64,000 nucleotides of DNA from a virus. This document shows, one piece after another, positions 1 through 64,000 of the stretch. Below the pieces are notes generated by a model, which was not told the DNA's origin, searched no databases, and was given only the letters and a program-made list of their open reading frames with translations. Position numbers and translations under genes: made by a program. Where the stretch lies: the IMG/VR virus record IMGVR_UViG_3300009370_000007, positions 1-64,000 of that record; one strand, 5' to 3'. How positions within the stretch are numbered: the first letter of the stretch is position 1; every line of letters starts with the position of its first letter.

Positions 1-368
1 GGAACCACGGTGATAGTTCCCGTCTCAAGAAACTTCTTCATCGCGGCAGAATCGTTGTTGGAGTTGGAAAGGCGCAGCGTGTGATCGCTGGCAGTCTCGC
101 TGCGCCGAGTGGCGCGGCGCGAGAAGACCGGAGCGGCGAAGGACTCGCGCTCGCCGGTCGCGTCTTTGAAGGAAGACCACGGGGATCGCTTCGCGAGAGC
201 GTCAACGCTCGCCTTGCGATGGGCAGTCAATTCGTCCGCAGACAGAAAACGCTCGCGGGATGCATGAAGCATCGCGCGAGCGTCGTCAAGGGATACGCCC
301 GGAAGGGCAGAACGGATCTCGTCCAGATCCGTCCAAGTAGCTGTTTTTATTGAGTTTTTCTGTGCCAT
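1..368 (-). CDS. Hypothetical protein, C-terminus cut by window edge
   Basis: An open frame of 122 codons reads without a stop from an ATG at 368 to base 1, so the C-terminus is missing. It begins MAQKNSIKTATWTDLDEIRS and is rich in Ala, Arg and Ser. AAGGA lies about 10 bases before the ATG. The frame is much richer in GC than the genes to its right, with many CGC, GCG and GAC codons, which suggests a different origin or a different genome region. I recognise no domain. The opposite strand is also open over 81-353, but it has no ribosome site and no continuity with neighbours, so the minus frame is preferred. Function unknown. Confidence 0.7.
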   Translation of the reverse strand, partial: MAQKNSIKTATWTDLDEIRSALPGVSLDDARAMLHASRERFLSADELTAHRKASVDALAKRSPWSSFKDATGERESFAAPVFSRRATRRSETASDHTLRLSNSNNDSAAMKKFLETGTITVV

Positions 369-447
369 AAATCTAAGTCCTTCTCTCACCTAGGAACCAA
401 AGCATAGCACAGCTTGGAGGAGGATGCTCCCCCCCGGGAATCTGTAG

Positions 448-592
448 GCGAATACAGGGGCACTAGAAAAGATAACACATAAATGTAAGACTTTCCCCTT
501 TAAAATCAGGGACTTAGAAGGAAATCTTAAGGGCGAACACAGGGGCACTAGAAAAAATAAATTGGGGGAATCTGGGTTTCCCCTTTAGAATC
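448..592. repeat. Two imperfect direct repeats of about 60-85 bases in a non-coding gap
   Basis: The gap 369-793 carries no convincing gene. It holds two related units, near 448-510 and 532-592. Both start with GGCGAA-x-ACAGGGGCACTAGAAAA, where x differs, and both later carry TTTCCCCTTTA followed by GAATCA or AAATCAGG. Read on the minus strand, each unit ends in TTCTAGTGCCCCTGT. The role is unknown; leader structures or recombination scars of the following GC-rich gene are possible. No TATAAATA box was found in the gap. Confidence 0.6.
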
Positions 593-723
593 AAGGGGTT
601 ACAGCGTTTTTAAGAGAGGGACACGCGATTGCCTGGGTTCTCGCCGGGGGGCGGAGACAGGAATGGTGCCCTTCGTGAAATTGAATATCTATGTTGAAGT
701 TATATTGAAGAACTAAAGAAAAG

Positions 724-749
724 TTTTTTCAGGGATACCCCTTGAAAAA
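724..749 (-). terminator. Probable rho-independent terminator after the 64-aa gene
   Basis: TTTTTTCAGGG and CCCCTTGAAAAA form an A/T-flanked hairpin with a three-base loop and one bulge. It lies 45 bases past the stop at 794. The arms end in T-rich sequence on both strands, so it could act in both directions. It would close the leftward cargo-gene transcript. Confidence 0.5.
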
Positions 750-793
750 TCTGAACCATCATACTATATAAGAGTGTCTACTTTAGAATACCT

Positions 794-988
794 CTAGAGG
801 CCAGAGTCTTTATTCTCTTCAGAATACTTCTTATACTGGTTCTTGGAATGTCTCTTGTGTCGGTGTTTCATTCTGACCCATTCTTTTCGATCATATTTTA
901 TAGATTTATGATTACTATATTCTTTATTGATTATCAATACCGTACATAACGATCCCAGCAATCCAGCAAAAGTCCATGCAAGTGTCAT
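794..988 (-). CDS. Small membrane protein with basic tail
   Basis: This 64-residue protein has one N-terminal hydrophobic segment (residues about 3-20, LAWTFAGLLGSLCTVLII) followed by a very basic, Tyr/His/Lys-rich tail. A strong AAGGAGG site sits 8 bases before the ATG, so the gene is very likely real. It is the last gene before a hairpin terminator and has its own possible late promoter at 1039-1046. The layout suggests an inner-membrane protein with a cytoplasmic nucleic-acid- or lipid-binding tail. Nothing in it identifies a family. A lysis or superinfection role is possible but unsupported. Confidence 0.75.
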   Translation of the reverse strand: MTLAWTFAGLLGSLCTVLIINKEYSNHKSIKYDRKEWVRMKHRHKRHSKNQYKKYSEENKDSGL

Positions 989-1038
989 GGCTTTATCCTC
1001 CTTTTATTTCAAAAAACTATCACGATCTATACCTAAGT

Positions 1039-1046
1039 ATTTAGTC
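1039..1046 (-). promoter_or_regulatory. Late-promoter-like box (ACTAAATA)
   Basis: On the minus strand the sequence reads ACTAAATA, one base from the T4 late consensus TATAAATA. It starts at the stop codon of the 198-aa gene and lies 51 bases before the ATG at 988. Two other sites in this window (16181 and 24839) show the same CTAAATA core in front of genes. Confidence 0.45.
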
Positions 1047-1642
1047 TAACTATCCCCTCTGGTGATTGCCATGATTCTCTTAATCTGCCTCTCTACAATT
1101 GGCTTACGGTTAGGCCAGTAGATATATTTCTTCTCTAGAGACTCTGGTTTAATCAAATTAATTAGCAATGGTATAATCAACTTTTCAACATCCTTGAGCT
1201 TCTCATCTACGGCAGCCTCCCTACCTTCGATTGCTTCGGCGAGTCTTCGTTCCACTTCTGCCTTGCGCTTCTCTGGATCTCCGATTGCTGCCATGATCTT
1301 GTCGAGCTTTTCTTTGGTTTCGGCTGACTCTTCGACTACGGCATTTACCTCTGCGGGCGCTGCTGATTGTACACTATCCACATGATCTAGAATCTGATCT
1401 AACTTAGACTCGATATTCAATTCATCAAAATCGAGTAGTGCATTGATACCATTAACTCCGCTAATGATCTTATCAATCTTAGTCTCTAGATTGGAAATAC
1501 CTTGGACGTTAGATTCTAGAACTTCAGTCGCCTGAGATGGAGCAACAACTTTATCGCTCAACTCCTCGGCGCTAACTGCCTCCATCCCAAAGTCTTCTTC
1601 CTCAAACCCTTTTAGAAAATCTTCGTAGTCTTCTTGTGCCAT
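1046..1642 (-). CDS. Acidic coiled-coil protein, conserved-looking C-terminus
   Basis: This 198-residue protein has an acidic N-terminus (residues 1-45), then a long helical, probably coiled-coil region rich in I/L/V-x-x-I repeats and Glu/Lys (about 45-155). It ends in a block containing YIYWPNRKPIVERQIKRI. That kind of YWPNR ending is familiar to me from hypothetical proteins of marine T4-like phages, but I cannot name a function. AAAGG lies 9 bases before the ATG. It follows the CTS-tagged gene 1644-2390 with a one-base gap but lacks the MKSF tag. A virion or scaffold-associated role is a guess from context. Confidence 0.75.
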   Translation of the reverse strand: MAQEDYEDFLKGFEEEDFGMEAVSAEELSDKVVAPSQATEVLESNVQGISNLETKIDKIISGVNGINALLDFDELNIESKLDQILDHVDSVQSAAPAEVNAVVEESAETKEKLDKIMAAIGDPEKRKAEVERRLAEAIEGREAAVDEKLKDVEKLIIPLLINLIKPESLEKKYIYWPNRKPIVERQIKRIMAITRGDS

Positions 1643-1643
1643 T

Positions 1644-2390
1644 TTACTTTACCTTTGCGTATGGTGCCCGCACATCTAAGTCTCCCTTTGCAAGAAGGTC
1701 TGCCGCCTGTGTATGCTGTGCCTTATCTGCATCAATGACAGGCATATCAGCTCGGGGTGGGGCTCCTTTAGGTGGGGTAGATCGTTGAATCTTTTTTAGT
1801 CTCGTTTCTAATTCAACTCGACCACCAATGTTTATTAACCATTGTGTTGCCTTTGCTTTATTATAGAACTTTGAGTTCATGTTCTTTCCAGTAAGAACTG
1901 CATCAACAGCATCTTCTATGGTTGCCTTGAAGATGTTTACATCTCCTCCTGCTGGAGTCCCACGACGCTTGTTACCAAACACGTCTCCCAATGCGCGAAG
2001 CACAGGAACCAGATCACCAATCTTTAACTTGGCCTCAATTCCAGAGATCGTTGCCTTGGGGTCATTGAATATCGTTGCTGCCCAACGATGATGTCCATCA
2101 AGAATTCTTTTATCTTTTGAAACAATGGCTCCAAGGTCGCCGCCTTTGACACCATTGATTGCCATGCCTAACGCCTTGCCGAGATAAACCGAATCTTGCG
2201 ATGCTTTAAGGTTTGTCGCCTTCCAAGTCTTTGGGGTCGCCTGTACAATATCATCCGTCTCATTACCATCCATTTTTCCTTTTCTTGTAAATATCTTTTT
2301 CAATATATCAGTTATTGGATTAGGGAAATATTTTTTATTTATTTCCTTAGTCCGTAGCTCTTCATTTAAATGATGCTTAAAACTTTTCAT
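1644..2390 (-). CDS. Capsid-targeted protein with ParB/sulfiredoxin-like motif
   Basis: This 248-residue protein starts MKSFKHHLNEE, the tag shared by the cargo genes to its right, with L-N-E as the likely prohead-protease cut at residue 10. Residues about 85-130 carry IVSKDKRILDGHHRWAAT. The DGHHRW core matches the ParB/sulfiredoxin fold, where D-G-x-H-R lies in the nucleotide or nuclease pocket. The rest is basic and unknown. GAGGG precedes the ATG, and a perfect late-promoter box lies 32 bases upstream. I infer a packaged enzyme, possibly a nuclease or ATP/CTP-binding protein. The fold call rests on this one motif. Confidence 0.75.
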   Translation of the reverse strand: MKSFKHHLNEELRTKEINKKYFPNPITDILKKIFTRKGKMDGNETDDIVQATPKTWKATNLKASQDSVYLGKALGMAINGVKGGDLGAIVSKDKRILDGHHRWAATIFNDPKATISGIEAKLKIGDLVPVLRALGDVFGNKRRGTPAGGDVNIFKATIEDAVDAVLTGKNMNSKFYNKAKATQWLINIGGRVELETRLKKIQRSTPPKGAPPRADMPVIDADKAQHTQAADLLAKGDLDVRAPYAKVK

Positions 2391-2421
2391 GCTATCCCTC
2401 TAAGTAAAGGTTCTACAACAT

Positions 2422-2429
2422 TATTTATA
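2422..2429 (-). promoter_or_regulatory. T4-type late promoter TATAAATA
   Basis: The minus strand reads TATAAATA exactly, the box recognised by gp55 sigma in T4. It lies in the 45-base gap between the 113-aa gene and the CTS gene starting at 2390, 32 bases before that ATG. Confidence 0.7.
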
Positions 2430-2435
2430 TTATAA

Positions 2436-2777
2436 TTAATCCACAATCTTTAATACTGTATCAATCAACCATCCTACCAAACCTGCCAACACAACCACCA
2501 TAGAAAGGATGGTATATACCTTTGATTTGAATTGGTCAAATTCGTGTTTAAGTTCTTCTGTATCCACTCGCTTGGCTTTTAATGTATGCAGATTATTCAG
2601 GCTCTCTCGCATATCAATCACGTCTTGTTTTGTGACCGAGGACATTCCGCTGTTATCAACAATCATTCTCAGGTTCCTAAAGTCATGGCGCAACTCTTTC
2701 AGTTCTTGTTCAAGTGCCCCGAACTCTCTGTCTGTAATAGACCAAGGCCATCTATTTTCCTGTTCTTCTTTTGCCAT
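2436..2777 (-). CDS. Coiled-coil protein with C-terminal membrane segment (XhlA/holin-like layout)
   Basis: This 113-residue protein has an N-terminal soluble part, a coiled coil (residues about 18-85) with a heptad-like LEQELKELRHDFRNL start, and one C-terminal membrane helix (about 90-110, ILSMVVVLAGLVGWLIDTVL). This layout resembles XhlA/haemolysin-type holin accessories and other tail-anchored phage proteins. The ribosome site is weak, and translation is probably coupled to the gene ending at 2785. Together with the membrane protein 2785-3054 it could form a lysis or membrane-delivery pair. No catalytic motif is present. Confidence 0.7.
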   Translation of the reverse strand: MAKEEQENRWPWSITDREFGALEQELKELRHDFRNLRMIVDNSGMSSVTKQDVIDMRESLNNLHTLKAKRVDTEELKHEFDQFKSKVYTILSMVVVLAGLVGWLIDTVLKIVD

Positions 2778-2784
2778 TGAATTA

Positions 2785-3054
2785 TTACTCTGGGTTGGTT
2801 GGTCGTTGATTCTCTTCTTCTAGAATATCAGAGATTCGTTGCTCGTATGAATCTCCCCATAACTTCCGTTCAAATACCTGTTGCTGGTTCAGTTGTTCTA
2901 CAATAGTAGTCAGCTTGTCCGTGTTCTCATGGGAGTCTTCTGCCCGGAACACCCAATGGGATACACCAACAATAATTCCAATGAACGTCGCTGCCGTAAT
3001 GATGGAAGTCATAATCCGCATCGGGCTAATTTTCAATTCAACTGTCTTTTCCAT
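2785..3054 (-). CDS. Small bitopic membrane protein
   Basis: I chose the ATG at 3054 (MEKTVELKIS) because AGAGG lies 6 bases ahead; a longer frame to 3108 lacks a site and would overlap the 53-aa gene upstream. The 89-residue product has a short basic N-terminus, one membrane segment (residues about 10-34, MRIMTSIITAATFIGIIVGV) and an acidic/Gln-rich tail. No signal-cleavage site is evident. It sits directly before the coiled-coil membrane protein 2436-2777. Holin, antiholin or spanin-like functions are possible on layout alone. Confidence 0.65.
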   Translation of the reverse strand: MEKTVELKISPMRIMTSIITAATFIGIIVGVSHWVFRAEDSHENTDKLTTIVEQLNQQQVFERKLWGDSYEQRISDILEEENQRPTNPE

Positions 3055-3064
3055 TTTGTCCTCT

Positions 3065-3226
3065 CTATTCATCCACTTCAGATATATGTTTTGCCCAATC
3101 GTCCCCATACTTCTCTTTCAATTCTTTAATAATTTCATGAAGTGCATTTCCCATTTCCTTTGGTGTGACCTCAACATTATCCTCATCGCCATAAATTTCT
3201 TGTAATGGTTGTTTCTTAGTCGTCAT
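3065..3226 (-). CDS. Small acidic protein, 53 aa
   Basis: The frame starts MTTKKQPLQEIYGDEDNVEV and ends WAKHISEVDE. GAGGA lies 8 bases before the ATG, and the start overlaps the end of the next gene upstream, as is common in this operon. Acidic and Lys residues alternate in a likely helix (residues about 25-45). It is too short for family assignment. Its good ribosome site and tight packing support it as real. Confidence 0.6.
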   Translation of the reverse strand: MTTKKQPLQEIYGDEDNVEVTPKEMGNALHEIIKELKEKYGDDWAKHISEVDE

Positions 3227-3383
3227 AATTTAAATCCTCTTCTGTTATTTCTAAAATATCTTCTTCCTCAATACCAAGACCTTCGACCATGCTATCCCTT
3301 ACAAATACCGGAAGATCCTTTTGATCTTGGATTGAACTCTCAATGACTTCATGTGGAAATTTTGATTTAGACTTCTTTCCCAT
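3216..3383 (-). CDS. Small acidic protein, 55 aa
   Basis: The frame starts MGKKSKSKFPHEVIESSI and ends in an acidic stretch, EEDILEITEEDLNYDD. It overlaps the 85-aa gene upstream by 17 bases and the 53-aa gene downstream by 11, which suggests translational coupling. No strong ribosome site of its own is present. The basic head and acidic tail give no family clue. Confidence 0.5.
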   Translation of the reverse strand: MGKKSKSKFPHEVIESSIQDQKDLPVFVRDSMVEGLGIEEEDILEITEEDLNYDD

Positions 3384-3624
3384 TTGATAATACATCCATA
3401 ATTGATCTATTAATAGACTCCTTTGTAGTTACTACTTGCTCTACAAATAAAGTTTCGCCATTTCTAATTCTTTTCATATCATTAATGAAATTTTGAGTAA
3501 TCGGTTTTCCATCAGTTCCCTTTTGACTCATTTCGATTTTGGTCTGATCTTCTTCTGTAATGCGTTCTTTATTGACAGGCTCTTCACCCTGCATCATTCT
3601 ATATGTATCGGTCAAACTTGCCAT
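3367..3624 (-). CDS. Hypothetical protein, 85 aa
   Basis: This small, mostly hydrophilic protein begins MASLTDTYRMMQGEEPVNKE. A GGAG site lies about 9 bases before the ATG. It follows the CTS-tagged HNH gene by one base and is clearly part of the same leftward operon, but it lacks the MKSF tag. No motif was recognised; an accessory or folding partner of the preceding cargo protein is one possibility, unsupported by any motif. Confidence 0.6.
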   Translation of the reverse strand: MASLTDTYRMMQGEEPVNKERITEEDQTKIEMSQKGTDGKPITQNFINDMKRIRNGETLFVEQVVTTKESINRSIMDVLSNGKEV

Positions 3625-3625
3625 A

Positions 3626-4135
3626 TTACTCTTCTCCTATTTCTGGTGGTGTTACTTCTGGTTGTCTCAGTCTAGGTTCTCTACGATTATAATGTTGAGT
3701 TACAATAGAAAGATTTTTTCTGTCATTATTTAATGGATTGTTGTCCTTATGGTGGACATCCTTTCCATTAATTTCATCATTGCTTTTAACCTTCTTCTTC
3801 ATAATCCTTCTTGCCGAGTTTCTCGCAGACCTTCTTTCTATCTGGTCAGGCCGCGAATGATAATTCGCATATTCTCTTTTATAATCTCGCTCTGATAAAT
3901 TCTTTACGCGAGACAGAGTAATCTCATGCTGATGTTCTGGATACATTCCTTCAAGTATCTTAGATCCAGACTCAATGGCTTCATCCTGAGAATCTTCAAA
4001 TACAATAAAGAATCCTTTATATCTCTCATCCTCTTCTGAAAATACATCGAATGCAATCTTCCATGCAGACTCTTGCTTGTTGGATGTTTCTTCTTCTTCT
4101 TGAATATTCTTTATAAGTTGTTTAAATGATTTCAT
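3626..4135 (-). CDS. Capsid-targeted HNH nuclease-like protein
   Basis: The 169-residue product starts MKSFKQLIKNIQEEE: a CTS-like tag with an I-Q-E cut site near residue 13. Residues about 20-75 form an alpha/beta domain resembling small phage accessory folds, then come a very basic linker and an HNH-type motif. This reads DVHHKDNNPLNNDRKNL (about 125-142), with the His pair and the N-x-L-x-N spacing of HNH endonucleases. The start overlaps the preceding stop as TAATG, with GGAG upstream. A packaged nuclease could attack host or rival DNA on entry, or act in packaging. Unlike the two other HNH genes in the window, it carries a head-targeting tag. Confidence 0.75.
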   Translation of the reverse strand: MKSFKQLIKNIQEEEETSNKQESAWKIAFDVFSEEDERYKGFFIVFEDSQDEAIESGSKILEGMYPEHQHEITLSRVKNLSERDYKREYANYHSRPDQIERRSARNSARRIMKKKVKSNDEINGKDVHHKDNNPLNNDRKNLSIVTQHYNRREPRLRQPEVTPPEIGEE

Positions 4136-4746
4136 TAGTTTGGACTCCCTACCATAATCTTCAAATGGTTACTTCCTCCTAGATTGCGCTCATACCATCC
4201 AACGTAATCTGGATACTTCCCGTTTGGATTTGCCCCTACCCATGTTAACTTCTTTCCGGGGAGGAGTTGTCTTACCTTCTCTTCGCTATTGACGTAGGGG
4301 ATCTTGTACTTTTTAATTAAAACATGGGCGATGGCATCGGAGACTTCAGCATAATTTCCCTTTGTTCTCAGTATCTTATTAGTTTTATTTAACATAATCT
4401 TCTTTGCTGCTGCCGATCCATCGGTTGCGCTCCCTGTAAACTTCAGGCCTCCCGGTCCTCCCTTTGCAAACTTGACTGCATCTATCTCAGGATCTTTGTC
4501 AATATCCACAACGAGCCATTGAGTAAAGTCCGAAGGAATATCAGATACTTTATTAAAATCAAGATGTCCACCAATGGGTTCATAGGTCTTCTGGATCAAA
4601 TCAAAAATATCCTTTGTTACGTCGGTGTCTGGATTGTGTAATATATGTAGGGGCGCACGAAACCATTTGCGTTTCGTTCCTTTGGTTATCGTGGGAACAG
4701 ATAGATCGCGCTTCTCTGCGATGAGGTATTGGTTAAAGGATTTCAT
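4135..4746 (-). CDS. Capsid-targeted cargo protein of unknown function, 203 aa
   Basis: It begins MKSFNQYLIAEKRDLS, one of the clearest CTS-like tags, with I-A-E as the predicted cut at residue 11. The body is a mixed alpha/beta domain with conserved-looking blocks such as FTQWLVVDIDKDPEIDAV, KGGPGGLKFTGSATDGS and YPDYVGWYERNLGG. The last pattern recalls a GNAT-type acyltransferase fold, but I cannot confirm it. The start overlaps the preceding gene as ATGA, showing operon coupling. I would treat the enzyme idea as a weak guess and the cargo assignment as the main call. Confidence 0.7.
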   Translation of the reverse strand: MKSFNQYLIAEKRDLSVPTITKGTKRKWFRAPLHILHNPDTDVTKDIFDLIQKTYEPIGGHLDFNKVSDIPSDFTQWLVVDIDKDPEIDAVKFAKGGPGGLKFTGSATDGSAAAKKIMLNKTNKILRTKGNYAEVSDAIAHVLIKKYKIPYVNSEEKVRQLLPGKKLTWVGANPNGKYPDYVGWYERNLGGSNHLKIMVGSPN

Positions 4747-5426
4747 TTCTTTTTGCTCTTCTCTTTTTGTTTCCTATGGGCATCCCGAGATACCTGCTTT
4801 GGATCATCGGAGATGATGTTCCCAAAGTTGCCTCGGAGCTTTAGAGTATCCTGCATGGATCTTTTTGGACTTGGAAGATTTGCACCAGAGGTCAACTTGG
4901 AAACATACTTCTCTGCTTCTGCCTTGTTTCTCATGGGAGCAGAGATGCTCATCCAGCCTACCCCCCCTAATGCATACCACTTCTTGTCCACAGGATTCTG
5001 GGCAATGATGACGCTGTGTCTTTCTTTGCGTCCGGCCTTGACAGTCTTGAAGGATGCCTTTGTGGTTTCCCCTTTTTTCTGAAGGGCAACCGAATCACCC
5101 TCCACAATGGGTCTTCCCTTCTTCTTCTGGAATGCCACATACTCTTTATAGTATGGATAACTCTTGGGTTCGTTGGCACGTTTCTTTTCTTTGGCTTGCA
5201 ATACAATACATTTAAACCATGCTTCCTGTGACGTGTATACTCCAGCCGCTCCCATCCTCTTGGCAGCACCAGCATCTACGCGAAATTTTCCATTCTCATC
5301 AGCAACTCTTCTCTGAAGTGAAAATCCACGCCTTCCTTGCTTGGCAACCCAATAGACATTGCCGGGTTTTCTCTTCTCCCCAGTAGGCTCTGCCGTTTCA
5401 TTTATATATTGGTTAAATGATTTCAT
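4743..5426 (-). CDS. Capsid-targeted basic cargo protein with DKKWYA domain
   Basis: I start at 5426 (MKSFNQYINETAEP) because GGGAG lies 5 bases ahead; the frame is open 12 bases further. I-N-E at residue 10 is the likely protease cut. The 227-residue body is strongly basic (Lys/Arg-rich C-terminus) and carries QNPVDKKWYALGGVG (about 145-160). The same module occurs as KNPHDKKWYAMGHVG in the cargo gene 6759-7241, so the two share a C-terminal domain. Its charge suggests DNA contact inside the head. No enzyme motif was seen. Confidence 0.72.
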   Translation of the reverse strand: MKSFNQYINETAEPTGEKRKPGNVYWVAKQGRRGFSLQRRVADENGKFRVDAGAAKRMGAAGVYTSQEAWFKCIVLQAKEKKRANEPKSYPYYKEYVAFQKKKGRPIVEGDSVALQKKGETTKASFKTVKAGRKERHSVIIAQNPVDKKWYALGGVGWMSISAPMRNKAEAEKYVSKLTSGANLPSPKRSMQDTLKLRGNFGNIISDDPKQVSRDAHRKQKEKSKKK

Positions 5427-6274
5427 TTTGTCTCCCATACTGTTTCGTCGCGCATCTTCAATGCCTGTAGGGTTCGAGATTTTTTCTCTCCCCCCTTGGG
5501 GTTCCAGATCCGAATCACCAAATCTTTATTATCGTTCTTGCCCCCGGCAACCCAATCCATGATACCCAAAGAAGTTTCATTTCTATCCCACCCTTCGCCT
5601 GTTACTACTTCTTGATGAATGGCATTGTCGGCATCCCAGATTAAGAGCTTCCCTACCTTATCCACGATGAAGCGAGCCTGCTTCCATCTGATCTTTTTTA
5701 AAAACCCTAACGTCTCCCCGGCACTTGGATTCTCCAATCCAGTAATGCTCTCTTTCTTATGGGCACCTTTGTATGGAAGGGAGACGAACAGGGGAACCTT
5801 CTTTTCTTCAAGGCTTTCATTCCTCTTCCTTGAAAACACAAAATGCACCTCGTCACTCTTGTCAAGTTCTCTTGTGTTATATCCATTCTTTCTCGCAAAC
5901 ACCTTTGCAAACCGAGAGTAGAGTTTGGTTCGACTTCCGGCTCCATCCTTTTCTGTCTTGTCGGCAGTAAAGGAAAACAGATTGGGGCTCACCTCTTTGA
6001 CGAATACCTCAAGCAACTTGGCGACTGTTGAAAAGACTCGGACGGCACTCGTCCCCTGTGTTCCGGTGATTCCCATATCGTTACCTGTCTGAGATGCATG
6101 AAATATAATTTCCCAACCAATGCTCACCTTCAATGCCTCAAAGTGATACGTCTGTTTATTGTCCGTGACAAACGAGGCATTCCACACCTTATCCTCAATG
6201 AAGCGATTTCGTTTCCATCGGTATGGCTGGTTGCCTACTTCTTGGAGTTGTATGTATTGCACGAAGGATTTCAT
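5423..6274 (-). CDS. Capsid-targeted cargo protein, 283 aa, unknown function
   Basis: It begins MKSFVQYIQLQEVGNQ, with L-Q-E at residues 10-12 as the likely cut. The N-terminal half looks like an alpha/beta domain. The C-terminal half starts after NESLEEKK (about residue 155), where a second L-E-E site could separate two parts. It contains WDADNAIHQEVVTGEGW and MDWVAGGKND, where an Asp/His cluster is visible but no named motif is. The stop overlaps the next start as ATGA. Part of the cargo operon; possibly a two-module protein cut twice. Confidence 0.7.
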   Translation of the reverse strand: MKSFVQYIQLQEVGNQPYRWKRNRFIEDKVWNASFVTDNKQTYHFEALKVSIGWEIIFHASQTGNDMGITGTQGTSAVRVFSTVAKLLEVFVKEVSPNLFSFTADKTEKDGAGSRTKLYSRFAKVFARKNGYNTRELDKSDEVHFVFSRKRNESLEEKKVPLFVSLPYKGAHKKESITGLENPSAGETLGFLKKIRWKQARFIVDKVGKLLIWDADNAIHQEVVTGEGWDRNETSLGIMDWVAGGKNDNKDLVIRIWNPKGGEKKSRTLQALKMRDETVWETK

Positions 6275-6276
6275 GT

Positions 6277-6756
6277 CTACCTCTCGGTGAAGTCAACCGT
6301 TGCATTTTTCTTCTGCATATCTGCAATGAATTCACCAATAGACTTCTTGTCTGCAAGGGCAGATTTATTGTAACTCTGGATGTCAACCTCAACCTTGTAT
6401 CTCTTGTCTGTCTTGTGCTTGATCTTTGCCTTCTTGAGTTCCTTCACCAAGTCCCTTGCATAGGCCACGCCCCATCGTTGTGAATGGGAATCGCCAATGT
6501 CCATCAACCGTTCCCATACAAATTCTTCGGTATCCTCAGATTGTCGTTTCGCTGCCACAGGATCTTCGTCATAGAAGTATTCGTATACAGCATCGAAGAA
6601 TTGAACATTCCTTCTGTCGGAGAGTTCCGCTCCAGCCATGACTCTTGCATACTCCTTGGGAAACTTGTCGAGGATTGCCTGGAGCTTTGGGTTAATCCCT
6701 CCGAGGAAGTTTATTCTGAGGTCTTCGTTAATGAGATATTGACTAAAGGTTTTCAT
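6277..6756 (-). CDS. Capsid-targeted cargo protein sharing a module with the polyprotein
   Basis: I start at 6756 (MKTFSQYLINEDLRI), where GGGAGGA lies 8 bases ahead; the longer frame has no site. I-N-E at residue 11 is the likely cut. The C-terminal 75 residues (SHSQRWGVAYARDLVKELKK onward, ending VDFTER) match residues about 231-300 of the 1244-aa protein, where the block starts HHSQRWGKIHARDLIKKLKK and ends VDFSER. So the same module exists both as a separate cargo and inside the polyprotein. Function unknown; the module is small, basic and rich in Lys. Confidence 0.75.
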   Translation of the reverse strand: MKTFSQYLINEDLRINFLGGINPKLQAILDKFPKEYARVMAGAELSDRRNVQFFDAVYEYFYDEDPVAAKRQSEDTEEFVWERLMDIGDSHSQRWGVAYARDLVKELKKAKIKHKTDKRYKVEVDIQSYNKSALADKKSIGEFIADMQKKNATVDFTER

Positions 6757-6758
6757 TA

Positions 6759-7241
6759 CTATATTCCTCCCAACTCTTTCTCTGCGGCAGGATTCACTAC
6801 TTTGGCTTGAATCTTCGCCCACTTCTGAGCTTCTGCCTTGCTCTTGAATCCATTGGAGACGGGCATCCACTTGTTTTTTCCGACATGACCCATTGCATAC
6901 CACTTCTTGTCATGTGGATTCTTCTCTACGATATACTTTGTGCCAGACCATCCTTCTAGCTGAAAGTCGCGTTGGGTCTGTCCCTTATGATGAAGTTTAT
7001 TTACCTCCATATGTTTGAATGCCGCCTTGGCTTCTCTGTCGCCCTTCTTGGCTCTCTTTGCAATTTCCCTAGAAACCAAGTCGCGAGTCTTGGCCCACTT
7101 CTTGTCTGTCTTGACAAGTTTTTGCCCTGACTGTTGAGTGTTGAGCCATACGAACATTGGTTCAAGATCCTTGGTTGTCTGCCGTGCAACGTCTCTAGGA
7201 TTTGACATATCTTCAAGTATGAATTGGTAAAACGATTTCAT
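6759..7241 (-). CDS. Capsid-targeted basic cargo protein with DKKWYA domain
   Basis: It begins MKSFYQFILEDMSN, with I-L-E at residue 10 as the likely cut. The 160-residue body is basic and helical, then has KNPHDKKWYAMGHVG and an AEAQKW helix near the end, paralogous to the domain in 4743-5426. The ribosome site is only a purine run (AAGAAAGAAAG). It lies two bases before the next cargo gene. A compact DNA-binding or inhibitory domain is possible, but no motif decides it. Confidence 0.72.
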   Translation of the reverse strand: MKSFYQFILEDMSNPRDVARQTTKDLEPMFVWLNTQQSGQKLVKTDKKWAKTRDLVSREIAKRAKKGDREAKAAFKHMEVNKLHHKGQTQRDFQLEGWSGTKYIVEKNPHDKKWYAMGHVGKNKWMPVSNGFKSKAEAQKWAKIQAKVVNPAAEKELGGI

Positions 7242-7262
7242 TGATTGTTTCTTTCTTTCTTT

Positions 7263-7604
7263 TTATGGACTATGTGGTGGCTCGCCCTTTTTTAATGAGC
7301 GAAGATCCCTCTTTGCCTGACTATATTCTTTTCTTGCTTTTTTATATTGGCGTCGTAGTTCTCTTCTTTCGTCCACTAAATTCCTTCCATGCATACTATA
7401 TGCAAAAACTCCTTTTCCGCCTTGTTCTCTTGGAGTGAGCAGCGTTTGTATTTCATTCTGTCTTTGTTGTATGTTTGCAATTGAAGTTCTTATGCCTTCT
7501 AGGTTTCTTTCCTTGGCTTCAACCTTCTTTTGTTGAGTTGGGGAAAGTTTTTTCTTTCTGCCAAACAATTCATCAACTTGTTGATACTCTGTAAATGATT
7601 TCAT
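7263..7604 (-). CDS. Capsid-targeted coiled-coil cargo protein, 113 aa
   Basis: It begins MKSFTEYQQVDELFG, a divergent CTS-like tag with V-D-E at residues 10-12. The rest is highly charged and helical with Gln-rich and Lys/Arg-rich coiled-coil stretches (about residues 20-60 and 75-108). It has AAGGA and GGAG near the ATG and directly follows the polyprotein gene, five bases after its stop. Its makeup is like basic internal head proteins that neutralise packaged DNA. No catalytic motif is present. Confidence 0.7.
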   Translation of the reverse strand: MKSFTEYQQVDELFGRKKKLSPTQQKKVEAKERNLEGIRTSIANIQQRQNEIQTLLTPREQGGKGVFAYSMHGRNLVDERRELRRQYKKARKEYSQAKRDLRSLKKGEPPHSP

Positions 7605-7609
7605 TGTCC

Positions 7610-10600
7610 TTACTCTCCAATTTCTTCGGTATAATAATCGAGTAATTCCTCTGCAATTGCCTGCTTGGTTTCCTTATTGATCTGCCTAGCCCATCCTGGG
7701 CTGGCGTGTTCTTTCTCATACTTCTTAATTCCATCTTTGACAAGATACATGAATGCCTTGATTGCCTTTAGTCCATCATAGGTTGCATCGCCAACCTTCT
7801 TTGAAAGGTTCTTGATAATGGATGTGGTGCGTTGTCGATAGAGTTGTCCGTCATTGGTGATATAGAGAACGAGTTCCCTGACCGTATTCTGATCGACAGC
7901 TTCTTTTAGATTTACAATATATTCTTCCGATACCTTATGCTTCTTCTTGGCCTTCTGTCCTGCACGATCCGCCTTTGATCTGGAATCTTCTGTTCCCGTA
8001 TCCACTACTGTCTGTTTCCCCTTTCCTCCTTCATGCTCAACCCTCTGAAGAATCCATTTGTATGATCCGTCTTCCTGTTTCATCGTCCGTACCATCAGAA
8101 CACCACCATGTCGTTTGGCTCCTGCGCGTAACTCGTCAATGTTCTCGACTTCTTCATTAACATTAATCTTTGAAGTATCGACGGTGCTACTATAGTTGTC
8201 CACAGGAAGATTATACTTTCTTGCCAGAGTTCCAATAGGAGAAACAGGCAACATGAAATGCTCCTGGGCAGCATCAAGGAATGCAACGACGGCAGCCTTC
8301 CCTGTTAGCCTCATTCGGTTTCCCTTCTTGAGTGTCTTGACAATATCGTTGAGTGCTTCCATGACTTGAACTGCAATGGGAGAACCAATTGGCAATGTCT
8401 TTTCCTTTTTGACTACTGCGGACTGTAGCATGACATAGAGTGTTGCCATTCGTACATCTTCAATATTCTTTGGAAGTCGAACTGCCTCATTGATTGATTC
8501 TAGTTCAACTCCTTCTCCCAGCTCTGTCCAGATTTTTGCAACATCTTTTGGTACTCCACCTCGCTCAAAATTATCATTCTTCTTTAGCCATTTCCTGATG
8601 AGGGGTCCGACATCTGCCTTTGGTCCCTTCCTCTTGCGAAGGGCATCAAACTTGCTAAAAAGTTCATCGTCTCCAAGGATTCCCTTCAATTTTGCCTCGG
8701 CTCCTTCCTTGGATGACTCTGGATCGTTATAGTTGCTCACTCCAACAGGAAAAGGTTTCTTCAAGAGTTTTCGTAACTTCTTGATTGTTGCTGGCTTGTT
8801 AGGAATAGACCATGTGCCTTCTTTGAGTTCGCTCTCCTGGGCAATCTGGGCAGCCAAGGCCTTCTTTCCCTCCTTGGCGGCATACTTGACTACTGCTCGC
8901 TTCAATGCTCGCTGGTCAATTTCTCCACCCTTGACAACTCCTGTGGTGTCGATCTTGCAAAGGGCATCCTTGAATTTCATTCCACCCTTGATTAGCATTG
9001 CAATGGTGGCTCCTAGTTTCTTGTAGTCGGTTCGTTCTTCAAGAGGAGGAAGAATCTCTTCTTTGACCTTCTTTTTCTTTTTTGCGGCCGCGGCGCGCTT
9101 TTGGGAATCTTCTTCCGAGCGCCGCTTTCCCATCCTGAGCAATCGACGCTGTAGGTCTGCCATTACGGCCGGATCGTCTCCGTCTCCACCACGGGGCTTC
9201 CCCTTGTAGGCTCGATTGAATTCCATTTCGTCAATCTCTACTTCTTCTTTGAACCCGAGTGGCTTATAGTATGTATAGACCAATTGTCCAGACTTATCCT
9301 CTACACCAATCGTAAGGGAATCATTCTTGCCATGCTTCTCCAGAAAATCATAGATGATTGCTGGAACCTGAGTGGAAACCATTGCTGGCTTGGACTGTGC
9401 CACTACCTTCTTTCCCTTCAAGGCTACAACAGTATATGGGGGAGTCCCCTTCTTAATGTCGCGGACTCCTTGAACACCGATTTTCTTTTTATAGATGGCT
9501 TCAGGAATGTACTCTTCCTTGACTGCTGCACCCTTCACAATGATCCCTCTCATACCCAGACCCTTGACGTTCTTTAGGAAAGTCTCTGCATCCTTCTTGC
9601 TGGCTAGTGTTGCAACCATGATGCGTCCCTTTTTGGTATAGGAATACTTGACGGTGTACGGATCTGATGCCTGACCGGGACGATTGCCTACCGCAAACTT
9701 CGCCTGCTTGGTTTTGGGTGTGTCTCGATATTCTGTTACAATAGTTTCTTCTCTTACATCACCCTTAATAATCTTTCCACCCATACCGAGTCCCTTGACA
9801 TCTTTAAGGAACTTCTTTGCATCGGCTTCTCCACTAAGGGTTGCCCACATCTTTCGACCTTGCTTGTCATACCAATACTTGACGGTATAGGGATCTTCGG
9901 CTCCTCTTTTCTCTGTGATGATAACAGGAGTCAGGATCGTTGCACCTGTCTTGGGGTCCATTGCTGTTGCATATGGCTTTCCCTTGATCTTGCTCTTGAA
10001 GTCCTTGTGCAGTCTTGCATAGTCCTTCTTGGACATGGTATAGTCATCACCATCCCATCGTCCACCTCTTGCATCGCGATCCTTGGAGGGTTCAAACTTA
10101 CTGCCACGGTGATCTCCTCGATATTTCTTGGCGTGTGACGGTGAGACACCAATGCGTCCCTTGGCCATTTTATGGGCACCACTATCCAGTCCACCTTCGC
10201 GAATTCCTTTTGCTGAAACATTGCCCTTGGCTGAAACTGTCATCTTCTGCAAATTGAAATGTTTCTTTGTTGCGGCAATTCTCTGAGAATGACTGCCTTT
10301 TTGTTTTTCATAGAAGGCCTTGATTTCATCATTGGAAGGAATCCCGCGCAACCGCATATGAGCCAGACGCGCCTTCTCCTTCTCATTTCCCATGCCGCCC
10401 TCATTAACAAATTCCTCAAATCGTTTTTTGCGTCCCATTGCGTCCCTTTCTGAAAAATCAACTCTTCCGTTGTTCTTCTTTATATCTGCGAGTAGATCAC
10501 TAACAGGCATTTCTTTTGCGAGAGATGAACTGTTGTAACTAGTTATATCAAAACTAACATAGTATGCATTGTCCGTCTTATGTTTAACATTTGCCTTCTT

Positions 10601-11344
10601 GAGCTTTTTTATGAGATCCCGTGCATGAATCTTTCCCCACCTCTGGGAATGATGATCTCCTGCATCGAAGTTGACCATGACGGCCTCGTTGATTGCAACT
10701 GGTTTTGCTCCCGGTCCTGATTGAGCCAGAATGACCCATCCAGGTCCTTCGGGTAGTTTATCGCTGACTAGACCCGTTGCTCTCTGTGCAGCCACGGCAC
10801 CATGATTCTTGCCAACCTTTGCGGCACCAATAGATGATGCCCTTTTAGAAACGTGACCGATAACCTTGTGGTATCCCCTCTTGCCTTTGATCTCTGCATA
10901 GACAGGAACCTTTCCCTTGCCTACGTCGGTGGCTTCGTTAATAATCTCGTCTCCCTCGTCATTGGTAGTGATTTGTTTCGATTCTTCCTTGATTGCGAGA
11001 ATTGTCTCATAGGAAGTCTCGCCAGAATTCTTATGGGCAACAACTTCTTTCCCTAATGGGCTGTTAGTTTTATCGCGAATCTCGATGCTATGAGAATCTC
11101 CGAGTCCTGTGCGCTTACGATAATTGGCATCGGGCTCATCTCGGATGTATACGATTTCTTTGCCAGACACTTTGGATAACTGTAGTCGTCTGAGGAGTTC
11201 TCGATATTGCTTTAGAATTTCCGGCGCGTCTGCTCTGAGTTTTCTTTGAATTGCAACAATCTGTTTGGTTGTGGGGTAGTTAATCTGCCCTAAATTTAAA
11301 GGCGCTTCATTCATGCTAATCAAGTTTTGCTTGGTTACTTTCAT
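7610..11344 (-). CDS. Putative internal-head polyprotein, 1244 aa, cut by prohead protease
   Basis: The protein starts MKVTKQNLISMNEAPLNL and is Lys/Arg-rich throughout. It is punctuated by short (I/L/V)-x-E-(A/G) sites like those cut by T4 gp21. The Glu residues fall near 13, 137 (IINEA), 220 (AINEA), 315 (VNEG), 478, 538, 615 (IPEA), 706, 842 (LKEG), 953 (INEA), 1071 (IDE) and 1148 (LKEA). The segments between are about 60-165 residues. Segment 221-315 matches the free cargo protein at 6277-6756. Segments near 484-528 and 561-605 are tandem copies (DPYTVKY start, KGLGM end). AAAGGA lies 9 bases before the ATG. I know no annotated family for the whole; the polyprotein reading is inference from the sites, shared modules and operon. 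Confidence 0.8.
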   Translation of the reverse strand: MKVTKQNLISMNEAPLNLGQINYPTTKQIVAIQRKLRADAPEILKQYRELLRRLQLSKVSGKEIVYIRDEPDANYRKRTGLGDSHSIEIRDKTNSPLGKEVVAHKNSGETSYETILAIKEESKQITTNDEGDEIINEATDVGKGKVPVYAEIKGKRGYHKVIGHVSKRASSIGAAKVGKNHGAVAAQRATGLVSDKLPEGPGWVILAQSGPGAKPVAINEAVMVNFDAGDHHSQRWGKIHARDLIKKLKKANVKHKTDNAYYVSFDITSYNSSSLAKEMPVSDLLADIKKNNGRVDFSERDAMGRKKRFEEFVNEGGMGNEKEKARLAHMRLRGIPSNDEIKAFYEKQKGSHSQRIAATKKHFNLQKMTVSAKGNVSAKGIREGGLDSGAHKMAKGRIGVSPSHAKKYRGDHRGSKFEPSKDRDARGGRWDGDDYTMSKKDYARLHKDFKSKIKGKPYATAMDPKTGATILTPVIITEKRGAEDPYTVKYWYDKQGRKMWATLSGEADAKKFLKDVKGLGMGGKIIKGDVREETIVTEYRDTPKTKQAKFAVGNRPGQASDPYTVKYSYTKKGRIMVATLASKKDAETFLKNVKGLGMRGIIVKGAAVKEEYIPEAIYKKKIGVQGVRDIKKGTPPYTVVALKGKKVVAQSKPAMVSTQVPAIIYDFLEKHGKNDSLTIGVEDKSGQLVYTYYKPLGFKEEVEIDEMEFNRAYKGKPRGGDGDDPAVMADLQRRLLRMGKRRSEEDSQKRAAAAKKKKKVKEEILPPLEERTDYKKLGATIAMLIKGGMKFKDALCKIDTTGVVKGGEIDQRALKRAVVKYAAKEGKKALAAQIAQESELKEGTWSIPNKPATIKKLRKLLKKPFPVGVSNYNDPESSKEGAEAKLKGILGDDELFSKFDALRKRKGPKADVGPLIRKWLKKNDNFERGGVPKDVAKIWTELGEGVELESINEAVRLPKNIEDVRMATLYVMLQSAVVKKEKTLPIGSPIAVQVMEALNDIVKTLKKGNRMRLTGKAAVVAFLDAAQEHFMLPVSPIGTLARKYNLPVDNYSSTVDTSKINVNEEVENIDELRAGAKRHGGVLMVRTMKQEDGSYKWILQRVEHEGGKGKQTVVDTGTEDSRSKADRAGQKAKKKHKVSEEYIVNLKEAVDQNTVRELVLYITNDGQLYRQRTTSIIKNLSKKVGDATYDGLKAIKAFMYLVKDGIKKYEKEHASPGWARQINKETKQAIAEELLDYYTEEIGE

Positions 11345-11499
11345 TAGGGGTTTCCTTTATTAGAGCGCACAGAATTTTTTTGCGCGAAAAAATTATTTTT
11401 CTTTCATGGTCAGCTATCGACTTGAGGCTCGATGGGGGACCGGGGACCTCAACAATGGTCCCCCGGTCCCCCCGAACCATTTTAAATATAATCTGTTAC

Positions 11500-11507
11500 T
11501 ATTTATA
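11500..11507 (-). promoter_or_regulatory. T4-type late promoter TATAAATA
   Basis: The exact late consensus on the minus strand lies 156 bases before the polyprotein ATG. It abuts repeat copy 11507-11531, so the transcript would start just past the promoter and run into the cargo operon. Confidence 0.65.
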
Positions 11508-11688
11508 AAACTCAAAGTGTCTCTGAGTTTTTATCAGGAGAACTTCGAGTGCTCTTCGAGGAGCAGCTCGTCGAATTCGAGCCACCGCCGCGCCGTAATG
11601 AAATAAAACACAGAGAATCTTTGAGTTTTCTTTTTATATGCTGTATATGAACAAATAAATTAAAAAACTCAAAGGATCTCTGTGTTTT
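11507..11688. repeat. 25-base repeat, three copies, two forming a large inverted repeat
   Basis: Copies lie at 11507-11531 (plus), 11605-11629 (inverted) and 11664-11688 (plus). The core is AAAACTCAAAG followed by TCTCTG and TTTT. The second and third copies are inverted with 23 of 25 matching positions and a 34-base loop, giving a strong cruciform or hairpin. The first copy is itself a small hairpin (AAAACTCA/TGAGTTTT). They could be terminators for either strand or protein-binding sites. Confidence 0.7.
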
Positions 11689-12112
11689 ATATTTGAGAAT
11701 AGGCCGGCCAGGGAGATGACCTGGAGCGTACCTATGCACATACATACAATTTAATTAAAATTATAATTAAAAACTCAAAGGGGCATAGTGGTACACACAT
11801 ACAACAGGTGGTGTACTGTGTATGGTGTGTGTATGGTGTATGGTGTATGTGTGTGTAGAGAAAACTCGGAGGGGTTGTGTGTGACTGTGCGATGTGCTAG
11901 GCCCCCTTTGGGTGTGTCACTCACAAAAAAACGCGGAGGGTTGCGGCCCGTTGGCGAGCGCGCTGAGACAACTAATGATTTAATCTAAACTAAGGTTAAG
12001 AAAAAACCTAAAGGGGTTACACAGGGAAAAAGGTGGGATAAAGTGGGATAAAATGGACCGCCGCATATAAGCCGCATATACACGGCCCCTCCATATAGGG
12101 GGTCCTTTTTCA

Positions 12113-12847
12113 CTATAGGGTTTCTTCTTCTTCTTCTTCTTTGAAATGCTTTCTGTCCAGGGGAGGGAATATGGTAGTTCCTCTAAAATGAACAACCATT
12201 GCATATCTCGATCCTGCAATAACCGGCCTTACTCCATGTCGGGTCCATCCATCCCATACAATTCCATCTCCAATGTTTGTTTTTGTTGCATCTGATATAA
12301 GGGTTTTTTGTTCGCCTTTTTCATTATAGCCAGCAGAGATTATTACCTGGCCTCCAACATACCCCTTGTTTAGTGTAACAGAAAGAGTTGCCACATCGGG
12401 TTGTGGGGAGTATCCTTCTGCAATTGCATATTCATTGTTTTTTTGATCTATGTTATAGTCCATATGCATAATGGCTTCTTCTTTTTCTTTTTCTTTTTCT
12501 TTTTCTTTACTGGGGCTGTATTTACGAATCCATACTGTATCGTTCCATGAATCAAGAGTCTGTACAGGGGAATTTGGAATGAAGTATATATTCAACAATT
12601 GCATTATGTCTTTTAGATAACCATGTAGACGATGATTCATGGCCTTTGGATTCAGGATGGCCTCTGTGATGTAATCAGTAGAGATGTCCACAAGGGATTC
12701 TCTCTCATTCTCTGTATGGTACTGGATTAATTCCCTGGCCAATTCTGGATCATTGAATGAATCTTCAAACATATTGGGAAACGTAATTAGATACGGTGCC
12801 GAATTATGTAGATTTGTTTTAATCTTTTTCTTTTTTGTTGTTGTCAT
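12113..12847 (-). CDS. 2OG-Fe(II) oxygenase, second copy
   Basis: I start at 12847 (MTTTKKKKIK), with AGGAA ahead; this overlaps the upstream paralogue by 29 bases. The 244-residue product has the double-stranded beta-helix signature of 2-oxoglutarate/Fe(II) prolyl-hydroxylase-like enzymes. It shows HMD as the first metal pair, then RHGVRPVIAGSRY with the last metal His and the Arg that holds 2OG. Two simple repeats lie in it: a KEKEKEKEKEE run (12480-12510) and a Glu run at the C-terminus (12121-12140). Substrate unknown; such enzymes are common in marine T4-like phages and hydroxylate proteins or other targets. Tandem paralogue of 12819-13550. Confidence 0.85.
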   Translation of the reverse strand: MTTTKKKKIKTNLHNSAPYLITFPNMFEDSFNDPELARELIQYHTENERESLVDISTDYITEAILNPKAMNHRLHGYLKDIMQLLNIYFIPNSPVQTLDSWNDTVWIRKYSPSKEKEKEKEKEEAIMHMDYNIDQKNNEYAIAEGYSPQPDVATLSVTLNKGYVGGQVIISAGYNEKGEQKTLISDATKTNIGDGIVWDGWTRHGVRPVIAGSRYAMVVHFRGTTIFPPLDRKHFKEEEEEETL

Positions 12848-13550
12848 TTTTCGTTCCTGTTTTGAATGTTCCTGTAAAGTGGGCCAGAAAAACATATCTG
12901 GCACCCTGGGTCACAGGGGCAACTCCATGTAGTGACCATCCATCAATGAGGATGCCATCTCCGGCCTTCATCTTGGGGTTCAGGGTGGTGAACTCATGCT
13001 GAAGGCTCCCGGTTTTTTCTGCATTGAAACCATTGGAAATAACAAATTCCCCTCCCTCATAGTCATCATTCAGGGCAACCGAAAGAGTGGCCATTGTAGG
13101 AACGGAATAGATGCCATCCTCCTCATGGGAATTGAAATCATAGTGAATATCCCCAGGGGCGATTTCATCACCTTTTTCTCGATTTGGATTGGGCTCATAC
13201 TTTGTGATCCAGAAACTATCCCATGTGTCAATTTGATTGATGGGACTGTTGTAGGGCAAGATTTGATTGGCAATGCCCATGAGGGGCATGGCGCATTCTT
13301 GGATCTTGGCAGCAGCAACATTGTTCTCAGAAAACCATGATTCTTTTTTCCCGCTGTCATCAAGGGTGTAGTTGAATCGAATCTCTGTGACAACATCATT
13401 GGTGATGTTGACAGAAGACTTGTTTCTGTTTTCTTCAAGAAAGGCAATGAGCTTTTTGGGAAGATCATCATCTTCAAAATAAGAAAGGAAATTCGGAAGA
13501 CGAATGTAGCGAGGCCCGGAATTATGAATGGAGATGGGAAACTTTTTCAT
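12819..13550 (-). CDS. 2OG-Fe(II) oxygenase, first copy
   Basis: This 243-residue protein is a 2-oxoglutarate/Fe(II)-dependent hydroxylase of the prolyl-4-hydroxylase/PKHD type. HYD at residues 136-138 gives the H-x-D metal pair, LHGV supplies the distal His at 208, and ARY places the 2OG-binding Arg at 218. The N-terminus (FPISIHNSGPRYIRLPNF) parallels that of the neighbour (IKTNLHNSAPYLITFPNM), so the two genes arose by tandem duplication. Its ribosome site is weak and it is probably coupled to the short gene at 13558. Protein hydroxylation is the likely chemistry; the target is not shown by the sequence. Confidence 0.88.
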   Translation of the reverse strand: MKKFPISIHNSGPRYIRLPNFLSYFEDDDLPKKLIAFLEENRNKSSVNITNDVVTEIRFNYTLDDSGKKESWFSENNVAAAKIQECAMPLMGIANQILPYNSPINQIDTWDSFWITKYEPNPNREKGDEIAPGDIHYDFNSHEEDGIYSVPTMATLSVALNDDYEGGEFVISNGFNAEKTGSLQHEFTTLNPKMKAGDGILIDGWSLHGVAPVTQGARYVFLAHFTGTFKTGTKNDNNKKEKD

Positions 13551-13557
13551 TTTATTA

Positions 13558-13758
13558 TTAATACACCCAGTAGTTCACATAGTGTTCTGTGTCTGTCTTG
13601 GTTTCTTCAAACTCGACAGTGTATGTCTTACCATGTTGGTCAGGGGTTTTCTCGTATTGTGTGATTAGATCATTCTTGTGGGCATCAATGTTGATTCCAC
13701 TATTGCCCACATTAATCACTCCATTAATTGTTGCATTTCTGCGTTCTGCATCACCCAT
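13558..13758 (-). CDS. Hypothetical protein, 66 aa
   Basis: I start at the ATG at 13758 (MGDAERRNATINGVINVG), because AAGGAG lies 11 bases ahead; the GTG at 13770 would sit on top of that site. The product is small and soluble, with an Asn/Thr-rich middle and a VEFEETKTDTEHYVNYWVY ending. It is seven bases before the oxygenase pair and may be co-translated with it. No family recognised. Confidence 0.55.
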   Translation of the reverse strand: MGDAERRNATINGVINVGNSGINIDAHKNDLITQYEKTPDQHGKTYTVEFEETKTDTEHYVNYWVY

Positions 13759-13789
13759 AATATTATTCACTCCTTTTTTTCAATGTGTA

Positions 13790-14503
13790 TTATATAGGCA
13801 GTCTGGTTTTATCGTTATTTTGTTGTTTTTGTTGTTGTTGTTGTTGTGCTGTTGCTTTTATTATTGTTGTTGTTGTTAGTTTTCCATCACTATAGAGCTT
13901 GCTGCTTTCATGAAGGGACTGGCCCCCTGTGCGTTTCCTTAATGTGCCAAAAGATCCTCCGTCTTTAGAAGAATAAGATTTTCCTGTTGTCTTTTGGTGC
14001 TTGATGGCAATATTGTTTTCTTTTGGTGTACACCATCGAAGATTACTAACATGATTGTTAAATGGATTGTCGTCTATATGGTCTACATAGGCAGCCAGTC
14101 TAATGAATTCTTTGGCTGACTCTGGTGTCTTCTCCCAGTCCTCCATTGGGATCGGTGGATTCTCATCAATAGGATAAAAGGCCTCCATTACTGCCCGATG
14201 AATTGCAACATTAACAGCACAGGTGGATTCTTCCCTTGCAGTTCTTTTTTTACCATTTCTGCATTTCTTGACATAGTTAAAATCCTCAAAAATACCCTCG
14301 GGAATAATTGCCTGAATTTTGGATGCACCTCCCCTTCCCCCTGGACTGCTCGGGATATTCTGTATTTTCATTTGTTTTGGGCCGCCTCTCAATTTTGTAA
14401 TCACTCTTCCAAAATTAGAAATAAGATAACCGGGTAACTCAATACCGTATTTGGTTAACGGCTTCCATTGTTCTTCATCAGTATCAAATAAGTTTATTGA
14501 CAT
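13790..14503 (-). CDS. HNH homing-type endonuclease with NUMOD4-like N-terminus
   Basis: Residues about 10-45 (WKPLTKYGIELPGYLISNFGRV) match the NUMOD4 DNA-binding motif of phage HNH endonucleases. The catalytic block YVDHIDDNPFNNHVSNLRW (about 140-160) gives the HNH core D-H-x-D followed by N-x-x-N-L-R-W. The C-terminus carries a Gln run from a GTT/CAA simple repeat (about 13820-13870). AAAGG lies 10 bases before the ATG. Likely a free-standing selfish nuclease like those that invade T4-type genomes. It lacks the MKSF cargo tag of the left cluster. Confidence 0.88.
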   Translation of the reverse strand: MSINLFDTDEEQWKPLTKYGIELPGYLISNFGRVITKLRGGPKQMKIQNIPSSPGGRGGASKIQAIIPEGIFEDFNYVKKCRNGKKRTAREESTCAVNVAIHRAVMEAFYPIDENPPIPMEDWEKTPESAKEFIRLAAYVDHIDDNPFNNHVSNLRWCTPKENNIAIKHQKTTGKSYSSKDGGSFGTLRKRTGGQSLHESSKLYSDGKLTTTTIIKATAQQQQQQKQQNNDKTRLPI

Positions 14504-14507
14504 TTTA

Positions 14508-14762
14508 TTATTGCCTTTCTTTTTTTAACAAATATTCAACGAGGTCATCATGGCCTCCAATGAGTTTCTTTCTCCCAACAAAAATCTTTGGGACTGTGGG
14601 GAGTGTATCATGTTCTTCTGCGAGTGTCAAAAATTCCTCTCTGGATAGGGATTCTGGTATATGCAATTCTTTGAATGGTATGCCATTCTTCTTTAGCAAT
14701 TTTTTTGCAAGGACACACCATTTACAATTGTCCTTGGTGATGATTGTCATAGATTGTAGCAT
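14508..14762 (-). CDS. Glutaredoxin
   Basis: The product is a small thiol-disulfide oxidoreductase. The active site is CKWC near the N-terminus (IITKDNCKWCVLAKKLL), with the cis-Pro block TVPKIFVGRKKLIGGHDDL that binds glutathione. T4-type phages use such proteins (nrdC) as reductants for ribonucleotide reductase. The start is uncertain: ATG codons at 14774, 14762 and 14750 are all possible. GGA lies 7 bases before 14762, and the longest frame would run into the terminator at 14799. No ribonucleotide reductase is visible in the window. Confidence 0.88.
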   Translation of the reverse strand: MLQSMTIITKDNCKWCVLAKKLLKKNGIPFKELHIPESLSREEFLTLAEEHDTLPTVPKIFVGRKKLIGGHDDLVEYLLKKERQ

Positions 14763-14798
14763 TTGATTTTCCATATAATATATAGGAGGTTTACAAAT

Positions 14799-14836
14799 AA
14801 AAAAACCCCCCATGTACCGAAGTGCATGAGGGGTTT
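14799..14836 (-). terminator. Rho-independent terminator after the porin gene
   Basis: On the minus strand AAACCCCTCATG pairs with CATGGGGGGTTT across a short loop, with one mismatch, followed by a run of seven T. It lies 37 bases after the porin stop, so it ends the porin transcript and separates it from glutaredoxin. Confidence 0.8.
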
Positions 14837-14872
14837 CTTTGGGGGTTCAGCGTCAGTAGTATATATGTCTAA

Positions 14873-16021
14873 TTAGAATGCAAACTGTACGCCTACGACG
14901 AATCCTTCATTCTTGACATCCTGTAGTTCATCATTGAAATATGATGCAGTCAGCTTGGTGTTGGTTGCCTCATCAAGAACAAGATTCACACCAGCATCCC
15001 ATCGCTGCTGCTCACCATCATTGGAACCCTCAAATTGAAAGTTCTGATAGCGAACGAACGGTTCTGGGGTCACGCTCAACTTGCCTGCCTTGAGAGCAAA
15101 CTTGTCAAGAGCATAGGCTCCAAGAACATATCCACCGATACCTTCATTGAGTCCTACACCCGGAACATATGCGGCATCATCCAGATCATACTGGAAGAAA
15201 CCACCATTTACGGTTGCAACACCCGGGCCAATTGCCGTGGAATAGGCAAGGTCAAGGTTCCATCCGAGATAATCGGAGGTTCCTACTGCCTCGTTCTGTG
15301 TCTGTAGTGCAAAACCAAGATCAACTCCACCGAGGTCGAGCGCAATTCGCGTGGCGAATAGGGCATCGTCGGCATTATTGACTCCTTGGAATACACCAAC
15401 AGAATAGTCTACGCCGAAGTCATCAGATAGGAATCCCTTTGTTGCATCGGCAACGCCAGAAACCTTGTGATCGACTCCACCATAGACGGCACCACCATCA
15501 AGGCGTCCATAGCCATTGACGGATGGATACTTGGCAACCACAGTAGGAAGATCCCATGTGATTTGTCCGTAGGTATCGTTGAGGGTTGAACGGTTAGCGG
15601 GAGCAATAAATCGACCAGCCTTTACTGTATCCACAAAAGGTACTGGAAGATCCAAAGAAACAGCGGCATCGAGAAGATCGAAATTATTAGTGGCAGTACC
15701 ATCGTACTGGGCGCTAATATCTGCACTCACACCATAAGAGGTATCAACCCCAAAGGTGAGACGTGCATTGTCTACTGCAAAATCATTTGTCTTATCTGGC
15801 TTGATTTCAAAATTACCATCGGCGCGAACCCCGCCACCGATAGAAACTGTGATGTCATCGTTGACTTCAACGACAGCAATATTGCCCATGACACTACTAC
15901 CGCTGTCATCTGCACTTGAAGGGGCAGCCCAAACCAACGCAAAGCCAAACAATATTGCTGTTGCAACATAGGCTACGAGATTGAACTTCCGGTCTATTTG
16001 ATTTTCATCATTACTATTCAT
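14873..16021 (-). CDS. Outer-membrane porin (phosphate-selective porin-like)
   Basis: The 382-residue protein has an N-terminal hydrophobic signal segment (residues about 15-33, AYVATAILFGFALVWAA) followed by a plausible signal-peptidase site near SSA-DD. The rest is alternating beta-strand sequence with Gly/Asp-rich turns and ends in Phe (GVQFAF), the C-terminal mark of outer-membrane barrels. Blocks such as VDTVKAGRFIAPANRSTLND resemble the OprO/OprP phosphate-porin family. AAGGAG precedes the ATG. The gene has its own upstream promoter-like box, a structured leader and a terminator. A phage-borne porin may aid nutrient uptake during infection or alter the host surface; both are inferences. 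Confidence 0.85.
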   Translation of the reverse strand: MNSNDENQIDRKFNLVAYVATAILFGFALVWAAPSSADDSGSSVMGNIAVVEVNDDITVSIGGGVRADGNFEIKPDKTNDFAVDNARLTFGVDTSYGVSADISAQYDGTATNNFDLLDAAVSLDLPVPFVDTVKAGRFIAPANRSTLNDTYGQITWDLPTVVAKYPSVNGYGRLDGGAVYGGVDHKVSGVADATKGFLSDDFGVDYSVGVFQGVNNADDALFATRIALDLGGVDLGFALQTQNEAVGTSDYLGWNLDLAYSTAIGPGVATVNGGFFQYDLDDAAYVPGVGLNEGIGGYVLGAYALDKFALKAGKLSVTPEPFVRYQNFQFEGSNDGEQQRWDAGVNLVLDEATNTKLTASYFNDELQDVKNEGFVVGVQFAF

Positions 16022-16065
16022 TACTAGTTCTCCTTTTTGTTGTTATTATAATACAACGGTTGTTA

Positions 16066-16171
16066 TTTTACTGACATGGCAATGCCAATGGCAGTAAAAA
16101 GCTCCCCGCAGACGAGCGAACCCTACGCAGCAGTTAAGCCGATTGTAGGGTTTATAAGTCTGGGCGGGGGG
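16066..16171 (-). ncRNA. Structured leader or terminator between HNH gene and porin
   Basis: Two structures lie in the 171-base gap. The first has an outer stem (16102-16113 with 16159-16171, CTCCCCGCAGAC against GTCTGGGCGGGGG) enclosing a perfect inner stem AACCCTAC/GTAGGGTT (16119-16126, 16145-16152). On the minus strand it is followed by CTTTTTA. The second pairs TTTTACTG (16066-16073) with CAGTAAAA (16092-16099) around TGGC-AAT-GCCA. A promoter-like box just upstream would make both part of the porin 5' leader. It could be a terminator, attenuator or riboswitch; not a tRNA cloverleaf. Confidence 0.55.
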
Positions 16172-16180
16172 ATTTAGGTT

Positions 16181-16188
16181 TATTTAGT
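16181..16188 (-). promoter_or_regulatory. Late-promoter-like box (ACTAAATA)
   Basis: The minus strand reads ACTAAATA five bases after the HNH stop codon and about 160 bases before the porin ATG. Its position immediately ahead of the structured region suggests a long leader transcript. One base differs from the T4 late consensus. Confidence 0.45.
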
Positions 16189-16192
16189 CATT

Positions 16193-17449
16193 TTAAATCT
16201 TTACTTTGAGAGAAGATTTGGTTGCCCCTATAAAGGAAACAAGAGGGGTTCTTGGAGCAGGAGGCATTTCCTCTTTTATGAAAGTCTTCTTCCCTTCCTT
16301 TGTATTTGTATAATACCCCTTCCTGTAGAAGTCATAAAGAATATTATCCCTTTCCTCATCATGATAAGACCATTTTGATTTATTCTCTGAAGCATAAGTA
16401 ATTCGCAAATTATCCTGATGGTGCGGACCACCCTGTTCTATAGACCAAATATGATCCACATTATATGCGGCGCAAGAACCCCAACACCTTCCTTCGGGGT
16501 GGGGCTCGTTAGACCTTTGACAACCTGCTTCTTTATTCATCTTATTATTAATTTTGTAGATCTCCTTAATAATGTTTTCATCAGCAGGCTCCCATGTATC
16601 AGGAACTTCATTTCCAGCTTTCTTGGCTCGCCTTCTGGCTACAGTTGCATCAGCCTTATCTCTATTTTCTTTTTTCCACTTGCTTCCCTTTTCCTTGCTA
16701 TTGGCAATTCGTTTTTCGCCCAATTCAGGATCTGAGAAATACTCATCTCGATATACTTTGTCTCGCGCTTTGCCATTTTTGTATACGACACCATCAATTT
16801 CCATAGGAGTTTCCCAATACCGCTTCTTTCGCAGAGCCTTGAGCTTTCCATGATTTGCCGGATTATCACGATATGCCTGTGCTGACTTCTTGCTTCTTTC
16901 ACAATGTTCTGCATAGCGTTCCAGGTCATTTTTTTTCATGTCTTCGAGTAGCTCTTTTGCCCTGATGCTGCGTATCTTTTTCTTTGTTTCTTTTTCTTCA
17001 GTAGACATTGCATCCCACTTGGCATCGAGTCCTTTCTTGGTACACTCTCTACATCTTGAAGCTCTTCCTTTATCTGTCTTGGGGCTATTCTTAATAGTAA
17101 ATTTATCAAGAGGTAAAAGCTCCAAACATAATGTACAGTGTTTCATGTCCGCAGGAATGGCTGCCTTGATTTCTCTCATGCAATTTCTATTTTTATTATT
17201 ATACGTCCCGCAATCAATACAAGCTGCAATTCTCCCATCTTGTCTTCGGGAGTCTTTCCAAAATCTATCTAAACGTAATAACTTATTTTTGTTTGGGCAG
17301 CGGTATCCATAAATTTCATATGGGTTTGTACAAAACTTCATGGTCAAAATTTCATAGGGATTCATATAAATTTTCTTTTTAATAGTCTTTTTTCTAACGA
17401 CATTATTACTATTTGTTATTATAAAAAACGGTTCAAGCGTACTACTCAT
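16193..17449 (-). CDS. HNH endonuclease with zinc-finger-like Cys clusters
   Basis: This 418-residue protein carries several C-x-x-C pairs (CIDCG, CTLCL, CRECT) in its N-terminal half, typical of zinc-bound DNA-binding regions. A long Lys/Arg-rich helical part follows, then an HNH core: YNVDHIWSIEQGGPHHQDNL (about 330-350), with CQRSN and CWGSC Cys pairs just before it. AGAGGA lies before the ATG, three bases after the Mom-like stop. It is probably a free-standing mobile endonuclease of the type common in T4-like genomes. No MKSF tag is present. Confidence 0.87.
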   Translation of the reverse strand: MSSTLEPFFIITNSNNVVRKKTIKKKIYMNPYEILTMKFCTNPYEIYGYRCPNKNKLLRLDRFWKDSRRQDGRIAACIDCGTYNNKNRNCMREIKAAIPADMKHCTLCLELLPLDKFTIKNSPKTDKGRASRCRECTKKGLDAKWDAMSTEEKETKKKIRSIRAKELLEDMKKNDLERYAEHCERSKKSAQAYRDNPANHGKLKALRKKRYWETPMEIDGVVYKNGKARDKVYRDEYFSDPELGEKRIANSKEKGSKWKKENRDKADATVARRRAKKAGNEVPDTWEPADENIIKEIYKINNKMNKEAGCQRSNEPHPEGRCWGSCAAYNVDHIWSIEQGGPHHQDNLRITYASENKSKWSYHDEERDNILYDFYRKGYYTNTKEGKKTFIKEEMPPAPRTPLVSFIGATKSSLKVKI

Positions 17450-17452
17450 AAT

Positions 17453-18364
17453 TTACTTTCCTCTCTGCGTAGGATAGGGAAGGTTGACTAACTCTGGTTT
17501 AGTCTCTGCAAATAGTCTCCGCAGATACTTTGTCTGTCCTTTGGACGGCCCCATAATCATTGCATACTTATGCTTCGGTGGACAGATTCTAGAAATGCAG
17601 GTATCCCTGTAGGCTCTTGCTGCATCTCGAATTTTCTTCTCAATCTCATCAGGAACATTCTTCCAATTCACTTTACCCTTGGGGGTTCTCCACTCAGGAA
17701 GAAATTCAATACCCATATCTTTTGCCATGCGTACATAGACACTTCTCATAGTTAGCATACGATCAGAGAACCATCCCTTCTCGGGATGCAATGGATCTTG
17801 CCATTGCTTTGTTGCACCAGAAGATTGTCCCAGATAGGAGAATCCACAGGCTTGATATATTGTACCTAGTTCCTTTGCCTCTGGATCAGAGTATGCAGTA
17901 AAGATACGGAAGTCAGTATTCTTTACCATCCAGCGTATTGACTGCATAATCATCCATGAGCCAATGTTCTTTGGAGCCCATGATATACTCGCTCCCCGTG
18001 CAATGAGTTTTTCGAGATTCTTGTTTTCCATACCCAAGAGATTTTGAAATGCATTCGGTGTTGCCATTACAACTACACAGGCAATCTGCCCATTGGATTT
18101 TAATCGTGCAACAAAACGATGCGTAGGAAATATGGGCATCTTGCCTAGCCATTCATGTCGCTCAATGAATGCCTTGATCTCGGCACACCCTTGCTTGTCT
18201 GTCTTGCGAATAAATGCAAAATCAAAATCAGATGTGCGTAGGGCATCGGCCTGTTTCTGAGTTAACCCAGCAGTAGCCAAATCATCATTGCGATTCACAT
18301 CCTTGATGTGACCCTGCCAACATTTCTTGCCTTTATACTTGGCGAATCTTTCATGCGGATTCAT
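17453..18364 (-). CDS. Mom-like GNAT protein (DNA adenine modification)
   Basis: I start at 18364 (MNPHERFAKYKGKKC): AGGAG lies 5 bases ahead and the ATG overlaps the end of gp46. The 303-residue product resembles Mu Mom and related phage GNAT-fold proteins that convert adenine to a carbamoylmethyl form and block restriction. Visible parts are a strand block RLKSNGQIACVVVMATP, an ARGASISWAPKNIGSWM segment, and AYSDPEAKELGTIYQACGF, a Mom-family hallmark (S/Y-x-D ... G-T-x-Y-Q-A). Location next to recombination genes fits DNA metabolism. Other GNAT acyltransferases are the alternative, but the GTIYQA block favours Mom. Confidence 0.75.
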   Translation of the reverse strand: MNPHERFAKYKGKKCWQGHIKDVNRNDDLATAGLTQKQADALRTSDFDFAFIRKTDKQGCAEIKAFIERHEWLGKMPIFPTHRFVARLKSNGQIACVVVMATPNAFQNLLGMENKNLEKLIARGASISWAPKNIGSWMIMQSIRWMVKNTDFRIFTAYSDPEAKELGTIYQACGFSYLGQSSGATKQWQDPLHPEKGWFSDRMLTMRSVYVRMAKDMGIEFLPEWRTPKGKVNWKNVPDEIEKKIRDAARAYRDTCISRICPPKHKYAMIMGPSKGQTKYLRRLFAETKPELVNLPYPTQRGK

Positions 18365-20090
18365 CAATACTCCTATTCTTACTAATCTGTGTAAATCCCT
18401 TGACCTTTTCAAATCGCATAAAGCCACGGAATTTATCTTGCAACACATCCCCCTTGTGGGATATGATGAACACGTTTTGATCTGTTCCCAATGTCCAGAG
18501 AATTTTCATGAATTCATCTGTACCAGAAGAATCTAATGAGCTATCGAATACTTCGTCAAGGATCAACAGATTCGTATTCGTAGAGTTCTTCATCTTTGCT
18601 ACTGCACGCCATGTGAACAATAGCGCAAGATCAATACGCATCTTCTCACCTTCAGAGAATGATGCATATGAGAAGTCATCCCTGAATCGACTCTTAATTG
18701 TCTCGTTGAAGCTCTCGTCTAGTGTGAAGTTAACGAAGAAGTCCATGCTCGCAAGGTACTTATTCACTAACTTATTCATGATCGGAATGTATTGCTTGAT
18801 GATTCGCGTCTTGATTCCTGTATCCTTGAGCAACCCGTATGCAGTATCGTGAATGTGCTTCTTGTTGATAAGGATTTCCTTGTCCCCTTCCAACGAAGTC
18901 TTCTCATTCTCTGCAACCTCTAACTGATGGGCTGCATCATCAATATTGCCCGTGCTAGTTTCAAACTCTTCAATATCTTTATTGAGATTGATAATCAATT
19001 TGTCATTGGCACTACGATCTGACTCCAGCCGTGATACCATATGCTCAATGTCCTGTATCTCTGTCATGGTATTCTCAATAGACTCAAGCCTTGTCTTCAT
19101 TCCTTCAATGTCATAGTTCAGGGCAACCACCGCCTTGACGATCTCATCCTTTTTAATGGACTTCTCTCTGATTATATTTGATTTGAATTCTTCGTGAATT
19201 TCCTGTTCACAGGTAGGACATTCGTTGTGATCCTCGTAGAATTCGATCTCAGAAAACAGCTTTCCTTGACTCTTACTTAGCGTACCCAGTATCCCAGTAG
19301 CTTTTGTGTGTTTTTGCTGAATTTTGGAAAAATCCAAAATTTGGCTCTCCAACGCTTTGATTTCGTTTACCTTTTCGGATGCGTTTTCGGCTAATTCATT
19401 ATTTTGCGTTTTAATTTGTTCTATGGATGTCTTTTTGTCATAGATGCGCTTGGCATTGTCCTGCTTTAGCTGTTGCACATGGTCGCTATGCAGGGCAATC
19501 TTCTCATCGGCAATCTTAATTAAGTTTCCGTTGTCCCGTGTGCTATCCTTGATCTCAGACAGACGTTGCTTCAGGATGACATTCATGGACGAGAAAATCT
19601 CTATGTCCAAAAGATCCTCGATCACATCTCTACGATTTGCAGCAGTCAACTGCATGAAGGGAACAAACGTCGAGCTACCCAGAATTACTACCTGAGTGAA
19701 TGACTTGTAATTGAGCTTGAGAATTTGACGTTCCAATAGTTCTTGGAAGTCTCTGGCATTGGCACTCTGATCGAGCGACTCTCCATTGACCACAATGTCA
19801 AATACTGTAGGCTTGATTCCCCTGCGTACAAGGTATTCATTCTTGCCTATATTAAATTCAATTTCAACTAGTGTACCAGACCCATTGATCGTGTTGACTA
19901 CCTGTGGCTTGTTGATTTTACGAAACGGTTTGCCAAACAATACAAAGGTGAGTGCATCCAGTACGGTACTCTTGCCCGATCCATTTTCACCCACAATAAG
20001 GGTATTGGGTTTTCTGTCTAGCTCTATTTCAAGCCAATTGTTACCTGTTGAAAGAAAGTTCTTCCAACGAATTTTACTAAAGTGAATCAT
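18351..20090 (-). CDS. gp46: Recombination endonuclease subunit gp46 (Rad50/SbcC-like)
   Basis: The 579-residue protein is the ATPase half of the gp46/gp47 nuclease, which resects DNA ends for recombination-dependent replication. It shows Walker A GENGSGKST (about 34-42), a coiled coil interrupted by the zinc-hook CPTC (about 290), the ABC signature FSEGEKMRIDLALLF and Walker B LLILDEVFDSSLD. The start overlaps gp47's stop as ATGA, with GGAG ahead. Its length matches T4 gp46. The Mom-like gene overlaps its end by 14 bases. Confidence 0.97.
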   Translation of the reverse strand: MIHFSKIRWKNFLSTGNNWLEIELDRKPNTLIVGENGSGKSTVLDALTFVLFGKPFRKINKPQVVNTINGSGTLVEIEFNIGKNEYLVRRGIKPTVFDIVVNGESLDQSANARDFQELLERQILKLNYKSFTQVVILGSSTFVPFMQLTAANRRDVIEDLLDIEIFSSMNVILKQRLSEIKDSTRDNGNLIKIADEKIALHSDHVQQLKQDNAKRIYDKKTSIEQIKTQNNELAENASEKVNEIKALESQILDFSKIQQKHTKATGILGTLSKSQGKLFSEIEFYEDHNECPTCEQEIHEEFKSNIIREKSIKKDEIVKAVVALNYDIEGMKTRLESIENTMTEIQDIEHMVSRLESDRSANDKLIINLNKDIEEFETSTGNIDDAAHQLEVAENEKTSLEGDKEILINKKHIHDTAYGLLKDTGIKTRIIKQYIPIMNKLVNKYLASMDFFVNFTLDESFNETIKSRFRDDFSYASFSEGEKMRIDLALLFTWRAVAKMKNSTNTNLLILDEVFDSSLDSSGTDEFMKILWTLGTDQNVFIISHKGDVLQDKFRGFMRFEKVKGFTQISKNRSIDESA

Positions 20091-21160
20091 TCAGTCTCCA
20101 TACTGATTGCTTCAAGGTATAGTCCATGAAGCAATTCATTCAATTCATTCTTCTTGTCATCCTCTACTCCAATGTCATCGACATAGTTTCGTAGAATAGT
20201 CAACGTATCTTCTGCCTGATCTATGTTTATTTCTCCAGTCACATCTATTGCATCAGAAAAATCCTCTACAATAGAAACATGAAACGGATTTGCATTGTAG
20301 AGTTCATCGAGCATTAGATCAAACCAATATGGATTGGTTTTGTTTTGAACAACTACCTTGACGTGGGTATTTTCATAACTCGAAAAATCTTGTTGCACAA
20401 CTTCTTCAGAGGTCTTATTCAAATCATCATAGATAATTTTATGGAACATCTTATACGGATTGATTATATGATCCAAGTCTCTTGTCTCTGTATCAAAGAT
20501 ATGAAACCCTCTGGGGTCTTGGTAGTCTGCCCATGTCATTTCATAGGGAGCCCCAAGGTAGTACACCGTACCATCGTCAGACTTGTGGTGGAAATGTCCT
20601 GACATTGCCATATCAAAACGATTGAATGCAGATGCATCCAGCCCATGCTCGTTAATACCACCAGTCAACATCATGGCAAACCCCTTGACCTCAAGGTGTC
20701 CCAGAATAATCTCTGCATTGGACTCCTCCAACAGTCGCAGCGATTCTTTCCTGTTGCTGTCGTTGATCCAAGGCACCATAAGAACCTTGGTGCCATCGAA
20801 AAGAATCTCTTCGGGTTCTGTGTATATGGATAATGCAGAGTCTCCGTTGAAGAGTTCTGTCATGGAATTGATTTCATTTGTGTTCTTGAAAAACGTATCA
20901 TGGTTTCCGATAATCACATGAAGGTCAATGTTCATATCCAACAATCGTTGCACAAAGTTTGTCTTGAAATTGCGTAGGATCTTGTAGTTAATATACTTCC
21001 GGCGATCAACAATATCACCTAGATGTACTACCGTTGAAATATCATGTTCCTTCAGATATGGAAAGAATATGTTATCATAGAATTTATAGAAATATTCATC
21101 AAACACCTTGGAATCATTTCTGGCTCCAAAATGTGTATCATTAATCAATGCTATTTTCAT
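20087..21160 (-). CDS. gp47: Recombination nuclease subunit gp47 (Mre11/SbcD-like)
   Basis: This 357-residue metallophosphoesterase carries the Mre11 motifs in order: NDTHFG (7-12), HLGDIVDRR (about 46-54), IGNHDTF (about 84-90) and SGHFHHK (about 190). It is the nuclease partner of gp46 and the two genes overlap by four bases. Together with UvsY and UvsW it supports T4-style join-copy recombination. The length is close to T4 gp47. Confidence 0.97.
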   Translation of the reverse strand: MKIALINDTHFGARNDSKVFDEYFYKFYDNIFFPYLKEHDISTVVHLGDIVDRRKYINYKILRNFKTNFVQRLLDMNIDLHVIIGNHDTFFKNTNEINSMTELFNGDSALSIYTEPEEILFDGTKVLMVPWINDSNRKESLRLLEESNAEIILGHLEVKGFAMMLTGGINEHGLDASAFNRFDMAMSGHFHHKSDDGTVYYLGAPYEMTWADYQDPRGFHIFDTETRDLDHIINPYKMFHKIIYDDLNKTSEEVVQQDFSSYENTHVKVVVQNKTNPYWFDLMLDELYNANPFHVSIVEDFSDAIDVTGEINIDQAEDTLTILRNYVDDIGVEDDKKNELNELLHGLYLEAISMETE

Positions 21161-21759
21161 GTATTTGCCAGTGCATCAATGATGCCCTTTTTCTTTTTTG
21201 TGGTTGCCTTTTTCTTCTTATTAGTGTCGGCGGCCTTCTTAATATGTTGCGCCTCAAAGGCATCAATAAAATCAGAGATATTTGTTGATGCACCATCAAT
21301 AAAGTTTAACTTTACTTCATGTGCTGACTCAGTATCTCCCTCTTGCAATACCATTAAATCATTGTCCAATCCGGCACGTTCAATAGACTTGTAACGAATA
21401 TACAGTTGCTTCTTTTCCTTTTGGATTCGACGCAGAAATGCATAGTAAATGATCTGCGTGAAATACGCAAAGGGGTTATGCGATTTCTGTGGATCAAAAT
21501 TACTGACGTATTGCAGGCAGTTCTCTACACCATCTGCAATCATCTCATCTCTGAATGTATAGTTGATGAAATTAGGTTTGTACGATAGATGCTCTGCAAT
21601 CTTGACAAAGCATTCCCCAATGTAATTGGGAACCCTCTGTCTGCTCTCGTCGCCCTTTGACTTTGCTTCTGCAATGACTTCTTTAAACTTAATCATCTCT
21701 GCAAGAAACTTCTTGTTATCAACATAATGTATTTTCTTCTCTTCACTTTTCTTACTCAT
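21157..21759 (-). CDS. gp55: Late transcription sigma factor gp55
   Basis: This 200-residue, T4-type late sigma factor directs host RNA polymerase to TATAAATA boxes. The sigma region-2-like block spans EMIADGVENCLQYVSNFD to NPFAYFTQIIYYAFLRRI (about 75-120), followed by the Lys-rich QKEKKQLYIRYKSI. The Lys-rich C-terminus is less conserved. Several exact TATAAATA sites in the window are its presumed targets. The stop overlaps gp47's start as ATGA. AAAGGA lies ahead of the ATG. Confidence 0.95.
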   Translation of the reverse strand: MSKKSEEKKIHYVDNKKFLAEMIKFKEVIAEAKSKGDESRQRVPNYIGECFVKIAEHLSYKPNFINYTFRDEMIADGVENCLQYVSNFDPQKSHNPFAYFTQIIYYAFLRRIQKEKKQLYIRYKSIERAGLDNDLMVLQEGDTESAHEVKLNFIDGASTNISDFIDAFEAQHIKKAADTNKKKKATTKKKKGIIDALANT

Positions 21760-21777
21760 TCATCATATTCCTTTCAA

Positions 21778-22254
21778 TTAGTGATAAATTATATCTTTCT
21801 TTTTGCCTTCAACAATTTTCTTTAATCCTTCAACTAAATCCTGTAGGGGATTATCAGACTCTTGCATTTCTCGCTCAAAATCTGGTAATGAAGAACGATC
21901 CATCATATCCAATTCTTCTTTCATGGCACGTTCAACAATCATGGTTACTACTTTTTTATAGTGCCTAATCAGTCGATCTGATGCATTAGTAATAACTAGA
22001 ATTTTATCGCGATCTACGGAAATGTGTATGTCGTCTGTATATGGAATCCATGCTGTCAACATAATTGTATTTGAACCATCACTAGGATTTTCTAGAAAGG
22101 GTGTCATGTCAACAATTTTTAATGGGTCTTCCAGTCTAACTATTGCGGGAGTATCTCCTTCATGGACAACGGAAACCAATTCTGTTCCATCTATTAATTG
22201 AAGATACCTGTATTGAGGCTCATTCAGTTTCTGTTTCTTTTTTCTTGGTGACAT
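21778..22254 (-). CDS. Conserved-looking protein between uvsW and gp55, LSm-like N-terminus
   Basis: This 158-residue protein has an N-terminal beta-rich part (residues about 15-75: YLQLIDGTELVSVVHEG, then IVRLEDPLKIVDM) that looks like the Sm/LSm fold. A helical acidic C-terminus follows (about 100-150). It lies between uvsW and the sigma factor gene in a position where marine T4-like phages usually carry a hypothetical gene. AAAGGA precedes the ATG. An RNA-binding or transcription-associated role is inferred from position and fold guess only. Confidence 0.75.
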   Translation of the reverse strand: MSPRKKKQKLNEPQYRYLQLIDGTELVSVVHEGDTPAIVRLEDPLKIVDMTPFLENPSDGSNTIMLTAWIPYTDDIHISVDRDKILVITNASDRLIRHYKKVVTMIVERAMKEELDMMDRSSLPDFEREMQESDNPLQDLVEGLKKIVEGKKKDIIYH

Positions 22255-22267
22255 TATTGTAATCCTT

Positions 22268-23734
22268 TTATTTTAAATCTACCTTATAGATTTTTACGTC
22301 AAACTTTTCATCCATGTAGTATTTGTGTCGTTCTAGAAAGTGTTTGGTCGCAAAGTTTTTGTGCGCCTTGTACCCTAGATCATCGACTATATCGTATAGC
22401 GTTGCTTCAGTTTTGTCTTCTCCTGTTCTTAGTCCCCGACCAATACTCTGAAGAGTCCTAATCTTCGATTTACCGGGGTGTGTGAATATGATGTTGTGCA
22501 ACCGTTTGATGTTTACCCCTGTAGAATAGACACCGTTGGATGCAACAATGATCGCATTATTTTCTTCTTCTACAATTGCCCGTACTCGTTCGCGTTGATC
22601 CACATCAGTACCACCATAGACAAAGAATACCTTACGATCTTTGTCAACGGCATTCTTGATGCATTCGTATAATGGCTTGCCGTGCTTTTCTACATACTGA
22701 AACAGGACTAGTGTATTGCCTTTAAGACTCACAGTTAGATTGCGAATAAAGTTTCTTCGTTTCTCATGGGCAACAATAAAGTCTACCTCATCTTGGTAAC
22801 GAGATCGAACCATTCGCTTTCGTTCGTTCTCTGAATAACGCAGAGTCAATGCCTTAATGTGAAAATCGGAAAGCTGCTTTTTTTCAATAAGTTCTCTGGT
22901 AGATGTAACTTGTTTTACTGGCCCAAATAATCCTTCAAGCATAAGCTGATGTACTTCTGTTCCATCTAATGTTCCCGTAGTTCCAATGCGATGTTTGGCA
23001 TTAACTAGTCCAGTCATAATAGTGGACAATGACTTTGCCTTGAATAAATGACATTCATCTCCAATGACAACATCAAATGGATGAAAATATCTTTGGGTTT
23101 GTTTGTATACGGCTTGCCACGTTGAAATTGTGATTGGTTTTTCGGTGAATTTAGTTCTCCCCTCCATGATACAATGAACATTTTTATTGACATCCCATCC
23201 CCCCGCTGCACCATACAAATTAAAATCAGAATAGAGTTGAGACACCAAGGATATTGTTGGGACAATAATTAATATCTTTTTTCCTTCATGGTATCGGGCA
23301 ATAGAGTAAATGATTAGAGACTTACCCGAAGCCGTAGGAGATACAAGCACACATCTACGATTTCTGATGGCATGAATAAATGCCTTCATCTGATAATCTC
23401 TCATGGGAAATGGATACTTCAGCCTATCAATAAATCGTTCGGCATCTTGAGCAGAAAATTCTTTTGCTCGATCAATAGACTTGTCCATATGTAACGTATA
23501 CTGACGTTCCTCTGCAAATTGATCTAGGCGAGATAATAATCCGGCATATAAAGTACGATTCATATGAGAGTACATACGAATCTTTCCATCCCACATTTTA
23601 TTTCTGAACTGGGGCATGAATTGATGACCGGGAACCATAAAGGTGAAATAGTCTGCTATCTCATGTTCAATTCCCGGTTCGGTATCAATGACAATTGAAA
23701 CTTCATTTAACTTTTTTACGTTAATCATACTCAT
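22268..23734 (-). CDS. uvsW: DNA/RNA helicase UvsW
   Basis: This 488-residue superfamily-2 helicase unwinds branched recombination intermediates and R-loops, shifting replication from origins to recombination. SPTASGKSL (132-140) is Walker A, GDECHLF (about 225) is motif II, TGTLDGT is motif III, and QSIGRGLRTG is motif VI. The N-terminal part (residues 1-100) matches the UvsW substrate-recognition domain. It overlaps uvsY by four bases as ATGA, and its length is near T4 UvsW. Confidence 0.96.
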   Translation of the reverse strand: MSMINVKKLNEVSIVIDTEPGIEHEIADYFTFMVPGHQFMPQFRNKMWDGKIRMYSHMNRTLYAGLLSRLDQFAEERQYTLHMDKSIDRAKEFSAQDAERFIDRLKYPFPMRDYQMKAFIHAIRNRRCVLVSPTASGKSLIIYSIARYHEGKKILIIVPTISLVSQLYSDFNLYGAAGGWDVNKNVHCIMEGRTKFTEKPITISTWQAVYKQTQRYFHPFDVVIGDECHLFKAKSLSTIMTGLVNAKHRIGTTGTLDGTEVHQLMLEGLFGPVKQVTSTRELIEKKQLSDFHIKALTLRYSENERKRMVRSRYQDEVDFIVAHEKRRNFIRNLTVSLKGNTLVLFQYVEKHGKPLYECIKNAVDKDRKVFFVYGGTDVDQRERVRAIVEEENNAIIVASNGVYSTGVNIKRLHNIIFTHPGKSKIRTLQSIGRGLRTGEDKTEATLYDIVDDLGYKAHKNFATKHFLERHKYYMDEKFDVKIYKVDLK

Positions 23735-24177
23735 GCAACATTAATCCCATTAAGAAACTGTTCCCACTTGATTGCATTACCAATATTGAAACTACGGGTA
23801 TTGATGCTCTTATTAATAATTTCTCGAAGACAATCTACCTTTTCTTGCTGTTCTGCAATAATAAGAAGAGCAGAAATAATATCCTTGTCTCCTGCAATAT
23901 ACCGGGGAACATCTTGTTTTAATAGTTTATGCTGGAAAGGTTCCCACCCACGTTCTTCTAGATCATCTTCATCCATCTTGCCGGTGTAGTATTCAAACTT
24001 TTCCTGCTCTAACGTCTGATGATGCAATTTCAACTTCTTTAGTCGAAGGTTTTCTTCTACTAGAATTTTTAAGTATTTGTTATGAAGAACTGGAATATTA
24101 AGGCTCTCGGACGAAAGCTCTGTCTTGTCGAGGCTACAGTCCTTTGACCACTCGCGTTGAATTTCTTCTAATTTCAT
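23731..24177 (-). CDS. uvsY: Recombination mediator UvsY
   Basis: This 148-residue protein matches T4 UvsY, which loads UvsX recombinase onto gp32-coated single strands. It starts MKLEEIQREWSKDCSLDKTEL, parallel to the T4 start, has the central YYTGKMDEDD block, and ends DKDIISALLIIAEQQEKVD plus a helical tail. AAAGGA lies before the ATG. It is the first gene of the recombination operon behind a sigma70-like promoter. UvsX itself is not in the window. Confidence 0.93.
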   Translation of the reverse strand: MKLEEIQREWSKDCSLDKTELSSESLNIPVLHNKYLKILVEENLRLKKLKLHHQTLEQEKFEYYTGKMDEDDLEERGWEPFQHKLLKQDVPRYIAGDKDIISALLIIAEQQEKVDCLREIINKSINTRSFNIGNAIKWEQFLNGINVA

Positions 24178-24237
24178 TATAATCCTTTATTTAAAAAAAT
24201 TTAAATAACAATATATGTTCAAAAAATCATGTATGGT

Positions 24238-24265
24238 AGTATAGCACGATCAATTGTGTTGTCAA
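24238..24265 (-). promoter_or_regulatory. Sigma70-like promoter for the uvsY-gp46 operon
   Basis: The minus strand reads TTGACA (24260-24265), a 16-base spacer, then TATACT (24238-24243). This near-consensus host promoter lies 61 bases before the uvsY ATG. It would give early or middle expression of recombination genes, separate from the late structural genes on the right. Confidence 0.75.
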
Positions 24266-24274
24266 CAGTTTTTT

Positions 24275-24811
24275 TCAAATTTTCTCGTAATTATAATGAG
24301 TAAATTTAAATGTGGCATCTGCTGTAATATAATCAACATCTCCCTGGATGGTTGAAAAATTAAGAGCAGACAGAGAGGTGGGAAATAGCTCTTTAAATAT
24401 AAATTGATGATTTGCCCTCATATTACTATTCAATATAATCAATGTGGCATCAGAGTATATGCTTTCGCGACTGCCCTTCGACGCCTGGGTTGCTGGAGAT
24501 TCTGTTAGGGCTTTGTATTGAGAATAGGTTTCTGGTGCAGACAGTCCTGCCATCCAGTTGTATATTTCAATCCAATTTCTTAAATCCTCGTCTACAATAA
24601 AAGTTATATTCAATGGTTCGTATACAAGATTGTCTCCGGGTACATGGGTATCCAATAATGGACTTGGTGTTAATACTTCGGCAAGGCTTATTCCTGGGAG
24701 AACTGCTGCCTGTACAAACCAATTTACATTTGGAAGATTTTGTACTATAAATTTAAACCCAACAGGAGAGAGATAGTTCTCATTGTCAGGATGTCGGAAC
24801 TCTTTTGCCAT
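24275..24811 (-). CDS. Tail-tube-fold virion protein (gp19 paralogue or gp3-position protein)
   Basis: This 178-residue protein has the pattern of T4-type tube proteins: SPVGFKFIVQNLPNV, then VQAAVLPGISLAE, then a YEPLNITFIVDEDLRNWIEIYNWM strand-helix unit that parallels gp19's RTFAEWSTTVINDEDF unit. Marine T4-like phages usually carry a tail-completion gene here, right after gp23. I call it a tail-tube-family protein; whether it is gp3-like or another tube-associated protein is undecided. AAGAGG lies ahead of the ATG, and a late-like box 28 bases further up. Confidence 0.8.
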   Translation of the reverse strand: MAKEFRHPDNENYLSPVGFKFIVQNLPNVNWFVQAAVLPGISLAEVLTPSPLLDTHVPGDNLVYEPLNITFIVDEDLRNWIEIYNWMAGLSAPETYSQYKALTESPATQASKGSRESIYSDATLIILNSNMRANHQFIFKELFPTSLSALNFSTIQGDVDYITADATFKFTHYNYEKI

Positions 24812-24838
24812 GTGAAAGAACCTCTTGCTATTCTTTAT

Positions 24839-24846
24839 TATTTAGG
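24839..24846 (-). promoter_or_regulatory. Late-promoter-like box (CCTAAATA)
   Basis: The minus strand reads CCTAAATA 28 bases before the tube-like gene and just past the gp23 terminator. This is where a separate late promoter would be needed if the terminator is efficient. Confidence 0.5.
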
Positions 24847-24854
24847 CATAACAA

Positions 24855-24883
24855 GAAAAAAGGGGGGAACCGAAGTCCCCCCC
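24855..24883 (-). terminator. Strong terminator after the major capsid gene
   Basis: On the minus strand GGGGGGGAC, loop TTCG, GTTCCCCCC form a nine-pair stem with one G-T pair, then a T run. UUCG tetraloops are exceptionally stable. It lies 33 bases after the gp23 stop. Confidence 0.9.
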
Positions 24884-24915
24884 TAATTTTTATGGGTAAC
24901 AAAAATATCTACTAC

Positions 24916-26352
24916 CTAGAGCTTGATTAGAGCCTTTCGATAATAGGCATTGTTGTGTGCCCCGCCGCCTGTAAATGGATTATTAACAAACCCGTAACGA
25001 GTCTTAAATCCAATCTTTGGCTGGAAGGTGTCCTCTCCTACTGCACGCACCATCTGTAGTGGTACATATGGGCAATAGAAAACACCGGCATCATAGGCTG
25101 AAGTGCCCTTATATCCATTAATCGCATATTCATATGTTGGATTAAGTGAAGCATAAGGATCAATATAGACCTTGACACCACCTCCAATAGTTCCTGCAAA
25201 CGTACTGCCATTGACATCGCTGTTCAATGCAGGACTAGGATCAAGAACGCCAGACGTTGACAATGCAGATGCAATGTTGGGTGACACGATTAGCATATTT
25301 CCCTTGCCGCGACGTGTTGCGATACCGATCTTATTGGCTTCCTTCTCGAAGTACCAATTAAGAATCTTGAATCGCTCAACCAACCAACGTGCAGAACCGA
25401 GATCGTCTCGGTGTTCTACTCGCGTTAGGTCAACAAGTCCTGCTGCTGCTGTATTTGCACCAGAACCAACTTGCGCTGCCAGAGCAATCTTACGAACAAC
25501 CTCTCGATTGATCTCAGCATTGATCTCAGTCGAAAGAATGTTGGAAAGCTCGGCTTCGGCATCAAGACCATGAATAGCCTTGAGATCCTGTGCAAGCTCT
25601 GTGGTGTACTCAGCCTTGAGGGCCCGAGTTTGTGCAACAACAGAAGTCTTCTCAATGGTGAATCCCATCTCTGGAATCTGATTAGTTGCCTCAGTTCCCC
25701 AAAGTTCGGCAACCGAAGTCGCTGCACCATTACCAGTAAGAAATGTTCCGTCTGGTTGGGTAATAATATCCGCCAAGCCGTCGCCTGATACAGTTCCATC
25801 AGGATCAGCAGTTGCCGTTAACATGGCTTCCATTGCACCTGTATGGAGCTTGCCATCGGCTGGTACTGGATTATTCTCACCAGAAGTATCATCTGAAGAA
25901 ATACCGGAATATGCGGTATTTGCTTCGTTGAATAGTGCTTCGCCAGTTCCATCGGTCGCGGAACCAGCAACAACCCCCTTTGGAGCATACTTCGCCTTGA
26001 GAGCAAAGATAAGTCCGGTAGGACCATTCATTGGCTGTACGCCACAAATATCATATGCCATGAGATTTGGGGCATTGCGGCGAACGAGACTAATTAGGAC
26101 TGGATCAAAGGCAGCAACATTAGTGCCACCAGCGTTAGTTCCGCCGGTATCCATTCCAGAAAAGTTTGTTGTCTCACCGAGAAGCCCGCCGCCGCTTTGG
26201 GAGGCGTGGTCTTCGCGAAGAGCAACTTCTTCGTTCTCCAATAGTTGTGCTGTGACAGCGCGTCGATAAGGGTCCTTAATTGGATCAAGGTCTTCGTGAT
26301 CTAGTACGGGCTGCCACTTTTGTGTAAGTCGATCAAAATTTGAATCAGACAT
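24916..26352 (-). CDS. gp23: Major capsid protein gp23
   Basis: This 478-residue T4-type capsid protein has the conserved DPVLISLVRRNAPNLMAYDICG block (about 82-103) and MNGPTGLIFALKAKY. The N-terminal 60 residues include a pro-region likely removed by gp21; Glu sites are near EEVALRE (about 43). AAGGAG lies before the ATG. It follows scaffold gp22 and is closed by the window's strongest terminator. It forms the hexamers of the head shell. Confidence 0.97.
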   Translation of the reverse strand: MSDSNFDRLTQKWQPVLDHEDLDPIKDPYRRAVTAQLLENEEVALREDHASQSGGGLLGETTNFSGMDTGGTNAGGTNVAAFDPVLISLVRRNAPNLMAYDICGVQPMNGPTGLIFALKAKYAPKGVVAGSATDGTGEALFNEANTAYSGISSDDTSGENNPVPADGKLHTGAMEAMLTATADPDGTVSGDGLADIITQPDGTFLTGNGAATSVAELWGTEATNQIPEMGFTIEKTSVVAQTRALKAEYTTELAQDLKAIHGLDAEAELSNILSTEINAEINREVVRKIALAAQVGSGANTAAAGLVDLTRVEHRDDLGSARWLVERFKILNWYFEKEANKIGIATRRGKGNMLIVSPNIASALSTSGVLDPSPALNSDVNGSTFAGTIGGGVKVYIDPYASLNPTYEYAINGYKGTSAYDAGVFYCPYVPLQMVRAVGEDTFQPKIGFKTRYGFVNNPFTGGGAHNNAYYRKALIKL

Positions 26353-26396
26353 TTTGTTTTAACTCCTTGTTAAAAGTGGTTTATAAGTAAACGCAA

Positions 26397-27596
26397 TTAC
26401 TCTTGAATAACATTCTTCTGTGTTCGAGCTAATGCGCCAACATAAGCAGACATTGTGCCGGTGGTTTCTTCAAAGATGCCACCCTCAACTTCCTGCTCCT
26501 CTACAATAAATTGCTGATTAGTTGTTCCTGTCTTGGGGAAGTAGTTTTCCCTGAGTGTGCCAAGAGCATTTGCATACTGCTCGACATCTTCAAAGTCTAC
26601 TCCTTCGGACAGTTCCTTCAACTTCTCATACTCTGTATCGACAAGACCATCAGAACTCTGAATAAGGAGTTCAGTCTTCTGATACTCATTGATCTGCTTC
26701 TGCATATCAATTGTCCTTTCAATACTTTCATTTAGTTCACCCTCTAGCTTATCGACACGATCTGCAAGAGTATCTGCTACATCGAGCTTCTCATCTGGAA
26801 TCTCGATATAATGTTCTGCGAAGAGATTGCGTAGTCCTGTAATGAACTCTTCACTAATCTCTGCCTGTAGACCCTTGGTGATTGCAAGCTCATTTTCCTT
26901 CTGCCATTCATCTACGGCATAGGAAAGATACTCGTCAACCTTCTCGGTCATATCAGTAAGATTTTCTTCGCGAGCTTCGGTTAGCTCTTCGTCAAACTTG
27001 CTTTCAATCTTCTCTAGCTCCTCATTTACCTTGGCAATGAGCGCAGCCTCAAAGATTATTGCTGCCTTTGACTTAAAGTCATCGGAAAGATTAACTTCGT
27101 CGTTAAACATTGCAGCAATATCAGCAGAAAAATCAACATCCTCTGCCTTTAGCCTAGTCTTCTCTCCCTTGTCGCCCTTCTTTCCAGCCTTGACCTTCTT
27201 TGTTACTTCTGTAGTCTTATCTACAGACTTGAAAATCTCGTCTGGATCTGCAACATTGGGATCGTCCTTTGCTTCGTCAAGATCGTCGTCCTCTTCAAGA
27301 GTAGTAAGAGAGTGCATGATCTTATCGAAGTGAGACTCTAGCTTGGTCTTCTTGGTATCCTGAAGCTGATTAAAAATAGCGCGAACCATAGCGGGCTTAG
27401 TCAACGATTCCTTAACCCCCTCTTCTTCATCTTCATCTTCTTCGTCTTCTTCTTCATCATCATCATCCTCAAAAGGTTCTTCGTCTTCTTCAGTTTTCTC
27501 CTGAAGGACTTCTTCTTCTGACTCAGAAGTTTCGCGAAGAAGCTCTTCGATTTCTTCGTCTGTGATGGCTTCTGTTGAAACGGTTTCTTCTGACAT
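26397..27596 (-). CDS. gp22: Prohead scaffold protein gp22
   Basis: This 399-residue protein has a very acidic N-terminus (Glu/Asp run, residues about 10-65) and a long helical, coiled-coil body, the makeup of the T4 core scaffold. Many I/L-x-E sites suit destruction by gp21 after assembly. The position between protease 21 and capsid 23 fixes the identity. It is longer than T4 gp22 (269 residues), mostly through the acidic head. AAAGGAG and an exact late box precede it. Confidence 0.93.
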   Translation of the reverse strand: MSEETVSTEAITDEEIEELLRETSESEEEVLQEKTEEDEEPFEDDDDEEEDEEDEDEEEGVKESLTKPAMVRAIFNQLQDTKKTKLESHFDKIMHSLTTLEEDDDLDEAKDDPNVADPDEIFKSVDKTTEVTKKVKAGKKGDKGEKTRLKAEDVDFSADIAAMFNDEVNLSDDFKSKAAIIFEAALIAKVNEELEKIESKFDEELTEAREENLTDMTEKVDEYLSYAVDEWQKENELAITKGLQAEISEEFITGLRNLFAEHYIEIPDEKLDVADTLADRVDKLEGELNESIERTIDMQKQINEYQKTELLIQSSDGLVDTEYEKLKELSEGVDFEDVEQYANALGTLRENYFPKTGTTNQQFIVEEQEVEGGIFEETTGTMSAYVGALARTQKNVIQE

Positions 27597-27643
27597 TATA
27601 TGGCTCCTTTGTTTAAAGCTATCAGGTTGTTATTCCTAATGCA

Positions 27644-27651
27644 TATTTATA
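27644..27651 (-). promoter_or_regulatory. T4-type late promoter TATAAATA
   Basis: The exact late consensus on the minus strand lies 48 bases before the scaffold ATG and just before the gp21 stop codon. It would drive gp22-gp23. Confidence 0.75.
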
Positions 27652-27655
27652 TATT

Positions 27656-28309
27656 TTACAATTTTGAAAGAAAGTTCTTAAATACCCTTAATTGAACGGC
27701 TTCTCTATCGGCTCGTTTTGATTTTTCAATTTGAGATTTAAGTTCTTGAATGGTTCTTTCTTTAATTATACCATTTTCCCAAATCCATTCTTTTCCTTCC
27801 ATCATTCCTTCAACAAATGCATCGGGAGCAGATGGATCTGCAACAATATCTGCCGCAGTAGCAAGATAAAAATCATCTTGCACTACATTTACGCCTCGTC
27901 GTGGCTTCAATGAACCCATTCCGCGAGACGAAACACCTAACTTGGCACCCTCATCAATAAGATTCTTTGCAATCTTTCCATATGGGGTGTCCATTAACTT
28001 TGCTTTTCCTACCCAGTTATCATTATCTGGGCTTAATTCCTTAATCATATGAGAAACTCTTTCTAGATTAATGACCGGCCCATCGGGATGACCTAGTTCT
28101 CCGAAGGCTCGATTTTGCTTAATATACTTGTCGTTATATTTCGCAACTTCCCTTCCGAGAGTCTCTCGGGGATAGACTCGTCCATTTCTATTCTTTGTTT
28201 CTGCCTGCATGAAGACGCCCTTAATATAATAATCCTTCTTGCCGGATTTAGTTTCTTCTACCAAAACTTCAATTTGATCGTCGTCTACTACTTCGGTAAT
28301 GAGTTTCAT
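27656..28309 (-). CDS. gp21: Prohead core protease gp21
   Basis: This 217-residue serine protease matures the T4-type prohead by cutting after (I/L)-x-E. The herpes-protease-like triad is visible: His74 in FGELGHPDGP, Ser127/128 in GVSSRGMG and Asp near 154-158 in ADIVADPSAPDA. AGGAG precedes the ATG. It is the enzyme expected to cut the CTS tags and the I-N-E-A sites of the polyprotein at 7610-11344. Its cut motif was inferred from T4, not measured here. Confidence 0.95.
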   Translation of the reverse strand: MKLITEVVDDDQIEVLVEETKSGKKDYYIKGVFMQAETKNRNGRVYPRETLGREVAKYNDKYIKQNRAFGELGHPDGPVINLERVSHMIKELSPDNDNWVGKAKLMDTPYGKIAKNLIDEGAKLGVSSRGMGSLKPRRGVNVVQDDFYLATAADIVADPSAPDAFVEGMMEGKEWIWENGIIKERTIQELKSQIEKSKRADREAVQLRVFKNFLSKL

Positions 28310-28320
28310 TTGATTTTCTC

Positions 28321-29388
28321 CTAAAAAGATATATTCTTGATTGCAAAGCCTGACATCTTAAGAAATCCTGCTCGATTTTTTGCCAAGGTAGATGCAAACT
28401 TAACTTTGTTTTTTACACTTAACGCATCATATACTTTTGTGACAGCATTTGCAGTCATCATATCTACTAAAAGATGTTTTCCATCAGCCAATTTAACCTT
28501 CTGGCCCTGTGAATCTTTAACAATTTTTCTCATGGTATTGATAATGGCTTCTCCCTTGCCCGCCTGTTCATGGACAGCGACCGATTCTCCTGCTATTGAA
28601 ACTGAATCTGCTGCCTTGTCCAACATATCTTGCTTTTTCTTGTTGGCCTTCTCAGCTTTTCGGACTAAAGTATTTTTCCTAACCTTTTTAATTGCCTGAT
28701 CGACATCTTCCCGAGTCTGTTTATTTTTCAGGGCGGCCAGACGATCTTCAATTGCCTTTTTTTGTGCTGCCTTCTGTTCTTTCTTTTCTATTCTTGCGAG
28801 ACGAGCCTTATCTGTTGGGGAAACTCTTGCCACAAACTTTTTGATTCCTATCTTTCCCCCTTTGATGGCCTTGTCTGCAACATAATCATCTGCCGCAGCC
28901 TCATGAATAAAAGATTCGCCTGTGGCAATTGCTCCTGTTTTTCCTTTTCGTATTGCCTTTTCCTTTTGTTTGTCCCTGACTTCTCTTGCCTTTAATGCTT
29001 TTTTTTGAGCCTTTGCTGCGGCTCTGGTTCGCCATGAACTTCCGGGCTTCATTGCCGCCTTGTGCATTTTTCTGGCAGCAGTTTCAGCCCTATCTTTTGC
29101 CTCTATTCCCTTTATCGTTGTTCCTGCCTTCTTGGCTCTTAGTCCTGAAATTCCCTTTCCCAATGCATAACCGATTGCCAGTCCACCGGGAGTCAGACCA
29201 ACCGCCCTTCTGGCTTTGTTGAGCTTTGCTAATTTGCCAAATTTTCCTGCTGCTGCGACTCCTCCTGCTGCACCCAGGCCTGCAGTTTTTGCTACCTTTC
29301 CTTCAATTACTGGAGTTTCTAAAGCCAACTCAGGATTAGAAGTTGAGCAGATAGATTCGGCTCGAAATTCTTTAAAGGGTTTATTCAT
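28321..29388 (-). CDS. Basic prohead core protein, CTS-like start (gp67/gp68 position)
   Basis: I start at 29388 (MNKPFKEFRAES), which overlaps the preceding stop; the longer frame would lie inside the upstream gene. The start resembles the head-targeting tag (K-x-F-K-E-F). The 355-residue body is Ala/Lys/Arg-rich, like a histone H1 tail (about 75-260), with internal V-I-E-G, I-H-E-A and V-H-E-Q sites for gp21. It shares a block (KKAGTTIKGIEAKDRAETAA) with the neighbour 29381-30283 (RKHGTSMKGVRAKDRQRTA). It occupies the place of T4 core genes 67/68 but is far larger. Confidence 0.75.
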   Translation of the reverse strand: MNKPFKEFRAESICSTSNPELALETPVIEGKVAKTAGLGAAGGVAAAGKFGKLAKLNKARRAVGLTPGGLAIGYALGKGISGLRAKKAGTTIKGIEAKDRAETAARKMHKAAMKPGSSWRTRAAAKAQKKALKAREVRDKQKEKAIRKGKTGAIATGESFIHEAAADDYVADKAIKGGKIGIKKFVARVSPTDKARLARIEKKEQKAAQKKAIEDRLAALKNKQTREDVDQAIKKVRKNTLVRKAEKANKKKQDMLDKAADSVSIAGESVAVHEQAGKGEAIINTMRKIVKDSQGQKVKLADGKHLLVDMMTANAVTKVYDALSVKNKVKFASTLAKNRAGFLKMSGFAIKNISF

Positions 29389-30283
29389 CGTCGAGAAGGC
29401 CCTCTTCTGGTGGAATACCAATAAAATCTCCTGCAATCTGGATCTTCTTGGTGGCAAGATGGTCTGTTACTTTATTTGACATGATTGGAGTTAGTAAATC
29501 AAGAACCCTTGATGGGCTTCCTTCATTTGCAGCCTGGACCAAATTCATAACGGACTCAAATTGTTCTCCGTAAGCCCTTCTCTGAAGATTGGTTGTGTCT
29601 TTACCAGTTGTGTCTTTCTTAATACCATGTTTTTTTGCTGTTTTTTGAGCCCTTATTTTTTCTTTCGCTCTACTTCGAGCCAGTCGATCTGCTCTTTTCT
29701 GTTTTCTTACTGCCTTTCTGGCTAGACGACCGCTTGTTGGCTTTGCCTTTGCTTTTGCTGCAACTTTATCCGCAGTACGCTGCCTGTCCTTTGCTCGTAC
29801 ACCCTTCATTGAAGTTCCATGCTTTCGGGCTCGGATATATTTAACCCCCAACGCGCCGCCGGGGACAGAGGAAGCACCAAAAGCGGTTATTGCCCTACCT
29901 TTTGCTGCGGTCACTCCATGATCGGCCTTTACCCTTGTTTTTGGATCAGATACTTTTTTTTCGGCAATATAGGAATTTACAAACTCTAATTCCTCTTCGG
30001 TCAAAGAATCTAAAAAGTAATCAACCTGTTCTTCGGTAAAATCCGAAAAGTCTAAGTCTAGTTCTTCCATCATTTCATTGTCTCCTTGAGTTTGTTGGAT
30101 GGTGTCTTCATGTGCAGCCCTGGCCCTGGCTCTGGCTCTGGCTTTATTGGCAGCCCGAGCTTTCTTATATGCAGCCCGGGCAGACTTTCTTTCCTTGGCT
30201 GATTCCGCGTCTAGTTTATTCTGTGTTCTTATTGCCTGCTTAAGTGATGATATTTCATCAAGTTCAATTTCTTCGTTAGCCAT
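29381..30283 (-). CDS. Basic prohead core protein, paralogue of the next gene
   Basis: The 300-residue product has an acidic N-terminus (EEIELDEISSL), an alternating Ala/Arg/Lys stretch (about 30-60), and an acidic block with EEELEFVNSYIAEKK (I-A-E site near 108). A second Ala/Arg/Lys-rich part (about 150-210) is paralogous to 28321-29388. The tail is more ordinary. It lies between the accessory cassette and gp21, matching T4 core genes 67/68. AGGAGG precedes the ATG and a late box lies 41 bases upstream. Likely core scaffold or DNA-condensing internal protein. Confidence 0.75.
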   Translation of the reverse strand: MANEEIELDEISSLKQAIRTQNKLDAESAKERKSARAAYKKARAANKARARARARAAHEDTIQQTQGDNEMMEELDLDFSDFTEEQVDYFLDSLTEEELEFVNSYIAEKKVSDPKTRVKADHGVTAAKGRAITAFGASSVPGGALGVKYIRARKHGTSMKGVRAKDRQRTADKVAAKAKAKPTSGRLARKAVRKQKRADRLARSRAKEKIRAQKTAKKHGIKKDTTGKDTTNLQRRAYGEQFESVMNLVQAANEGSPSRVLDLLTPIMSNKVTDHLATKKIQIAGDFIGIPPEEGLLDDE

Positions 30284-30323
30284 AATTGAAAGCCTCCTAA
30301 CTAAAAAGGTAAATTTGTTAAAC

Positions 30324-30331
30324 TATTTATA
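30324..30331 (-). promoter_or_regulatory. T4-type late promoter TATAAATA
   Basis: The exact late consensus on the minus strand lies 41 bases before the core-protein ATG at 30283. It would drive the core-protease-scaffold genes. Confidence 0.75.
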
Positions 30332-30340
30332 ATAAATTAA

Positions 30341-31030
30341 TTATTCAAAGATGATTTCGTCGTCTTCTATTACTCCTGTCTCCTCAAACGTATCGACAAT
30401 GCGTTTATTGTGATTAGAGCAAGGATTAGAATCAAAAAGAACTTCGTGGTTATCAGATCGAGGATTATCAAGAGCCTTATCAAAAAAAGTTGCAGTATTA
30501 GAAGAAATCTGATTTGGCACAACAGGCGGAATTTCAGAAGAAGAAATAATCCCGCCCAGTTTAATTGTAGGCAAATTGAAAGTAGAAGTCTTAACCGGAG
30601 GATTTGGGTTTTTATGCTCTTCCGGCACTATTTGGTTTTGTATTGTTCTATAAAGCTCTCCCCATGATTCTAAAACCTCTTTATTTTTTGGAAATACCAT
30701 CACAAAAGCTCCGTCATCACGTTGGACTAATCCTCTGCCTACAGAATTTTCTTCTTCAAAATCTGAAGTTTTAAAGTAAATTCGAGGAGAAAACTTAAAA
30801 GTTTCTTGATCTAAATTATTACCAAACCCATTTCCCCATCCAGGCTTCCAAGATTGCGTATCCTCATCAAAGAAAAACCCTTTGAGATTTCCTTTTACAT
30901 AAAAGGCAGTAGTTGGTGCCGGCCAAGTTATTCCTGCTCGCATACCAAGACCAGTAAGTTCATCTTCTAGGCTTCCTGTTCCCAATAATATTAAATGATC
31001 TTGTGCATTCAATATTTTAAACTGTCTCAT
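30341..31030 (-). CDS. Type-B protein of duplicated cassette, 229 aa
   Basis: It begins MRQFKILNAQDHLILLGTG. The paralogue 31703-32179 begins MRKVKIITSQDHLLIFIEC, so the two share an N-terminal unit. Both also carry a middle block (FPKNKEVLESWGEL against LPKKSEILTNWNNT) and an acidic DDEIIFE/DDEIIIG-type C-terminus. This copy has an added Pro-rich region (about 140-180). AGGAG lies before the ATG. It is the last member of the A-B-A-C-B cassette. No family recognised; position within virion genes suggests a structural or adhesin-associated role. Confidence 0.7.
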   Translation of the reverse strand: MRQFKILNAQDHLILLGTGSLEDELTGLGMRAGITWPAPTTAFYVKGNLKGFFFDEDTQSWKPGWGNGFGNNLDQETFKFSPRIYFKTSDFEEENSVGRGLVQRDDGAFVMVFPKNKEVLESWGELYRTIQNQIVPEEHKNPNPPVKTSTFNLPTIKLGGIISSSEIPPVVPNQISSNTATFFDKALDNPRSDNHEVLFDSNPCSNHNKRIVDTFEETGVIEDDEIIFE

Positions 31031-31032
31031 AA

Positions 31033-31473
31033 TTAAATTGCTCCTAATGTTAGATATTCTAAATCTAATAATGAAAAGGTTGTCGGAGAAGACAAGCCAT
31101 CAAAAGAAAAGCGCTCAGTAATTGCCTCAAACGAAGTAGACTCTTCAATTGCAGCCAAATGAGATGATGATGCCCTAAGTTGTTCCAGTACGGTACTATT
31201 AGGAAACAGTTCATTCATAATAACATCATCATCTAAAAGAAAGGCACTAAAAAGTATTGATTCTTGTTGAGCCGTCATTGTAATAGGAGTAATTGGAGCA
31301 ATATCAAAAATTCCAATTCCTTCTCGGGTTTCGACTTCAATCGTAACCTTCCCCTTCCCTAAAATCAAAGAATAAGATTTACTCAATGACCAATCATATG
31401 TTAGTTCATCCCCCTCATTTAAAAAATTTAATAGATAAAAACTATAATTATCTTTTGCAATTTGTACATTCAT
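31033..31473 (-). CDS. Type-C protein of duplicated cassette, 146 aa
   Basis: The start (MNVQIAKDNYSFYLLNFLN) overlaps the preceding stop as ATGA, with GGAGGA ahead. It is a beta-rich, hydrophobic/acidic protein with a FDIAPITPITMTAQQESILF block and an aliphatic ending, LLDLEYLTLGAI. It has no counterpart in the first half of the cassette (A1-B1), so it is either an insertion in the second half or a loss from the first. Function unknown. Confidence 0.65.
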   Translation of the reverse strand: MNVQIAKDNYSFYLLNFLNEGDELTYDWSLSKSYSLILGKGKVTIEVETREGIGIFDIAPITPITMTAQQESILFSAFLLDDDVIMNELFPNSTVLEQLRASSSHLAAIEESTSFEAITERFSFDGLSSPTTFSLLDLEYLTLGAI

Positions 31474-31697
31474 TCTATAATTCCTCCAGTTTGAATATCC
31501 AAGACCGTTTTTTCACGGCTCATATGAACTAGAGTTTTAACTTGGGTTTTAAAAAACTCCCAATTAACTTCTCCAGTTTCAGTAAATTTAAGTGCAATCC
31601 TTTTACGAGTAACTATCCGAACATCGTTATCAAAAATTGAAATAACAATAAATCCCCTTTTTATATTTTCAATGTGTCTAACCACTTTAATTGCCAT
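31470..31697 (-). CDS. Type-A protein of duplicated cassette, 75 aa
   Basis: This small beta-rich protein starts MAIKVVRHIENIKRGFIVI. It aligns along its length with the 74-aa protein 32185-32409 (MAIIITKHKENLNKRKYVVT): both have a D-N-x-V/R turn and end in a T-L-V-x-x-S-R helix-strand unit. The pair marks a tandem duplication. AGGG lies ahead of the ATG. Function unknown. Confidence 0.68.
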   Translation of the reverse strand: MAIKVVRHIENIKRGFIVISIFDNDVRIVTRKRIALKFTETGEVNWEFFKTQVKTLVHMSREKTVLDIQTGGIIE

Positions 31698-31702
31698 GAT
31701 CT

Positions 31703-32179
31703 TTACCCTATAATAATTTCATCATCAATACTGTCTGGAGCCAACTCGACAAAAGTATTTGCATTCATTTTCCTAGTAAGATTTCCCTGTGCAATAACAT
31801 CATGTGATTCCCTGGTTGTATTTAAGGTTGTATTAACACTAGCTTCGCCAAGAGTATTATTCCAGTTTGTTAATATTTCAGATTTTTTTGGAAGCACTCC
31901 AACAACAACAGTATTTGATACAGAAACGTGCCCGGCCTCAACGTCATCATCGCGAAATAGAATCATGGGAGCCGTACTAGTACGAGTAGTTTGCCACTCT
32001 CCTGCATTGTCTTTACGAAATTGTCTAAAGATTCCCGTTAACCCGAAGGCGGCAAAGGGGGGAGGAAATGAACGTAAATTAGTTGTTTTGTTTATACAAG
32101 TTATTTCATCGTTTTCTTCGGTGCATTCAATAAAAATTAACAAATGATCTTGTGAGGTTATAATCTTAACTTTTCTCAT
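31703..32179 (-). CDS. Type-B protein of duplicated cassette, 158 aa
   Basis: It begins MRKVKIITSQDHLLIFIEC and is a shorter paralogue of 30341-31030, sharing the Q-D-H-L start, the LPKKSEILTNW middle block and the acidic I-D-D-E-I-I end. ATGGGAT lies before the ATG. The conserved start and end with a variable centre suggest a scaffold with an exchangeable middle. No known domain seen. Confidence 0.68.
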   Translation of the reverse strand: MRKVKIITSQDHLLIFIECTEENDEITCINKTTNLRSFPPPFAAFGLTGIFRQFRKDNAGEWQTTRTSTAPMILFRDDDVEAGHVSVSNTVVVGVLPKKSEILTNWNNTLGEASVNTTLNTTRESHDVIAQGNLTRKMNANTFVELAPDSIDDEIIIG

Positions 32180-32184
32180 ATTAA

Positions 32185-32409
32185 TTATCCCATATCTATA
32201 TTGACATTTGCCTGGGGAGTTGCCGTCCTATAAGAAAGAACCAAAGTTGAAATTCTCTTATGCAAATCTTCAATATCAAGAGTTCCATCTTCTTTTAATT
32301 CACATCCAATATTTTTTTTATCTAATATAACATTACCATTATCTTCAATGGTCACAACATACTTCCTCTTATTTAAATTTTCTTTATGTTTTGTTATTAT
32401 AATGGCCAT
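32185..32409 (-). CDS. Type-A protein of duplicated cassette, 74 aa
   Basis: This small protein, paralogous to 31470-31697, starts MAIIITKHKENLNKRKYVV and has a VTIEDNGNVILDKKN strand-turn-strand unit. It directly follows the polyglycine adhesin gene after two bases. It may be an assembly partner of the adhesin, as small chaperones often sit beside fibre genes, but the duplicate copy further left lacks an adhesin next to it. Confidence 0.65.
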   Translation of the reverse strand: MAIIITKHKENLNKRKYVVTIEDNGNVILDKKNIGCELKEDGTLDIEDLHKRISTLVLSYRTATPQANVNIDMG

Positions 32410-32411
32410 TA

Positions 32412-33629
32412 TTAATGTTCCGTTCCCGCATCAAAATTACTATCCGAAGAACTGTCTCCGTCTGATCCTTTCATTGTGCCAGCCTGTAGTTTAATTATAT
32501 ATTTACTTTGATCTGAGTCTGCCTGATCCCAAAAACTATGGTGATAAAGACATTCTCCTGCGGCACCTGCGGCTCCACCTGAGCTTCCTCCACCAGAAGT
32601 TCCTGCCTGGCCAGCCCCTCCGAGAACTCCTCCGTCACCCCCGGCAGTACCAATGTCGGCAACTGCAACTCCACCGCCGCCGCCGCCTCCTCCTCCGTAT
32701 ATTTTTCCGGTCGAGTGATTATAAATTTGAATTATTTGTTTTTTAGAAGTTGTTCCAATTCCATGACCACCATACTGACCATTAGTTGGTACATGAGTTG
32801 CAGTAGAACCAGAAGAAGTAACTCCATCTGGAGCATTTGTTCCCGCCGATCCATCAGCAGAAGTAGTAGAAACTAAATTTCCTTCCCCAAAAACGCCATT
32901 TGCTGCCCTTGTTTCGCTAACAGACATATCGGCCAAGCCAAGAGACGAACACCCGGCAGACCCGGAAAAGGGGAAATCTGGTAACTCTCCTCCAGGCGAT
33001 GTTTTATTTGAATCTAATGGATAGGGCCCCCAATTATCTCCCTGTTCATGGGCATCAACGGGCAAATCCCAATCTTGCAATCCAGACCCCCCGCCACCAC
33101 CACCACCAATTGCATTTTTGCTTACGGTAGCATGGTTATAAAAAGCACCACCCCGACCCGCCAAACCACCACTTCCAGCAATAATACCATGATTATGAAT
33201 AATAACTGTTGATCCATACGGAAACTCTCCAGTTAAAACTGCTGGTTCGGGAATCCAATATCCATTAAAGACATTATATGTATGTTCTTTTGTTCCCATT
33301 GCAACATCGGAAGGGATATTTATCACATAGACTCCTGGTGAGGTTACAGCAGAAACAGAATCTCCAATAAATTTTTGTCTTAGTGTGTTGTCTGCCCAAT
33401 TATCATATCCTTCTGATGCATATGAATCTGGACTTTCCCACCCAGGAAAAGAAGTTCTGGTCCATGTTGATCCGGTTGCATAATCTCTTCGCCAATGAAA
33501 TTTAGCAATTCCAGATATGACAGGAGTTTTTGCCCCATAGTTAGAATCTCCACCAGAGGATTCGGGAACTGTAGTGGCTTTTATTTCATAGTAAAAATGA
33601 GGAGGGCTAAAGTGAGTGCCTGGAAACAT
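32412..33629 (-). CDS. Polyglycine-rich tail adhesin (gp38-like layout)
   Basis: This 405-residue protein has a non-repetitive N-terminal part (about 1-150) and a Gly-rich C-terminal half with runs such as GGGGGGGSG (about 180), GGGGGGGGG (about 320) and GGSSGGAAGAAG. This recalls the polyglycine-II adhesin domain of T2/S16 gp38 and of cyanophage fibres, where the Gly helices carry variable loops that bind the receptor. IIHNHGIIAGSGG is also typical of such fibres. AGGAG lies before the ATG. It probably sits at a fibre tip, perhaps with the collagen-like protein beside it. Confidence 0.75.
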   Translation of the reverse strand: MFPGTHFSPPHFYYEIKATTVPESSGGDSNYGAKTPVISGIAKFHWRRDYATGSTWTRTSFPGWESPDSYASEGYDNWADNTLRQKFIGDSVSAVTSPGVYVINIPSDVAMGTKEHTYNVFNGYWIPEPAVLTGEFPYGSTVIIHNHGIIAGSGGLAGRGGAFYNHATVSKNAIGGGGGGGSGLQDWDLPVDAHEQGDNWGPYPLDSNKTSPGGELPDFPFSGSAGCSSLGLADMSVSETRAANGVFGEGNLVSTTSADGSAGTNAPDGVTSSGSTATHVPTNGQYGGHGIGTTSKKQIIQIYNHSTGKIYGGGGGGGGGVAVADIGTAGGDGGVLGGAGQAGTSGGGSSGGAAGAAGECLYHHSFWDQADSDQSKYIIKLQAGTMKGSDGDSSSDSNFDAGTEH

Positions 33630-33639
33630 TTATGAACTC

Positions 33640-34956
33640 CTATTGATATGTAAGTCCTGTTGTTGCATATACAAAAGTTGAATTTGCAACAACCAAAGAA
33701 ATTATATCACTAGATCGTCTAGCTGTAGAGAGTGCCGTAACATATCCGCCAGGGTACTTTGGTGTTGTGCTACTATGCCATTCCCAAGTTCGATTTCCTG
33801 TAGTATCTTGGGTAATAATAAAAGTGAATGCACAACCAACTACATTTGCAATATTTAAAAGCTCCACAGTTACATTATGCCCGAGTGTAATATGAAATAA
33901 GTTTGAATCTTGTAAGTCTATTTGCAAAGCTGAACCTGAACTACTAACAACTGTTGGCGTGGCTCCCTGTGCCTTACCCCAAAGGTTGACTGTACTTGTG
34001 CTATTGAAGGTTGCCGTCTGGGCAGTTAAACTTGCAAGCTCGGTGTCTTGAATTGTGTTTGCCGCAGCAACAGCAGTATCAACATAAGATTCTGTTGCAA
34101 AGCCTGTTGCGCCATCAGCAGAAAGAACAAACTTACCATCTGAACTGCTATACTTTAGGATTTGACCATCGGAAGGAGTACCAGACTTGACATCATCTTG
34201 ATCCATGATGCGAACAACACCAGTACCAGGGCCATCTGCAAGAGATCCCATAAGAGATCGCCTTGCCTGTCTTACCTGAACTGCAACGTCTTCTCTTAGT
34301 GCATCAAAATTTTCTTCTATTTTTTTGGTATTGCCCGATTCTCCGGGTTCGCCCTTGTCGCCTTTCGCGCCCTGAAAGCCCCGTTCACCTTTGGGACCAA
34401 CGGTTCCAATGTCTCCCCTGTCTCCCTTTGGCCCGTCATCGCCTTTTTGTCCGCGTTGTCCTCTGGCACCTCGATTACCGGGAACACCTTGCAGACCTTG
34501 TTCACCTAAAAGACCCCTTGGCCCTATTTCTCCGCGATCACCCTTGTCTCCCTTTTCGCCTCTTTCGCCACTTTCACCGGAATCTCCAGTAAGTCCTTGA
34601 ATGCCCTGAAGACCCTGTTCGCCCTGTGGGCCCTGTTCGCCTATGAATCCTCGTTCTCCTCGTTCGCCTTTGGGTCCGACATCTCCAATTTCTCCGGGGC
34701 GTCCTTGTTCACCAAGAAATCCACGTTCACCACGTTCGCCTTGTGCGCCAACATCTCCCTTCTCGCCCTGGGGGCCAGGAGGGCCACCAGGATCTCCTTG
34801 GTCGCCCTTGGGTCCGCGTTCACCCTGGGCTCCAACCTCCCCCTTTGTGTCCGTGGGAAAAGATTCTCTAAGTCGTTCTTCTGATTTTTCTACTTCTTCG
34901 TTTACATATTGAACAATAGGACGAAGAAGATTTTTAAGATTCTTGTTCTCGTTCAT
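33640..34956 (-). CDS. Collagen-like fibre protein
   Basis: I start at 34956 ([13 protein letters not shown]), with AAGGA 7 bases ahead and a 23-base overlap with the portal end. The 438-residue protein has a short helical head (about 1-35) and some 55 Gly-X-Y triplets (about 37-205, [13 protein letters not shown] type) that form a collagen triple helix. A beta-rich tail (about 240-438) carries [17 protein letters not shown] and [18 protein letters not shown] blocks. Likely a trimeric fibre or whisker. Acidic and basic residues at the Y position would stabilise the helix without hydroxyproline. Confidence 0.88.
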
Positions 34957-36679
34957 GGCCATTTCCTTCTTCTGAAACAACTTCTTCAAAAATTTCTTCA
35001 ACATCATCTGCATCTTCTAAGACTGAAGAATCATTATAGAGGTTAAGAACTTTAGCTGATTGACCATGAATTTTTTCTGCTGCAATGGGCTGATCGGGTT
35101 TCGGTGCTGCTGAAGGTCCTGGTGGTGGTGGTGGTGCTGCTGCCGGGGGTGGGGGGGCTTGTTGCATAGGCATTTCTTCTGGATCTATTCCAACACCATC
35201 TTCTTCTCCTTCTTTTTCTTCCTTTTTAATTTGTGCAGCAATGACTTCAATGTCTTCATCAGTCTGACCAAGAATATTTTTTCGTACCCATTCATTTGAA
35301 TAGTATTTTCCAATATACTCATCCATCGTTTGAACAATTTCAAGTTTTTCGCGCATCATTTCAGTTAGTTTTAATTCAGAGAAATGAGAATCATTAATGA
35401 AATTATATTGAATATCATCCTTGATTAAAATCCAGTCTTCTTCTGTCAAGACTCCCCTTAACCGAAGTTGAGTTTTTAGAAGATTATCAAAAAGAAGAGA
35501 GAACCTCTTTCGCAGTCTAGAGATAAACTTAGAAAACTTGACTTCATCCCGAGTAATTTCTGTTGCCCGTCCTAGACTGAAAGTTCCTTCTGGCTCCATT
35601 CGAGATATTGGAATACCAAGAGCCTTATATAATTTCTTTTGAAAGTAGATGATGTCTTCAATCTCTCCAAGATTAGTTCCACCGGGAAGAGTTGTGATCT
35701 CTGTTCCTCGTCCACCTTCACGTCGAGGTAGCCAATAGTCTTCAAGCATGGACATGAACTTTCGATCATCCCGAACTTCGCCAGTTTGTGCATCATATAC
35801 AATCTTGTTCTTGTACTGATTCATAATACCCTTGAGGTATTGTTCTGCCTTCATCTTGGGAAGATTGCCAACATCAATATAAAAGATTCTTCGTTCAGGT
35901 GCCCGGGAAATTCGATAGATGACTGTTGCGTCCTCTAACATACGAAGTTGATTGAGTGGCTTGATTGCCTTATGAAGATGAGAAAGAATTAAAGTTTTAT
36001 TTGAATTTAAAATTCCAGAATGAACATAACAAATCGAATCCTTTGCAATCTTAAGGCCCTGTCCACCTCCCTTTATGCCTGCCGGATTAAACATGAAATA
36101 TTCAATAGAAGAGGGGGCAGTAATTGTTTTGGCTGTTTGGTTAGAAATATCCTTTACTTCACGAATCTTTTTAATCTGTCTTGGATCTATTGGTCGAAGT
36201 TCATATATACCATTTTTGGGTTTTGTAGTATCAATCATAATATGATAATATAACCTTCCATCTACATACCATCGACGGAAAATATCATAGGCATAATCAT
36301 TGAAATCTAAAAGTTTAATGACCTCTTCAAATTCATCTCTTATTTTAGTTTTAATAGATTCTTTCACGTCAACACGATCTAGTACAATAGAAACTGGTGG
36401 CTTTCCACGATCATTCATAATAATTGCTTCATTGACAATATCATCAACGGCAAGTTCCGCTTCTGGGTACAATGCCATTTCTCGATATTTTGAAATCAAC
36501 TCTATTTCGTTTTTAATGTTTCCATCTAAATCATAATACTGACCATATGCGGCAGCCGATTGAGCAATCGTTGCTGCGGCATCATCGTTATCGGGTAATG
36601 TAAATGATTGAACTGCCGGAGGAGTTTCTTCTACTACTTCATCTCGGCCTATTGTAAAGCCAAATAATTTAATTGCCAT
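34934..36679 (-). CDS. gp20: Portal vertex protein gp20
   Basis: This 581-residue T4-type portal forms the dodecameric DNA gate of the head and starts prohead assembly. Conserved blocks include [20 protein letters not shown] (about 65-85), [28 protein letters not shown]-like [18 protein letters not shown] and [11 protein letters not shown]. The C-terminus adds a Pro-rich stretch ([13 protein letters not shown], about 515) and an acidic tail, making it longer than T4 gp20 (524). GAGGA precedes the ATG, and the upstream terminator isolates it from gp19. Confidence 0.97.
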
Positions 36680-36728
36680 TTTTAATTTTCCTCATACGAA
36701 CGAATTAATATTGCGTTCAAGTGAATTT

Positions 36729-36765
36729 AAAAAAAAGGAGCCCATACTATAATATATAGGCTCCC
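36729..36765 (-). terminator. Rho-independent terminator after tail tube gene
   Basis: On the minus strand GGAGCC and GGCTCC pair around an AT-rich centre that can extend the stem, followed by eight T. It lies 53 bases after the gp19 stop and 50 bases before the portal ATG. Confidence 0.85.
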
Positions 36766-36817
36766 TCTTATTACACTTTTTTATAATAATATAATAATCA
36801 ATCCAACAAATATAGAA

Positions 36818-37366
36818 CTAGTGAGTTTGAAGGTCAGCATCTTCAATTGCCCAATAATCATACATCCAAGTTACTGCAAACTCTTCTAGAACATCATTGG
36901 TATCCCAACCAAGATCAATTGGTGTTAATGACGAAGGCCAGAGATTGATAAAGTTAACCTTTTTAATGATTTCTCCAGTTTTTCCGTAATGATTTACTTG
37001 GGCATCAACTTGATAGTCCGTGGTAGATTCTACGCCACGGGCATTGTTAGAGTGTTGATTGATTAAATCCATCCAGCCTGTGATTGCAGAATGAACTCTG
37101 AAGTCTTCATCATTAATTACTGTAGTTGACCATTCGGCAAAGGTTCTATTTCCTGCATACTTAATCATTCGACCGAAATAAGGAACTTCTACTGTTCCAA
37201 TATCTCCGCCAGGGATTTGTGCAGCCTTACACATGAAAGTCATTTTTTGTGATGCTGTTGAATTATCAACAACCCCACTAGGAAATGGAACAACGACCTC
37301 AAATAGATTGGGTCGGGCTCCACCACCAGTTAGGTTTGATCTAAAATCTTGAACTGAAAAAGGCAT
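36818..37366 (-). CDS. gp19: Tail tube protein gp19
   Basis: This 182-residue T4-type tube subunit shows RPNLFEVVVPFP, MCKAAQIPGGDIG, then GNRTFAEWSTTVINDEDF, the gp19 signature order. The C-terminus has NLWPSSLTPIDLGWDTND, as in T4. AAGGAG precedes the ATG, and a late-like AATAAATA box overlaps the gp18 stop just upstream. It builds the inner tail tube inside the gp18 sheath. Confidence 0.96.
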   Translation of the reverse strand: MPFSVQDFRSNLTGGGARPNLFEVVVPFPSGVVDNSTASQKMTFMCKAAQIPGGDIGTVEVPYFGRMIKYAGNRTFAEWSTTVINDEDFRVHSAITGWMDLINQHSNNARGVESTTDYQVDAQVNHYGKTGEIIKKVNFINLWPSSLTPIDLGWDTNDVLEEFAVTWMYDYWAIEDADLQTH

Positions 37367-37392
37367 TATTGATTCTCCTTATATTTCTAATA

Positions 37393-37400
37393 TATTTATT
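37393..37400 (-). promoter_or_regulatory. Late-promoter-like box (AATAAATA)
   Basis: The minus strand reads AATAAATA, overlapping the gp18 stop codon, 27 bases before the gp19 ATG. One base differs from the T4 consensus. It could boost tube expression above sheath. Confidence 0.5.
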
Positions 37401-39339
37401 AGAATTGCCCAACTATTTCTGCAAAATCAACTCCAGTTCTCACCGCAACAAAATTTAATTGAATGAAATTGATTGATCGGTTAGGCTTGATGTAGATGTC
37501 CCCAACAAACTCGTTTCGATCAATTACCCCCGGAGTATTGTTTGTTTCGTCACAAACAACCCGGAAATCCGTCACGCCCCTTCGTCCTTGAATATCCCGA
37601 AGGAATGGCTCTACCATGTTTCGGAATTGAGCCCGAGTAAACTCGTCGTTGAATTCAAAGAGTGAGAATTTAGAAGCAGTTGAGATTGCCTTTTCTAGAA
37701 CAATGAACAGCCTTCGTACATTGATTCGATCAAATGCACTTGGCTTGCTCTGTAGTGTCTTATCACCAAATAGAACTGTTCCTTGACCGGGGAAGGTCAC
37801 AACCGGATTAATTCCCTTACGATAGAGATCGTCTCGATGTGCCTTCTTTGGATTCCATGCGAGGCGAACAACATTCTTTAGTTGTCCTCGATTAAATCCA
37901 GCAGGACTCCACCATGCATCCCTCTGATAATCTGTTCTTGCACAAAGACCAGCAATATCAGCATTTAGAGGAACCCAACGATACATATTGTTATACCGAT
38001 CAAACTGATACTTCCAGCCACTATCCATTGTTGCATAGGAACTGTCAACATGACCGGCGCGATGCGCCAGAACTTCTGTCAATACCAACGAATCAGTAGC
38101 CCGTCCTTGAACATCAGCCTTGTCCGGTGAAATAAATGCGAGACAGTCCTTACGTTTTTCTGCAACACTTTGAATCACATATTTCTGATCGGTTACGTCT
38201 AGTTCTCCAGCAATAAGCATTGAAACGTCTACTTCATCAGCATCTATAAATTTTGCATAGGCGGATTGCCATTCTGCTGAAGACGTTGCGCTCGCAGTTC
38301 CATCATTTCCACCAACAAGTGAATATGCCAATGGAACATGATGAGTTTCAAATGGAGTTCCGTTTGCAATTAATTCCCTTGCATCCAAGCCCCAAGTAGT
38401 AGTTGCCCGAGGATCTTTCCCTGCATAGCTAACGCCATATCCTGTACCAACATTTGCAACTCCAAGTGTGGGCGTTGGCATGGTTCCATTATTTGCCAAT
38501 GTAATATTATCTTGATAAACCTGACCGGCAGAATTTACCCAAATATATGGAGATGTGGCATTAATTTCGTCTCTCCAATAGCTTCCACTACCATCCTCAT
38601 GTTGTCCTTGAATAGACTTTGAAAGATATTGATATTTCTCAAGAATTGTATTCTTGGTTCCTGTGATGAGCCCATCTTCGTCAATAACAAGAACATGAAG
38701 TTCATCTTTCACTCCGTCACTAGTACCATCAACGTGTCCAAAACTATTGGCCCAAGAAGAAGTACCGGGAGGTCCATCAAATATGCTATTGGCGTGAATA
38801 CCAGTAGCTCCAACGCCACCATCGGCTCCCTGTCCCGTGTATGTATCAATTCCTCCCTCGGATGTCTTACTTGCATCTGTATTAAATGCCTCGTTGCTGT
38901 CGAAGACAATAACCTTAAGAGAATTTCCTAGTGCCCCAGGAAATTTTGCAATAAAAGTACCAGAACCAGCCGTTACACCATCATCATAATCTCTTCGAGT
39001 TTTAACTTGAACTCGCTTTAATTTTTGATCTCCATGAAAAGTTGAATTGATAGCGTTAGAAGATGCATTATATGATCCTGCCAAATTGGTACGAACTGCC
39101 TTTAGGTGATTTGCATATTGAAGGAAGTTTGCTGCGGATAGCCATTGAACTGCCGTATTACTATTTGGCTTTCCGAAAATGCTTTCCAATTCATCTTCAC
39201 TAGTAATAGTGGTAATTTCTTCTACCGGACCCCAAACAGCAGGCAGAGCAATACCCGCAACACTAGTAGATACTGCGGGAACTATTGTAGTCAAATCAAC
39301 TTCTGATACATTAACTCCCGGTGATACTTGAAATGCCAT
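37399..39339 (-). CDS. gp18: Contractile tail sheath protein gp18
   Basis: This 646-residue sheath protein is close to T4 gp18 (659). It begins MAFQVSPGVNVSEVDLTTIV, the standard phage-sheath start, and ends with the conserved core FDRINVRRLFIVLEKAIS, EFNDEFTRAQFRNMVEPFL, DFRVVCDETNN and INFIQLNFVAVRTGVDFAE. The central part is variable. GAGGAG precedes the ATG. An exact late box lies 58 bases upstream. Confidence 0.97.
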   Translation of the reverse strand: MAFQVSPGVNVSEVDLTTIVPAVSTSVAGIALPAVWGPVEEITTITSEDELESIFGKPNSNTAVQWLSAANFLQYANHLKAVRTNLAGSYNASSNAINSTFHGDQKLKRVQVKTRRDYDDGVTAGSGTFIAKFPGALGNSLKVIVFDSNEAFNTDASKTSEGGIDTYTGQGADGGVGATGIHANSIFDGPPGTSSWANSFGHVDGTSDGVKDELHVLVIDEDGLITGTKNTILEKYQYLSKSIQGQHEDGSGSYWRDEINATSPYIWVNSAGQVYQDNITLANNGTMPTPTLGVANVGTGYGVSYAGKDPRATTTWGLDARELIANGTPFETHHVPLAYSLVGGNDGTASATSSAEWQSAYAKFIDADEVDVSMLIAGELDVTDQKYVIQSVAEKRKDCLAFISPDKADVQGRATDSLVLTEVLAHRAGHVDSSYATMDSGWKYQFDRYNNMYRWVPLNADIAGLCARTDYQRDAWWSPAGFNRGQLKNVVRLAWNPKKAHRDDLYRKGINPVVTFPGQGTVLFGDKTLQSKPSAFDRINVRRLFIVLEKAISTASKFSLFEFNDEFTRAQFRNMVEPFLRDIQGRRGVTDFRVVCDETNNTPGVIDRNEFVGDIYIKPNRSINFIQLNFVAVRTGVDFAEIVGQF

Positions 39340-39396
39340 TAGTTTTCTCCTCGTTATTCCATAGTTTACTAAAACATAAACCCATGATCCTAACGA

Positions 39397-39404
39397 TATT
39401 TATA
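39397..39404 (-). promoter_or_regulatory. T4-type late promoter TATAAATA
   Basis: The exact late consensus on the minus strand lies in the 77-base gap between gp17 and gp18. The site is part of a palindrome (TATTTATAAATA), so the plus strand also shows the box, but no rightward gene follows it. Confidence 0.75.
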
Positions 39405-39416
39405 AATAACTAAATT

Positions 39417-41051
39417 TTAGACTCTAAAGATAGGATCGACCACAGACCACGAAGTCCCATCTTCGTCAGTCCAGTCGGAGGCATCATCTACTCCGTCGTC
39501 AATGAATCCAAATGGAAGAATTTCGTCTTCCATTAATTTCATCTTTTCATCATACATCATTCTTCGGACATCAAGATTTGTGGTATCCTTGAAATATTGT
39601 TGAGTTGTGAGCCATGCAAACAATACCAAGGTCATGGCGAGGTCATCAAAACATCCTGCTTCGGCCTGGTAAGATTGTCCTTGGGCAATAAAAGAAGTCA
39701 ATTCAGAAATTGTATCAAAATCATATATCAATAATTTATCTTCCTCAATCAAAGTTTTTAGATTGCTGCATCCAATTTGTTTTACTTTTTTTGTGGTCTT
39801 AATTCCATATTGTGATTGTACAGAAAATCCTCCGGTTAACATTTGACCGGCTCTTCCCTTCACACTAACCTTTAAAAGATTTTCATATTCAAAATCATGA
39901 TGAATAATATCAGCTACCTGTTGACCAATATCATTAATTTCAATAAAAACAAAGGCCTCATTATATTTTTTGGCAACATTATGAATTACTGTTGGATACA
40001 TTAATGGGGAAATTTTACTGTTCTTATATTTGGCAACCTGTTTATAGGGAACCTCAGAGGCATCAATCACAGAGAATGCAGAATAGTCCATGCCTTCCCC
40101 ATGAGAAACATCCACTATAATTACATAGGATCTTCCGGGTTCTGGCATTTCATAAATGTCCAAGAAGTTTTGACTCGACAAAGGAACCTTAAAGGGCATT
40201 GCTTTTAATTTATTGGCAGCAATTAATGTATTGACTGATCCAATAAAATCACACTCAAATTCCTGTGCAAATTGTTCTTCACTCGTATTCGATATGGTTT
40301 CAAGTTTCCATTTTAAATCTCTGCCCGGTACTTCGTTCCATGCAACTTCGATTGGTACATAGTGGCTTCTTTTTTCTACTGCATCTGTCCACATCTTATA
40401 GAAATGATTCATTCCATGAGGGGTACTGACAATAATAACCTTGGTGGACTTACCAGAAGAAATCGTAGGATAGACTGAACTAAAGAATTCGTCTGCAATG
40501 TGCTTGGGAACGAATGCAAATTCGTCCAGCATGATGATGTTATATGTTCCACCACGAACTGCACTAGAGGATGTTGATGCAGCCACAATTTTAGATCCAT
40601 TTTCTAAATGAATATCTCCTCGATTCCAAATTTTAACCCCTTGCTGTAAAAAGATGGGAAGATTTTCATAGGCAAGTTGAAGTCTGCCCAGAATTTCCCG
40701 AGCGAGAGAGCCCTTATTTGCAAGAATGGCAATATTAACATCTTGATTGAATAAAATATACCAAAGAAAATATGAAATAACCATTGTGGTCTTCCCACTC
40801 TGGCGTGGAAGTTTTGCAATTGAGAAGCGATTCTTGTGGAATGTCTTGACCATCTTTTTTTGAAAGCCATACATCTTAAGGGGAACCAACCCCTTGTCCA
40901 CATTGACAATCTTCATATAATTTTCAATAAAATAAACCGGATTTTTAGAACATTTAACGTACTCTTGTAGTTCTTCTTCAGTCCATTCAGAAGTAACTCC
41001 GACGGCCTTTAGCAATGGATTGCCCATATACCGATCTGTCATTGTTGCCAT
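39417..41051 (-). CDS. gp17: Terminase large subunit gp17
   Basis: This 544-residue packaging motor has ATPase motifs LPRQSGKTT (81-89, Walker A) and YNIIMLDEFAF (Walker B with the catalytic Glu), plus the coupling motif IVSTPHG. The RNase-H-like nuclease domain shows IIVDVSHGEGMDYSAF and FIEINDIGQQVADII, with the Asp/Glu metal ligands, and CFDDLAMTLVLF near the end. It packages DNA into proheads through gp20. It starts right after gp16's stop with a short ribosome site inside gp16. Confidence 0.98.
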   Translation of the reverse strand: MATMTDRYMGNPLLKAVGVTSEWTEEELQEYVKCSKNPVYFIENYMKIVNVDKGLVPLKMYGFQKKMVKTFHKNRFSIAKLPRQSGKTTMVISYFLWYILFNQDVNIAILANKGSLAREILGRLQLAYENLPIFLQQGVKIWNRGDIHLENGSKIVAASTSSSAVRGGTYNIIMLDEFAFVPKHIADEFFSSVYPTISSGKSTKVIIVSTPHGMNHFYKMWTDAVEKRSHYVPIEVAWNEVPGRDLKWKLETISNTSEEQFAQEFECDFIGSVNTLIAANKLKAMPFKVPLSSQNFLDIYEMPEPGRSYVIIVDVSHGEGMDYSAFSVIDASEVPYKQVAKYKNSKISPLMYPTVIHNVAKKYNEAFVFIEINDIGQQVADIIHHDFEYENLLKVSVKGRAGQMLTGGFSVQSQYGIKTTKKVKQIGCSNLKTLIEEDKLLIYDFDTISELTSFIAQGQSYQAEAGCFDDLAMTLVLFAWLTTQQYFKDTTNLDVRRMMYDEKMKLMEDEILPFGFIDDGVDDASDWTDEDGTSWSVVDPIFRV

Positions 41052-41405
41052 TTATTTTTTGCCATCCTTTAATAGCTTTTGAAGATCAAGCGTACTCCCT
41101 ACGAACAATGCATTGGTTACAGACTTAGGGCCTTCCTTTTCCTTTAGGGTCTTCATCTTCTTCTGTAGTTCAATTAAATCATTATTGGTATCAGAAACCG
41201 TTTTGATGATCTGTCCCACGACTTCATATGCCCGGGGATGATCGCTTTCCTTAGCTAATTCTAGAATCCCGTCCAGAGCTTCGGTTCCTTTATCAATAAG
41301 TGATTTTAAATTGTCTCTTGTGTATTCGTAATCTGAATCTATGTCTTCTTCGCGATTTGTTGCCGGAAGAACAGCATCCAGCACTTCAAGTTCTTTGCTT
41401 TTCAT
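41052..41405 (-). CDS. gp16: Terminase small subunit gp16
   Basis: This 117-residue protein aligns with T4 gp16 by YTRDNLKSLIDKGTEALDGI, the ESDHPRAYEVVGQIIKTVSD helix and the NALFVGSTLDLQKLL ending (T4 has NATVFMGSPTELM). It recognises DNA and stimulates gp17. It is shorter than T4 gp16 (164), mainly at the N-terminus. AAAGG precedes the ATG, and its stop abuts the gp17 start. Confidence 0.9.
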   Translation of the reverse strand: MKSKELEVLDAVLPATNREEDIDSDYEYTRDNLKSLIDKGTEALDGILELAKESDHPRAYEVVGQIIKTVSDTNNDLIELQKKMKTLKEKEGPKSVTNALFVGSTLDLQKLLKDGKK

Positions 41406-41420
41406 AAAATAAACCTTTTA

Positions 41421-42332
41421 TTATACGACTACCGTATTTGCAATCATAATGGTTAAATCTGTTGCAATTCCAAATGGATCATTTGCATCAATCTTATCTA
41501 TGCCTACAGAATTTGCAGTATTTGTGGTTGCTGTCTTTGTTCCATCAATTGCAACATTCATTGCCGGTCTGGTTGTTATAACAGACATAGTAGCATTGGA
41601 AGTAGATTGATAAGTGGTTCTGGTATTACTCACAGAACCATTGCTCGCAATAACTTCCGATATTGTATTTCCACTAACAGGTCGAAGATTTATAATAGCT
41701 TTCTTGATAACCTTGGCATCTGCAACAGAACCATAAAGCATTCCCTTAAGAATAAAATCAAGTGTCCATGTAATAATTCTTCGGTCATCAAATCCCCCTT
41801 CAAAATTATCTTCCAACGTAACTGCGGATAAAATAATTGGAACATCGACTTTTATTCCAAGGTCGGTTGCTCCCTTTAATGTAACTGTAAATTCAGGAGT
41901 AAAATAAGGAAGAATTTGCTCAATAATATTTGTGCCATCTTCAATATTTTTAATATAGATGTTCAAACTAAATCCAACATCATAGGGCACCGGAGCATAG
42001 GTTCCTGTTACATAACTATTGCCCGTTGTCGTAGTAATTCTTTTTACTGTTCGATTTACTGTATTTAATTTTCTCTCAGCAGAATATGTCACCGAAGTCA
42101 TTTCAAATGACATTCGGGGCAATGTAATTTGAGATCGACGATCCAAATTTAAATCATGATTAATTCTTTGAATAAATCGTTGTTTTGGTGCATAGGTTAA
42201 TGGAACTGCGATGAGCTGTGTTTCTGTCGCACTTTCGCCGGGGCGCTTAATTCTAATGTTATTGAATAGTGTGCCAAAGGCAGTAACATAATCCCTAATT
42301 AAACCATGTGAAGTTGAATTTGCTGCCAACAT
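41421..42332 (-). CDS. gp15: Proximal tail sheath stabiliser gp15
   Basis: This 303-residue protein matches T4 gp15: RDYVTAFGTLFNNIRIKRPG near the start, VPLTYAPKQRFIQRIN, EQILPYFTPEFTVTLKG and RRIITWTLDFILKGMLYG. gp15 caps the tail and joins it to the neck. The start overlaps gp14's stop as TAATG. The C-terminus (about 225-303) is Ser/Thr-rich and differs from T4. Confidence 0.94.
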   Translation of the reverse strand: MLAANSTSHGLIRDYVTAFGTLFNNIRIKRPGESATETQLIAVPLTYAPKQRFIQRINHDLNLDRRSQITLPRMSFEMTSVTYSAERKLNTVNRTVKRITTTTGNSYVTGTYAPVPYDVGFSLNIYIKNIEDGTNIIEQILPYFTPEFTVTLKGATDLGIKVDVPIILSAVTLEDNFEGGFDDRRIITWTLDFILKGMLYGSVADAKVIKKAIINLRPVSGNTISEVIASNGSVSNTRTTYQSTSNATMSVITTRPAMNVAIDGTKTATTNTANSVGIDKIDANDPFGIATDLTIMIANTVVV

Positions 42333-42976
42333 TAGAATGAACCAAATGGATTGGACTCATCAAAATCTAAAATAGAATCTGCTTCGTCTTCAATCTTCTT
42401 ATTATCTGAAATTGCATTATCCGGCATTGAAGTTTCATCGTCTGCTGTTACTACATTAGAAAACTCATTCTCTAACTTGTCTATATCATCAATTCCAGTA
42501 TCAATCGCTTCGCTGCTATATCGGAAGAGTTCGCAACGAAGGTCATATACAGGAAGTTCGCCGACTTGATAAAATATAGATTCATGTTCAACGTGTAAAA
42601 TTTCAAATAATTTTTTGTTTAATGGCATATAGATTAAATCGCCTTCGCGGGGCCTGGGGTATCCAGACCCAAGCTCTTCAAATCTTCGCTGTGCCATTGT
42701 TAATGTAACTTGATCGCGAATCTCTAATCCAAATCGAGAAATAAAATCGCCTTCGCCTTCAAATCCTTCTATATTTTTAATATAAAGCTCAATGTTATAA
42801 GTAACATCAAATTTAGAAAGAGTGTCTTCTCCGAAAATTTGATCTTCGTTGACAGACTTTCGAGGAATCCAATGCATATCCTGTCCATAAAATTTAATAG
42901 ATTCAATAATTAAATCTTCAAGAAGTCTTTTTTCTGGACTGCTTTCAAAATTGTTAACGTAAACATTAGTGGGCAT
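42332..42976 (-). CDS. gp14: Neck protein gp14
   Basis: This 214-residue neck subunit is recognised by IKFYGQDMHWIPRKSVNEDQ, IFGEDTLSKF, FEGEGDFISRFGLEI and PREGDLIYMPLNKKLFEI, all parallel to T4 gp14. The C-terminus is acidic and shorter than in T4 (256). GGGG lies before the ATG, three bases after the gp13 stop. It completes the head-tail neck with gp13. Confidence 0.94.
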   Translation of the reverse strand: MPTNVYVNNFESSPEKRLLEDLIIESIKFYGQDMHWIPRKSVNEDQIFGEDTLSKFDVTYNIELYIKNIEGFEGEGDFISRFGLEIRDQVTLTMAQRRFEELGSGYPRPREGDLIYMPLNKKLFEILHVEHESIFYQVGELPVYDLRCELFRYSSEAIDTGIDDIDKLENEFSNVVTADDETSMPDNAISDNKKIEDEADSILDFDESNPFGSF

Positions 42977-42979
42977 TAT

Positions 42980-43750
42980 TTACCCCGTATAAAAATCAAT
43001 TGGAAGTTCATATTGTAGTGATGCAGTTTCTTTGAGTCGTTCTATTTCTGCTCTTGCATCTTCTAATACTGCCCTTCCGTTTAATGTTACTCCACCAGGA
43101 AGTTGAACTCCTTCAAACTTTGAAAGATTCATTCCCCATTGTTCTTTAAACAATGCAGTACAATAATCTCGTAGAAGTCGGTCCTGCCAAACTTCCGCAT
43201 AAGCGCCTGGATCTACAGCGCGATAGGCATCTAATACGACGTATTGATCTTTATTAATATCCTTGCTCCAATTCCAATCAATAAACAATTTATCTGTTCT
43301 TCGATTAAATCGAATGGTAGGCTCTCGATCAATCATATCTTGAATCATTTCAAGATTGCTCATTCTCATCCAATAATATTGCATTTCTGCTGTGGCCATC
43401 GAACCAAAAGTTCCAGTAACATCATTAAGTCTCATTTGATATTGAACATCAAAAATACTTGAATCGCTTTCAGCTCTGGCAATTTTAGTTATTCCTAAAA
43501 TTGTATCTGTAGTTCCTGCGAGCGACCCTTCTGTAACAGTAAGAAACTTATTGTCTAAATCTGTTTGAGTAATTTGATGAGAATAAAATACCCGTTCAAC
43601 GCCATCAAAATTAAACTCCTGAAAAAACTCAACGGCATCATCAATGCGATCTTCTAATTGATCGTCATCAACATTAATATCAACAACTGGCTTCCCGAGG
43701 CGTCGTAGACAATATTCTTTAAATTCTGCTCTTGTTGAAGGTTGTGCCAT
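42980..43750 (-). CDS. gp13: Neck protein gp13
   Basis: This 256-residue T4-type neck protein begins MAQPSTRAEFKEYCLRRLG with the VDINVDDDQLEDRIDDAVEF block, and ends with a helical DARAEIERLKE segment. T4 gp13 is 309 residues. AAAGG lies before the ATG. It belongs to the 13-14-15-16-17 block behind the late promoter at 44146. Confidence 0.92.
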   Translation of the reverse strand: MAQPSTRAEFKEYCLRRLGKPVVDINVDDDQLEDRIDDAVEFFQEFNFDGVERVFYSHQITQTDLDNKFLTVTEGSLAGTTDTILGITKIARAESDSSIFDVQYQMRLNDVTGTFGSMATAEMQYYWMRMSNLEMIQDMIDREPTIRFNRRTDKLFIDWNWSKDINKDQYVVLDAYRAVDPGAYAEVWQDRLLRDYCTALFKEQWGMNLSKFEGVQLPGGVTLNGRAVLEDARAEIERLKETASLQYELPIDFYTG

Positions 43751-43754
43751 AGTC

Positions 43755-44111
43755 TTATACCTTTGTTACTTCTGGAGAAACGGTTAAAATTCCTTCTCGA
43801 ATCCTTGTAATTTTAGGAGGAGTGTCATTAGACACAATTTCAACATCATATACATATCTACCTTCGGTTATTGCTGAAGTGACTACATTATTCATTGAAA
43901 GTCCAACAATTCCACTCGTATTAGAAACCCAAACATTAACAGATAAATTTGCAGTATGAGTAGTAGAAGAATATGATTTTCTTATTTGACCATATCCTGC
44001 TGTATAACCAGACATATTCAATACTGTTGTTGTTGAAGCATTTGCATAGGCAACCACGTTCGCACTAAAATCTGTCCCCTGATCTATTAATAAATTGAGT
44101 TGTTTTGCCAT
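43755..44111 (-). CDS. Small virion protein, BppU-like Ig-type domain
   Basis: This 118-residue beta-sandwich protein begins MAKQLNLLIDQGTDFSANV, then MSGYTAGYGQIRKSYSSTT and GRYVYDVEIVSNDTPPKITR with a GILTVSPEVTKV ending. This order is typical of the upper-baseplate BppU N-terminal fold found as a small gene in many marine T4-like tails. GGAAT precedes the ATG. It probably decorates the baseplate, neck or fibre network. Confidence 0.8.
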   Translation of the reverse strand: MAKQLNLLIDQGTDFSANVVAYANASTTTVLNMSGYTAGYGQIRKSYSSTTHTANLSVNVWVSNTSGIVGLSMNNVVTSAITEGRYVYDVEIVSNDTPPKITRIREGILTVSPEVTKV

Positions 44112-44145
44112 GAGTTTAGCTATTCCCCGAAAGTAATGTCTATAC

Positions 44146-44153
44146 TATTTATA
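44146..44153 (-). promoter_or_regulatory. T4-type late promoter TATAAATA
   Basis: The exact late consensus on the minus strand lies 35 bases before the ATG at 44111, in the 64-base gap. It would drive the neck-terminase operon. Confidence 0.75.
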
Positions 44154-44175
44154 AGGGTACAGTATTGAGGGAGTA

Positions 44176-44505
44176 TTATGAATTTTCAGTTGGATTATGA
44201 GAAGAGGTAAAGGGACTGGTATTCCCCCCCGGATGAAAGGTCGATAATGGAACTGCCTCCTTAACTTGTTTAACGTGCTGATACCATGTATTTGCAGTTT
44301 CAGTATCTGCCACAATTCTACCATCATTAATATCGTGCCAAAGTTTATCAAGCTGAACTCCAATAGAACCGTATAATGCTACTCTACTATTAATTTCTTG
44401 CTGTTTTGACACCCTATTTAATTGTTCGTCAGTAGTAGTAAATTTTCCAGGGATTCTTTTATGCGGAATAAGTGGATTTTTTATTTCTAATTTAAATTCT
44501 GCCAT
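44176..44505 (-). CDS. Small tail-associated protein, 109 aa
   Basis: The protein begins MAEFKLEIKNPLIPHKRIPG. It has a helical middle with ALYGSIGVQLDKLWHDINDG and TWYQHVKQVKEAVP, a form seen in small proteins beside tail-fibre genes of marine T4-like phages, where a W-H-D-I segment is common. The tail is Ser/Thr-rich. AAGGA precedes the ATG. It could be a fibre chaperone or minor tail protein; no stronger evidence. Confidence 0.65.
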   Translation of the reverse strand: MAEFKLEIKNPLIPHKRIPGKFTTTDEQLNRVSKQQEINSRVALYGSIGVQLDKLWHDINDGRIVADTETANTWYQHVKQVKEAVPLSTFHPGGNTSPFTSSHNPTENS

Positions 44506-44520
44506 GTCATATTTTCCTTA

Positions 44521-44988
44521 TTATTGTGGATCGCTAATCATTTCGGTAACTAGCGGTGGAGGAGGCAATGTTGCAACTTGATATTGTGCCTTATGGTATC
44601 CATATTTTTGAAATCTAATTGTATAATTAGTTGTAGAAAACCCATTTACTGAAAATGCAAATGAAGTGTCTGTTGAGTTTGCTGTCCAGACAAATTGCTT
44701 ATCCACACTAACTGCTGTCCCAGGAGCAATTCCAGTAAATACTACTCTATCGTTTCCATCAGCAAATATTCCTTGCTTATCTTGAGCAATATCTTGATGT
44801 TGAATCTTATCAAATCCTATTGGTTGACCATTGGCTGTAACCACATATTGATTTAACAAAGCAGCCCTTCGGGCAACAATAAAAGCAATTCCCTTTTTTT
44901 GTAATTTTTCTATTTTTTCTGGAGTTGCATTATCAATTGAATATAAAATAAATCCAGTATTTCTATCATATACATAAATGTTGTCCAT
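44521..44988 (-). CDS. Tail-associated hypothetical protein, 155 aa
   Basis: I start at 44988 (MDNIYVYDRNTGFILYSID), as the longer frame from 45036 runs inside the upstream fibre gene; AAAGG lies about 12 bases ahead. Residues about 1-60 form a beta-rich unit; about 90-130 another with FVWTANSTDTSFAFSVNGF and TIRFQKYGYHKAQYQV, resembling an Ig-like carbohydrate-binding or fibre-tip fold. It ends with LPPPPLVTE. It follows the 1070-aa fibre after 20 bases. A fibre accessory is likely. Confidence 0.65.
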   Translation of the reverse strand: MDNIYVYDRNTGFILYSIDNATPEKIEKLQKKGIAFIVARRAALLNQYVVTANGQPIGFDKIQHQDIAQDKQGIFADGNDRVVFTGIAPGTAVSVDKQFVWTANSTDTSFAFSVNGFSTTNYTIRFQKYGYHKAQYQVATLPPPPLVTEMISDPQ

Positions 44989-45008
44989 TGATACGTCTAC
45001 CTTTTCTC

Positions 45009-48000
45009 TTAATCGTGTAGTGGTTGACCCGTCCAAGGATCAATCGGCCAGTTTGGTCTTGCTGTTGTAACTCCTGCCTCATCTGTTTCAAAAGCACCAA
45101 GGGTTCCAGTAGCAGTTTGTGGTGTCGCGGGATCGTGAACAATTCCGGTTCCTTGATTAAATACTATATAGCTCACAAAGAAATAATCCCATTCTAATGG
45201 GTCAGGATACGGAGCCCCTTCACCGTCAACTTTGTCCATTGGATTAAAATGATTAGTTGAAATTGTGGTAACTTCAGTATTTGGAACAATTGCCTCCCTA
45301 TATGAAAGATACCCAGTTCGCTTACTGTCAATTTCAATCCAAGGACGATACCTAAAGTCATGTGTATTATTTATTCGAGCACCAGGGCCAACTGGAGTAT
45401 CAAATCCAGTAATTTTATTTGGATAAGTTGGTTGAATTTGATTATCAAATGTCATTGCACCATAGGCACCTCCCGATACTGATGGAACATCTTCAAAGCG
45501 CGGACTCTCAGTTGAAGCAACAGAGGCAGAGTAAGATTGAAAGTTAAATGGCTGATTTCTTCCTTCAAGTTCTCCCTTAAGGAACCACCACATACTACCA
45601 TATCCATGTCTGGTATCTTCTAGACTTGCTTTATACCATAATGGATACCCATTGGGCCATAATTCCATGTTTTGAAGACAATTTGAAAAAGTCATCCACG
45701 GGGAAATTTGAGAATAGTTTCCAGTATTCTGGGTGGTATAAGTATCACTATCCCACATCTGAGTAATGAAAAAATTCTTTAATGGAACATTATCCCATAG
45801 AAAATTATCCCAGCCACCCATATAGGAACGTGGCATATGTTCCTGCTCTGCTGGATTAATTGATTGGTTCGGTCCTTCTTCGGTCCCGCCAGTTCTCCAA
45901 CCTCCCGAGGAATCTCCGGCTGGAGCGTCGATGTTAACTCCCAGTTTCCATCCATCATTGTCTTCTGGATGCCCAAAATTACTTGAAAGATTTCCTCCTG
46001 GGGTCGCATTAAGAACTCCTGGGTGGTCCCCTTGACCGGATGCAGTTGAAGACCGATTATATTTCATTTCGGCACCACCATTACCATATTGACCAATCCA
46101 TGTTGGATCATTATGAGGGTTGCCCGATCCGCTTATAAATGACAAAACTGTACCACCAGTACCCCCTCCACTTGGAGTGCCAATAGGAAAATCCCAAGAT
46201 TCCGGCCCTGGTGGAAAGAAATTATAAATGTCACTTACATTAACAGAAGGAATATCACTTCGCGGAGATGTTGACGGCCAACGGCTAGCTGTGCTCGTGG
46301 CATTGCGCGCAGAACCTCTCGCAAAACCAAACATAGAAGACATCGGCATTTTGATTGGAACTGTGCTAATGCCACGATAATTATAGCTTCCTGTTTTTAA
46401 ATATTCTTCAAGCATGATCCTATGTTCCGGCGGCCAATATCGGACATCAGAAGGAGCCTCATTATCGAGCTGCATACCGTTCCGAGCCCCCGCCCACCCA
46501 GACCGAGGAAGATAATACTTATCGCGTCCATACAAAGTCCACATATAATTACCACCCTGATTATAAGAACCAACAAAATTGGGATCATGATAGTAATCAA
46601 AAATAGAACTTCCGGCTCCGGCTGGAAACTCTGACGAATTTTCTTGAAGAGCAAGATCATGATTAAATGCTCCATGACCAGTATGTTCTTTATAGTGTCT
46701 AGTAGGCCATTCCCCCGTAAAGGGGCCATCATCATGTGCCGTGCTTGCATCCATAATATTTAATCCATGATTTGGATACTCGCCCGAGCCTGCTGAACCG
46801 TCACCAGAATAATCAGATGCAATAATTCTTCCTCTGTCCCCTTTGCCAGTATTCCATGCATTATAATGAGCATTTGCATTGTTTGTAGAAATCATTGCAT
46901 TTGAAGTTGATTTGTCGTTCCAGGCCTGAATAATTAATTTATCATTATCAACATAATATATTAGCCCCCAAGTTTTTTGTTTCCAATAGCCCGTTCTACC
47001 GGGAGTCTTATATTGAGTTTTATTAATAGATTTATCAATTCTACGATCAATGCTTCCAAAGGGAGCATCCATTTGGGCATAACTTTGGGGAGTAAATGCA
47101 TTTAAATTTGAACGGTCGAGATTCAAATTAACGTGCCAACCATCTGGACGAACCAAGGTTTCCCATTGAGTTCTTGGATAATTATTTGGTTTTGACCGTG
47201 AGTTTATTGCGGCCCAGGGATGTTTTCCATAATGATCTCCTAGTTGATGCGTCTCTGGAGCCCCAGTAAGGTCTTCACCGACAATTTCTCCTGTGCCTAC
47301 TCCAAATGACATTCCATGAATTGTCCCATGTGGAAATTCGCTCCCTGGATAATCAGGACCAGAACTATCTTGGCCTTCATCTTCTCCTGAAATTGCAGCC
47401 ATATTACCATATTTAAATACATCTGTTATCGTTCCATCAGGATTTTTTTGCACCTTTCCTTGTTGAATATAATCATCTATAAATTTTAATGATTGATGTT
47501 CTGTGTTTATTGTTCCTCCAATTACATTTAGTTGCTTTATCCAAACAGAATCCATATATTTCAATATCTGTGAATTTGCAGAGTCGGCATAATTTGGATG
47601 AAAATGGCCTGAACTATTACATACTGCAAATTGTAACATTACCATAGGAATTATATTTTCTGTACCCGGAGTTTTAGATGCACTAAAATCTATAGATACA
47701 TTTGTACGATTTCCTGCATGAAAAACTGGATCTCTTCTATGCTTATATCCAGCCAAGATGGCGCTTCCTTGCTGAACAACAAACATAGAGCTTTCCACAT
47801 AGGTTGAACTGTCAAATATTAAATTTCCTGAATGTGCAATCTCATTATCAGTTACATCAATGCCCGGAGCAGAAACAAACAACCCCGCTGTTCCTTTTGA
47901 AGACAAAGAATTGTTTTCTACTATAATAGGAAAAAAATTTGTATTAAGCGTGAGCTGCCCGGGGATGTTAGGGTATACATCTACCCAAGGACCCTTTATC

Positions 48001-48221
48001 TCATCAAAACCAGTTGCAAGGACAATTCTTTCTTCAGGGTCGCCTGAACTAGATTGCCTAAAGTGAACTTCATGGCCTATTCTCCACCCGGCAGCCTGAT
48101 CTTTACTTATTGTCAAATAATATTTGATACGAGCCGGGGAGCCTACTGCATTATCATTAGATGCAATTGTTGATTCTGTAGGAAGGTCTTTATTTCCAAG
48201 TATTATTCTAGGGATTGCCAT
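45009..48221 (-). CDS. Tail fibre/adhesin paralogue, 1070 aa
   Basis: The protein starts MAIPRIILGNKDLPTES and carries KGTAGLFVSAPGIDVTDNEI (about 115) and GNLIFDSSTYVESSMFVVQQ, the same opening units as 48223-49272 and 49272-54524. A P-M-V-M-L-Q-F unit follows (about 190). The centre is aromatic-rich and variable (Trp, Tyr, Gly, Asn). The end, DYFFVSYIVFNQGTG, matches the Y-I-x-x-x ending of the paralogues. Likely a receptor-binding fibre in tandem with its relatives. GGA precedes the ATG, one base after the previous stop. Confidence 0.75.
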   Translation of the reverse strand: MAIPRIILGNKDLPTESTIASNDNAVGSPARIKYYLTISKDQAAGWRIGHEVHFRQSSSGDPEERIVLATGFDEIKGPWVDVYPNIPGQLTLNTNFFPIIVENNSLSSKGTAGLFVSAPGIDVTDNEIAHSGNLIFDSSTYVESSMFVVQQGSAILAGYKHRRDPVFHAGNRTNVSIDFSASKTPGTENIIPMVMLQFAVCNSSGHFHPNYADSANSQILKYMDSVWIKQLNVIGGTINTEHQSLKFIDDYIQQGKVQKNPDGTITDVFKYGNMAAISGEDEGQDSSGPDYPGSEFPHGTIHGMSFGVGTGEIVGEDLTGAPETHQLGDHYGKHPWAAINSRSKPNNYPRTQWETLVRPDGWHVNLNLDRSNLNAFTPQSYAQMDAPFGSIDRRIDKSINKTQYKTPGRTGYWKQKTWGLIYYVDNDKLIIQAWNDKSTSNAMISTNNANAHYNAWNTGKGDRGRIIASDYSGDGSAGSGEYPNHGLNIMDASTAHDDGPFTGEWPTRHYKEHTGHGAFNHDLALQENSSEFPAGAGSSIFDYYHDPNFVGSYNQGGNYMWTLYGRDKYYLPRSGWAGARNGMQLDNEAPSDVRYWPPEHRIMLEEYLKTGSYNYRGISTVPIKMPMSSMFGFARGSARNATSTASRWPSTSPRSDIPSVNVSDIYNFFPPGPESWDFPIGTPSGGGTGGTVLSFISGSGNPHNDPTWIGQYGNGGAEMKYNRSSTASGQGDHPGVLNATPGGNLSSNFGHPEDNDGWKLGVNIDAPAGDSSGGWRTGGTEEGPNQSINPAEQEHMPRSYMGGWDNFLWDNVPLKNFFITQMWDSDTYTTQNTGNYSQISPWMTFSNCLQNMELWPNGYPLWYKASLEDTRHGYGSMWWFLKGELEGRNQPFNFQSYSASVASTESPRFEDVPSVSGGAYGAMTFDNQIQPTYPNKITGFDTPVGPGARINNTHDFRYRPWIEIDSKRTGYLSYREAIVPNTEVTTISTNHFNPMDKVDGEGAPYPDPLEWDYFFVSYIVFNQGTGIVHDPATPQTATGTLGAFETDEAGVTTARPNWPIDPWTGQPLHD

Positions 48222-48222
48222 T

Positions 48223-49272
48223 TTATCCTGATGCTCCCGGTTCTCTATAAATTATATATCCAAGTTGAAATTTACATTCCGTACTTGCATTATAAAAATA
48301 TAAATCAATTTGTGGTAGACTTCCATCTGTTGCAGTAGTATCAATTGAAGTTTGAGCCCAACAAAAATCACCGGGCATCTTCAATAAATGTGACGATCTT
48401 CTAAAAATGGGACTCGGCTGGCCGCCAACAGGAATAAAATCTCCGCCGCCTCCGGCCTCCCAGTTTTCCCAACCCGGAATTCTAATATGCGATACATCGG
48501 GGACGGTCGTGAAAACGGTAGAATCTCCTATTGAAAACAGAGCTTCCATTACCCCCCCAACAAAAACATCGAAACCACCAATATCAATATTTTCTTGTAT
48601 CATTCCAGGCCCGGCATCGGGGTCATATGGATCAAAGGTGTCGGTACTAAGTCCCCAATTTAATGCATCTTCTAAATTCTCCGGCGAAACCGGAGTTTGC
48701 CACCAAGCAAAATTAAATGCAGAAGGATCATTTGTGATACAAGTGTTACTTAAATGATATGGATGATCGTTTGGATATTGCCAAAATGCCTTTCGTCCTC
48801 CATGTTCCCATTCTCCAGTATGAAGTGGATTATATCCATTTGGAAGTCCATAACTATCTACACCATCTCCATCCCAAGAATCTGTTCCTTGTCCTCCCAT
48901 TGCATCATATACGTTTGAACCAAAATCTTTTCCTAATCCAGCAGCAATAAACCATTGAACCATTACTGGAGAATCTCCTCCGGTTCCAGGGCCAGAATGG
49001 CGAGGGGCTTCAATGTCAAGTCCTTCTATTTTAAGCTCAAACGGCGTACCAAGTTCCGGCGACACGTCAAGAAGAGCACTACCCGACGCCAAAACTTGAA
49101 GAAAACCAGATTGTGTTCCATCAGTAGAAAATAACAAGTCCGTTGCATTACAAGTCAAGGCATCAAAACCAGGCCTTGAAATATAAACTCCGGTATTATC
49201 TTGACGATGATACTCTTCGGGAAAATCTCCAGTAGATGATCCAGTATTTCCAATTAAAATTCTATTGGGCAT
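48223..49272 (-). CDS. Tail fibre/adhesin paralogue, short form, 349 aa
   Basis: This is the smallest of three fibre paralogues and shows the family plan clearly. The start is MPNRILIGNTGSSTGD; next TGVYISRPGFDALTCNATDL and a LLFSTDG strand; then a PVMVQWFIAAG unit, a variable aromatic middle, and a closing IDLYFYNASTECKFQLGYII. The N- and C-terminal units recur in the 1070- and 1750-aa proteins, suggesting common attachment domains with an expandable centre. The start overlaps the upstream stop as TAATG, with GGGAGGA ahead. Confidence 0.75.
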   Translation of the reverse strand: MPNRILIGNTGSSTGDFPEEYHRQDNTGVYISRPGFDALTCNATDLLFSTDGTQSGFLQVLASGSALLDVSPELGTPFELKIEGLDIEAPRHSGPGTGGDSPVMVQWFIAAGLGKDFGSNVYDAMGGQGTDSWDGDGVDSYGLPNGYNPLHTGEWEHGGRKAFWQYPNDHPYHLSNTCITNDPSAFNFAWWQTPVSPENLEDALNWGLSTDTFDPYDPDAGPGMIQENIDIGGFDVFVGGVMEALFSIGDSTVFTTVPDVSHIRIPGWENWEAGGGGDFIPVGGQPSPIFRRSSHLLKMPGDFCWAQTSIDTTATDGSLPQIDLYFYNASTECKFQLGYIIYREPGASG

Positions 49273-52200
49273 TATACATCAATTCCTCCCATAGCATCTA
49301 AATTCGCCGGAATTCTTAATACATAATATCTATATCTACATTTTCCTGTTGATTCATTATTGTTAACTAAATCATAACTTTGATTTTGCTTCCACACTTC
49401 AGTCCCATCTACATTATCATCATCTCCAGAGAAATAATTTTCTTCATATTGACTGACTCCCCTTGGATGAAATATTCCCTCGGTTGCCCTACCAGGATAT
49501 TCCTGTTCTTCATCATTTCCCTGTACCCATCGAACCATTGAAGAATATCCTCCGGCTGGAGATACCCCCTTAAGTGTTGGTTCATATGCCATATTTACCA
49601 TTCCCCCAGGAGGCCAGAATTGAACATGACAACCATAACCAGTCCCAACTCCTAGTTCTGGCGTAGCAACTCGATATTCTGCTTCATTAAAAAAATAATA
49701 ATTCTCTCCCCAGGGGTCGGAAATGCCGTTAGGCATTAGTGGTTCATTACTACTATTGTCTTCAACTAGTATCTGCCGAGGATCTCCCCACCCCCAAAAT
49801 TTTGCAGTATTACCCACAGTATTATCTCCATCTCCTTCTGCATACCAGTTATTATTTTCATCATTATAACGGCCTCCACCTTTAGGACATATATCTGCAT
49901 TATTTTGGTGCAATCTTGCATTGCGACCATATAGCATATCATCTCTACCCCATGATACTTTACCATATCGCGTCATTCGACTAGAATACGGTTTCCATCC
50001 AGATTTAAGTGCTCCAACAGCAGGAACATTAACATTTTGCATTGTTCCCATAGTACCGAATGCTTCTGCAATAGAACTATCTAATTGTGCTTGTGGAGAT
50101 CCGTCGCCGGTCTCGGGGCCTCTCCAATCCGTAAATACCTCTGCTAGATATTGAGTATCTCTAGATGTGTAAACCGGCGTCTCAACTCCATCAATGAACT
50201 CTAAGCGGGTGATAATACTCTCATTAGGATCGCGCTGACGAGCCACATGAATAGATTCGCTATTCATTGGCTCTACTGGCCAAGTTTGGGCTCCTCCCCA
50301 ATCCCAAGGTGGTTTTGAATTTTGATAAAATCCAGCAGTTCCACCATAACTAAATCCGGGTAACATTTCATGACGCTGATCTCCTTCTGTTCTTCTGCCC
50401 GGAGCCACCACAGTTCCAGATAAATTTTTAAAGAAATTAGTTCCATACCAACCCCAATCACTAATATGTTCGGCAGTATAAATGCTAGGGGGCAATACTC
50501 CATTTGCAGTATGATCTTTTTGGTCCCACATTATTTCTAATGACGAGGGTTTCGGGGATTTCCCAGGAGCAGCATTTGGATCACCAGCAGCAAATTTTCT
50601 ATATGTTGGTCGAGTCCAAGTGCCATGTGATTGTTCTTCGTATCCTTCTCGGCCCAAAGCCCCTCTTGCAGTAATTTCAAATTTATCGCTTCCGGCTCTA
50701 ACATATGCAAATGTTCTCATTTTGAGTGTTTCTATAATCATCCATTTATAAACTGCTCCTGGGGAAACATTTATTTGAGCCAAATTTGGATACCCTTCTT
50801 GAGTTGTCTGATCGCCAACGCCGGAGTTGTCCTCTCCCATAGTGTCGGTTTTTGATACATAGTGTAAATCTCCCCAAAGACTAAAAAATCTTGGGCCCTC
50901 ATTTGGTTTTTCACCAGCCACGAAACCCATTGGAGATACCATACGACCTCCCAAATAATTAGAATCTCCCCATTTTCCGTGGCCCATTGTAGGTCCGTAT
51001 TCTATTCCAGTATAAAAATGATTTTGGCGGCTGCTTACGGACTGAGGAGGATATATTGGCCTCCCGTTTTCATCTACAGATCCGTAGTCATATCCTAATG
51101 CTTCGAGTTCGGCTTGCAACGCCGCGAAGAAGACTCCGTTCGTCCCGTCAATAGGAAATCCCATTGGATGATTCACAGTAGCTCCTGTTGGGACTTGTGG
51201 CCAGCCATCCCTATAGATTCCACGACTCCCTTCATCGCCCCAAATATTTTCAGAGGGATTCCGATTACCTCTATCGCCATTAATATTATCACCCCTAAGA
51301 AAAGGATTATCATAATCGGGTAATGGTTCTCCTATTGGATTATTATATTGAGATTCACTTCCAGAATGCACAGATGAACCACCAATAGGATACCCAGGCC
51401 TCCATGATCTTTGTTGTCCCCAAAACATAGGAGACATAAAAGAAAAATTTTGAGTTAGAGCTTGATGGCCGGTTTCAGATAAGTCCGTTTCGCCCCAAGG
51501 AGACATGGGATGGGACTCATATCTATGACCGTAGGCCGTGACGGACGAAGAGATATGCCTCCCCCCTTGAGGCATAAGACCAAACTGAGATGCTTGATTC
51601 AATCCCTCATGTACTGTTCCGGGTCGTGGATCAATTGGACTAAAGTGCGTGGAAGACGACCAAGGAGCGTCTGCAAGAACCTCATCGGGGTCTATCCCAG
51701 AATATCCATATGGTGGGGGCATTCCAACTGCATTCGGACCGAACCAACGACTACGAAAAACATCTGCAAAATATTCCGCTGTCACCCCGCTTGTATCTGA
51801 AGGCATCGCGCCGGCCGAGAGGGCCCCCCATGCGCCTGCTCCATAGGTATATAATTTATTATAGGGCGTGGCGTGTGAGCCAGAAGGATAACGGCCATCA
51901 TACTCAGTATCATAATCCCAACACGTTGGAGTTTCCAAGGCACCAGAAGGAAAAGAAACAGCACAAGGATGTTCATATATATCTTTAAAATTATTGCGAC
52001 CGACTACCGGGCTATTTAATCTGGTCCAGATACCAGAAACTTTCGGTGGGCGACCAGTACCATCCCAATTAGATAATGCAAGATTTCGACCGGCAATGTC
52101 ATTTTGATATTGCACATCACTCCACCAAGCATCATATCCGGGGTGCCAGGATTCCGATGGGGATGTCTCTCTTTGAGCTTTGTGATCGGGATAATCTGCT

Positions 52201-54524
52201 CCTTCCCCCCGATTCATAAAATTGCCGAGCTTTCCAAACCAATTAGTTTTACCCGGAGGAGAAAAATCTTGACTGTGACGAAGAGTGTTTCTGTGCAGCT
52301 TATAATGATTTTCAAAAATTCCATCCCGGCCTGTTGACTTAATTCTCCTCATTGCCCAAGAATATGACATTCCTCCATGACCACTCGGCAAAGTTGGATC
52401 AGTATGGGAACTTTTATATTCTAATAATCCCATATTAAGTTTGTTGCCCAAAGTACCACAATAAGAAATATCCAATATATTGCTTGGATATGCAACCACC
52501 GGATCTGTAGATTGCCCATCATATCGTTGAAATAAAATAAAAGGAATATAAGGAAGTGGATCTGCAAGATGAACAACTCCTGTTGGGCTGCTTCCTTCAC
52601 TTCCCCAATCGGATCTTCCTCCTTCTGCTCCAACATCTGTTGCATCCGTTCCTACTGTGACAATTCCTGTTTGGTGAATAAGTCCAGAAAACTGCGGATC
52701 AATACCACCAACTTGCCCCGTGGCAAACTGTAAATTTTTCCATGAGTTTGGATGGGCAGGAAGCCCATATGGCACGTCGGCTTTTTTTGCTCGAATAGAT
52801 GCAATTTCATAATGAGTTCCGCCAGCTTCACCACCGGCATCAGCATTAAATTGAAACCTAACTCCTGCAATTTTTGCAGGTTGAATTGTTCCTCCATAAC
52901 CATTAGTAGCCGGAAGCCGTTCTCTCGCTGAAAGATATGGAAATCCATAAAGATCCGATCCATTAAGGGCACTATCATCCTTGCTATTCCAGTTCACTCC
53001 ATTAGGAGTATAAACTGCATACTCAGGCAATGTCCAATTACTAATTTCTTTTTTTGATCCAATATAAGAACTGGAAGTAGAAGACACATCAACTTCATTC
53101 GTTTTGATTAATTTATCAATTTCAGTAATGGTAATAGCTGCGCCTCCCTGAGTGTTATAACTTAAAGCTGGAGTATATCCGTAAAGGTATGTTGGTTCTC
53201 CAGCGTTCGCAACATCTACTGGGCTTTGCGTAAACACTATTCGATTAGAATTTGTAAGGGGATATTCTTCAACAAAAGCTGCTGTTACCGTGTCAACTAT
53301 ATTTGAATTTTTATAATGAAGTTCAAACGTATCTCCTACGTTGATTCCCGATATATCAGTTTCTCCTTTATCTCCATTTAAAATATAATAAATTAAGTCT
53401 GAATTAGTACCTTGCCATGACCAATATGCATCACGAACTTTAAATACTTTATCAGTCAGACTTGATGATGGCACACCACCACCATATGCAGGATCTATTC
53501 TAAAATCCCATTCAAGAGTTTTCCATTCCCCGGGTGTTCCGGCTTGATCTCTTTCCTTTATAGAAAGATGTTCATTAAGAGTATATGTACTATTTTTATT
53601 AAAGTGAGGAACAGATATGCTAGAATCCAAACGAGAATCATAATTATGTGGTTCAGACTGAAATGACCTACTTCGATTTACAACTACTGTATCAGAATTT
53701 AAAAGTTCTGCATACGTTATGCTCGGCGTTACATCTGGAACGGCAGCATTAGGTATAAAAGTATCATAATAATTCATAAACCCAATATCATCTGTTCCAA
53801 CTGGAGGAAATGCCCAATTACAAGCAAGATAAATGAATCCCCCGGCAGTACGAGTAATTCTACTTCGATATATTATTTTTTCGCCGGATTTATCATACCC
53901 CTTTGGTATAGTCAAAATAAGATCAACAACATCCCCCCGATACCACCAATCATCCACATCATCTGAGTAGGGCCAGGTTGCAAGTGTGGTACTAAGATCA
54001 GTTCCACTAAATTTTAATTCAATTTCCTCTGATTGAAGTCCTTGAATTCTATAATAAGTATATTCTCCAGGCGTTGGTTCAAAGTGTCCCAATTTTGAAT
54101 TCATGTAAGAATGACGAACAACCGACACACTCATTTCACTCGTTGCCGGTTGACCGTATCTAATATTTCTCACATTCATTTCAAGAATTGGATAAGTATT
54201 TCCATCTGCTTCAAATGTATGTATTGTATCTCCAGTCCTTTCAGTAGGCCACTCAGGACTATAAAGAAATGCGCCATCTCCAGTTTGCTTGAAGATCAGA
54301 CTTCCGCCACCATTATAAACTGGGTTATTAGGATTGTCCCATTCTATGGTTGCATTCTCGGCAGTCCAACCTGTAGTTGCCTCCATCTCTGCAAAATCTT
54401 TACTGGCAGTTTCGTCAAAGGCCCCAGGGATGGACACAGCTCTCACATTGGAACCGGGTTTTGAAATCCACAGCCCATGATCTCCGGCATCATTTCTTCC
54501 TAGTATTACTCTATCAGTAGACAT
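49272..54524 (-). CDS. Tail fibre/adhesin paralogue, 1750 aa
   Basis: The start (MSTDRVILGRNDAGDHGLWI, then SKPGSNVRAVSIPG) is the shared fibre-family unit. Residues about 25-600 contain beta-rich segments, including a LEMNVRNIRYGQ unit. The centre (about 700-1600) is full of Gly/Trp/Tyr/Asn with little repetition. The end, YRYYVLRIPANLDAMGGIDV, matches the paralogue ends. The size and composition fit a long receptor-binding fibre. AGGAA lies ahead of the ATG. No enzymatic motif was recognised. Confidence 0.75.
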   Translation of the reverse strand: MSTDRVILGRNDAGDHGLWISKPGSNVRAVSIPGAFDETASKDFAEMEATTGWTAENATIEWDNPNNPVYNGGGSLIFKQTGDGAFLYSPEWPTERTGDTIHTFEADGNTYPILEMNVRNIRYGQPATSEMSVSVVRHSYMNSKLGHFEPTPGEYTYYRIQGLQSEEIELKFSGTDLSTTLATWPYSDDVDDWWYRGDVVDLILTIPKGYDKSGEKIIYRSRITRTAGGFIYLACNWAFPPVGTDDIGFMNYYDTFIPNAAVPDVTPSITYAELLNSDTVVVNRSRSFQSEPHNYDSRLDSSISVPHFNKNSTYTLNEHLSIKERDQAGTPGEWKTLEWDFRIDPAYGGGVPSSSLTDKVFKVRDAYWSWQGTNSDLIYYILNGDKGETDISGINVGDTFELHYKNSNIVDTVTAAFVEEYPLTNSNRIVFTQSPVDVANAGEPTYLYGYTPALSYNTQGGAAITITEIDKLIKTNEVDVSSTSSSYIGSKKEISNWTLPEYAVYTPNGVNWNSKDDSALNGSDLYGFPYLSARERLPATNGYGGTIQPAKIAGVRFQFNADAGGEAGGTHYEIASIRAKKADVPYGLPAHPNSWKNLQFATGQVGGIDPQFSGLIHQTGIVTVGTDATDVGAEGGRSDWGSEGSSPTGVVHLADPLPYIPFILFQRYDGQSTDPVVAYPSNILDISYCGTLGNKLNMGLLEYKSSHTDPTLPSGHGGMSYSWAMRRIKSTGRDGIFENHYKLHRNTLRHSQDFSPPGKTNWFGKLGNFMNRGEGADYPDHKAQRETSPSESWHPGYDAWWSDVQYQNDIAGRNLALSNWDGTGRPPKVSGIWTRLNSPVVGRNNFKDIYEHPCAVSFPSGALETPTCWDYDTEYDGRYPSGSHATPYNKLYTYGAGAWGALSAGAMPSDTSGVTAEYFADVFRSRWFGPNAVGMPPPYGYSGIDPDEVLADAPWSSSTHFSPIDPRPGTVHEGLNQASQFGLMPQGGRHISSSVTAYGHRYESHPMSPWGETDLSETGHQALTQNFSFMSPMFWGQQRSWRPGYPIGGSSVHSGSESQYNNPIGEPLPDYDNPFLRGDNINGDRGNRNPSENIWGDEGSRGIYRDGWPQVPTGATVNHPMGFPIDGTNGVFFAALQAELEALGYDYGSVDENGRPIYPPQSVSSRQNHFYTGIEYGPTMGHGKWGDSNYLGGRMVSPMGFVAGEKPNEGPRFFSLWGDLHYVSKTDTMGEDNSGVGDQTTQEGYPNLAQINVSPGAVYKWMIIETLKMRTFAYVRAGSDKFEITARGALGREGYEEQSHGTWTRPTYRKFAAGDPNAAPGKSPKPSSLEIMWDQKDHTANGVLPPSIYTAEHISDWGWYGTNFFKNLSGTVVAPGRRTEGDQRHEMLPGFSYGGTAGFYQNSKPPWDWGGAQTWPVEPMNSESIHVARQRDPNESIITRLEFIDGVETPVYTSRDTQYLAEVFTDWRGPETGDGSPQAQLDSSIAEAFGTMGTMQNVNVPAVGALKSGWKPYSSRMTRYGKVSWGRDDMLYGRNARLHQNNADICPKGGGRYNDENNNWYAEGDGDNTVGNTAKFWGWGDPRQILVEDNSSNEPLMPNGISDPWGENYYFFNEAEYRVATPELGVGTGYGCHVQFWPPGGMVNMAYEPTLKGVSPAGGYSSMVRWVQGNDEEQEYPGRATEGIFHPRGVSQYEENYFSGDDDNVDGTEVWKQNQSYDLVNNNESTGKCRYRYYVLRIPANLDAMGGIDV

Positions 54525-54543
54525 ACACTATATATTCCTATAA

Positions 54544-57500
54544 TTAATCTGAAACTATGATACGAGAATTTTCACCATCGAGCGTCATTTTACCACTAGT
54601 TCCTATTCCATATTTAGATTTGAAATCTCCGAGCGTAATACTGCCTGCATTAATTTCATCAACATCCAGGGTTCCGACTGCCCTTGCGAGTTTCGGTCCT
54701 GCAAGGAAGTAATGGGCTCCTTGAGCGTTCGGGGAGATGTTGTCACCAACAGTTCCCCAGGTTCCTACTCTGGCACCAAGAGAAAATTCAACACCCACAG
54801 TCATATATGAAATTTCTGGTCTGACTGTTTGTGGAATTTGGTCTGGACTAATAATTCCACGATCTCGAATCGACCAAACTCTATTGATTTCATGCCCAGA
54901 CCTTCCATATTCTACTGCTGCCCCGTTTCCTGTAAAGTTAATTTCTCTCCATCCATACTTATATCTTCCAAAATTTTTGGTTAATGGATCTGCGTCTGTT
55001 GTTCCTGCTGAATAAACACTACCAGACACATGAGAAAGTCCGGCCGAGGGCTGATGGAATGGTTCTGTCCAGGGCCCTACAATCTTTCCACATCGGGTTC
55101 CATCGGCAGCAAAGAATTCTGCACAGGCTCTAATGATGTTGTTTGCCTTGCCTGTACGATTCGTTCCTGCCCCATCTTGTAGAGCGCCGTACCTATCCGT
55201 ATCAGTATCCCAATGATCTGGGCCCCAGATGTTTTTATCGTCGGGCCCGGGATCGACGGATCTATACCCGGGGTGATTATATCTATCAGTATTTCCGGCC
55301 TGCGGGGGTTTTGGTGTGCCATCATGGTATAAAGTTCCATGATCCTGAGAATCAAGTTTTCTTGCCCATATTGAGAAAGAGAAAACTGTATTTGCCGGGG
55401 AGACAAGTCTTCGATTTGCCGGGTTGGTCACATCAGTTCCTACATTGGATGTAGGACCAATTGTATATCGCATTTCGTTCCGGCCGGAACCGCCGACAAC
55501 GTATCCCTCCCCCATTAATTTGACTGGATTTTGTGCTTGACCATGAGTACCAAACATTACCTTGTTGTGAGAGATCGCGACTCGCGCCCTGTCGGCCTCC
55601 CAATCAGATTGAGAACCAGTTTCCCAATCAGATTCATACCACCATCCTACGCTTCCTCCATTACTATGGTAGCCAGGGGGAAGCCATACAGACATGAACA
55701 TCTTACTGTTATCTGCACTCAGGGTTACTGTTCCCCCGTCTGATGAATATGCATCAGGGTGTGTAATGTGATCTGCCCCATCCTGATAGTCAATAAGACT
55801 CCAATGCGTTCCTGCACCACCATTGAGTCTGTTAACCTCTGCAACTGTCCAATGTAGATTTGCAGTAATAATATTGCCCGCGGCCGGGTTGAGGTACCCA
55901 CTAATATCAGGATGACTATAATCAAATGTAACATTTGCTGTACACTGGCCATCATTATGACCATTTGCCCATCTATCATAGGCACAATGCGCCCGAATCT
56001 GTTCTTCAATTCCATATCCAATTGATTCTGTGAGTCCACTATCTACTCCTGTGACTCGATGAACTCCGGGGGATGGATACTGTAGATAACCATGAATAAA
56101 ATCTGGATCAAAGATTAGATTGTTATATCCACCGAGAACTTCAAGGTGTCCTGTGAGGATGGCACCCGATCCAATAGATTGACTCGTTAATGTTCCTGCA
56201 TTAATCTTTTCTCCACTAAGACCCTCAATCATTGTGTCGGTAATCTGTACATCACCAGTATCCGCAATCATATCTGCAATTTCGCTGCCGGTGCCGCCTA
56301 GTGCTTCAATAACGGACGCATAATTTACTGAAACATCACCAATCAATGAATTATCAGTTTCAGGTCTTCCGGCAAAGTCGCCAGCATAGGAGTCCCGTCC
56401 TGCTGATCCACGCCAAATTTCAACTTCATGAATACTTGGTATTGTTCTAGAATCTGATGTATCGCTAGCAATATGCCAATGCTGTGGGGCCCCGCCATCG
56501 CTATCTTGGATTCCGTCAGTCTCGGCGGCACTAGTCCACCATGTATTACCCACAAAGATCCTCAATGTTCCAACAAATTGACCGACAGGATCTATGGTTG
56601 GAAGAGAAATTCCTTCTGGATTTCTTCCGGCATATTTTGCATTTGTTGGATCTTGTTGTTCTATGGTTGGAAAAAATACTGCATCAGGTCCTGTATTTGC
56701 AAGAAGCAACGGTCGAGAGTTTGCCCATGATTTTGGATCTTCAACAGAACTTACTGTAGGATAATCAGTATCAAGACCAGTAAAGACTCCTGCAACATTT
56801 GTCCAAGTTGCTCCGGGGGAATCTGCCTTTGCTATGATTGCATATTGATATTTTGTTACTCCGTCTCGTATTCCCGTAGTAAAATCAGTAATATTCTGCC
56901 CCCAATAGATATGTATTGAAGTTGCCCAAAGATGATTATTATAATCTTCCTCATTATTAACAAATGTTGGATGTTGATTTGCTCGAAATTCAATCCAGCT
57001 ATCTTCGCCATCTTTACCGTGACGAGCACCCCGGGTCCAATGGGGTTGATGAAGATATTTGTCACCATCTGCTAATCTATCTAATATTGTTGCAGTCGTT
57101 TCATCCTCATAAACAATTCCACCACCAGCACCACCCGACGAAGATAACTCTCTGGCCCAGTTACTACTTACCCCCGGTTGATCGACATCCGTAATAATAA
57201 CATCAGAACTGTTTCGTATGGTTCTTGGAGAGGCAGGCGCGAGGGACCAAATATCAATAACATCAAAGTCGGGATCTTTAGAAACTCTTGCGTCTCCAAT
57301 AACTAATATTTCTTTATCGTTCGGATAAATGTAATGCCAATCCCCTTCACCATCATCATATCTCCATGTAGACCACCCACCAGAACTATTTGCTCGACGA
57401 GCCGTGGGCTGGGCAAATGCAAAATGTCTTGATTCTCCCCCGGTGGCGGGTGAAAAAACTCCTGCCGTTCCAGATATGGCATTAGTCTGATAAAGAATGT

Positions 57501-60500
57501 ATCCATCATCCTTTGTTCCAGTTATTCCAACCTTTATTGGACCATGCTTCGCTTCGGTAAGTTTGTGAACTGTAAGGTCGTCGCCAAATTCATCAGTAGT
57601 CTCTTCTCTTGTTTGAATAAATCCATTTACTGGGGCAGCCTGGGCGTCTTGATTATATCCATGTAGATATGCATATTGGTCATTCACTTGGCTAAAGCCG
57701 GGCCCACGTTTGTTCCTAACTGAAAGGTACAAATGCCGACCATCAGTTGCGCCGGGTTGAAATGGTTTCATCCTATCAATAGTATCACCATCTTCATATA
57801 CAAACCCACCAAGATCAAGATCCTGATCTCCGGGGTGAGTAATAAAGAGCCCCTGAATTTCTGGGACTGTCAATACTCGATCATAGTATCTTGCCTCGTC
57901 AAAGTTTGCTACCATCTCTTTAGATGTACCAAAGCCTGATGCAATTCCTCCAAGGTGAACATTAACCGATGGAGCAGGCTGGCTAACTGTTATAGTAGTA
58001 TTGGTATTTGCATATACAAGACCATCATCAACATTATAGATAAAGAATGATTGTTTTGATTTATTGAAATCCCAGGTTGTAACAACAAAATTCCAGGTAT
58101 TCTGTTTTATGGCACCTGTTCCGGTAAATGTTCCTCGCTGGCCAGGGCTCGTTCCAAATCCAATATAATGTTCTGGTCCTCCTCCCGCTTCCCAAAACAT
58201 TGCATTAGAATAATGACCGTTTGCGCGTCTATCATTAGAAGAATATTCAACCCAAAGGTCTTTTTGCTCTAGTGTGGCATAAGAACGACCTGTTTTATTA
58301 GCATTTCCAAATCTACCATAGTTAGTGTACCCAGCATCCCAAATTGCCGACTCAGTAGCTATATCATCATAGGCAATTGGTTTGAACCATACTGCAAGGG
58401 TTCGTTCTTTGGTGTCCTGTCCCCACAAGGGTTCATCCTCATCAATTAAGTCAACAATTACTCCGGCACCATCAGTTGAACTATTAATTTCGGCATTTGA
58501 AGTAAATGAATGTCCTATGATGGCATCGGTACTCCTATGGAGTTTATTGACCACATTGGCATACCCGTTTTGGTTCGTCCCCGTCACACGAACAAGTGCC
58601 GGTCCCATATCTCCTGCATAGTCATGGAAGACGTTTGCCACCAATCCCTTCGTTCCATTATAAACCTTTGTGGTGCCACCGAATGCCGGGCCACCTCGTT
58701 TCAATGCACCTTCTTTGAATGCTCCATCAAACTTCCAATGCCCCCGAAGACCGTCTGAATCTGGAGCAGCAGGAGGTTGAATTGTTCCAACCAAATACCA
58801 ACCAGATTTTGCATCGGAACTTGTATTTGCAAACATATAAATTGAATTTGAAGTTCTATTTGTTGAATTTGCCTGATATACAAATTCAAGATTGAGATCC
58901 GTATTCAGCCAGCGATCTCCATCGGGCGCAGGATTGGCAATTCCCGACTGTGTTTTTGTTGGATCAGGGCCCCAAGGATTCCAATTTCCTCCACGTTCAT
59001 GCGACATTCCTTCATAGATCCGTACTGCGCCATCAGAAAGTCCACGATTCCAATTGATCGACGGACCTTCGTCGGGAGCCATGAAGAAAGTTGGTTCTAG
59101 TGCCGAAGCCCCAGCATACGAAGTATCGCCTGCGACTTGTTCTAATTGGAGTCCTGCAAAATGCCAATTTGTTATAGCACCGGGAGTTGCTGAAAGATGT
59201 TGACGAATATCAAGTCTTGGAATAATCCGAGTAAATGTATTTGCATATAAATTGTGCGAACCTGTATCATTGGTATATTCATCAATGTCTCCGCTAAGAT
59301 CAAATAACCAAGATAGACGTTTCCATTCGTTAACTGCATCGGGGCCCTGCCGTAATTGACTGAGGGAAACATCAGAATATTCCAGCCCCCAAACATAACC
59401 ACCATGAAAGGCATCCAAAGAACCATCTATGGTTGATGAATTTGCCCCAGTAAATGTGGCTCGAACACCATGACCGACTTGAGGAAGAACATCTGTTTTA
59501 ACATAGGCAGAGAATAACCACTTACTTGCCTTTGGAATATTGATAGCAAAGTCGGAACCGAAACGCTTTCTGGAGTCTGTGCCCTGAAGCATTGGATTTG
59601 TTGTGTTTGCAAATGATAATGCAACACCATAATTTGGCGAGGCATTAGCAGTCACTACTACCTTTAATGTCCTTCCTCCAACGGGAGATTCTTGAGTATC
59701 ATCGAAACCAACTGAGGTCACAATACTCGAAACTTCTGTGCCCGAATCGGGGACGAGTTCAAGTGCTTGATGAGTAATCGGATAGGGTCGTTGAATTGCT
59801 GTTGCAGGAGCATGGGTTAGTGCGCCAACAATACTATAATCATCATCGCGAGAATCAAATAACGAATATCCCCGTGGCATATAATTCTTGTTGCTGCCCA
59901 AAGAAGCCAAATAATTTGTTAGAAAGAATTTACCGAATGCTCCAAGGGGGGCATAACCGGGGGTACTGCCTGCGCCAATATCATATGTATAGGTATTTGG
60001 ATTAGCCCAATACCCATCCGGCCCGGGAGGAATTGTGGCACTAGTATTCTGCCACCGCGAAATGCTCCAACTATTTACTGTTGGATACCTTCCCGTATCT
60101 ACCCAAATATCACCATTGGCTACATTTGGATATGGATTAGTAGGCTGAATAAATGCTACAATTTCGTTGTCATCTAAAATTTCAACCTGTTTAAGTCTCT
60201 CTATTAATCCTCCAGAATGATCTTCACCACTACCAAGAGGTCCAAGGAGACTGTCAAGACCATCTCCGGTAGTCAATGCAGCAGTCACACTCTGAAGAGA
60301 TGTTTGGGCAGTTTCAAGTCTTCCTGCATTTCCAGAAAGATTTCGCTCGATCTCAAGAACAGTCTGATCTCTTATTTCATACCAACCAGAATGTCCCTTT
60401 GTGGACTTGGGGAATTTTTGACCAACAGCAAGATCAGCACCAGGAAACGGATTCGTCGCAGACACATAATAAAATGCTTCACAACCAAGATTCGCCGTAC

Positions 60501-63500
60501 CTGTATCATTGGACACTGCCCAGACGGCACTATCATTTGCATGGTATCGGAATACCGCAAAATTATTTGCAGTATCACACCAAAAATCTCCATGAGGATC
60601 TGCAACAACTCGACCGTTTTGATCGTAACGAGGATCAGGTCCAAAATAATTCGGATCAGTTCCCCGATGATCGGCCAAGTGGGAAATCATTGCTCTATCT
60701 GTGAGGCCCCGGCTCCAGCTCATTCCCGGTCCTTCGTCCGAAGTAATGTAGGCGCTCGGCAATAGGGCTTCAACATCTGGATGAATTTCTTCTAATTGAA
60801 ATGCATCAAAATTTATATGGGATGCAATATGATCTATTTGAATCCCCGGAATAAGATGAGTTACATTCGCATTATGGCTCTTTGTCAAATCAATAATACA
60901 TGAATATCGGTGAAATGTCACTCCATCGGTTGAAGCTGGAAGGTCAACAGCAGAAACGCTATTTGCAAAAATATGAGAAGCCGATCCCACGTTTGAAGTA
61001 TACCAAGAGAATTTCAATCCATCTGTTATTGCTGTGTCTGATTTAACATATGCAGAATAAATCCATTTTCTTCCCTTTGGTACAAGAATTCCATATTTCC
61101 TAAAGGTTGCAATATCTGGGGTTGCAACTGGTTCAGCCGCTCTGGTACTTCTGGTATTTGCAAATAGAATTTGCATATAACTAGAAGTAGTGCCAGCTAT
61201 TGTCATCTTCAAACTGTTTTCGCCAATATGTCCTACTGTATCGTCAATTGTAACAGTAGTCGAGTATTGGGGAATACCAATGGCATATGGCGTATTTGAT
61301 GCCTTGCTAGTCTCTGTTATTAAATAATCATAATGCTGCTCATCAAACAAAGAGATTGGGCGAGGGAAGTAGTTCTTGGATCGGTTGGTTGCCTCTAGGT
61401 ATGCCTGTAGATAGAATGAACCCAGGCCAGAAATCTCATAGTCAGGCGGGCCTTCCCATCTAACCTTTTTTGTCCCTGGAGGAAATCCTGTGTCTGGATT
61501 AGTTGGATCGTAAGTAGTTTCTGAATAATTATTAACAAATGTTGACACGCTCCATGTATTCACACGATCAAAATCATCCAAAACAGAGGTATTAATCCAA
61601 ACATCATTATTGCCCAATGGAGTAGGTTCAGTCGGTTGAATGAATGTTTTAATATCTCGATCTGCCTTGGCTGCTGCATCAGCAGCATCTTGAATTCCTT
61701 TAAGTGCATCGGATACTGCCGAATAGGCTGTTGCATTAACAACATAAATTGATGCATCACGCATCTCATACCAACCCGATTTTGGATTGCTTTCGGCAAG
61801 TTTATTATTTGGATAACGGAATACATAGGGAGTGAGATTTGCCGTTCCAGTTCCTTGATATGTTCCAACAGCATTTTGATAATATCGGAAAAGCTGATTA
61901 TTATTTGAACCGGGTTCTGTATTAAGCCACATATCTCCATGAGGACGTTGATTCGGCTGACCCGTAGGAGTGGTTTCTGGAAGTGGTCCGTATCCTCTCC
62001 ACTTTGCACTAGAAGGATAAGTCGCGACTTGGATTTGAGCCGCTGAATTTGCAAAGAAGGTAACAACCTTACCAGAAGTTTCACTATAACTTTGTAGATA
62101 CATCAATCCAATTGCATTGTTCGGGGCTCGATGCCACGTTAATGTGTTGCCGCCTCCGTCTTCATGGTCAGTTGGGATCATCCCCTCCGAGTCGTGCGCT
62201 CCAGAGTTTGCAACAAAGATTGCACCGAGATTTGCTGTTCCATTTGGATTAACAGTTTTATTTTGATGAATCCAGACATCACCATTTCCTGTTGGCTTAA
62301 AATCATCAACATCTGCATTATGATTTTCAAAGAATGCAATGATTTCTCGATCTGCTGCTGCCTGGGCGGCGCTAGCAAGAATTTCTGCCGTATAAACTTT
62401 TTTATCACGAATATCATACCAACCGGAATTGCTGGAGGCTGTTGGAGTTTCTCCTGGTCCATGAATTGCAGCATAGGTATGAGCATGAACTCCTGTTCCT
62501 TGATATACTGCACTACTGTTTGCAAAGTATCGGAACATCATATTGTTGTTTGCACCGGCCTCAGTATTAATCCAGAAATCTCCATGTGGCTCTGGATTTG
62601 GATACCCCGAAGGAGTTATTTCTGGATTTGGACCCATAGGCCCTGGTGCTTCATTCCCATAGAATGCAACAAGTTTTCCGTCTGTAATCCTTCTTCCAAA
62701 GATGACTGCTACACCATCGGAAGGCTCTTTAAATTCAGATGCAGTTCTATTATCCCCAACCGCTTCTTCCAATTGGAATGCATCAAGATTTACAATATTG
62801 GCTGTTCGTTTTATTTGAATCCCTGGAATAATATGAGTAGAATTTGCGCTATCGCCACTCGTTAAATCAATAACACATTCATATCGAGTAAAAACTGTTT
62901 CATTATCCTGTTCTATAAGATCGAAAGCAGAGGAAGTAGCCGGGTATCCAGATGCGTCATACTCACCATTTAAGCCCAAAATATGAGAAGCCGAACCTAC
63001 ATTTGAGGTATACCAAGAAAATTTTAATCCACTTGCCAGGGCTTCATTCGATTTAACATAGGCAGAATAAATCCATTTTTTCCCCTTTGGAATAGGAATA
63101 CCATATTCTCTAAAGGTTGCAATATCTGGAGTTGCTCTAGCCAAAACATCACTTTCAGTATTTGCAAACAAAATTTGTAACATAGTACCGGAAGAACCAA
63201 CAGTTGTTAATTTTAGACTGTTTTCTCCAATATGTCCTACTGTATCATCAAGAGTAACTGAACCATAGGCATCGTTAAATGTACCAATGACATATGGTAT
63301 GTCTGATGCCTGTGAATCCTCTGTTATTAAATAGTCATAAGTCGGTGCATCAAATAACGAAAGTCCACGCGGCATAATATTTGTCCCACGATTAAATTTG
63401 CCCAGGACCCCAGCCGCGTAACTTTCGAGATACATTCTTCCGATGGCACTATCTGGAGCAGTATTCCAATAAAGTATTTGTCCATCGCGGGTGACGCCAG

Positions 63501-64000
63501 TATCAATTGAAGGATATTCTCCTGCCATTGAAAGTGTATTTGCAATAAAGATTGCATTCAGATTCTTTATTCCTGTTGAGTCAATAACCTTATCTGTTTG
63601 AATCCATACATCGCCATTTCCCGTTGGAGTAAATGTACTAACAACTGTATCGGAGTCATAGAAGAATGCAAGAATTTCTCTATCGGCAGCATATTGGGCA
63701 GCCTTGCCTGCACTAAGGGCGCTAAGTGAAAGCGCGTTAACAGAATCTATTGCAGAATAACGAACCTCATACCATCCAGATTTTGCCTCTGCATATTGAG
63801 ATGGTGGCACACCAAAGGTTCCCCCGGATGGAACATTCTTATATGGTGCTAATTGCTGACCATATTCTCCGTCTAATGTTCCGTGGTATCCTCCGTTATT
63901 ATAATAATATAAATCAGAAACAAGATTTGCAGAACCAGTTCCATCATACACAGCAGAATTATTTGCATGATAACGATATAGTGTATTATTGTTTGCAGTA
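54544..64000 (-). CDS. Giant modular tail fibre, N-terminus outside the window
   Basis: The frame stays open to base 64000, past a possible GTG at 63951, and the upstream codons (NNNTLYRYHANNSAVYDGTG) match an internal repeat, so the start lies outside. At least 3150 residues are present. Repeats include P-T-G-N-G-D-V-W-I-type units (PTGNGDVWIQTD, PTGNGDVWIHQN, PLGNNDVWINTS, VANGDIWVDT) and a carbohydrate-binding-like module in near-identical copies. One part (about 57810-58750) resembles a LamG/concanavalin lectin (LRGHWKFDG to YDRVLTVPEIQGLF). The C-terminus has INAGTLTSQSIGSG and EINAGSITLGDFKSKYG, as in lambda J-type host-specificity proteins. Probably the main host-binding fibre. Confidence 0.85.
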   Translation of the reverse strand, partial: TANNNTLYRYHANNSAVYDGTGSANLVSDLYYYNNGGYHGTLDGEYGQQLAPYKNVPSGGTFGVPPSQYAEAKSGWYEVRYSAIDSVNALSLSALSAGKAAQYAADREILAFFYDSDTVVSTFTPTGNGDVWIQTDKVIDSTGIKNLNAIFIANTLSMAGEYPSIDTGVTRDGQILYWNTAPDSAIGRMYLESYAAGVLGKFNRGTNIMPRGLSLFDAPTYDYLITEDSQASDIPYVIGTFNDAYGSVTLDDTVGHIGENSLKLTTVGSSGTMLQILFANTESDVLARATPDIATFREYGIPIPKGKKWIYSAYVKSNEALASGLKFSWYTSNVGSASHILGLNGEYDASGYPATSSAFDLIEQDNETVFTRYECVIDLTSGDSANSTHIIPGIQIKRTANIVNLDAFQLEEAVGDNRTASEFKEPSDGVAVIFGRRITDGKLVAFYGNEAPGPMGPNPEITPSGYPNPEPHGDFWINTEAGANNNMMFRYFANSSAVYQGTGVHAHTYAAIHGPGETPTASSNSGWYDIRDKKVYTAEILASAAQAAADREIIAFFENHNADVDDFKPTGNGDVWIHQNKTVNPNGTANLGAIFVANSGAHDSEGMIPTDHEDGGGNTLTWHRAPNNAIGLMYLQSYSETSGKVVTFFANSAAQIQVATYPSSAKWRGYGPLPETTPTGQPNQRPHGDMWLNTEPGSNNNQLFRYYQNAVGTYQGTGTANLTPYVFRYPNNKLAESNPKSGWYEMRDASIYVVNATAYSAVSDALKGIQDAADAAAKADRDIKTFIQPTEPTPLGNNDVWINTSVLDDFDRVNTWSVSTFVNNYSETTYDPTNPDTGFPPGTKKVRWEGPPDYEISGLGSFYLQAYLEATNRSKNYFPRPISLFDEQHYDYLITETSKASNTPYAIGIPQYSTTVTIDDTVGHIGENSLKMTIAGTTSSYMQILFANTRSTRAAEPVATPDIATFRKYGILVPKGRKWIYSAYVKSDTAITDGLKFSWYTSNVGSASHIFANSVSAVDLPASTDGVTFHRYSCIIDLTKSHNANVTHLIPGIQIDHIASHINFDAFQLEEIHPDVEALLPSAYITSDEGPGMSWSRGLTDRAMISHLADHRGTDPNYFGPDPRYDQNGRVVADPHGDFWCDTANNFAVFRYHANDSAVWAVSNDTGTANLGCEAFYYVSATNPFPGADLAVGQKFPKSTKGHSGWYEIRDQTVLEIERNLSGNAGRLETAQTSLQSVTAALTTGDGLDSLLGPLGSGEDHSGGLIERLKQVEILDDNEIVAFIQPTNPYPNVANGDIWVDTGRYPTVNSWSISRWQNTSATIPPGPDGYWANPNTYTYDIGAGSTPGYAPLGAFGKFFLTNYLASLGSNKNYMPRGYSLFDSRDDDYSIVGALTHAPATAIQRPYPITHQALELVPDSGTEVSSIVTSVGFDDTQESPVGGRTLKVVVTANASPNYGVALSFANTTNPMLQGTDSRKRFGSDFAINIPKASKWLFSAYVKTDVLPQVGHGVRATFTGANSSTIDGSLDAFHGGYVWGLEYSDVSLSQLRQGPDAVNEWKRLSWLFDLSGDIDEYTNDTGSHNLYANTFTRIIPRLDIRQHLSATPGAITNWHFAGLQLEQVAGDTSYAGASALEPTFFMAPDEGPSINWNRGLSDGAVRIYEGMSHERGGNWNPWGPDPTKTQSGIANPAPDGDRWLNTDLNLEFVYQANSTNRTSNSIYMFANTSSDAKSGWYLVGTIQPPAAPDSDGLRGHWKFDGAFKEGALKRGGPAFGGTTKVYNGTKGLVANVFHDYAGDMGPALVRVTGTNQNGYANVVNKLHRSTDAIIGHSFTSNAEINSSTDGAGVIVDLIDEDEPLWGQDTKERTLAVWFKPIAYDDIATESAIWDAGYTNYGRFGNANKTGRSYATLEQKDLWVEYSSNDRRANGHYSNAMFWEAGGGPEHYIGFGTSPGQRGTFTGTGAIKQNTWNFVVTTWDFNKSKQSFFIYNVDDGLVYANTNTTITVSQPAPSVNVHLGGIASGFGTSKEMVANFDEARYYDRVLTVPEIQGLFITHPGDQDLDLGGFVYEDGDTIDRMKPFQPGATDGRHLYLSVRNKRGPGFSQVNDQYAYLHGYNQDAQAAPVNGFIQTREETTDEFGDDLTVHKLTEAKHGPIKVGITGTKDDGYILYQTNAISGTAGVFSPATGGESRHFAFAQPTARRANSSGGWSTWRYDDGEGDWHYIYPNDKEILVIGDARVSKDPDFDVIDIWSLAPASPRTIRNSSDVIITDVDQPGVSSNWARELSSSGGAGGGIVYEDETTATILDRLADGDKYLHQPHWTRGARHGKDGEDSWIEFRANQHPTFVNNEEDYNNHLWATSIHIYWGQNITDFTTGIRDGVTKYQYAIIAKADSPGATWTNVAGVFTGLDTDYPTVSSVEDPKSWANSRPLLLANTGPDAVFFPTIEQQDPTNAKYAGRNPEGISLPTIDPVGQFVGTLRIFVGNTWWTSAAETDGIQDSDGGAPQHWHIASDTSDSRTIPSIHEVEIWRGSAGRDSYAGDFAGRPETDNSLIGDVSVNYASVIEALGGTGSEIADMIADTGDVQITDTMIEGLSGEKINAGTLTSQSIGSGAILTGHLEVLGGYNNLIFDPDFIHGYLQYPSPGVHRVTGVDSGLTESIGYGIEEQIRAHCAYDRWANGHNDGQCTANVTFDYSHPDISGYLNPAAGNIITANLHWTVAEVNRLNGGAGTHWSLIDYQDGADHITHPDAYSSDGGTVTLSADNSKMFMSVWLPPGYHSNGGSVGWWYESDWETGSQSDWEADRARVAISHNKVMFGTHGQAQNPVKLMGEGYVVGGSGRNEMRYTIGPTSNVGTDVTNPANRRLVSPANTVFSFSIWARKLDSQDHGTLYHDGTPKPPQAGNTDRYNHPGYRSVDPGPDDKNIWGPDHWDTDTDRYGALQDGAGTNRTGKANNIIRACAEFFAADGTRCGKIVGPWTEPFHQPSAGLSHVSGSVYSAGTTDADPLTKNFGRYKYGWREINFTGNGAAVEYGRSGHEINRVWSIRDRGIISPDQIPQTVRPEISYMTVGVEFSLGARVGTWGTVGDNISPNAQGAHYFLAGPKLARAVGTLDVDEINAGSITLGDFKSKYGIGTSGKMTLDGENSRIIVSD
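60740..63390 (-). repeat. Intragenic duplication inside the giant fibre gene
   Basis: Two segments, near 62690-63390 and 60740-61370, are nearly alike at DNA and protein level. Both encode DDTVGHIGENSLK, the QILFANT block, TPDIATFR-x-YGI, KWIYSAYVKS and LKFSWYTSNVGSASHI. A third, diverged copy (SANTTNP, KWLFSAYVKTD) lies near 59100-59830. The first two copies look recent. They are about 2 kb apart and include neighbouring W-I repeats, so the duplicated unit is larger than one domain. Confidence 0.8.

Follow-up and report, generated by a model that had tools for sequence, protein, structure and literature searches.

A modular 1244-residue protein, probably a head-cargo polyprotein, in a T4-like phage and its counterparts in cyanophages

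The T4 internal proteins IPI, IPII, IPIII and Alt are targeted by a capsid-targeting sequence (CTS), processed by gp21 and ejected, each gene encoding a single cargo and each protein being cut once. Positions 4 and 7 of the T4 CTS are needed for targeting, and positions 8 and 10 for processing (PMC9026906). T4 gp22, gp67 and gp68 are, as predicted for the chain described below, single precursors receiving several gp21 cuts, but their fragments mostly exit the head and are not cargo modules that are shuffled and each carry a CTS. In the giant phages SPN3US and phiKZ, a gp21-like protease cuts ejection proteins (gp53, gp54 and gp47) after x-x-E, and some propeptides of the ejected head proteins are cut at several sites (PMC10052503); 13 of the 14 mapped cuts represent removal of an N-terminal propeptide and the other protease maturation, with no multi-cargo release. 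The polyvalent proteins of Iyer et al. (2017; PMC5512222) carry many unrelated domains per chain, are mosaic and predicted to be injected, and were compared by their authors with polyproteins. Embedded zincin metallopeptidases were proposed as their processors, they have neither a CTS nor a joint motif, and the main text of that paper mentions neither cyanophages nor a prohead-protease mechanism.

The window analysed here, a stretch of 64,000 nt, derives from a T4-like phage possessing gp21. The original prediction of a modular 1244-aa ORF in this window was confirmed (Table 1): the ORF starts with ATG, has AAAGGAAACC upstream, and is exceeded by its stop-to-stop frame by only 4 codons. Its product (computed mass 138.3 kDa, pI 9.7) comprises about 13 mostly basic modules of 60–163 aa, in line with the predicted spacing of about 60–165 residues, with [ILV]xE sites as the joints. 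The gene is the first of an operon of MKSF/MKTF (capsid-targeting) genes. The window gp21 matches the T4 gp21 structure 5jbl (3.7e-19), GVSSRGMGSL being aligned to GVASRGLGSL. The window shares with the T4 IPI-III/Alt system a gp21 gene, small basic cargo, the L/I-x-E motif and CTS-type N-termini, the last present among the cassette proteins and the polyprotein's relatives, whereas its chain has about 13 modules and about 12 joints. The putative N-terminal propeptide of the chain, MKVTKQNLISMNE/, is atypical as a CTS, having no aromatic residue at positions 4 and 7; the relatives L246 and L247 start with a canonical CTS (MKTFKTLRVDE/ and MKTFKNLRVLDE/, respectively). Sequence searches of PHROGs, Pfam, NCBIfam, PADLOC and PDB with the chain gave no significant match, with no peptidase domain by Pfam and no PHROG or Pfam match to known core proteins. 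The AlphaFold model of residues 45–1244 (mean pLDDT 40.6) was uninformative and not used.

Table 1. Features of the window. A slash marks a proposed cut; bits are scores on the site profile described in the text.
Feature	Position	Strand	End site or remark
Modular gene, probable head-cargo polyprotein, 1244 aa	7610..11344	(-)	
Putative N-terminal capsid-targeting propeptide (1-13)	11306..11344	(-)	MKVTKQNLISMNE/; basis: sequence
Module 1 (14-137)	10934..11305	(-)	INE137/A; 11.1 bits
Module 2 (138-220)	10685..10933	(-)	INE220/A; free CTS homologue in L247
Module 3 (221-315)	10400..10684	(-)	FEEFVNE315/G, an internal CTS-like sequence; 13.4 bits
Module(s) 4 (316-478)	9911..10399	(-)	ITE478/K; possible extra site IRE383/G
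Module 5 (479-538)	9731..9910	(-)	VTE538/Y; duplicate of module 6
Module 6 (539-615)	9500..9730	(-)	IPE615/A; 11.3 bits
Module 7 (616-706)	9227..9499	(-)	IDE706/M
Module 8 (707-770)	9035..9226	(-)	VKE762/E or LEE770/R; 9.7 bits at 762
Module 9 (771-842)	8819..9034	(-)	LKE842/G; 8.8 bits
Module 10 (843-953)	8486..8818	(-)	INE953/A; 7.9 bits
Module 11 (954-1064/1071)	8132..8485	(-)	VNE1064/E and/or IDE1071/L; 6.7 bits each
Module 12 (1072-1148)	7901..8131	(-)	LKE1148/A; homologues in L246, L247
Module 13 (1149-1244) and stop	7610..7900	(-)	Free CTS homologue in L247
CTS cargo gene	7263..7604	(-)	MKSFTEYQQVDE/
CTS cargo gene	6759..7241	(-)	MKSFYQFILE/
CTS cargo gene	6277..6756	(-)	MKTFSQYLINE/; holds free copy of module 3
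CTS cargo gene	5423..6274	(-)	MKSFVQYIQLQE/
CTS cargo gene	4743..5426	(-)	MKSFNQYINE/
CTS cargo gene	4135..4746	(-)	MKSFNQYLIAE/
CTS cargo gene, HNH-nuclease-like	3626..4135	(-)	
CTS cargo gene	1644..2390	(-)	MKSFKHHLNE/
gp21 prohead protease homologue, presumed processing enzyme	27656..28309	(-)	phrog_207, 6.8e-81
gp22-like scaffold	26397..27596	(-)	
gp23-like major capsid protein	24916..26352	(-)	

Several modules were found in relatives as free CTS-bearing proteins with the same predicted mature ends. Module 2 is 64% identical to a free CTS protein of L247 (9712-10182), in which the CTS cut gives ITE/ATNVGK against INE/ATDVGK at site 137 of the chain, and which ends at VNE/A, the same end site as that of module 2. 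Module 13 is 75% identical to another (L247:14524-14880), with IYE/AVDKSTVREL at the CTS cut and LKE/AVDQNTVREL at site 1148. In other relatives, modules 4, 5/6, 7 and 12 recur in a different order, again behind xE. The GGMG start of module 4 follows VDE/ in L247 and IEE/ in L246, the L247 copy of residues 313–383 (80% identity) terminating at IRE/YE; module 6 has homologues in L246, L247 and L249; the module 7 homologue in L246 is flanked by IEE/ and INE/; and the reordered module 12 starts as INE/NVLMVHT in L246 and MNE/NVLMVHT in L247. The module borders of these shuffled L246 and L247 polyproteins are xE sites, and gp21 is also found in relatives that carry modules. Among the cassette proteins, the C-terminal module of MKSFYQFILE/ also stands alone after a CTS in L250-L260 and at L246:8381-8605, and in L247 a 508-aa protein carries the homologue of MKSFNQYLIAE/ C-terminally, preceded by LLE/. 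It was also predicted that one module matches a free cargo protein, and residues 226–300 of module 3 are indeed homologous to the MKTF protein of ORF 6277-6903 (z=42); a scan with module 3 revealed no relatives. The claim that modules match each other held for one pair only, 479–538 and 539–615 (58% identity), whose two copies have the proposed site at corresponding positions. The polyprotein was absent from 28 records holding gp21 relatives, many of them fragments. An ORF in contig G032, from another phage, runs to 4064 aa and includes a zeta-toxin/kinase-like module.

Counts of bare [ILV]xE were not accepted as evidence: the 25 occurrences in the chain are barely above chance (17.6 expected, P 0.04), and some of the listed sites may therefore be unused. 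The more specific patterns [ILV]xE[AGS] (11 vs 4.0 expected, P 0.002) and EE..[ILV]xE (7 vs 0.5, P<0.001) are enriched. With a site profile trained only on breakpoints of other phages (the cyanophages below), and hence independent of the window chain, 12 sites scored at least 6 bits, compared with 3.4 in shuffles (maximum 10 in 300 local shuffles), and 6 scored at least 8 bits, compared with 1.2 in local shuffles (maximum 4). By the same profile, the sheath, terminase, gp46/47-like and tail proteins, which are also large and encoded in the window, had no such excess. The module ends defined by homology lie on average 6 aa from profile sites, against 36 under circular shifts, and none of 1243 shifts came as close. 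Among the sites named in the original prediction, 137, 220, 315, 615 and 953 score 7.9–13.4 bits, while 1148 reaches only 4.1 bits but is the site best supported by a relative (L247). When the window chain alone was tested for internal CTSs, one match appeared, FEEFVNE315, which was not significant (P 0.066).

BLAST of the whole polyprotein against phages gave no match at E<0.01, and at E<=10 a 42-residue match that led to a cyanophage family; window residues 437–478 are homologous to its MSKKDYAKIHKDFKS module (score 102, shuffle maximum 58). We found the same architecture in T4-like cyanophages, in proteins of up to 1143 aa annotated as hypothetical, and related modules in 365 phage records. 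The window chain resembles P-TIM40_113, S-SSM6a CYVG_00104, S-SSM4 CYXG_00146 and S-CREM2 gp160 in architecture and joint motif, its modules being bounded by [ILV]xE joints that fit the cyanophage-trained profile, whereas most cyanophage modules other than that at 437–478 are unlike those of the window; the records do not recognise these proteins as polyproteins. In a set of 215 nonredundant family proteins, an xE site was present at 50% of 148 insertion breakpoints (11.7% at random); offset controls favoured a hydrophobic residue 2–3 residues before Glu, and substituting Asp or Lys for Glu gave no excess. The modules ATRxKKEKGYD and DWQKKSGK occur free behind MKNFQEFQE/ or MKTFSEYLNE/ and internally behind MLPE/, VTE/, VDE/ and VKE/, with the start unchanged.

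Another cyanophage module is SAM-lyase-like (Pfam 5e-8; best PDB folds 6zm9/6znb) and in 25 proteins is preceded by an internal T4-type CTS. Of 23 aligned copies, every one retains P1 Glu and P3 L/F/I, with aromatics at CTS position 4 in 22 and at position 7 in 23, while the remaining linker varies; the conserved CTS positions are those found necessary in T4 (PMC9026906). In the AlphaFold model of this module, the joint region 29–58 has pLDDT <50 and the following domain is better predicted, which hints that the joint may be a linker. Published virion mass spectrometry lists three small members, the modular gp137 and gp160 of S-CREM2 and _139 of S-SZBM1 (PMC10665884, PMC9146016); the 707-aa member S-SZBM1_194 is missing from the S-SZBM1 virion list, and the authors of the S-CREM2 study noted that non-structural proteins could be contaminants.

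These data make it probable that the window gene encodes a head-cargo polyprotein, processed by gp21, that loads the prohead. Processing by the prohead protease is suggested by the T4 L/I-x-E rule (PMC9026906) together with the module edges. The chain looks like a viral head-loading polyprotein because its joints are predicted head-protease sites and because relatives encode several of its pieces as separate head-targeted proteins with the same start residue; free CTS-bearing and shuffled modules, whose edges coincide exactly with the proposed sites, support the original cargo interpretation. Alternatively, the protein could belong to the prohead core or scaffold, as do T4 gp22, gp67 and gp68, most of whose several fragments exit (PMC9026906); gp21 would then cut it to clear space, and the fragments would exit and play no part in the next host. 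A module-13 relative of G032 inside a 767-aa protein that also contains the prohead protease fits such a role, which we nevertheless consider unlikely, since modules also exist in the T4 format of retained cargo, as free CTS-bearing proteins, since their order and content vary like cargo and unlike core genes, since the gene heads the cargo operon, with some 16 kb separating it from the gp21-gp22-gp23 block, and since cyanophage cousins have enzyme-like modules (SAM lyase), some being detected in virions.

Somewhat less likely still is an uncleaved, ejected polyvalent protein in which the Glu-rich joints serve simply as flexible linkers and xE is incidental. Phage polyvalent proteins of 2–15 domains are known (PMC5512222), the window chain resembles them in having several modules with independent homologues and at least two disparate domains, and acidic linkers joining basic modules would lift xE counts. 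However, module starts coincide exactly with those left by CTS removal in free proteins, P1 Glu and the P3 hydrophobic residue persist in 23 copies while other linker residues drift, breakpoints prefer a hydrophobic residue 2–3 residues before Glu without Asp or Lys excess, and Pfam revealed no peptidase domain in the chain, of the kind embedded in polyvalent proteins or any other. That CTS genes were merged meaninglessly by lost stops or misassembly is hardly credible: although the contig comes from an uncultivated phage, 1244 codons are open with regular module spacing, and independent fused versions occur in L246, L247, many cyanophage contigs and isolate genomes.

As a gp21-processed cargo polyprotein, the chain would enter the prohead core via its N-terminal propeptide, perhaps aided by internal CTS-like stretches. 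During maturation gp21 would cleave about 12 [ILV]-x-E joints on the C-terminal side of Glu, releasing some 13 small, mostly basic proteins which, on the model of T4 IPI-III and the adjoining free CTS cargo, would remain with the DNA and be ejected into the next host. Through in-frame fusion, one import signal would carry many cargoes in equal number, and with sites at all joints modules could be gained, lost or shuffled with the released protein unaltered. No description of such a head-cargo polyprotein was found in the open literature searched; the window polyprotein is not a one-off, since T4-like cyanophages widely carry the same kind annotated as hypothetical, and cutting into several pieces is not unique, since T4 gp22, gp67 and gp68 are also so cut.

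Polyprotein head loading appears to be widespread but undescribed in ocean cyanophages. It is reasonably likely that marine T4-like phages use a general strategy, the bacterial-virus counterpart of eukaryotic viral polyproteins, in which multi-cargo chains of about 300 to more than 4000 aa, with cut sites at every joint and, in cyanophages, embedded CTSs, are freed inside the capsid by the prohead protease as interchangeable, ejected counter-defence and takeover cassettes. If so, this would account for a large group of genes that lack annotation in phages abundant in the ocean, give a rule for dividing such proteins into real units for annotation and structure prediction, point to many ejected proteins as candidates for counter-defence, among them a SAM lyase packaged in the head, and provide a natural design by which one signal loads many proteins into a capsid.

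The 107,022-base IMG/VR virus record that contains the window belongs to a T4-like phage, and the serine region of its gp21 (prohead protease) homologue matched T4 gp21 (PDB 5jbl). Five bases past the ORF of the 1244-aa candidate head-cargo polyprotein starts a run of genes whose products nearly all open with MKSF or MKTF and carry Glu at residue 10-13, the format of T4 capsid-targeting sequences (CTS), MKxY/F..FIxE (PMC9026906). The product of c1644 appears ParB/nuclease-like by eye (phrog_2859 at 4e-6), and the two proteins encoded upstream of gp21 are probably core proteins in the gp67/gp68 position.

Coordinates of features in the window and in related loci (cNNNN, cargo ORF named by its lower coordinate; slash after E, predicted cut)
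Feature	Coordinates	Strand	Remarks
gp23, gp22 and gp21 homologues	24916-28309	minus	T4-like head block
1244-aa protein	7610-11344	minus	Single protein, ribosome-binding-like sequence; ~16 kb downstream of gp21-gp23 block, same strand
c7263, c6759, c6277, c5423, c4743, c4135, c3626		minus	MKSF/MKTF-type run; c1644 further on
c3626	3626-4135	minus	HNH-nuclease-like, capsid-targeting N-terminus
c1644	1644-2390	minus	CTS-bearing, DGHHR motif
Two basic/acidic proteins	28321-30283	minus	Sites MNKPFKEFRAE/, GESFIHE/, ESVAVHE/
Top profile sites, 1244-aa protein	residues 315, 615, 137, 762, 220, 842, 953, 706, 120, 1064, 1071, 532		
508-aa protein	L247:11501-13024		Contains c4135 homologue
4064-aa ORF	L273:532-12723		Contig G032
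767-aa open frame	L274 (G032:24212-26512)		Contig G032
P-SSM2 SAM-lyase-like protein	L074:7998-8522		
Cytidylyltransferase/NMNAT proteins	L068:4640-5809, L243:3609-4469, L245:2390-3478		N-termini MKKFSDFLTE/, MKNFSSFLTE/, MRFRQFIIE/

Cut at its [ILV]xE sites (joints), the 1244-aa protein would fall into 60-163-aa pieces, here numbered as modules from the N-terminus; the pI of most is 9.2-10.1. The original prediction held that one module matches a free cargo protein, as is the case for module 3 and the C-terminal part of c6277 (55% identity), and that some modules match each other, which was borne out for one pair only, modules 5 and 6, duplicates with a joint at the homologous place in both. 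Structure prediction of this protein was uninformative.

Modules 5/6 and the module common to c4743 and c6759, used as search queries, revealed relatives in which modules are shuffled at the joints. Locus L247 encodes a 661-aa polyprotein (N-terminus MKTFKNLRVLDE/) with homologues of modules 12, 5/6 and 4 in changed order and joints VDE/GGMG, MNE/NVLMVHT and IRE/, while the 410-aa polyprotein of L246 contains modules 7, 12, 5/6 and the start of module 4. Module 2, bordered in the window by INE/ATDVGK...PVAINE/AVMVNF, is a free gene in L247 (MKSFLKYITE/ATNVGK...EVSVNE/ADSKYIVE, 64% identity), as is module 13 (YIVNLKE/AVDQNTVREL in the window, MKSFKSLKKIIYE/AVDKSTVREL in L247, 75% identity). Since free and fused forms have the same starts, ordinary CTS removal and cuts at residues 137 and 1148 would give identical mature N-termini. 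In L246 and L250-L260 the piece that follows VNE/ in L247 exists as a free CTS gene of its own, and a prohead protease is present in the records of L246, L247, L248, L249 and L260. A further fused/free pair is c4135, which in L247 forms the C-terminal part of the 508-aa protein, behind LLE/DDSV.

The bare [ILV]xE motif occurs 25 times in the window protein versus 17.6 by chance (P 0.04), which is weak support; adding a small P1' residue or an upstream EE gives strong support, with refinements that could be post hoc. A site profile was therefore trained on other phages only, using 215 nonredundant modular proteins encoded at cyanophage-type loci in which 148 distinct insertion breakpoints were located. 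An [ILVF]xE site was found at 50% of these breakpoints versus 11.7% of random places, with little or no excess when Glu was swapped for Asp, Lys or Gln; since related phages do not supply fully independent breakpoints, the ratios deserve more weight than the nominal probabilities. In the window protein the profile detected 12 sites of at least 6 bits (3.4 in local shuffles, with a maximum of 10 in 300) and 6 of at least 8 bits (1.2, maximum 4), and the other large window proteins scored had no comparable excess. Module edges drawn from homology only lie on average 6 residues from the nearest site, versus 36 under circular shifts. The site-joined pattern originally proposed thus exceeds chance.

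The best reading of these sequences is that the polyprotein would be imported into the prohead and cut there by gp21 at the joints into cargo. The analysis itself establishes the sequence anatomy, the homologies, the shuffling at joints and the identity of the predicted ends; cutting, retention and ejection, and what the window's own modules do, are inferred. The main rival is a core protein whose cut fragments leave the head, since T4 gp22, gp67 and gp68 are cut in that manner and a module-13 relative lies in the 767-aa frame of contig G032 together with a prohead protease homologue and acidic stretches; the free CTS counterparts of the modules, however, favour cargo. The same contig (116,195 bp) has a 4064-aa ORF that may be the largest such protein. 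It contains 102 xE motifs and a relative of module 5/6, and behind VVE/ begins a domain resembling zeta-toxin/AAA_33 kinases; its [ILV]xE[AGS] motifs, counted over the whole ORF, number 39, versus 15.9 in shuffles (maximum 26 in 300).

T4 IPs, T4 core proteins, SPN3US propeptides (PMC10052503) and polyvalent proteins (PMC5512222) each share part of these features, and a search of the open literature found no description of a multi-cargo polyprotein processed by the prohead protease. The known base is CTS/gp21 cargo loading, and the case for greater novelty is credible.

Proteins of the same kind, up to 1143 aa and annotated as hypothetical, are encoded by cyanophage isolates and contigs; modules of one small member matched 365 phage records, nearly all of them from T4-like cyanophages. 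The modules ATRxKKEKGYD and DWQKKSGK (related to DUF6321) are found both free, following CTSs, and internally, following unrelated xE joints, with their start unchanged. Virion mass spectrometry listed gp137 (4 peptides), gp160 (7), gp136 and gp155 of S-CREM2 and S-SZBM1_139 (4 peptides) (PMC10665884, PMC9146016), which belong to this type of modular or CTS protein; the long member S-SZBM1_194 is absent from the published S-SZBM1 list. The CTS-like N-termini of cyanophage cytidylyltransferase/NMNAT proteins would explain their repeated detection in virion proteomes.

A SAM-lyase-like cyanophage module (PF23780; best PDB fold matches 6zm9/6znb) is preceded by a T4-type CTS (e.g. KTYREFIAE/GN) inside 25 polyproteins. 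T4 genetics tied CTS positions 4 and 7 to targeting and 8 and 10 to processing (PMC9026906), and in 23 aligned copies the linker of this module is variable except at these four positions. In P-SSM2 the SAM-lyase-like protein is free, behind the CTS MRTFQEFLQLCE/, making it a candidate for head-delivered SAM depletion against methylation-based defence.
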